Part shown: piece after piece, positions 1 through 15,057 of the stretch
How positions within the stretch are numbered: the first letter of the stretch is position 1
Layout of the letters: every line of letters starts with the position of its first letter
From: Candidatus Pacearchaeota archaeon
GTDB lineage: Archaea; Nanoarchaeota; Nanoarchaeia; Pacearchaeales; GW2011-AR1
Assembly: GCA_002690445.1 (NCBI GenBank)
Contig: NZER01000377.1
Coordinates: forward strand, 1 to 15,057
Reading direction: 5' to 3'
Length of the DNA stretch: 15,057 nucleotides
Position numbers and translations under genes: made by a program
The notes under the pieces: model-generated
What the model was told of the DNA's origin: nothing
What the model saw: the letters and a program-made list of their open reading frames with translations, nothing else
The model's database searches: none

Positions 1-267
1 AGTTACATACGCATATCTTTTCATATAAGATGGGCGTTTTTCTGTAAACTTGAATGCAGGATCATCAGTAGGCTTTTTAGCTACTCTACTTACAAATCGG
101 AAAAACGGGTCTTGTGAAAGTGCTAATTCAGAAACTTGGTCTCCAAAATTATACTTTCTTCTTAGTACGCCAGTATCGAGAGTGCTTCCAGCAGACCCAC
201 CAGAATCAACATCAGCTAAATTCCAATTTGATAGATACAGGGGAGTATCTTTTAATGAACTTGGCAT
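1..267 (-). CDS. Probable major capsid protein, N-terminal part (cut by left edge)
   Basis: An ATG at 267 opens a frame with no stop for 89 codons to the left edge, beginning MPSSLKDTPLYLSNWNLADV. AGGAATAAACATAAA precedes the ATG and supplies a weak ribosome binding site. The segment DPFFRFVSRVAKKPTDDPAF, followed by an aromatic and basic stretch, resembles the N-terminal arm of HK97-fold capsid proteins of environmental phages. The position directly after scaffold and portal is the usual place for the major capsid protein. The assignment rests on gene order and general character; the diagnostic core of the fold lies outside the window. It could instead be another head protein. Confidence 0.6.
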   Translation of the reverse strand, partial: MPSSLKDTPLYLSNWNLADVDSGGSAGSTLDTGVLRRKYNFGDQVSELALSQDPFFRFVSRVAKKPTDDPAFKFTEKRPSYMKRYAYVT

Positions 268-295
268 TTTATGTTTATTCCTTTACATTAAGGGT

Positions 296-1171
296 TTATT
301 GTAATCCTTCAAGACCCTCTATGCTGGAACCTTTAATGGCTTCAAATACCATTTCATCTGCAGTTTGTTCCGATTGTGGAACATTCCCAGACGAAGCTAC
401 GGAAGCAGGTTTTTTACGAACATTTTCCATTTGATTTTTCATTTCCATCCTTGTGTTTTCTGCAATATTCGCATCTCGTTTTTCAAGATTCATCAAGGTA
501 TGGATATCATCCAAAGATAATGGTCTACTTTGGGCATAATTAACAAAGTCTTTATATTCATCACGACTCATTTTATGCCTTTTAACAAACTCAGTTATTT
601 CTCTAGACTTATCCATCTTATCACTGTATTGCTGTGCAAACTGTGAAACTCTCTTTTGAACCTGAGAATCAACGAGACCGTTTAATACTTTTGCAGAATC
701 AGAAGTAGGAGTTGAAATTGCTTCATCAGCATCAAATACAAAATCTTCTGGAAGATTAAAAGCTTTCTTCATATCTCCTGATTCTATATCGGTTCCATTA
801 ATTACATTCTTGATTTTTTCTGCCACAGCAGGGTCTTGTCTCATTCTGTCTAAGATGGGAGCACCTCTTTCTAGTTCCTGATTCCGCTGATTAAGGCGTA
901 CTGCTTCACGACTAGAATCTTTGTACCTCTTTTCCAACTTCGTATATTCTTTCCCTAACTCAGAATTACCTTTACTAGGTTTAGAATTTTTAGTTTCCGA
1001 TTTTTCTTCGACTCTTGGTTTAGGACTTGGAGCAGCACCAGTAATCATTCCGTTTACTTGTGCATCCAGCGAAGAAAAAAAGTCTTCACTGGTAAATCCA
1101 TCGGCGGTTAAGCCGGTTTCTGAACCTGACGTAGGGTTGCTTCCTTGCAAGTTGTCTACATTCTCAGCCAT
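296..1171 (-). CDS. Capsid scaffolding protein (putative)
   Basis: This 291-residue protein is hydrophilic, highly charged and mostly predicted helical. Its N-terminus is low-complexity and acidic (residues 1-50), followed by a Lys/Ser/Glu linker and a coiled-coil-like stretch (about 75-110, GKEYTKLEKRYKDSSREAVR). A second helical stretch lies near residues 165-250, and the tail is Ser/Gln/Glu-rich. This composition, the size and the position between portal and probable capsid gene match phage scaffolding proteins, which guide capsid assembly and then leave the procapsid. AAGGAG lies at a good distance before the ATG. No protease signature is visible, so it looks like a pure scaffold rather than a protease-scaffold fusion. 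The role is inferred from composition and position. Confidence 0.65.
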   Translation of the reverse strand: MAENVDNLQGSNPTSGSETGLTADGFTSEDFFSSLDAQVNGMITGAAPSPKPRVEEKSETKNSKPSKGNSELGKEYTKLEKRYKDSSREAVRLNQRNQELERGAPILDRMRQDPAVAEKIKNVINGTDIESGDMKKAFNLPEDFVFDADEAISTPTSDSAKVLNGLVDSQVQKRVSQFAQQYSDKMDKSREITEFVKRHKMSRDEYKDFVNYAQSRPLSLDDIHTLMNLEKRDANIAENTRMEMKNQMENVRKKPASVASSGNVPQSEQTADEMVFEAIKGSSIEGLEGLQ

Positions 1172-1215
1172 ATTATCTCCTTTTTAATTTAGTTATTTAT
1201 TATTTAACCTGCAAA

Positions 1216-3462
1216 TTATTTGTTTGCAGATTGATTTTGTTCTTTAGCTGCAAGACCAACCTCCCTCCTAGAGAGATTTGCTTCATCCTGCATACGCTTT
1301 TGTAATAATTTTTGTTGTCCCTTTGTTTCTGTCGTTGACTTTTGAACTTCTTGGTCAGCTTGTTGTACCTTACCTTTAATTCCTGCTTGAACAAGTTGTC
1401 TTGTAAGAGTTTCAATAGTTCCTTCTTTATCTGACAATGCTTCTTCAAGACTATCGACCTGAGACTTTAACTGAGAATAAATTGATTTTCTCTTTATAAT
1501 ATTTTCTTTACCCTTAACATCTGTTTCAGCTAACATTGCTATATCATCAATCAACCCTGCTTGGAACCATCTGAAATATTCTTCTATTAAAGCCCACCTG
1601 TTTATTGGCATTGTAGAGCCTGGGACTATTCTAACATCAAATTGTCCAGATTCATAATTGTTCCACTTTCCAATTGCTTTTCCTAAATCATTATAAATAG
1701 GTACATTAATTTCAACTTCTTTTTCTTCTTTTAAAGATGAAGGTTGTACTATCTTGAATATCTTATGAGATGTGTATGTTGCTTGTGCTATTTGTTTAAA
1801 AACTTTTCCCATTTGTTCTAAAGCTGGTTCAACAACAGTTTTCATCCATGCCTTCATTCTTCTTGTTCCATGTTCATCAACAGCTAACATTCCTCTATAA
1901 GTATCATGCGATTGTTCACCTGCACCTTGCATTGAAGAATAAATGCCAGACATATATTCCATATCTTGTTTTCCTTCTTGAGTAATCTGAAAGAACGCAG
2001 CATTAAGAGGTGAAGGCTGAACTGGTGTAGGTGGTGAAAAACCAGACCTATACTTTAACAATGCTCCAGGTGATGAGGAATATTGTTCCCATTCTTCTTC
2101 TGGAACTGAGCCTTCTTCATAAAGCCACCTTAAATTTGAAGCCAAATTAGCATTATGAACCATTAATTGATGAGCTTTATTTACTTCTTGTTGTTTTCCT
2201 ACAAGAGGTGTAACTGCTGATATTGGATAAGGTGTCCCAGTCCATAGATATGGTATAGGTATTATAGGATATTCAGTAGATGGAAGGACTGCTTCATATA
2301 ACAATTCATCAGTTCCTAATGTTACTGATTGTTTTATTCTTGTATCATAAAATTTTATTGCATCTTGTACGGTAACTGCAAATAATTGGTCTTGCATTAA
2401 AAGTTTAAATTCAGCTTCAGTAATAACTTCATTTCTAATGACAGTTGCCTCTTCCATCATTGTAGCTTTCATCTTTTCCTTTTGTTGAACTAATGCATTT
2501 TCCATTTGTTTCTGTGCTTTTACCATCTCAAGTTTGCCACGCTCTGGAATCATTTTACCAGCCTGAACTGCCTCGTGAATTTCTTTCTCTTTTTCTAGTA
2601 ACTGAACCTGCAATTCCTTCTCATATTGAGCTATCTGTTCTTGAATAGATTCTTGCATCTGTGATATTTGTTTTGTATCTGGTGGCATCTTTACAAAAAC
2701 ATTCATATAAGCAATTTTTACTTTTTCATAAACTTCATAACAATCAACTATTTCATCTTCTTCACCATCACGTTTATATCCTTCTTGACCTATATCATCT
2801 GGTTGTATGCTATCTGAAGAAGTTAAATCTCTCTGAGAAAACCAACTACCAGACTCATTGCTTCCAGTGGATTTTTCAATTCTTTTAATTTTGTCTGGGA
2901 ATAATTGTATTAACTGTGATTTAGTTAAATCTTTTTTTACTATTATATAACTGGCATCTCTATATAAGAAATCCCTACTCATTGGGTCTACATATACATT
3001 ATAGGGGTCAATTGTCTTAAAAACAACTTCACCAAGACCTCTATCTCTATCAGGGTCAATGTCAATTTGAAATATACCAACTCCCTTAACTAGGGAATCC
3101 TGTATAACTTGAGAATAAAGACTACTTCCATTTGATATATACCAACAATAATCAGCAATATCAGCATGGACTGAAGCTACATCACTATCACTACCCTCCG
3201 CTCCGACAGCCTGCCATCTTGGATTCTTAGCAGTAGCGAAATATTTCATCATTTCAATGACTGGAGTAATCCTATTAATAACAAATGTAGGCATCCCAGA
3301 TTCTTCTAGTTGGCGTTGTTCTTCGCTAGTTAATTGCTCACCAACATAAAAATCTAAAGAAAGTTGTGAAACTCTTTGCCATTTCTTCCGATAAGCATTA
3401 TTAGCTCTCTGGAAAAGCAAATAGTTGTCTTCTGCTTTTTTTCTATTTGCCTTTGTTGCCAT
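1216..3462 (-). CDS. Portal protein, P22-like
   Basis: This 748-residue protein has the length and layout of P22-type portals, the dodecameric ring at the capsid vertex through which DNA enters and leaves. The N-terminus carries a helical segment and GEQLTSEEQRQLEESGMPTF (41-60), then VINRITPVIEMM and NPRWQAVGAEGSD, a pattern typical of this family. The DP-Y-N-VYVDP segment (about 152-160) is also typical, as is the stem/clip part around IPYLWTGTPYPISAVTPLVG. A Gln/Glu/Lys-rich coiled coil occupies about 263-350, and another lies near the C-terminus (about 665-748), comparable with the helical barrel of P22-like portals. The gene overlaps the upstream 65-residue gene by 20 bases. Membership of the portal family is confident; the closest relative is not known. 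Confidence 0.88.
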   Translation of the reverse strand: MATKANRKKAEDNYLLFQRANNAYRKKWQRVSQLSLDFYVGEQLTSEEQRQLEESGMPTFVINRITPVIEMMKYFATAKNPRWQAVGAEGSDSDVASVHADIADYCWYISNGSSLYSQVIQDSLVKGVGIFQIDIDPDRDRGLGEVVFKTIDPYNVYVDPMSRDFLYRDASYIIVKKDLTKSQLIQLFPDKIKRIEKSTGSNESGSWFSQRDLTSSDSIQPDDIGQEGYKRDGEEDEIVDCYEVYEKVKIAYMNVFVKMPPDTKQISQMQESIQEQIAQYEKELQVQLLEKEKEIHEAVQAGKMIPERGKLEMVKAQKQMENALVQQKEKMKATMMEEATVIRNEVITEAEFKLLMQDQLFAVTVQDAIKFYDTRIKQSVTLGTDELLYEAVLPSTEYPIIPIPYLWTGTPYPISAVTPLVGKQQEVNKAHQLMVHNANLASNLRWLYEEGSVPEEEWEQYSSSPGALLKYRSGFSPPTPVQPSPLNAAFFQITQEGKQDMEYMSGIYSSMQGAGEQSHDTYRGMLAVDEHGTRRMKAWMKTVVEPALEQMGKVFKQIAQATYTSHKIFKIVQPSSLKEEKEVEINVPIYNDLGKAIGKWNNYESGQFDVRIVPGSTMPINRWALIEEYFRWFQAGLIDDIAMLAETDVKGKENIIKRKSIYSQLKSQVDSLEEALSDKEGTIETLTRQLVQAGIKGKVQQADQEVQKSTTETKGQQKLLQKRMQDEANLSRREVGLAAKEQNQSANK

Positions 3463-3640
3463 TTTTAGTCATAAGTACTATATTAGGATGCCTTTTGCTG
3501 AATCCTTCTCCATCAACAAAAGTCTGCCATACAGATTTATTCTTACCATCTCCTTTAAATCCACCAAAAGCACTTGCTTGTGTTTCCATAGAAGGAGTAG
3601 AAGGTCGTCCTTGTTGTATACTACTGTGTTTATACTTCAT
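3443..3640 (-). CDS. Small unrecognised protein between peptidase and portal
   Basis: This frame encodes 65 residues, basic and rich in Gly, Ser and Lys, beginning MKYKHSSIQQGRPSTPSMET. The ATG shares bases with the stop codon of the upstream peptidase gene (TAATG), and TTGAGG lies just before it. The end overlaps the portal start by 20 bases. Tight coupling on both sides argues that it is translated. I see no membrane segment, cysteine pattern or known motif. The central AFGGFKGDGKNKSVWQTFVD looks like a short ordered part between flexible ends. In a head operon it could be a minor head or completion protein, but that is only position-based. Confidence 0.6.
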   Translation of the reverse strand: MKYKHSSIQQGRPSTPSMETQASAFGGFKGDGKNKSVWQTFVDGEGFSKRHPNIVLMTKNGNKGK

Positions 3641-4032
3641 TATAACCTCAATTCATAATGTGGAAAATCATCAAATTTATTATCATTAACTTCCCAATCC
3701 ATGTCCCAATCTCCACCCCATCTTAGTTTTATCTTCATACCTTTTGCTATCCCAAGTACAAATCCAGCAAATAAAGTAAACCTTTCACGGTCATTCCAAT
3801 CAATAGGATAAGGGACAACATCGCAAGCCATAGAGGGAGATTTATTATGACGACCAAGGGGAAATTGTAGTCGAGTCTTGCCTTCTTCATAATATTGGTT
3901 TTGCTTATCTTTATCCCTATGACCTTCAAGTACAGAACAATCCACCGTCTTGATAACTTCATAAAAGACCTTTATCAATCTTTCATCACAACTGTGTAAT
4001 GCATTGCGTGACCTAGTTCCAAATCTTGGCAT
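3640..4032 (-). CDS. M15-family peptidase (L-alanyl-D-glutamate endopeptidase-like endolysin)
   Basis: This 130-residue protein resembles small phage peptidases of the M15 family (VanY/endolysin type), zinc enzymes that cut the peptide stem of peptidoglycan. Visible family features are a CSVLEGHRD segment (about 32-40), FPLGRHNKSPSMACDVVPYP (58-77), which carries the zinc ligand pair His62 and Asp71, and the C-terminal WGGDWDMDW...FPHYEL containing the third ligand His125. I chose ATG at 4032 because it overlaps the upstream stop (TAATG) and begins MPRFGTRS, a typical start for these enzymes. An in-frame ATG 16 codons upstream (4080) lies inside the previous gene and is less likely. No signal peptide is seen. 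It sits between terminase and portal rather than with a holin. Confidence 0.82.
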   Translation of the reverse strand: MPRFGTRSRNALHSCDERLIKVFYEVIKTVDCSVLEGHRDKDKQNQYYEEGKTRLQFPLGRHNKSPSMACDVVPYPIDWNDRERFTLFAGFVLGIAKGMKIKLRWGGDWDMDWEVNDNKFDDFPHYELRL

Positions 4033-4757
4033 TAACCAAATAATTCCTTTAAGCCACTGGCATTTTTCAACATAGACCAAACATCATTTATATCAATTCC
4101 ACTTTTTTTAGATAATTTGTCTCCTATCTTTTGAATTGCATCGCCAGCATCATTAAATGAAGTTGCATCAACTTCTTTTTTTCGTTTTGACAAAGCTTCT
4201 TCAGTAACATCTGGCCCAGTATATCTTTCCTTTAACCCTGGATAAGTTTTTGATTCATGTAATTCTTTTTTAAATCTTATATTCTTTGGAGTTATTTCTT
4301 TAGATGGCTCTTCCCATTCTTTATATTCCTTCAATGGAGCTTCAGGTGATAATTGCATATCATCAAAATCCATATCTTCATCTTCAGATTCAATTGGTAT
4401 TGATGGTCTATCTGGTGCTCCAAAAACGTTCATTGGGTCTTGCGGGCCAAGCTCACCTTCAACAACAGGGTCATCTGGTCGAGTTTTTTTAGCCACTTCT
4501 GGTGGCATCTTATATTTATACTTATTAAATACTTGGTCGTAATTATATGTATCTCCAAAATAGTCAAAAGTAGGTTTTCCACTTGAGTTAAGCTTAACTT
4601 CTGATACTTGAAGTTCATCTGCACCATACCATTTATCTAACATCCCTTTAGGTGGGACATATCCAGTTTTTTGATTTTGGACTTTTAACCAGTCTTCTAC
4701 ATCACCACGATTGCTAGATGCTTGTAGTACTTCAAATAATGTAATTGGTTCAGCCAT
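4032..4757 (-). CDS. Unrecognised 241-residue acidic protein in head operon
   Basis: I do not recognise this protein. It is 241 residues long, hydrophilic and acidic. The N-terminal part (1-95) contains FGDTYNYDQVFNKYKYKMPP, the middle (about 95-145) is Pro/Glu/Asp-rich and probably disordered (ESEDEDMDFDDMQ), and the C-terminus (about 190-241) looks helical, ending GIDINDVWSMLKNASGLKEL. The start shares bases with the upstream stop (TAATG), as does its stop with the peptidase gene downstream. No membrane segment or catalytic motif is visible. The place between terminase and portal suggests a virion or assembly role, which is an inference from position only. Confidence 0.75.
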   Translation of the reverse strand: MAEPITLFEVLQASSNRGDVEDWLKVQNQKTGYVPPKGMLDKWYGADELQVSEVKLNSSGKPTFDYFGDTYNYDQVFNKYKYKMPPEVAKKTRPDDPVVEGELGPQDPMNVFGAPDRPSIPIESEDEDMDFDDMQLSPEAPLKEYKEWEEPSKEITPKNIRFKKELHESKTYPGLKERYTGPDVTEEALSKRKKEVDATSFNDAGDAIQKIGDKLSKKSGIDINDVWSMLKNASGLKELFG

Positions 4758-5599
4758 TATTGTCCAACTCTATAATTATTCTGTTCTATAACATTCCAAC
4801 TCTCTTCTTCTTTCCAACCATCAATAAGCTTACCTTCCGTATTTTTGACTGGTATCCATCCAGTAGTACTTAAATCTCCACCAGAAATTTTATCACCCTT
4901 TGGTCCATATACTGATTCCAAGTATTGGACAGTTCTACCAATCCTTTTTGAAGCTTTTGAATGACTAGTTCGGCTACTATGTGATTTAGGTGCCATCCAT
5001 TCACTCCCATCCTCCATTTTATAAATTATTGGGCCAACTATATGCTTACCAGCCTCATCTCTTTGTCGTCTTACACTAGCTATCTTTTGTTTACCTAAGT
5101 CAGGTTTTTTAATAACAATATCATTTGGGTCTTTACTATACTTTAACTGTTCTATCATCATACGATTTGATACATCTTCAAAAGATGCTCCCAAAAAACG
5201 CTCAGAAGGTAATGCTTCATCAGCCCATTCATCCCATTTTTGTTTAAAATCACCACCTGCTCCCCAACTTGTTATCTCACGAATATCTCTTCTCTCCATT
5301 CTAGGGTCTGTAGTTGTTTTTTCATAATCACTTGATACATCAACCCATTGATTTGAACCTTTATCCCATTTTTGTTGATTCCATCCTTCCTCATTTTCAC
5401 CCTTAGTTCTTGTCTGAGTATGTTTATCTCCAAGAAAGAAATGCTCTATTATTGCATCCTTGTCTACATATTCCTCCATAGTTCCTTCTACCCATTTACC
5501 TGTCTCCTCATCAGTCCCTCCTTTATCGGCTATCCTTGTAAACTTTTCAGAGATTGGTTTTAAGGAAGAAAAATAATCTTTAAAATCTTTTGGTGGCAT
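4757..5599 (-). CDS. Unrecognised 280-residue protein following the large terminase
   Basis: I do not recognise this protein. It has 280 residues, is soluble and strongly charged, and is rich in Trp, Lys, Glu and Asp. Visible stretches are a glycine-rich acidic N-terminus (about 25-60), a Trp/Gln/Lys stretch around GWNQQKWDKGSNQWVDV (about 92-108), a Ser/His-basic segment near 206-218 (SHSSRTSHSKASKR), and a C-terminus ending NVIEQNNYRVGQ. The ATG overlaps the terminase stop and the stop overlaps the next start, both as TAATG, so it is probably translated together with both. No enzymatic motif or membrane segment is apparent. Confidence 0.75.
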   Translation of the reverse strand: MPPKDFKDYFSSLKPISEKFTRIADKGGTDEETGKWVEGTMEEYVDKDAIIEHFFLGDKHTQTRTKGENEEGWNQQKWDKGSNQWVDVSSDYEKTTTDPRMERRDIREITSWGAGGDFKQKWDEWADEALPSERFLGASFEDVSNRMMIEQLKYSKDPNDIVIKKPDLGKQKIASVRRQRDEAGKHIVGPIIYKMEDGSEWMAPKSHSSRTSHSKASKRIGRTVQYLESVYGPKGDKISGGDLSTTGWIPVKNTEGKLIDGWKEEESWNVIEQNNYRVGQ

Positions 5600-7167
5600 T
5601 ACGCTACTATCCAGCTTTTTGCCTTTTTAATTGGCTTAAACCAGTCTTTTTTATCTTTATTCTTTACCATATTAGGTGGAAACGCATGCAACTGTGCATA
5701 AAACAAGGTTTCGACAGTATCATCATGTGCCATCTTAGGTCCAAATGTAAGTATTTCATTAATTAAATCAAACATATTTTCTCTTAAATGTATTGTTCCC
5801 ATACTAAAACGACCAGAAAGACCCGAATATACCTTATTTCTCTTCTCTCTACCTCCAGGTTTCTCTGGAATTACAGCTATTGAGAACTTATTTAACCTTC
5901 GTCTTTCAGTATTTAATGCTTGAAATATAGAACGGTTCATCGCAACATCTTCAACTGTGGATGATACACAATGATATTTTTCATGCATTTCCATTATATA
6001 GTCAACTACTCCTTTTTTATTAATAAAAGCACCATCGTATCCTTTTGAACCAATAGTAGGGATTGACCTGTGTCTTTCATATTCTAAAACATAAAGATTA
6101 TTATCAGGGTCAATAGCTATAGCCATTATAACACTAAAATCTGAATGTTTTGTATTTATATCTGTTGCAGGGTCACAACCTACAAAGGTATTAATTGGTA
6201 CTTCTTCTCCATCAATAATTAAAAAGTTGGAACTTTTTTCGGTATCGTAATTATAATATCCCTTCCAATATTTTATTTCACTCCTTCTCCAAACTGAATC
6301 TTCTTCACTCTGCACTTCCATCATATATTCTTGGAAGTACTTTTGTGGTTGCCCACTATCTCTATAAAACTTCTTTTTTTCTTCTAATTTACTTTGACTA
6401 AAAAAGGAATCCCAAAGAACACCACCATCAGGCAATTCAGCTTTATATGTTATTACTTTCCAAGCAAACGTTTTATTATTTGCGATAGCCCTTCCATGAT
6501 TAATAAGAAGATTGTTAATAAAAGAATCATAATGTACGGGAGTACCATTAACACGCAACCTGCCAGTATGAGGCTCAAGCGCGGGATAAACCACAGCAGT
6601 AACCAAATTCGCATTTTTATCCCTTGATTCTGGGGTAATTGTATTTTGCTCATGTTCGAAGTCATCAAGGATTATAAGGTCGTACCGTTTGTGAAGTTTT
6701 GCTCCTCCTCTAATTCCTGCAACATTACTTTTCGATATAAGTTTACACCCATTAGTTAACTCAACATCCTCTTCCGTCCATTTATTCCCCTTTAATGCTC
6801 CAAAAAAGTACAATATCTTATCATTGAATTCCAAATGATGTTTGATATAGTCCATATTTCCTACAGAAAGCTTATGAGTAGCAGATACCCATGCATAAAA
6901 GTGCATATCATCTTTAGGACAAAACAAAAAGTCTTTTAATATAGATGCTTTTGTTAGTACAGTTTTTCCATGACCTCTAGGTAAAATAATAGCTAACTGC
7001 TTAACATTTGCATTATCAATAGAATCTGCCATTTCATAATGAAAGAATGGAGTTTCGCTTCTTAAAAAATCATTAGGAAGAAATAACTTCCCAAATGCTA
7101 TCAAATCTTTATGTGCTAGTTCTAGCTGATTTTCTGCGTTTGTAATGTTTTCTGTATTTATATTCAT
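5599..7167 (-). CDS. terL: Terminase large subunit (packaging ATPase/nuclease)
   Basis: This 522-residue protein is the DNA-packaging motor. The ATPase half shows a Walker A motif (LPRGHGKT, 62-69), Walker B with the catalytic acid (LIILDDFEH, 164-172) and a coupling motif (VNGTP, 206-210). The nuclease half has the RNase H-like acidic residues: Asp332 in GCDPATD, Glu406 in VEDVAMNRS, and Asp482/Asp483 in MAHDDTVETL. Together with the portal it pumps DNA into the procapsid and cuts the concatemer. The start at 7167 has no clear ribosome binding site, and the 79 bases before it are very AT-rich; the next in-frame Met is residue 46, too late for the fold. The downstream gene is coupled by TAATG. 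Confidence 0.95.
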   Translation of the reverse strand: MNINTENITNAENQLELAHKDLIAFGKLFLPNDFLRSETPFFHYEMADSIDNANVKQLAIILPRGHGKTVLTKASILKDFLFCPKDDMHFYAWVSATHKLSVGNMDYIKHHLEFNDKILYFFGALKGNKWTEEDVELTNGCKLISKSNVAGIRGGAKLHKRYDLIILDDFEHEQNTITPESRDKNANLVTAVVYPALEPHTGRLRVNGTPVHYDSFINNLLINHGRAIANNKTFAWKVITYKAELPDGGVLWDSFFSQSKLEEKKKFYRDSGQPQKYFQEYMMEVQSEEDSVWRRSEIKYWKGYYNYDTEKSSNFLIIDGEEVPINTFVGCDPATDINTKHSDFSVIMAIAIDPDNNLYVLEYERHRSIPTIGSKGYDGAFINKKGVVDYIMEMHEKYHCVSSTVEDVAMNRSIFQALNTERRRLNKFSIAVIPEKPGGREKRNKVYSGLSGRFSMGTIHLRENMFDLINEILTFGPKMAHDDTVETLFYAQLHAFPPNMVKNKDKKDWFKPIKKAKSWIVA

Positions 7168-7243
7168 ATTTATTTTGAAACTTAATGATAGGAGTTATAT
7201 TTGTATTAGCTTTTATCACTTTATAAGGTAAAGTAATTTTCAT
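7109..7243 (-). CDS. Possible 44-residue basic ORF overlapping the terminase start
   Basis: An ATG at 7243 lies four bases after the stop of the upstream gene and opens a 44-codon frame beginning MKITLPYKVIKANTNITPII and ending in a strongly basic stretch (YKYRKHYKRRKSARTST). It overlaps the first 59 bases of the terminase in another frame. It would fill the only gap in the packaging part of the operon, and translation through it could deliver ribosomes to the terminase start, which lacks its own ribosome binding site. The basic tail may simply be a by-product of AT-rich terminase codons read out of frame. There is no strong ribosome binding site (AAGGGC). Low confidence. Confidence 0.25.
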   Translation of the reverse strand: MKITLPYKVIKANTNITPIIKFQNKYEYKYRKHYKRRKSARTST

Positions 7244-7246
7244 TAA

Positions 7247-7435
7247 TTATGCCCTTGCTACAACTTCTTCTGGGATATCTAAACCTTTTATTAATGACCT
7301 CATCTCTACCATGCGTAGGAAATCATTAGCCCCTGGTGCTTCCCAGTTAATTTCTTCTTCAAGATATTTAATTCTAAGAATACATACATCAAGAGGAAGA
7401 GCTATTGGTTCAACTTTAATTGCACCTTTAGACAT
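7247..7435 (-). CDS. Small unrecognised protein upstream of the terminase
   Basis: With the ATG at 7435 this encodes 62 residues, starting MSKGAIKVEPIALPLDVCIL and ending GLDIPEEVVARA. This start overlaps the phosphoesterase stop by eight bases (ATGTCTAA), a spacing common in this operon. A longer frame from 7495 (TTG) or 7486 (ATG) would run deep into the phosphoesterase gene and has no better ribosome binding site, so I prefer the short form. The sequence predicts mixed strand and helix with an acidic middle (RIKYLEEEINWEAPG) and no membrane segment. Function is unknown. Position just ahead of the large terminase would suit a packaging accessory, but nothing in the sequence shows it. Confidence 0.6.
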   Translation of the reverse strand: MSKGAIKVEPIALPLDVCILRIKYLEEEINWEAPGANDFLRMVEMRSLIKGLDIPEEVVARA

Positions 7436-8426
7436 AAAATGGATGCCAAGTTCCTGTTGTCTTTGCAACTCCACTTTTGTTAACATATATATCAACTATC
7501 CAAAACCCTGTATGAGATGATAATCTTTTACCTCTCATCCATGCTGTCTGCCTTTGAAATGCTCCAGCACTATAACAATGTATATGTCTATCAAATAAAT
7601 ATGTACATTTATGTACATGACCAAAAAACATTACATTTGGCTTTTGTCCACCAGTTAAACTCTCAACTATCTTCTGGATTCTATAAGATACAGCGTAACT
7701 ACTCCCATCTTCTCCGTGCCATAATCTTAAATTAGCTGAATCTCCTAATGCTAGATTCCCTTCATCATGTCCTAAAAATGTAGCATGCTCTATATTATCA
7801 CATATATCTGGTACAATTCTTGCTCCATTTGATTTAATAAACCACCTGTCATGGTTTCCATCTATTACATATAGAGGTACTGGACATTTACTCATATATT
7901 CAATAGCTACTTTTTTCTGTTGATGATATCCTAAGTAAGAAAGTTCATATATATGTCCAGGTCTATTAGACATACCTTCAGTTAAATCACCTACTTGACA
8001 TACAATATCAACCTTCTCTTTCTCAAACTCTTTAAAGGCTTCTTCAACTAAATCATAAAGGCAGTATTTACTACCAAAATGAACATCACCCATTACACCT
8101 ATTCTAGTTCTTTCTCCTTTAAGATTAATTACTGGTATCTTAGCTTGACCTGGGACAATTCTAGCACCAGATGCAATTGCCCTAAGTTCTTTATCACTGT
8201 ATAGTTCACCTATTTGTTTTAAAACAGATGATTGACTTACATCTATACCATGTTGTTTGGCTCTCCTTACTTCTCTTTTTACTGTGGACTCTTTAACATT
8301 TAAGTCATGACACGTTTGTTCCATTCCATGTGACATAAAATATGCTGCAATTTCTATTGTCCTATTTTTACCTCCTTCTAATCGTTGTTTATCTCCCTTG
8401 TGTTCCTTTTTCCTAAATGATTTCAT
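7428..8426 (-). CDS. Helix-turn-helix / calcineurin-like metallophosphoesterase fusion
   Basis: This 332-residue protein joins two parts. Residues about 20-60 look like a helix-turn-helix (EIAAYFMSHGMEQTCHDLNV then KESTVKREVRRA), of the kind used for DNA binding. Residues about 107-290 carry the full calcineurin-like phosphoesterase signature: GDVHFGS (Asp114, His116), GDLTEG (Asp147), DGNHDRW (Asn191, His192), WHGED (His237) and GHVHK (His270, His272). These residues hold two metal ions and hydrolyse phosphodiester or phosphomonoester bonds. Family members include nucleases and cyclic-nucleotide phosphodiesterases, so the substrate is open. The start overlaps the previous stop by ATGA. Fusion to a DNA-binding part and location beside the terminase make action on DNA plausible, but this is inference. 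Confidence 0.88.
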   Translation of the reverse strand: MKSFRKKEHKGDKQRLEGGKNRTIEIAAYFMSHGMEQTCHDLNVKESTVKREVRRAKQHGIDVSQSSVLKQIGELYSDKELRAIASGARIVPGQAKIPVINLKGERTRIGVMGDVHFGSKYCLYDLVEEAFKEFEKEKVDIVCQVGDLTEGMSNRPGHIYELSYLGYHQQKKVAIEYMSKCPVPLYVIDGNHDRWFIKSNGARIVPDICDNIEHATFLGHDEGNLALGDSANLRLWHGEDGSSYAVSYRIQKIVESLTGGQKPNVMFFGHVHKCTYLFDRHIHCYSAGAFQRQTAWMRGKRLSSHTGFWIVDIYVNKSGVAKTTGTWHPFYV

Positions 8427-8590
8427 TTTTTCTCGCTAGAAGGCTCCGTTAAATCTTTTCCCGAGAGAATACTGTCAACAATAGTCTCAGCACCCATAAG
8501 TTGATTAAGCTGGGCTTCCATTTGCTTCCTCTGTTGATTCAATTGCGCTTTGTATTTCTCTAGTCTCTCCTTGTAATTGACTTTGTCCAT
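8423..8590 (-). CDS. Short coiled-coil protein
   Basis: I chose ATG at 8590, preceded by AAAGGAA at a suitable distance, giving 55 residues beginning MDKVNYKERLEKYKAQLNQQ. A start 31 codons upstream is possible, but it would lie deeper inside the previous gene and lacks this site. Residues 3-35 form one long Gln/Lys/Glu-rich amphipathic helix likely to pair as a coiled coil, followed by a short tail ending PSSEKK. It overlaps the preceding gene by about 86 bases and the phosphoesterase start by four (ATGA). Function is unknown; it may oligomerise or bind a neighbour's product. Confidence 0.62.
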   Translation of the reverse strand: MDKVNYKERLEKYKAQLNQQRKQMEAQLNQLMGAETIVDSILSGKDLTEPSSEKK

Positions 8591-9344
8591 TTGATTGTAG
8601 TTCCTTTCTTTGTACAGCTTCGATTTCTTCCGTGGTAAAGCCCTGGAATACACCAACAATCCCAGTTTCTTTCTTAATTCCACCAGAAGTCCCTATAATT
8701 TTAGCTAATTCTTTAGCTGATTGTAAAATAATATTATCATCCTCACTATAATCTGCTAGAGATTTAAGTTTATTAAGTACATATTCATGGTCAATACCTA
8801 ATTTTTTAGCAATATCCAATGCACCTTTTTCAATTTCACTCATTATTCTCTCCTGTTTTAAGAGAACGGCAGACTTGACTTTAGCTTTGTCCACATTTTT
8901 TTCATTGAATGCTTCCATAAATGCTTTAGTAGCTCCCATTCCAACAACGACGTTCGTAGAAAACTCTTTTTCTTTTCTTGTGACATTCTTTCTCTCCTTT
9001 ACTCTTTTGTTTGTATTTTTTATAGTTTTACTAAATGTATATCTATTTTGATGTTTATCAAAATCAGCATCCATAAAAGATTTTCTGTTTATGAGGAATG
9101 TACCTACAACTGTCCTAACATATCCATCACTATGTTTATAATTCTTTCTATCGTGTGGGTGGGTAATTGACTTTCTCCTTAATAACTGTAGTATCTTATC
9201 ATCATCACTATAAACCCACTCTCCCTCTAAACCGCTCCTCCAGTCTTTAACAACCTCTTCACGAGGATGATGCTCATGAAATTCATTAATGTCTTCATAG
9301 ACATAATGACGTTTATGTTTAATTGTGCGATAATCCATTTTCAT
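8505..9344 (-). CDS. Possible small terminase subunit or DNA-binding protein
   Basis: This 279-residue protein is basic in its first half and helical in its second. The N-terminal part (1-110) is rich in His, Lys and aromatic residues (EFHEHHPREEVVKDWRSGL). A Lys/Arg-rich linker covers about 105-128. A helix-turn-helix-like region lies at about 172-192 (EKGALDIAKKLGIDHEYVLN), followed by a helix pair resembling the central part of small terminases (ILQSAKELAKIIG). The tail is Gln/Glu/Ser-rich. Its place upstream of the large terminase fits a small terminase, which recognises the packaging site, but the protein is longer than most of that family. The start at 9344 lies inside the end of a 58-residue gene; an ATG two codons later is equally possible. 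Confidence 0.72.
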   Translation of the reverse strand: MKMDYRTIKHKRHYVYEDINEFHEHHPREEVVKDWRSGLEGEWVYSDDDKILQLLRRKSITHPHDRKNYKHSDGYVRTVVGTFLINRKSFMDADFDKHQNRYTFSKTIKNTNKRVKERKNVTRKEKEFSTNVVVGMGATKAFMEAFNEKNVDKAKVKSAVLLKQERIMSEIEKGALDIAKKLGIDHEYVLNKLKSLADYSEDDNIILQSAKELAKIIGTSGGIKKETGIVGVFQGFTTEEIEAVQRKELQSNGQSQLQGETREIQSAIESTEEANGSPA

Positions 9345-9495
9345 GTGCCTGTTCTAATTGAAAATTCAAACTATCAATAACTTCCAATACTAATCTTGGC
9401 ACATACACTACCGTTTCGTCTATTTCGATACTTTCATATTGATGTACATTTAGGCTTGCTATAACTGATTCTACAACTTCAGTATTATTCTCCAT
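9319..9495 (-). CDS. Small acidic unrecognised protein
   Basis: This 58-residue frame starts at ATG 9495 and reads MENNTEVVESVIASLNVHQY through to a C-terminus LEQAHENGLSHN. It exactly fills the gap between its two neighbours, overlapping the upstream stop by 11 bases and the downstream start by 26. The same tight packing is seen elsewhere in this operon, so I believe it is real despite its size. The protein is acidic, with a strand-like middle (SIEIDETVVYVPRL) and a C-terminal helix. There is no membrane segment or known motif. Confidence 0.55.
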   Translation of the reverse strand: MENNTEVVESVIASLNVHQYESIEIDETVVYVPRLVLEVIDSLNFQLEQAHENGLSHN

Positions 9496-9745
9496 TTTTA
9501 ACTTTCTTTTTCTTTGCTTTCTTTGAAGTCTTCAGTTTCTCTTCTTTCAATGCTTCTCTAACTAAAAGTTTGATTCTTTTAGATTCTTCCCTCTTCTCTT
9601 CTTCTATTCGTTGCTCCCTCTCCAACTCAATCTGCATATCTGTAAGATATTTTTCTTTCTCTCTTTCCTGCTGCACTCTTGCTGCGCCCGTAACTCCACC
9701 TTCTCTATTTAAATCCCTTGTTGTCATTACTCCTTTTACACTCAT
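9485..9745 (-). CDS. Highly charged helical protein
   Basis: The 86-residue product has a short Gly/Thr/Arg N-terminus (MSVKGVMTTRDLNREGGVTG) followed by about 60 residues of almost uninterrupted Lys/Arg/Glu helix (from about 22), ending in a Lys-rich tail (SKKAKKKKVKNGE). AAAGGAAA sits at a good distance before the ATG at 9745. The long charged helix suggests a coiled coil, and the basic tail suggests contact with nucleic acid or an acidic partner. No membrane segment or enzyme motif is present. It is the second gene of the leftward operon, 16 bases after the first. Function is unknown. Confidence 0.68.
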   Translation of the reverse strand: MSVKGVMTTRDLNREGGVTGAARVQQEREKEKYLTDMQIELEREQRIEEEKREESKRIKLLVREALKEEKLKTSKKAKKKKVKNGE

Positions 9746-9761
9746 TAGATTTCCTTTCTAT

Positions 9762-10340
9762 TTAAGGTGTTGCCATTATAATTGTCTCCATAGCAATCCC
9801 ATTAGCACCAGCTGTCAAATCATCAGGATTTACAGATTTAAAAAAGAAATCTCCTGAATCTACAAAATCAGCAGTTGAGCCACCACCTGTCCATCCAGCA
9901 GCACTTTGAAGTGGTAACGCTATTGCACCTGAAGGTGGAATACAAGCAATAATCCTCCCAGAATTAGTTCCAATCCTTACTAAGATATTATCAGCTATAT
10001 TAGTAGTACTTGACAAAGTTGTGCTTGAATCATATTGATAACCAGTATGCTTTATATACAAGAACTCAACATGGGTTAGCCCAGCTACCGTTGCTAGTGG
10101 AGTAGCTGCATTAGTTACTTCTGCATAAAACTTTGCATTATTAAGATACCCGTCATGCACAGTGCCAGTATCTTCGTAGTCTACAATTTGAGTAACATAT
10201 TGAGCATTAGAAGGTGGACATAAAGTTGATGCTATTTCTACATCTGTCCAAGTAGTAGACCTTTTACCTGATTCCTGCTTTACACTCTCTCTAGGTGTTA
10301 CATTTAATAGAACTCTTATCGTACCTTCTGCATTTGCCAT
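9762..10340 (-). CDS. Beta-rich probable virion protein, first gene of leftward operon
   Basis: This 192-residue protein is rich in Thr, Ser, Gly and Ala with few Lys, and predicted to be mostly beta strand (TIRVLLNVT; FYAEVTNAATPLATVAGLT; ILVRIGTNSGRIIACIPPSG). This composition is typical of surface or decoration proteins of phage particles. The repeated strand-and-turn pattern in the middle and the tail FVDSGDFFFKSVNPDDLTAG suggest a beta-sandwich. AAGGAATATTGT precedes the ATG, giving a clear ribosome binding site. It is the promoter-proximal gene of the head operon, consistent with a product needed in many copies. I do not recognise a named family; a head-decoration or tail-surface role is inferred. 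Confidence 0.78.
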   Translation of the reverse strand: MANAEGTIRVLLNVTPRESVKQESGKRSTTWTDVEIASTLCPPSNAQYVTQIVDYEDTGTVHDGYLNNAKFYAEVTNAATPLATVAGLTHVEFLYIKHTGYQYDSSTTLSSTTNIADNILVRIGTNSGRIIACIPPSGAIALPLQSAAGWTGGGSTADFVDSGDFFFKSVNPDDLTAGANGIAMETIIMATP

Positions 10341-10596
10341 ACAATATTCCTTTTGTTAATTTTGTACACATTATTATCTTATCTATTCTTTAAGCCCACC
10401 CACGCACCCTCAAAGGTAAAAAAGGAAATTGATATAATCAAAGTAAAAAAGTAGCCCAGGTTCGTTCTGAGAAAAATGGAGGATTTTGATTTAAACGTAT
10501 ACTTAACCCCATTCGCCTTTAAGAGCGGTTTTCCAAATTAGGTTTTCCGTTAAAATCCAATTCTTATTGACTATTACAAACAGAAAGAAGGTTGCA
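10341..10596. promoter_or_regulatory. Divergent intergenic control region
   Basis: This 256-base stretch separates the leftward and rightward genes, so promoters for both directions should lie here or just beyond. A TATAAT on the plus strand (10433-10438) sits within the near-palindrome ATTGATATAATCAA and could be a -10 box, but the matching -35 position reads TCAAAG, a poor match. GGTTTTCC occurs twice (10527-10534 and 10541-10548). A C-rich patch (10394-10409) stands out in AT-rich surroundings. A 21-codon frame at 10476-10541 is probably chance. I cannot assign exact promoters. Confidence 0.4.
10433..10438 (+). promoter_or_regulatory. Candidate -10 box for the rightward transcript
   Basis: TATAAT is a perfect match to the sigma-70 -10 consensus and lies about 160 bases before the first rightward gene. 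The hexamer 17 bases upstream (TCAAAG, 10410-10415) is not a good -35, and there is no TG extension. In AT-rich DNA such a match can be accidental. Confidence 0.25.
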
Positions 10597-10917
10597 ATGA
10601 AAGAAATCAAAGCACTCATCGAAATCGGTGGTAAACTCAATCCAGTACGTCTCTTGATTGACAGCGTACAGCACACAATTGGTGTGAATGTCTTCGTGAT
10701 GGTTCAGTTCATCCGTAAGGACGGCACTTTAGGTGGCAAACAGATGTGGACTCCAGCATTGATTGCAAGTTCACAGAAAGCGTACGTTGACCAAGCAAGC
10801 ATTGAGAGTGATTTTGACGCTCGTGTATTGGCTAAATTCAGTACCGTTGAAGACACAGGTGACAGCGTGTCCGAAGTTGAAGAGCCAACAGACGAAGGTG
10901 AAAGCACCAACGAGTAA
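10597..10917 (+). CDS. Orphan 106-residue protein with atypical composition
   Basis: ATG at 10597 is preceded by AGAAGG at a fair distance; a TTG ten codons earlier is less likely. The product begins MKEIKALIEIGGKLNPVRLL. Its first 85 residues predict an alpha/beta fold with hydrophobic strands (NVFVMVQFIRKDGTLGG), and the last 25 are acidic and probably flexible (VEEPTDEGESTNE). The coding sequence is visibly richer in G and C than its neighbours, and its three arginines all use CGT where most neighbouring genes prefer AGA. This could mean separate acquisition or selection for high expression. It stands alone before the structured RNA region. I do not recognise it; neither membrane segments nor metal-binding cysteines are present. 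Confidence 0.75.
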   Translation: MKEIKALIEIGGKLNPVRLLIDSVQHTIGVNVFVMVQFIRKDGTLGGKQMWTPALIASSQKAYVDQASIESDFDARVLAKFSTVEDTGDSVSEVEEPTDEGESTNE

Positions 10918-10918
10918 A

Positions 10919-10990
10919 GTCGGTAGCACACACTCAATTGGTAGGGCAGAGGGGGCACTTCGGTGTCCTCTCGTCCATTTTGTGCAAGTA
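10919..10990 (+). other. tRNA D-arm-like sequence joined to a TTCG hairpin
   Basis: CTCAATTGGTAGGGCAG (10933-10949) closely resembles a tRNA D-arm. A ten-pair hairpin with a TTCG loop follows directly where an anticodon arm would be, and GCACA (10927-10931) can pair with TGTGC (10981-10985) to enclose both. No T-arm, anticodon loop or CCA-side acceptor is visible, so this is not a working tRNA by inspection. It may be a tRNA remnant, a tRNA-like domain of the adjoining large RNA, or a chance match. Confidence 0.4.
10949..10972 (+). terminator. Strong TTCG-capped hairpin, terminator-like
   Basis: GAGGGGGCAC (10949-10958) pairs with GTGTCCTCTC (10963-10972) over ten base pairs, three of them G-T, closed by a cTTCGg loop, one of the most stable tetraloops. 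It starts 32 bases after the stop of the 106-residue gene. The following sequence is GTCCATTTTG, so the T tract is only four long and offset. It could be a weak intrinsic terminator, a 5' boundary of the downstream RNA, or a processing or protection element. Confidence 0.45.
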
Positions 10991-11019
10991 AAGGTATTCG
11001 CTTCGCTCATTCGTAGTCA

Positions 11020-11025
11020 TTGACA
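11020..11025 (+). promoter_or_regulatory. Candidate -35 box ahead of the large RNA
   Basis: TTGACA is a perfect -35 hexamer just upstream of the structured region. No clear -10 follows at 16-18 bases (AGAATT/GAATTG), and TATAAC lies 25 bases away, too far for a standard promoter. It would suit a dedicated promoter for the RNA, but the support is weak. Confidence 0.22.
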
Positions 11026-11040
11026 CCCTGTAATAATAAT

Positions 11041-11850
11041 AAGAATTGTGTATAACTTGGGCATAAACAGTCCAAATAGATTTTAGAGTCGCTTGACATT
11101 AAACTAAAGGGGCGTCAGTCCGAAAGTCCCAGACTCTACAGCAAGGATAGAGTAAGATATATACTGCAGTATATTCGCTAGAATGATGGTACTAAGCCTT
11201 GAAGAAGCGAGGGTCTTACTCTATTCCTTTAGTCTGAAGAGATAGAAGGTTAATAGTTAACGTGGCAAACCTCAGACACCACTACCTTGAAAACTATCGA
11301 CAATCTTGTGTTTATAAGCACGAGTTGTTTTGGTACTATGCAAAGGGGGTAATTTGTGAAGAACCACAGATTATACTCGAGTTGTGTAGCGACTCTATCT
11401 CTTCTAACATTTAGATATAAGACGGTGCAACCGACAACAAGGTGGCAATTAGGTATCTATTTCTAATGTGTAGAATATGGATTGAACTCCGCATTTGACA
11501 CAGGTAGTGACAGTGATGAGATGATATCTATTGTCACCTTTAATAATTAAGATGGGGGATGGTTTCACTACACAAGTGGAATAACCAAGATTGGTCTTCA
11601 ACGCCATCTACATCTTATTATGGAGTAACGAATGAAGTGGTTTGAAGAAATACGAAGGAAGGCTGGTCACTATAATCCTACAGCCTATTTATTTGGGGTA
11701 GTTAAAAGAATCCTTGACCAGTCGCACAGCATACTGTTTGCATAGGGACGATGAGGTATCATCGTATAGGTGAGCGAGTTATGTCGCTTATAAAGAACGC
11801 CTAACAACCTATATTGGTTGCATATTCAATACTACCCCAATACTTTAATT
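11041..11850 (+). ncRNA. Candidate giant structured noncoding RNA (GOLLD/ROOL-like in size and setting)
   Basis: About 800 bases with no convincing gene are filled with nested helices read directly from the sequence. Examples are 11084-11090 with 11132-11138 (7 pairs), 11145-11157 with 11214-11226 (13 pairs), 11232-11237 with 11272-11277, 11300-11310 with 11319-11328, 11350-11358 with 11365-11373 (9 pairs), 11402-11417 with 11454-11475 (16 pairs, two bulges), 11507-11512 with 11532-11537, and 11548-11554 with 11611-11617. A 3' domain is closed by 11693-11702 with 11831-11840 (10 perfect pairs) and contains the hairpins 11748-11765, 11767-11803 and 11805-11820. Size, phage location and the nearby tRNA-like element recall GOLLD RNA, known from phages and aquatic metagenomes, and the ROOL class. 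I could not align it to either, so the class is open. The strand is chosen from the direction of flanking genes. No intron hallmarks or split gene are seen. Ends are approximate. Confidence 0.7.
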
Positions 11851-11869
11851 AACAACAAAGGAGAATAAG

Positions 11870-12205
11870 ATGAACTTACTAACAGCATCAATATTTATAG
11901 CAGTGTGTATCGCAGTATCATATGGTTATTGGTTAGAACTCTATCAAGATATCAAAGCATCATTAACATTTGATGTAAATAAACTATCATTCAACCCAGA
12001 ATATGTATGTCATCACGGTGAAGGTGCAATATGTGAGAAATGTGCAGGTAAACACGGAATTGACTTTGAACAAATATACCGATACTCTGTACTTGATAAT
12101 TGCACTTGTAAATATAAAATGGACGCTGAGAACATATTTATACAAGAAATACTTAAACCAGACCACAATTGTATAGCACACGGTGTTTGGAAGGAGGATG
12201 AATAA
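11870..12205 (+). CDS. Membrane-anchored Cys/His-rich protein
   Basis: This 111-residue protein starts at an ATG preceded by AAAGGAG, the clearest ribosome binding site of the rightward block. Residues about 3-20 form one hydrophobic segment (LLTASIFIAVCIAVSYGYW), probably a membrane anchor. The rest is soluble and holds CHHGEGAICEKCAGKHG (about 47-63), then CTC near 88-90 and HNCIAH near 99-104. This spacing suggests a metal site, perhaps zinc, although it matches no finger I can name. It is the first gene after the large RNA and is coupled to the next by TAATG. Function is unknown. Confidence 0.78.
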   Translation: MNLLTASIFIAVCIAVSYGYWLELYQDIKASLTFDVNKLSFNPEYVCHHGEGAICEKCAGKHGIDFEQIYRYSVLDNCTCKYKMDAENIFIQEILKPDHNCIAHGVWKEDE

Positions 12206-12384
12206 TGGATTGGGCAGGGATAATTGTACTAGTTGTACTAGGGATAATTGTAATATGGGGTCTATGGCAATCGATGGAAGATAGTTTCCCACCAGATAAT
12301 ACTCATCACGACAACAGACCTGGTTCACATTATTATGAATCACAAAGAGCATTAAGAGAGAAGAGAGAGGAGCATTTAAAATGA
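12205..12384 (+). CDS. Small single-span membrane protein
   Basis: This 59-residue frame opens at ATG 12205, sharing bases with the upstream stop (TAATG), with GGAGG just before. Residues 4-20 (AGIIVLVVLGIIVIWGL) form a strong membrane segment. The remainder is polar, with a Pro/Asp/His part (PPDNTHHDNRPGSHYY) and a basic/acidic helix at the end (ALREKREEHLK). It ends with ATGA overlapping the next gene. One span plus a charged tail is seen in many phage accessory proteins, including some spanin or holin parts, but there is no specific signature. Its tight coupling on both sides supports that it is real. Confidence 0.65.
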   Translation: MDWAGIIVLVVLGIIVIWGLWQSMEDSFPPDNTHHDNRPGSHYYESQRALREKREEHLK

Positions 12385-12476
12385 ACTTAGCAACAATAAT
12401 GGTCATTAGTGCATTTATAACGTATCTTCTATTTGTAATATTAATAATTCGTAATGAAATAAAGGAGAAGAAATAA
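12381..12476 (+). CDS. 31-residue membrane peptide
   Basis: The frame starts at ATG 12381, overlapping the previous stop by ATGA, and stops at 12476 overlapping the next start by TAATG. GAGG lies ahead of the ATG. The product begins MNLATIMVISAFITYLLFVI and ends IKEKK; nearly all of it is one membrane segment with a short positive tail, so the N-terminus is probably outside. The exact fit between its neighbours is the main evidence that it is translated. Function is unknown. Confidence 0.55.
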   Translation: MNLATIMVISAFITYLLFVILIIRNEIKEKK

Positions 12477-12919
12477 TGAATAACCCTGACTTAACTATTA
12501 GAAGGCGAAGAATAATATGTAGAGATGGATTCAGTATGTCAGTACAGGCAAGTGAATTCCATTATTGTAACCCAAGAGAAACAGCTGCTAAGAAATATGA
12601 TACTGTTGAGGTAGGTTTCCCTAGTGAACACGAACCATTACTTGATAAATATCGTGAAGAACTACCCTATTTTAACTATGATGAAGATAAATGGAATACA
12701 GTCTACCCATATGTACCATCCATAGTTATTAAAGATATAATTGAGGCACACGAAGGATTAACCAAAGGTGACTTACCTCCAATGAATTTTGGAAAACGCC
12801 TCAATATTCCTGTAATAACAGGTGACTCTGATACTGATGAGTTATTAGATGATGAAAGAATTGCACAATTAGAAGGACAAATAATTGACAATATAATAAA
12901 TATGAGGAGAGCTAAATAA
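12476..12919 (+). CDS. Phage protein of unknown function with MSVQASEFHYCNPR motif
   Basis: This 147-residue protein starts with PDLTIRRRRIICRDGFSMSV, continuing QASEFHYCNPRE and then VEVGFPSEHEPLL. I recall this N-terminal pattern as a recurring conserved phage protein of unknown function, but I cannot confirm it by search. Residues about 45-95 contain a Tyr/Trp/Pro-rich part (KWNTVYPYVPSIVI). The C-terminus is an acidic helix (DTDELLDDERIAQLEGQIID). No membrane segment or catalytic triad is evident. GGAG lies at a good distance before the ATG, which overlaps the previous stop by TAATG. Confidence 0.75.
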   Translation: MNNPDLTIRRRRIICRDGFSMSVQASEFHYCNPRETAAKKYDTVEVGFPSEHEPLLDKYREELPYFNYDEDKWNTVYPYVPSIVIKDIIEAHEGLTKGDLPPMNFGKRLNIPVITGDSDTDELLDDERIAQLEGQIIDNIINMRRAK

Positions 12920-13272
12920 TGAACAAAGATAATAAAAATATTTGGGGTATGGACAGACCAACAAGGCACTGCTTTGCAAGTATGATGTTAATATTAATGC
13001 GTCAAACAATAACTGTTGTTAATCACCTTGATTACATAGGTAAAAAAACAGACGGTAAAATTGGAATAACTAAAGAGCAATATAAAAGAATATCTGAAGA
13101 CCACAGTTCAATGTGGGCAAAATTATTTGATGTTCTTGATATACCATTCAAAGATTGTCTTAAAGCAAAAGAACAGCTTGATGAGTTTATGGATGGAGAT
13201 GAAGATACAAAGAATCAAATGATGAAAGAATACTCTGATAAAACAATTGATGATTTCCTTAATAAGAGATAA
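12919..13272 (+). CDS. Unrecognised helical protein, 117 residues
   Basis: The start overlaps the previous stop by TAATG, with GAGGAG upstream. The product is mostly predicted helical: a Met-rich first helix (CFASMMLILMRQTITVVNHL, about 18-37), a basic middle, and an acidic C-terminus (LDEFMDGDEDTKNQMMKEYS). The first helix is moderately hydrophobic but includes Arg and His, so it is probably the core of a soluble helical bundle rather than a membrane span. I do not recognise a family. It is followed nine bases later by the next gene. Confidence 0.7.
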   Translation: MNKDNKNIWGMDRPTRHCFASMMLILMRQTITVVNHLDYIGKKTDGKIGITKEQYKRISEDHSSMWAKLFDVLDIPFKDCLKAKEQLDEFMDGDEDTKNQMMKEYSDKTIDDFLNKR

Positions 13273-13281
13273 GGAGTCAGT

Positions 13282-13470
13282 ATGCCAACAAATGCTTCAA
13301 TCAATACATATATTACTGACTATGAATTATATCATATTTATAGGAAGATGTATGAAGAAAGACGCTTAGGTTATTACTGGTTTGCAAGAGGTAGTCAACC
13401 TTGGATAAGGATGCATCAAATAATGGATAGAATAATTAACAAACAATATTTAAAAAGAGGCTTTAAATGA
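13282..13470 (+). CDS. Small basic aromatic-rich protein
   Basis: This 62-residue frame has AAGGAG before its ATG. It starts MPTNASINTYITDYELYHIY and is rich in Tyr, Arg, Lys and Trp (RRLGYYWFARGSQPWIRMHQ), ending basic (NKQYLKRGFK). It predicts two or three short helices. High aromatic and basic content could suit nucleic-acid or protein binding, but I see no named motif. The stop overlaps the next start by ATGA. Confidence 0.65.
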   Translation: MPTNASINTYITDYELYHIYRKMYEERRLGYYWFARGSQPWIRMHQIMDRIINKQYLKRGFK

Positions 13471-13823
13471 TTAAATCCAAAGACATATTTAAAGAGTGGA
13501 TTGCTGAAATAGTAAAAGAAACTGAGAAGATATTTTGCAAAGATGGTGAAAAACTGAGTGAGATAGATATAAAAGGAATAGAAGAAGGTTTCTTTTATAA
13601 AGGCAGTAATTATAATTGTCTAGGCTCAGGTATGAAAAAAGTTGTAGATATAGTCACCTCCCTCACTGCTGTTAAATACAAATATAAACTCGAAGCATCA
13701 ATGTTACACGAATCAAAGGTGTATAGAGAATATAAGAAAGAAATGTATTTAGAGGAGAGAAGAGGTAGAACTGATGAAGATTGGAAAGAATATTACAACT
13801 TAATTCTGGAGAATATCAAATGA
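13467..13823 (+). CDS. Unrecognised charged helical protein, 118 residues
   Basis: The start overlaps the previous stop by ATGA. The product begins MIKSKDIFKEWIAEIVKETE and is Lys/Glu-rich and helical throughout, except for a Gly/Asn/Tyr turn at about 42-56 (FFYKGSNYNCLGSGM). The C-terminal half (about 70-118) is a long charged helix with YREYKKEMYLEERRGRTDED. There is no membrane segment. Its composition resembles small phage accessory proteins that act through protein contacts, but no family is recognised. It is coupled by ATGA to the membrane protein that follows. Confidence 0.7.
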   Translation: MIKSKDIFKEWIAEIVKETEKIFCKDGEKLSEIDIKGIEEGFFYKGSNYNCLGSGMKKVVDIVTSLTAVKYKYKLEASMLHESKVYREYKKEMYLEERRGRTDEDWKEYYNLILENIK

Positions 13824-13990
13824 TTATCATAAGTAGTTGTCTAGTAATAGCTTGTATAATAACAATTGGTATACAACGCATATTTTATAAAGATAAATGC
13901 CACTCTATTATTGTATCAAAAGAGATGTGGAAAAGAACAGCAACGGCATTACAACAGAAAATAAATAGTTTAAAATTTAAAAAGAAATAA
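13820..13990 (+). CDS. Small single-span membrane protein
   Basis: I chose ATG at 13820, which overlaps the previous stop by ATGA, giving 56 residues; a start 13 codons earlier (13781) would lie inside the previous gene. Residues 2-19 (IIISSCLVIACIITIGIQ) form a membrane segment followed at once by a basic stretch, so the C-terminus is probably cytoplasmic. The rest is a basic helix (KEMWKRTATALQQKINSLKF) ending KKK. It is the last gene before the second structured RNA region. Function is unknown. Confidence 0.6.
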   Translation: MIIISSCLVIACIITIGIQRIFYKDKCHSIIVSKEMWKRTATALQQKINSLKFKKK

Positions 13991-14280
13991 CTTCACACAC
14001 CACATACCTACAGCTAATCATCCAACTACCCCGTGTGTGATAAGGGGATGGGTATCAATATAAAATACATTCTCCTTTAGTGTAGATATCCATTCCCAAA
14101 ATTTAATATCTTAGGTTGCTGAGCATTAAAGATGTTTCTTTAGTCATTGTTCTATGGAGGTTCGGTGACAAATAGAAAGTTATTGCCTAAGATTAATTGA
14201 AGTGGTGAGCAGTCCATGTTGAAATAGAGTCCTTCTTTAGTACGGAGCTGACAGAAATACCGTACACACTTCATAACATT
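13991..14280 (+). ncRNA. Candidate structured RNA of about 290 bases, unrecognised
   Basis: There is no gene here, but four successive helical domains can be read. Domain 1 is 13993-14000 with 14033-14040 (8 perfect pairs). Domain 2 is 14044-14056 with 14085-14097 (13 contiguous pairs, two G-T) with an inner 14066-14070/14080-14084. Domain 3 is 14108-14115 with 14186-14193 enclosing two hairpins, 14125-14132/14137-14144 and 14150-14155/14172-14177. Domain 4 is 14198-14204 with 14267-14273 enclosing 14240-14245/14260-14265. The helices tile the whole interval in order without conflict. The RNA ends just before AGGAGG of the next gene (14282-14287), so it could be either a 5' leader that controls that gene or a free-standing RNA. 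I do not recognise a riboswitch or RNA family. The strand follows the flanking genes. Confidence 0.6.
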
Positions 14281-14296
14281 TAGGAGGAATATAATA

Positions 14297-14488
14297 GTGG
14301 GGCAAATAAAAAAAGTACTTGACATAATAGAAACATTTGATGGACTACCAGATGGTCAGTTTAAAGAATCAATAGCAGATGATATTAATGAGATGAAAAT
14401 AATAGTAGCAGAGTTAGAATCATTTAGAAAACAATTAAACTATTTGGAGAAAGAACATGAGCAAACCAGGAAGAAAGAAATTTCTTGA
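14297..14488 (+). CDS. Small acidic helical protein with GTG start
   Basis: This 63-residue frame starts with GTG at 14297, preceded by AGGAGG nine bases away, a strong site. The product begins MGQIKKVLDIIETFDGLPDG and continues as one long heptad-like helix (about 24-60: SIADDINEMKIIVAELESFR), likely a coiled coil. It is the first gene after the second structured RNA. It overlaps the following gene by 32 bases. No family is recognised. Confidence 0.7.
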   Translation: MGQIKKVLDIIETFDGLPDGQFKESIADDINEMKIIVAELESFRKQLNYLEKEHEQTRKKEIS

Positions 14489-14654
14489 TAGAGAAACTTG
14501 GAAACATATATCTCTGTATATCTGCAAAGAAGACAAAGACTTTATCGATTCTTTTGCAAAAGAAACCTATAGAGATATAACTAGCACAATAAGATTAGCA
14601 ATAGATGAGCTAAGAAAACAATATAATAACAAAGGAGCAAAACATGGGATTTGA
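14457..14654 (+). CDS. Probable ribbon-helix-helix DNA-binding protein
   Basis: The 65-residue product has the length and plan of Arc/MetJ-type ribbon-helix-helix proteins. A basic N-terminal arm (SKPGRKKFLDRETWK) is followed by a short strand (HISLYI, about 17-22), then a helix (EDKDFIDSFAKETY) and a second helix (STIRLAIDELRKQY). In this family two strands pair in a dimer and enter the major groove. GGAG lies before the ATG. Such proteins often repress their own operon, so an operator near the start of the rightward genes would be expected, but I could not identify one. It overlaps the preceding gene by 32 bases and the next by 11. Confidence 0.6.
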   Translation: MSKPGRKKFLDRETWKHISLYICKEDKDFIDSFAKETYRDITSTIRLAIDELRKQYNNKGAKHGI

Positions 14655-15057
14655 TTTAACAGGCAGAAAACCAATTAATATGATAAATATAGATAAACCT
14701 TACATTGACTGGAGTAAAAACCCTTCTAGTGAGGAAAAGGAACAATACTCAAGAGATATGGAAGCCTATGAAAAGGCAGTTCCAGGTGATTATTTCCGTA
14801 ATAATGTCTGGTGGTGGAGACCATTATGGACATATGTTTGTGAGGTTTGTGATGATATACTTACAGAAGATGAGATGGGGTCAGGTTCTTATAATGATGG
14901 TACAATAATATATAAATACAAAGCAATTCAAATTGCAAAAAGACTACAAACGCTTATTGATGATGGTAAAGTTAAGGAATATGCAGAAAAATATACTAAT
15001 AAGCTAAAAGCATTGCCACTGAAGGAATGTGACCTTGTAATTGGAGATGGAATAAGA
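14644..15057 (+). CDS. Phage protein of unknown function, WWWRPLW motif (cut by right edge)
   Basis: ATG at 14644 with AAAGGAG before it opens a frame that stays open for 138 codons to the right edge. It begins MGFDLTGRKPINMINIDKPY and carries DYFRNNVWWWRPLWTYVCEV (about 50-69) with CEVCDD, then GSYNDGTIIYKYKAIQIAKR. The MGFDL start and FRNNVWWWRPLW block recur, as I recall, in hypothetical proteins of many unrelated phages; a biochemical role is not known to me. The two nearby cysteines (CxxC) could form half of a metal site. The frame differs from the other long open frame in this interval, which is a shadow. Confidence 0.8.
   Translation, partial: MGFDLTGRKPINMINIDKPYIDWSKNPSSEEKEQYSRDMEAYEKAVPGDYFRNNVWWWRPLWTYVCEVCDDILTEDEMGSGSYNDGTIIYKYKAIQIAKRLQTLIDDGKVKEYAEKYTNKLKALPLKECDLVIGDGIR

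Follow-up and report, generated by a model that had tools for sequence, protein, structure and literature searches.

The stretch at approximately positions 11059-11840 of the window (the whole 15,057-nt stretch of DNA analysed here) is probably a phage noncoding RNA locus, that is, a slot in the phage genome that here holds a large RNA whose 3' module, denoted R1 (11767..11803, plus strand), is conserved. At the level of sequence comparison, R1 is demonstrably a conserved RNA structure of the plus strand that occurs in divergent phages and occupies a fixed position within one phage group. The presence of a structured noncoding RNA in a phage, which had been proposed for positions 11041 to 11850 in a sequence-only reading, is supported most strongly by the covariation in R1 and additionally by a promoter-like motif at the 5' end.

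The phage and the surroundings of the locus

The 15,057-base contig is a virus record that carries genes for the large terminase subunit (5599-7167, minus strand), a portal protein, a small terminase subunit and an endolysin-like protein. Database searches yielded 1255 relatives of the terminase (E<=0.001), and the 120 listed include Tara sources; GenBank phages were represented by distant terminase matches only (23-26% identity among the matches listed, and all 309 below 60%). We take the window to be part of a large uncultured phage group that, judging from the source names, is apparently marine. One 111-kb viral contig carries two different terminase relatives (L007 and L020) about 60 kb apart and is either a chimera or a case of joined phage genomes.

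Just 5' of the proposed RNA lies a gene for a small, 106-aa protein (10597..10917, plus strand) that has two close database relatives, the longest contigs of which measure 988 and 2117 nt; no viral relatives were found with this protein as bait. The gene is followed by a terminator-like UUCG hairpin with a weak T-run (10949..10972, plus strand) that separates it from the RNA. By eye, the stretch at 10925-10985, directly after the small gene, is tRNA-like, with a D-arm-like ACTCAATTGGTAGGGC and matching ends (GCACA/TGTGC), and a long UUCG hairpin occupies the place of an anticodon arm; ARAGORN made no call here, and no tRNA was found in the window.

The transcript probably starts at a phage-type promoter, the motif TGTGTATAACTTGGGCATA (11047..11065, plus strand) that is shared with relatives of this phage. 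The RNA itself would span 11059..11841 (about 780 nt, plus strand), with the 5' end placed at the GGG of the promoter-like motif and the 3' end at the leader of the following gene. This leader, ACTTTAATTAACAACAAAGGAGAATAAG (11842..11869, plus strand), resembles that of a relative with an empty slot (L147) and precedes the first downstream gene, which encodes a 111-aa protein without a PHROGs match (11870..12205, plus strand). As the sequence-only reading had it, there is no convincing gene within 11041-11850, where the frames of at least 50 aa are one of 50 aa on the plus strand and one of 52 aa on the minus strand. The folded region also contains an ATG frame of 37 aa (11632-11745), preceded by GGAG, that may encode a small protein or have arisen by chance; by our estimate, a frame of this kind is not unusual.

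R1, a conserved RNA structure

R1 is a compact element of the plus strand that consists of an outer helix P1 (11767-11772/11798-11803), an inner helix P2 (11773-11777/11784-11788), a hexaloop (11778-11783) that reads mostly GUAAUG across loci, and an invariant 9-nt bulge on the 3' side, UAUAAAGAA (11789-11797). The helices are composed of GGUG/CGCC with variable outer pairs, followed by AGCNN/NNGCU.

An alignment of 11 R1 sequences, including that of the window (the copy in L120, nearly identical to that in L118, was omitted), contains 25 invariant columns, and 92.7% of the cells in the paired positions form pairs. The covariation score of this alignment is 0.522, compared to 0.145 in shuffled alignments (none of 500 as high) and 0.064-0.118 for the same structure slid along the sequence; two-sided changes were detected in 37 cells, compared to 14.1 in the shuffles (again, none of 500 as high). 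The number of pairs with two-sided changes, eight, was equalled by 36 of the 500 shuffles and is the less striking measure. RNAalifold, run without the structure being supplied, predicted the same helices. G-U pairs account for 24 of the 152 paired cells on the R1 strand (11 of these represent one invariant pair) and become A-C on the opposite strand, which fixes the R1 strand as the one read from the promoter-like motif. In isolation, P1 and P2 fold in 10 of 11 loci; P1 is poorly predicted in L123 (P 0.00-0.29). Searches with R1 against Rfam produced no matches at the gathering score in 10 R1 loci, and a slice of L083 gave three matches with E 4.8-9.9, far under the gathering scores and none of them over R1 on the R1 strand.

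Distribution and genomic contexts of R1

The first R1 homologue was a 39-nt blastn match in L041, found in a search of the terminase relatives. Altogether, R1 was identified in 10 other phage contigs (L041, L082, L083, L115, L118, L120, L121, L123, L124 and L127) and in one bacterial single-cell contig (L096). Pattern scans gave 16 matches in IMG/VR viral contigs, of which 10 were kept, and 31 in genome contigs, of which one (L096) was kept; the 36 matches dropped by eye score at most 27.5 bits with the R1 covariance model (L099 being the best), against at least 54.2 for those kept, and a weak true member may yet be among them. With this model, 12 copies, that of the window included, were recovered from 91 sources at E<=7.7e-13, and the next best match had an E of 4.3; because 11 of the 12 copies were used to build the model and L120 nearly repeats L118, this result demonstrates a clean gap rather than independent recovery. 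R1 is single-copy in each of the 11 matching records (18 were searched), and a second, differently relaxed pattern added no new contig. Among 79 relatives collected by the small terminase subunit, no sequence scored above 20.8 bits. At E<=1e-7, the 395 genomes of the order to which L096 belongs gave one match, in the genome of L096 itself, in a scan that scored at most 14 candidates per genome under strict filters, such that weak copies may escape. Another genome scan with strict filters (at most 64 candidates per genome scored; again, weak copies may escape) yielded a match, G030/L208, that was rejected as lying antisense inside a gene that, from reading the frame, we take to be uvrA.

In all seven distinct contigs with terminase genes of the group (the window, L041, L082, L083, L115, L118 and L121; L120 duplicates L118), R1 is divergent from the small-terminase match and is located approximately 0.8-2.4 kb upstream of it. 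The large terminase subunits encoded in those of these contigs that contain the gene are 58-78% identical to that of the window, and the L118 contig, in which the small subunit alone is present, shows 50% identity. The terminase of L127 is distant (31%), and in L123 and L124 (records of 148 and 181 kb) no relative was detectable. The copy at L096:889-945 lies in a single-cell contig from the Cryomorphaceae, where two convergent bacterial genes surround it, and its flanks resemble those in the phage contigs L123 and L124.

The immediate surroundings of R1 bear on the possibility that the region serves as an extended leader acting in cis on the gene at 11870, the translation or transcription of which it would control. 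No terminator was found 3' of the RNA in the window, so the RNA may belong to the mRNA of the next gene, and the distance from the end of the stretch matched by the R1 model to the next frame of at least 40 aa is 32-120 nt in the window, L041, L083, L115, L118, L127 and L120 (the near-duplicate of L118); both observations speak for a leader. However, in L123, L124 and L096, R1 is, by eye, immediately followed by a terminator-like hairpin, and a convergent gene lies about 100 nt further along; the downstream frames also differ between R1 loci; these observations make a pure leader role less likely, and we consider this explanation doubtful.

Counted from the nearest upstream frame of at least 60 aa, the noncoding stretch that precedes R1 exceeds 700 nt in the window and is no longer than 265 nt at any of the remaining 11 loci; in L083, R1 is nothing more than a stem-loop of some 60 nt with a T-run after it. 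Among the 12 R1 loci, the window alone has approximately 630 nt of additional folded sequence ahead of R1.

A putative slot for noncoding RNAs

In relatives of the phage, the motif TGTGTATAACTTGGGCATA heads either a divergent operon or noncoding inserts: what comes after it is a gene start, tRNAs or noncoding sequence of unrelated kinds. The core of the motif (at most one mismatch) occurs at 23 sites in the 79 small-terminase relatives, a set that contains near-duplicate contigs, compared to 1.05 in mononucleotide-shuffled sequence, and 17 of the 23 sites are on the divergent strand. Under looser criteria, a site is found 0.5-2.2 kb upstream of the small terminase gene in 50 of the 79 loci. 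In 20 of these loci, the start of a gene with a ribosome-binding site is no more than 100 nt away from this site, and in 22 it comes only further on (some of the latter are doubtful, L135 and L136 having a possible early start and several contigs being near-duplicates); the stored stretches of the remaining eight show no gene start. By eye, a similar site was noticed in L041 and L082, but 3' rather than 5' of R1.

Two pairs of loci, L147/L144 and L191/L189, represent the same site without and with an insert, with both flanks in common, although the L147/L144 alignment includes a gap-placement error of the aligner. A third candidate pair, L155/L154, was rejected because only the promoter side is shared and the following genes differ. 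The inserts are mosaic: one module is found directly after the promoter-like motif in L133, after another module in L134 and after a tRNA in L140. A second module, promoter-proximal in L138, L192 and L195, is located further downstream in L156 and L200. tRNA genes were detected in 7 of 39 loci and in 2 of 7 further loci, and in six of these nine (L133, L140, L180, L192, L195 and L200) the tRNA lies within the insert; the Rfam scans of relatives gave one tRNA, in L076. The stretches L048:2081-2581 and L076:4251-4890 (minus strand) are 95% identical to each other both in a 5' hairpin region of 76 nt and over some 330 nt on the 3' side, and their middles are unrelated and differ in length.

Such changes in the order and neighbours of modules, along with the occurrence of R1 elsewhere in short noncoding stretches, are compatible with a cassette slot in which several small RNAs, independent of one another, are arranged in tandem; they would be processed or would act individually, and R1 would be the last in the series. 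Counting against an array is the 5' sequence of the window, which was found nowhere else in nhmmer and blastn searches of the relatives or around two exact words in IMG/VR, and we regard this alternative as a serious possibility rather than a probable one.

Long ORF-poor gaps at the slot have folding z-scores of -4.3 (L023), -5.6 (L076), -3.6 (L057) and -2.6 (L048). In a survey of 30 ORF-poor gaps (12 shuffles each), the sense strand reached z<=-4 in four and folded better than the antisense strand in 26. For the promoter-linked inserts, the mean z is -1.60 in sense and -0.77 in antisense, with the sense strand folding better in 17 of 22 cases, which are not independent; compared with coding controls, the difference is not significant (-1.60 vs -1.28, p 0.15).

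Two further observations were made on noncoding sequences in this collection. A recurrent second motif, which holds GGACTCCGCA or GGACTCCGTA flanked by complementary arms that differ between loci, is present at L150:4356, L166:724, L187:3413, L171:4668 and L083:10998. The stretch L176:317-1160 (minus strand) appears, by eye, to contain two noncoding RNAs, the first of which ends in a terminator-like hairpin; a promoter-like GACTTGGGCAT then leads into the other, a stretch of about 560 nt.

Folding of the region and the 5' part of the RNA

The predicted structure of the region is dominated by local helices. These are a 16-pair bulged stem with apical hairpins (11143..11229, paired as 11143-11158/11213-11229; mean P 0.92), a 13-pair hairpin (11299..11329, paired as 11299-11312/11317-11329; mean P 0.93), an 11-pair hairpin (11347..11376; mean P 0.87) and a long stem of 23 pairs (11439..11540, paired as 11439-11463/11518-11540; mean P 0.92) with an inner 13-pair hairpin (11467-11502; mean P 0.94), all on the plus strand. 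R1 is embedded in a 146-nt 3' domain (11694..11839, plus strand) closed by a perfect stem (11694-11702/11831-11839; P 0.95). Long-range pairing is weak (11075-11081/11687-11693, P 0.61; 11377-11392/11565-11580, P 0.44). The 13-pair and 16-pair stems named in the sequence-only reading are present and the 3' closure amounts to nine pairs, with a tenth possible, instead of a firm ten; the more than 15 helices nesting in order that it described did not emerge, the confident helices being local.

That reading had also held the structure to be far in excess of expectation. Indeed, the minimum free energy of 11059-11845 on the plus strand is lower than that of all 200 shuffles of equal dinucleotide composition (z -5.48), whereas the antisense strand has a z of -2.75, with one of 200 shuffles as low, a clear strand asymmetry. 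Smaller shuffle sets gave z-scores of -8.6 (20 shuffles), -6.7 (12) and -4.9 (60), the first of which is inflated by the small sample. However, coding controls from the window behave similarly: the stretch 1-787 (minus strand) has a z of -4.55, with none of 200 shuffles as low, an unusually low folding energy for a coding stretch, and 1-810 (minus strand) scored -7.5 with 12 shuffles, below the region in the same survey. Moreover, the number of pairs with P>0.9, 91, is inside the range of the shuffles (mean 69.7, maximum 128, n=60), and that with P>0.5, 179, is below the shuffle mean of 189.2. Given a coding segment with a z of -4.6 and confident pairs no more common than in shuffles, the folding energy is no proof of a giant RNA.

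Comparative support within the region is confined to R1: compensatory changes were revealed in this module, and no homologue of the 5' part of about 630 nt was found among the sequences covered, which may lack records very close to the window. The search of the relatives with nhmmer and blastn returned R1 along with short matches to the promoter-like motif and the 3' leader. In blastn searches with the whole region, phages gave only matches of 36 and 28 bases (E 4 and 0.3), and plasmids gave none at E<=1. Two exact words of 16 and 17 bases from the 5' part, a thin sampling of it, occur in 30 and 4 viral contigs of IMG/VR, with blastn similarity around them extending over at most 34 bases.

The absence of similarity outside R1, apart from those short matches, and the comparable behaviour of controls and shuffles would be expected if R1 alone were functional and the other approximately 630 nt were a non-functional spacer that folds well by chance. 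We find this unlikely in view of the z of -5.5 unmatched by any of 200 shuffles, the strand asymmetry, the five helices of 11-23 pairs with P of 0.87-0.94, and the noncoding inserts that relatives carry at the same place. The 5' part may belong to a single molecule or consist of successive modules. At the other extreme, all of the approximately 780 nt could form one fold, a single giant ornate RNA like GOLLD or ROOL that assembles into homo-oligomers. The size, the phage location, the low folding energy and the tRNAs at the same position in several relatives speak for such an RNA, as does the organisation with a conserved 3' and a variable 5' part, which is reported for GOLLD (PMC12286853). 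Nevertheless, the lack of an Rfam match, the weakness of the long-range helices next to confident local ones and the existence of R1 as a bare stem-loop make a single giant fold improbable.

Possible function and significance

Under the reading that we favour, a slot occupied by a large RNA with R1 at its 3' end, the RNA would comprise a series of local stem-loop domains followed by the closed 3' domain that carries R1, and the variable 5' part would consist of added structured modules. The genome position would be a slot with one promoter-like motif and interchangeable contents, pieces of which recur in different combinations. We infer that the RNA acts in trans and that the invariant bulge UAUAAAGAA is a binding surface for a host or phage factor. 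The preferred function is that the RNA binds a host factor during infection and diverts or scaffolds it, as opposed to serving as a switch for the next gene. A role in counter-defence is a hypothesis suggested by slot variability alone. As a speculative extension, in which we place little confidence, a widespread, apparently marine phage group could maintain a dedicated RNA slot with a conserved promoter and interchangeable modules (R1, others and tRNAs) that are gained, lost and recombined like the contents of an anti-defence island; the window would then hold the largest R1-bearing set, and the RNAs would be trans-acting decoys or scaffolds directed against variable host factors.

R1 is a new, small and well-defined RNA structure without an Rfam match, and its invariant unpaired bases invite a search for a binding partner. 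The locus points to a variable site that carries different noncoding RNAs in a widespread phage group, and related phages, in which one promoter-like motif occurs either with an insert or without it, provide a natural experiment. Should these RNAs act against host defences or divert host factors, RNA-based phage tools would be obtainable from the site; if the RNA of the window is one molecule, it would be an addition to the few known giant phage RNAs.

Comparison with known systems

A literature search that was not thorough brought no paper on R1 or the RNA slot to our notice. The region, scanned both in isolation and as part of the window, has no match in Rfam 15 at E<=10, GOLLD and ROOL included. 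Because GOLLD and ROOL profiles, along with those of OLE, are in Rfam (PMC12286853), their covariance models bear directly on membership, and the suggestion that the RNA is a divergent GOLLD or ROOL is unsupported at this threshold.

Like GOLLD, the RNA of the window is large and phage-borne. GOLLD is described in PMC12286853 as combining a conserved 3' region with a variable 5' region and assembling into an RNA-only 14-mer cage, and ROOL as an RNA-only nanocage. The window RNA may resemble the former arrangement in that R1 is conserved at the 3' end and the 5' part has no homologue, but its 3' motif does not match GOLLD and, in contrast to GOLLD, also stands in short noncoding stretches. GOLLD is often found near phage tRNAs; the window has none, and tRNAs occupy the same position in some relatives. 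The ROOL nanocage is an octamer. The window RNA shares with ROOL the large size, the phage location and, in some relatives, nearby tRNAs, and differs from it in the lack of a covariance-model match.

Phage RNA-based counter-defence, including RNA anti-CRISPRs and decoy RNAs, likewise involves variable small RNA genes at a phage promoter; the region differs from these in matching no Rfam family. Phage tRNA genes, which the window itself lacks, are similar in being noncoding RNA genes at a variable site, where, in the relatives, they lie within inserts that follow the promoter-like motif.
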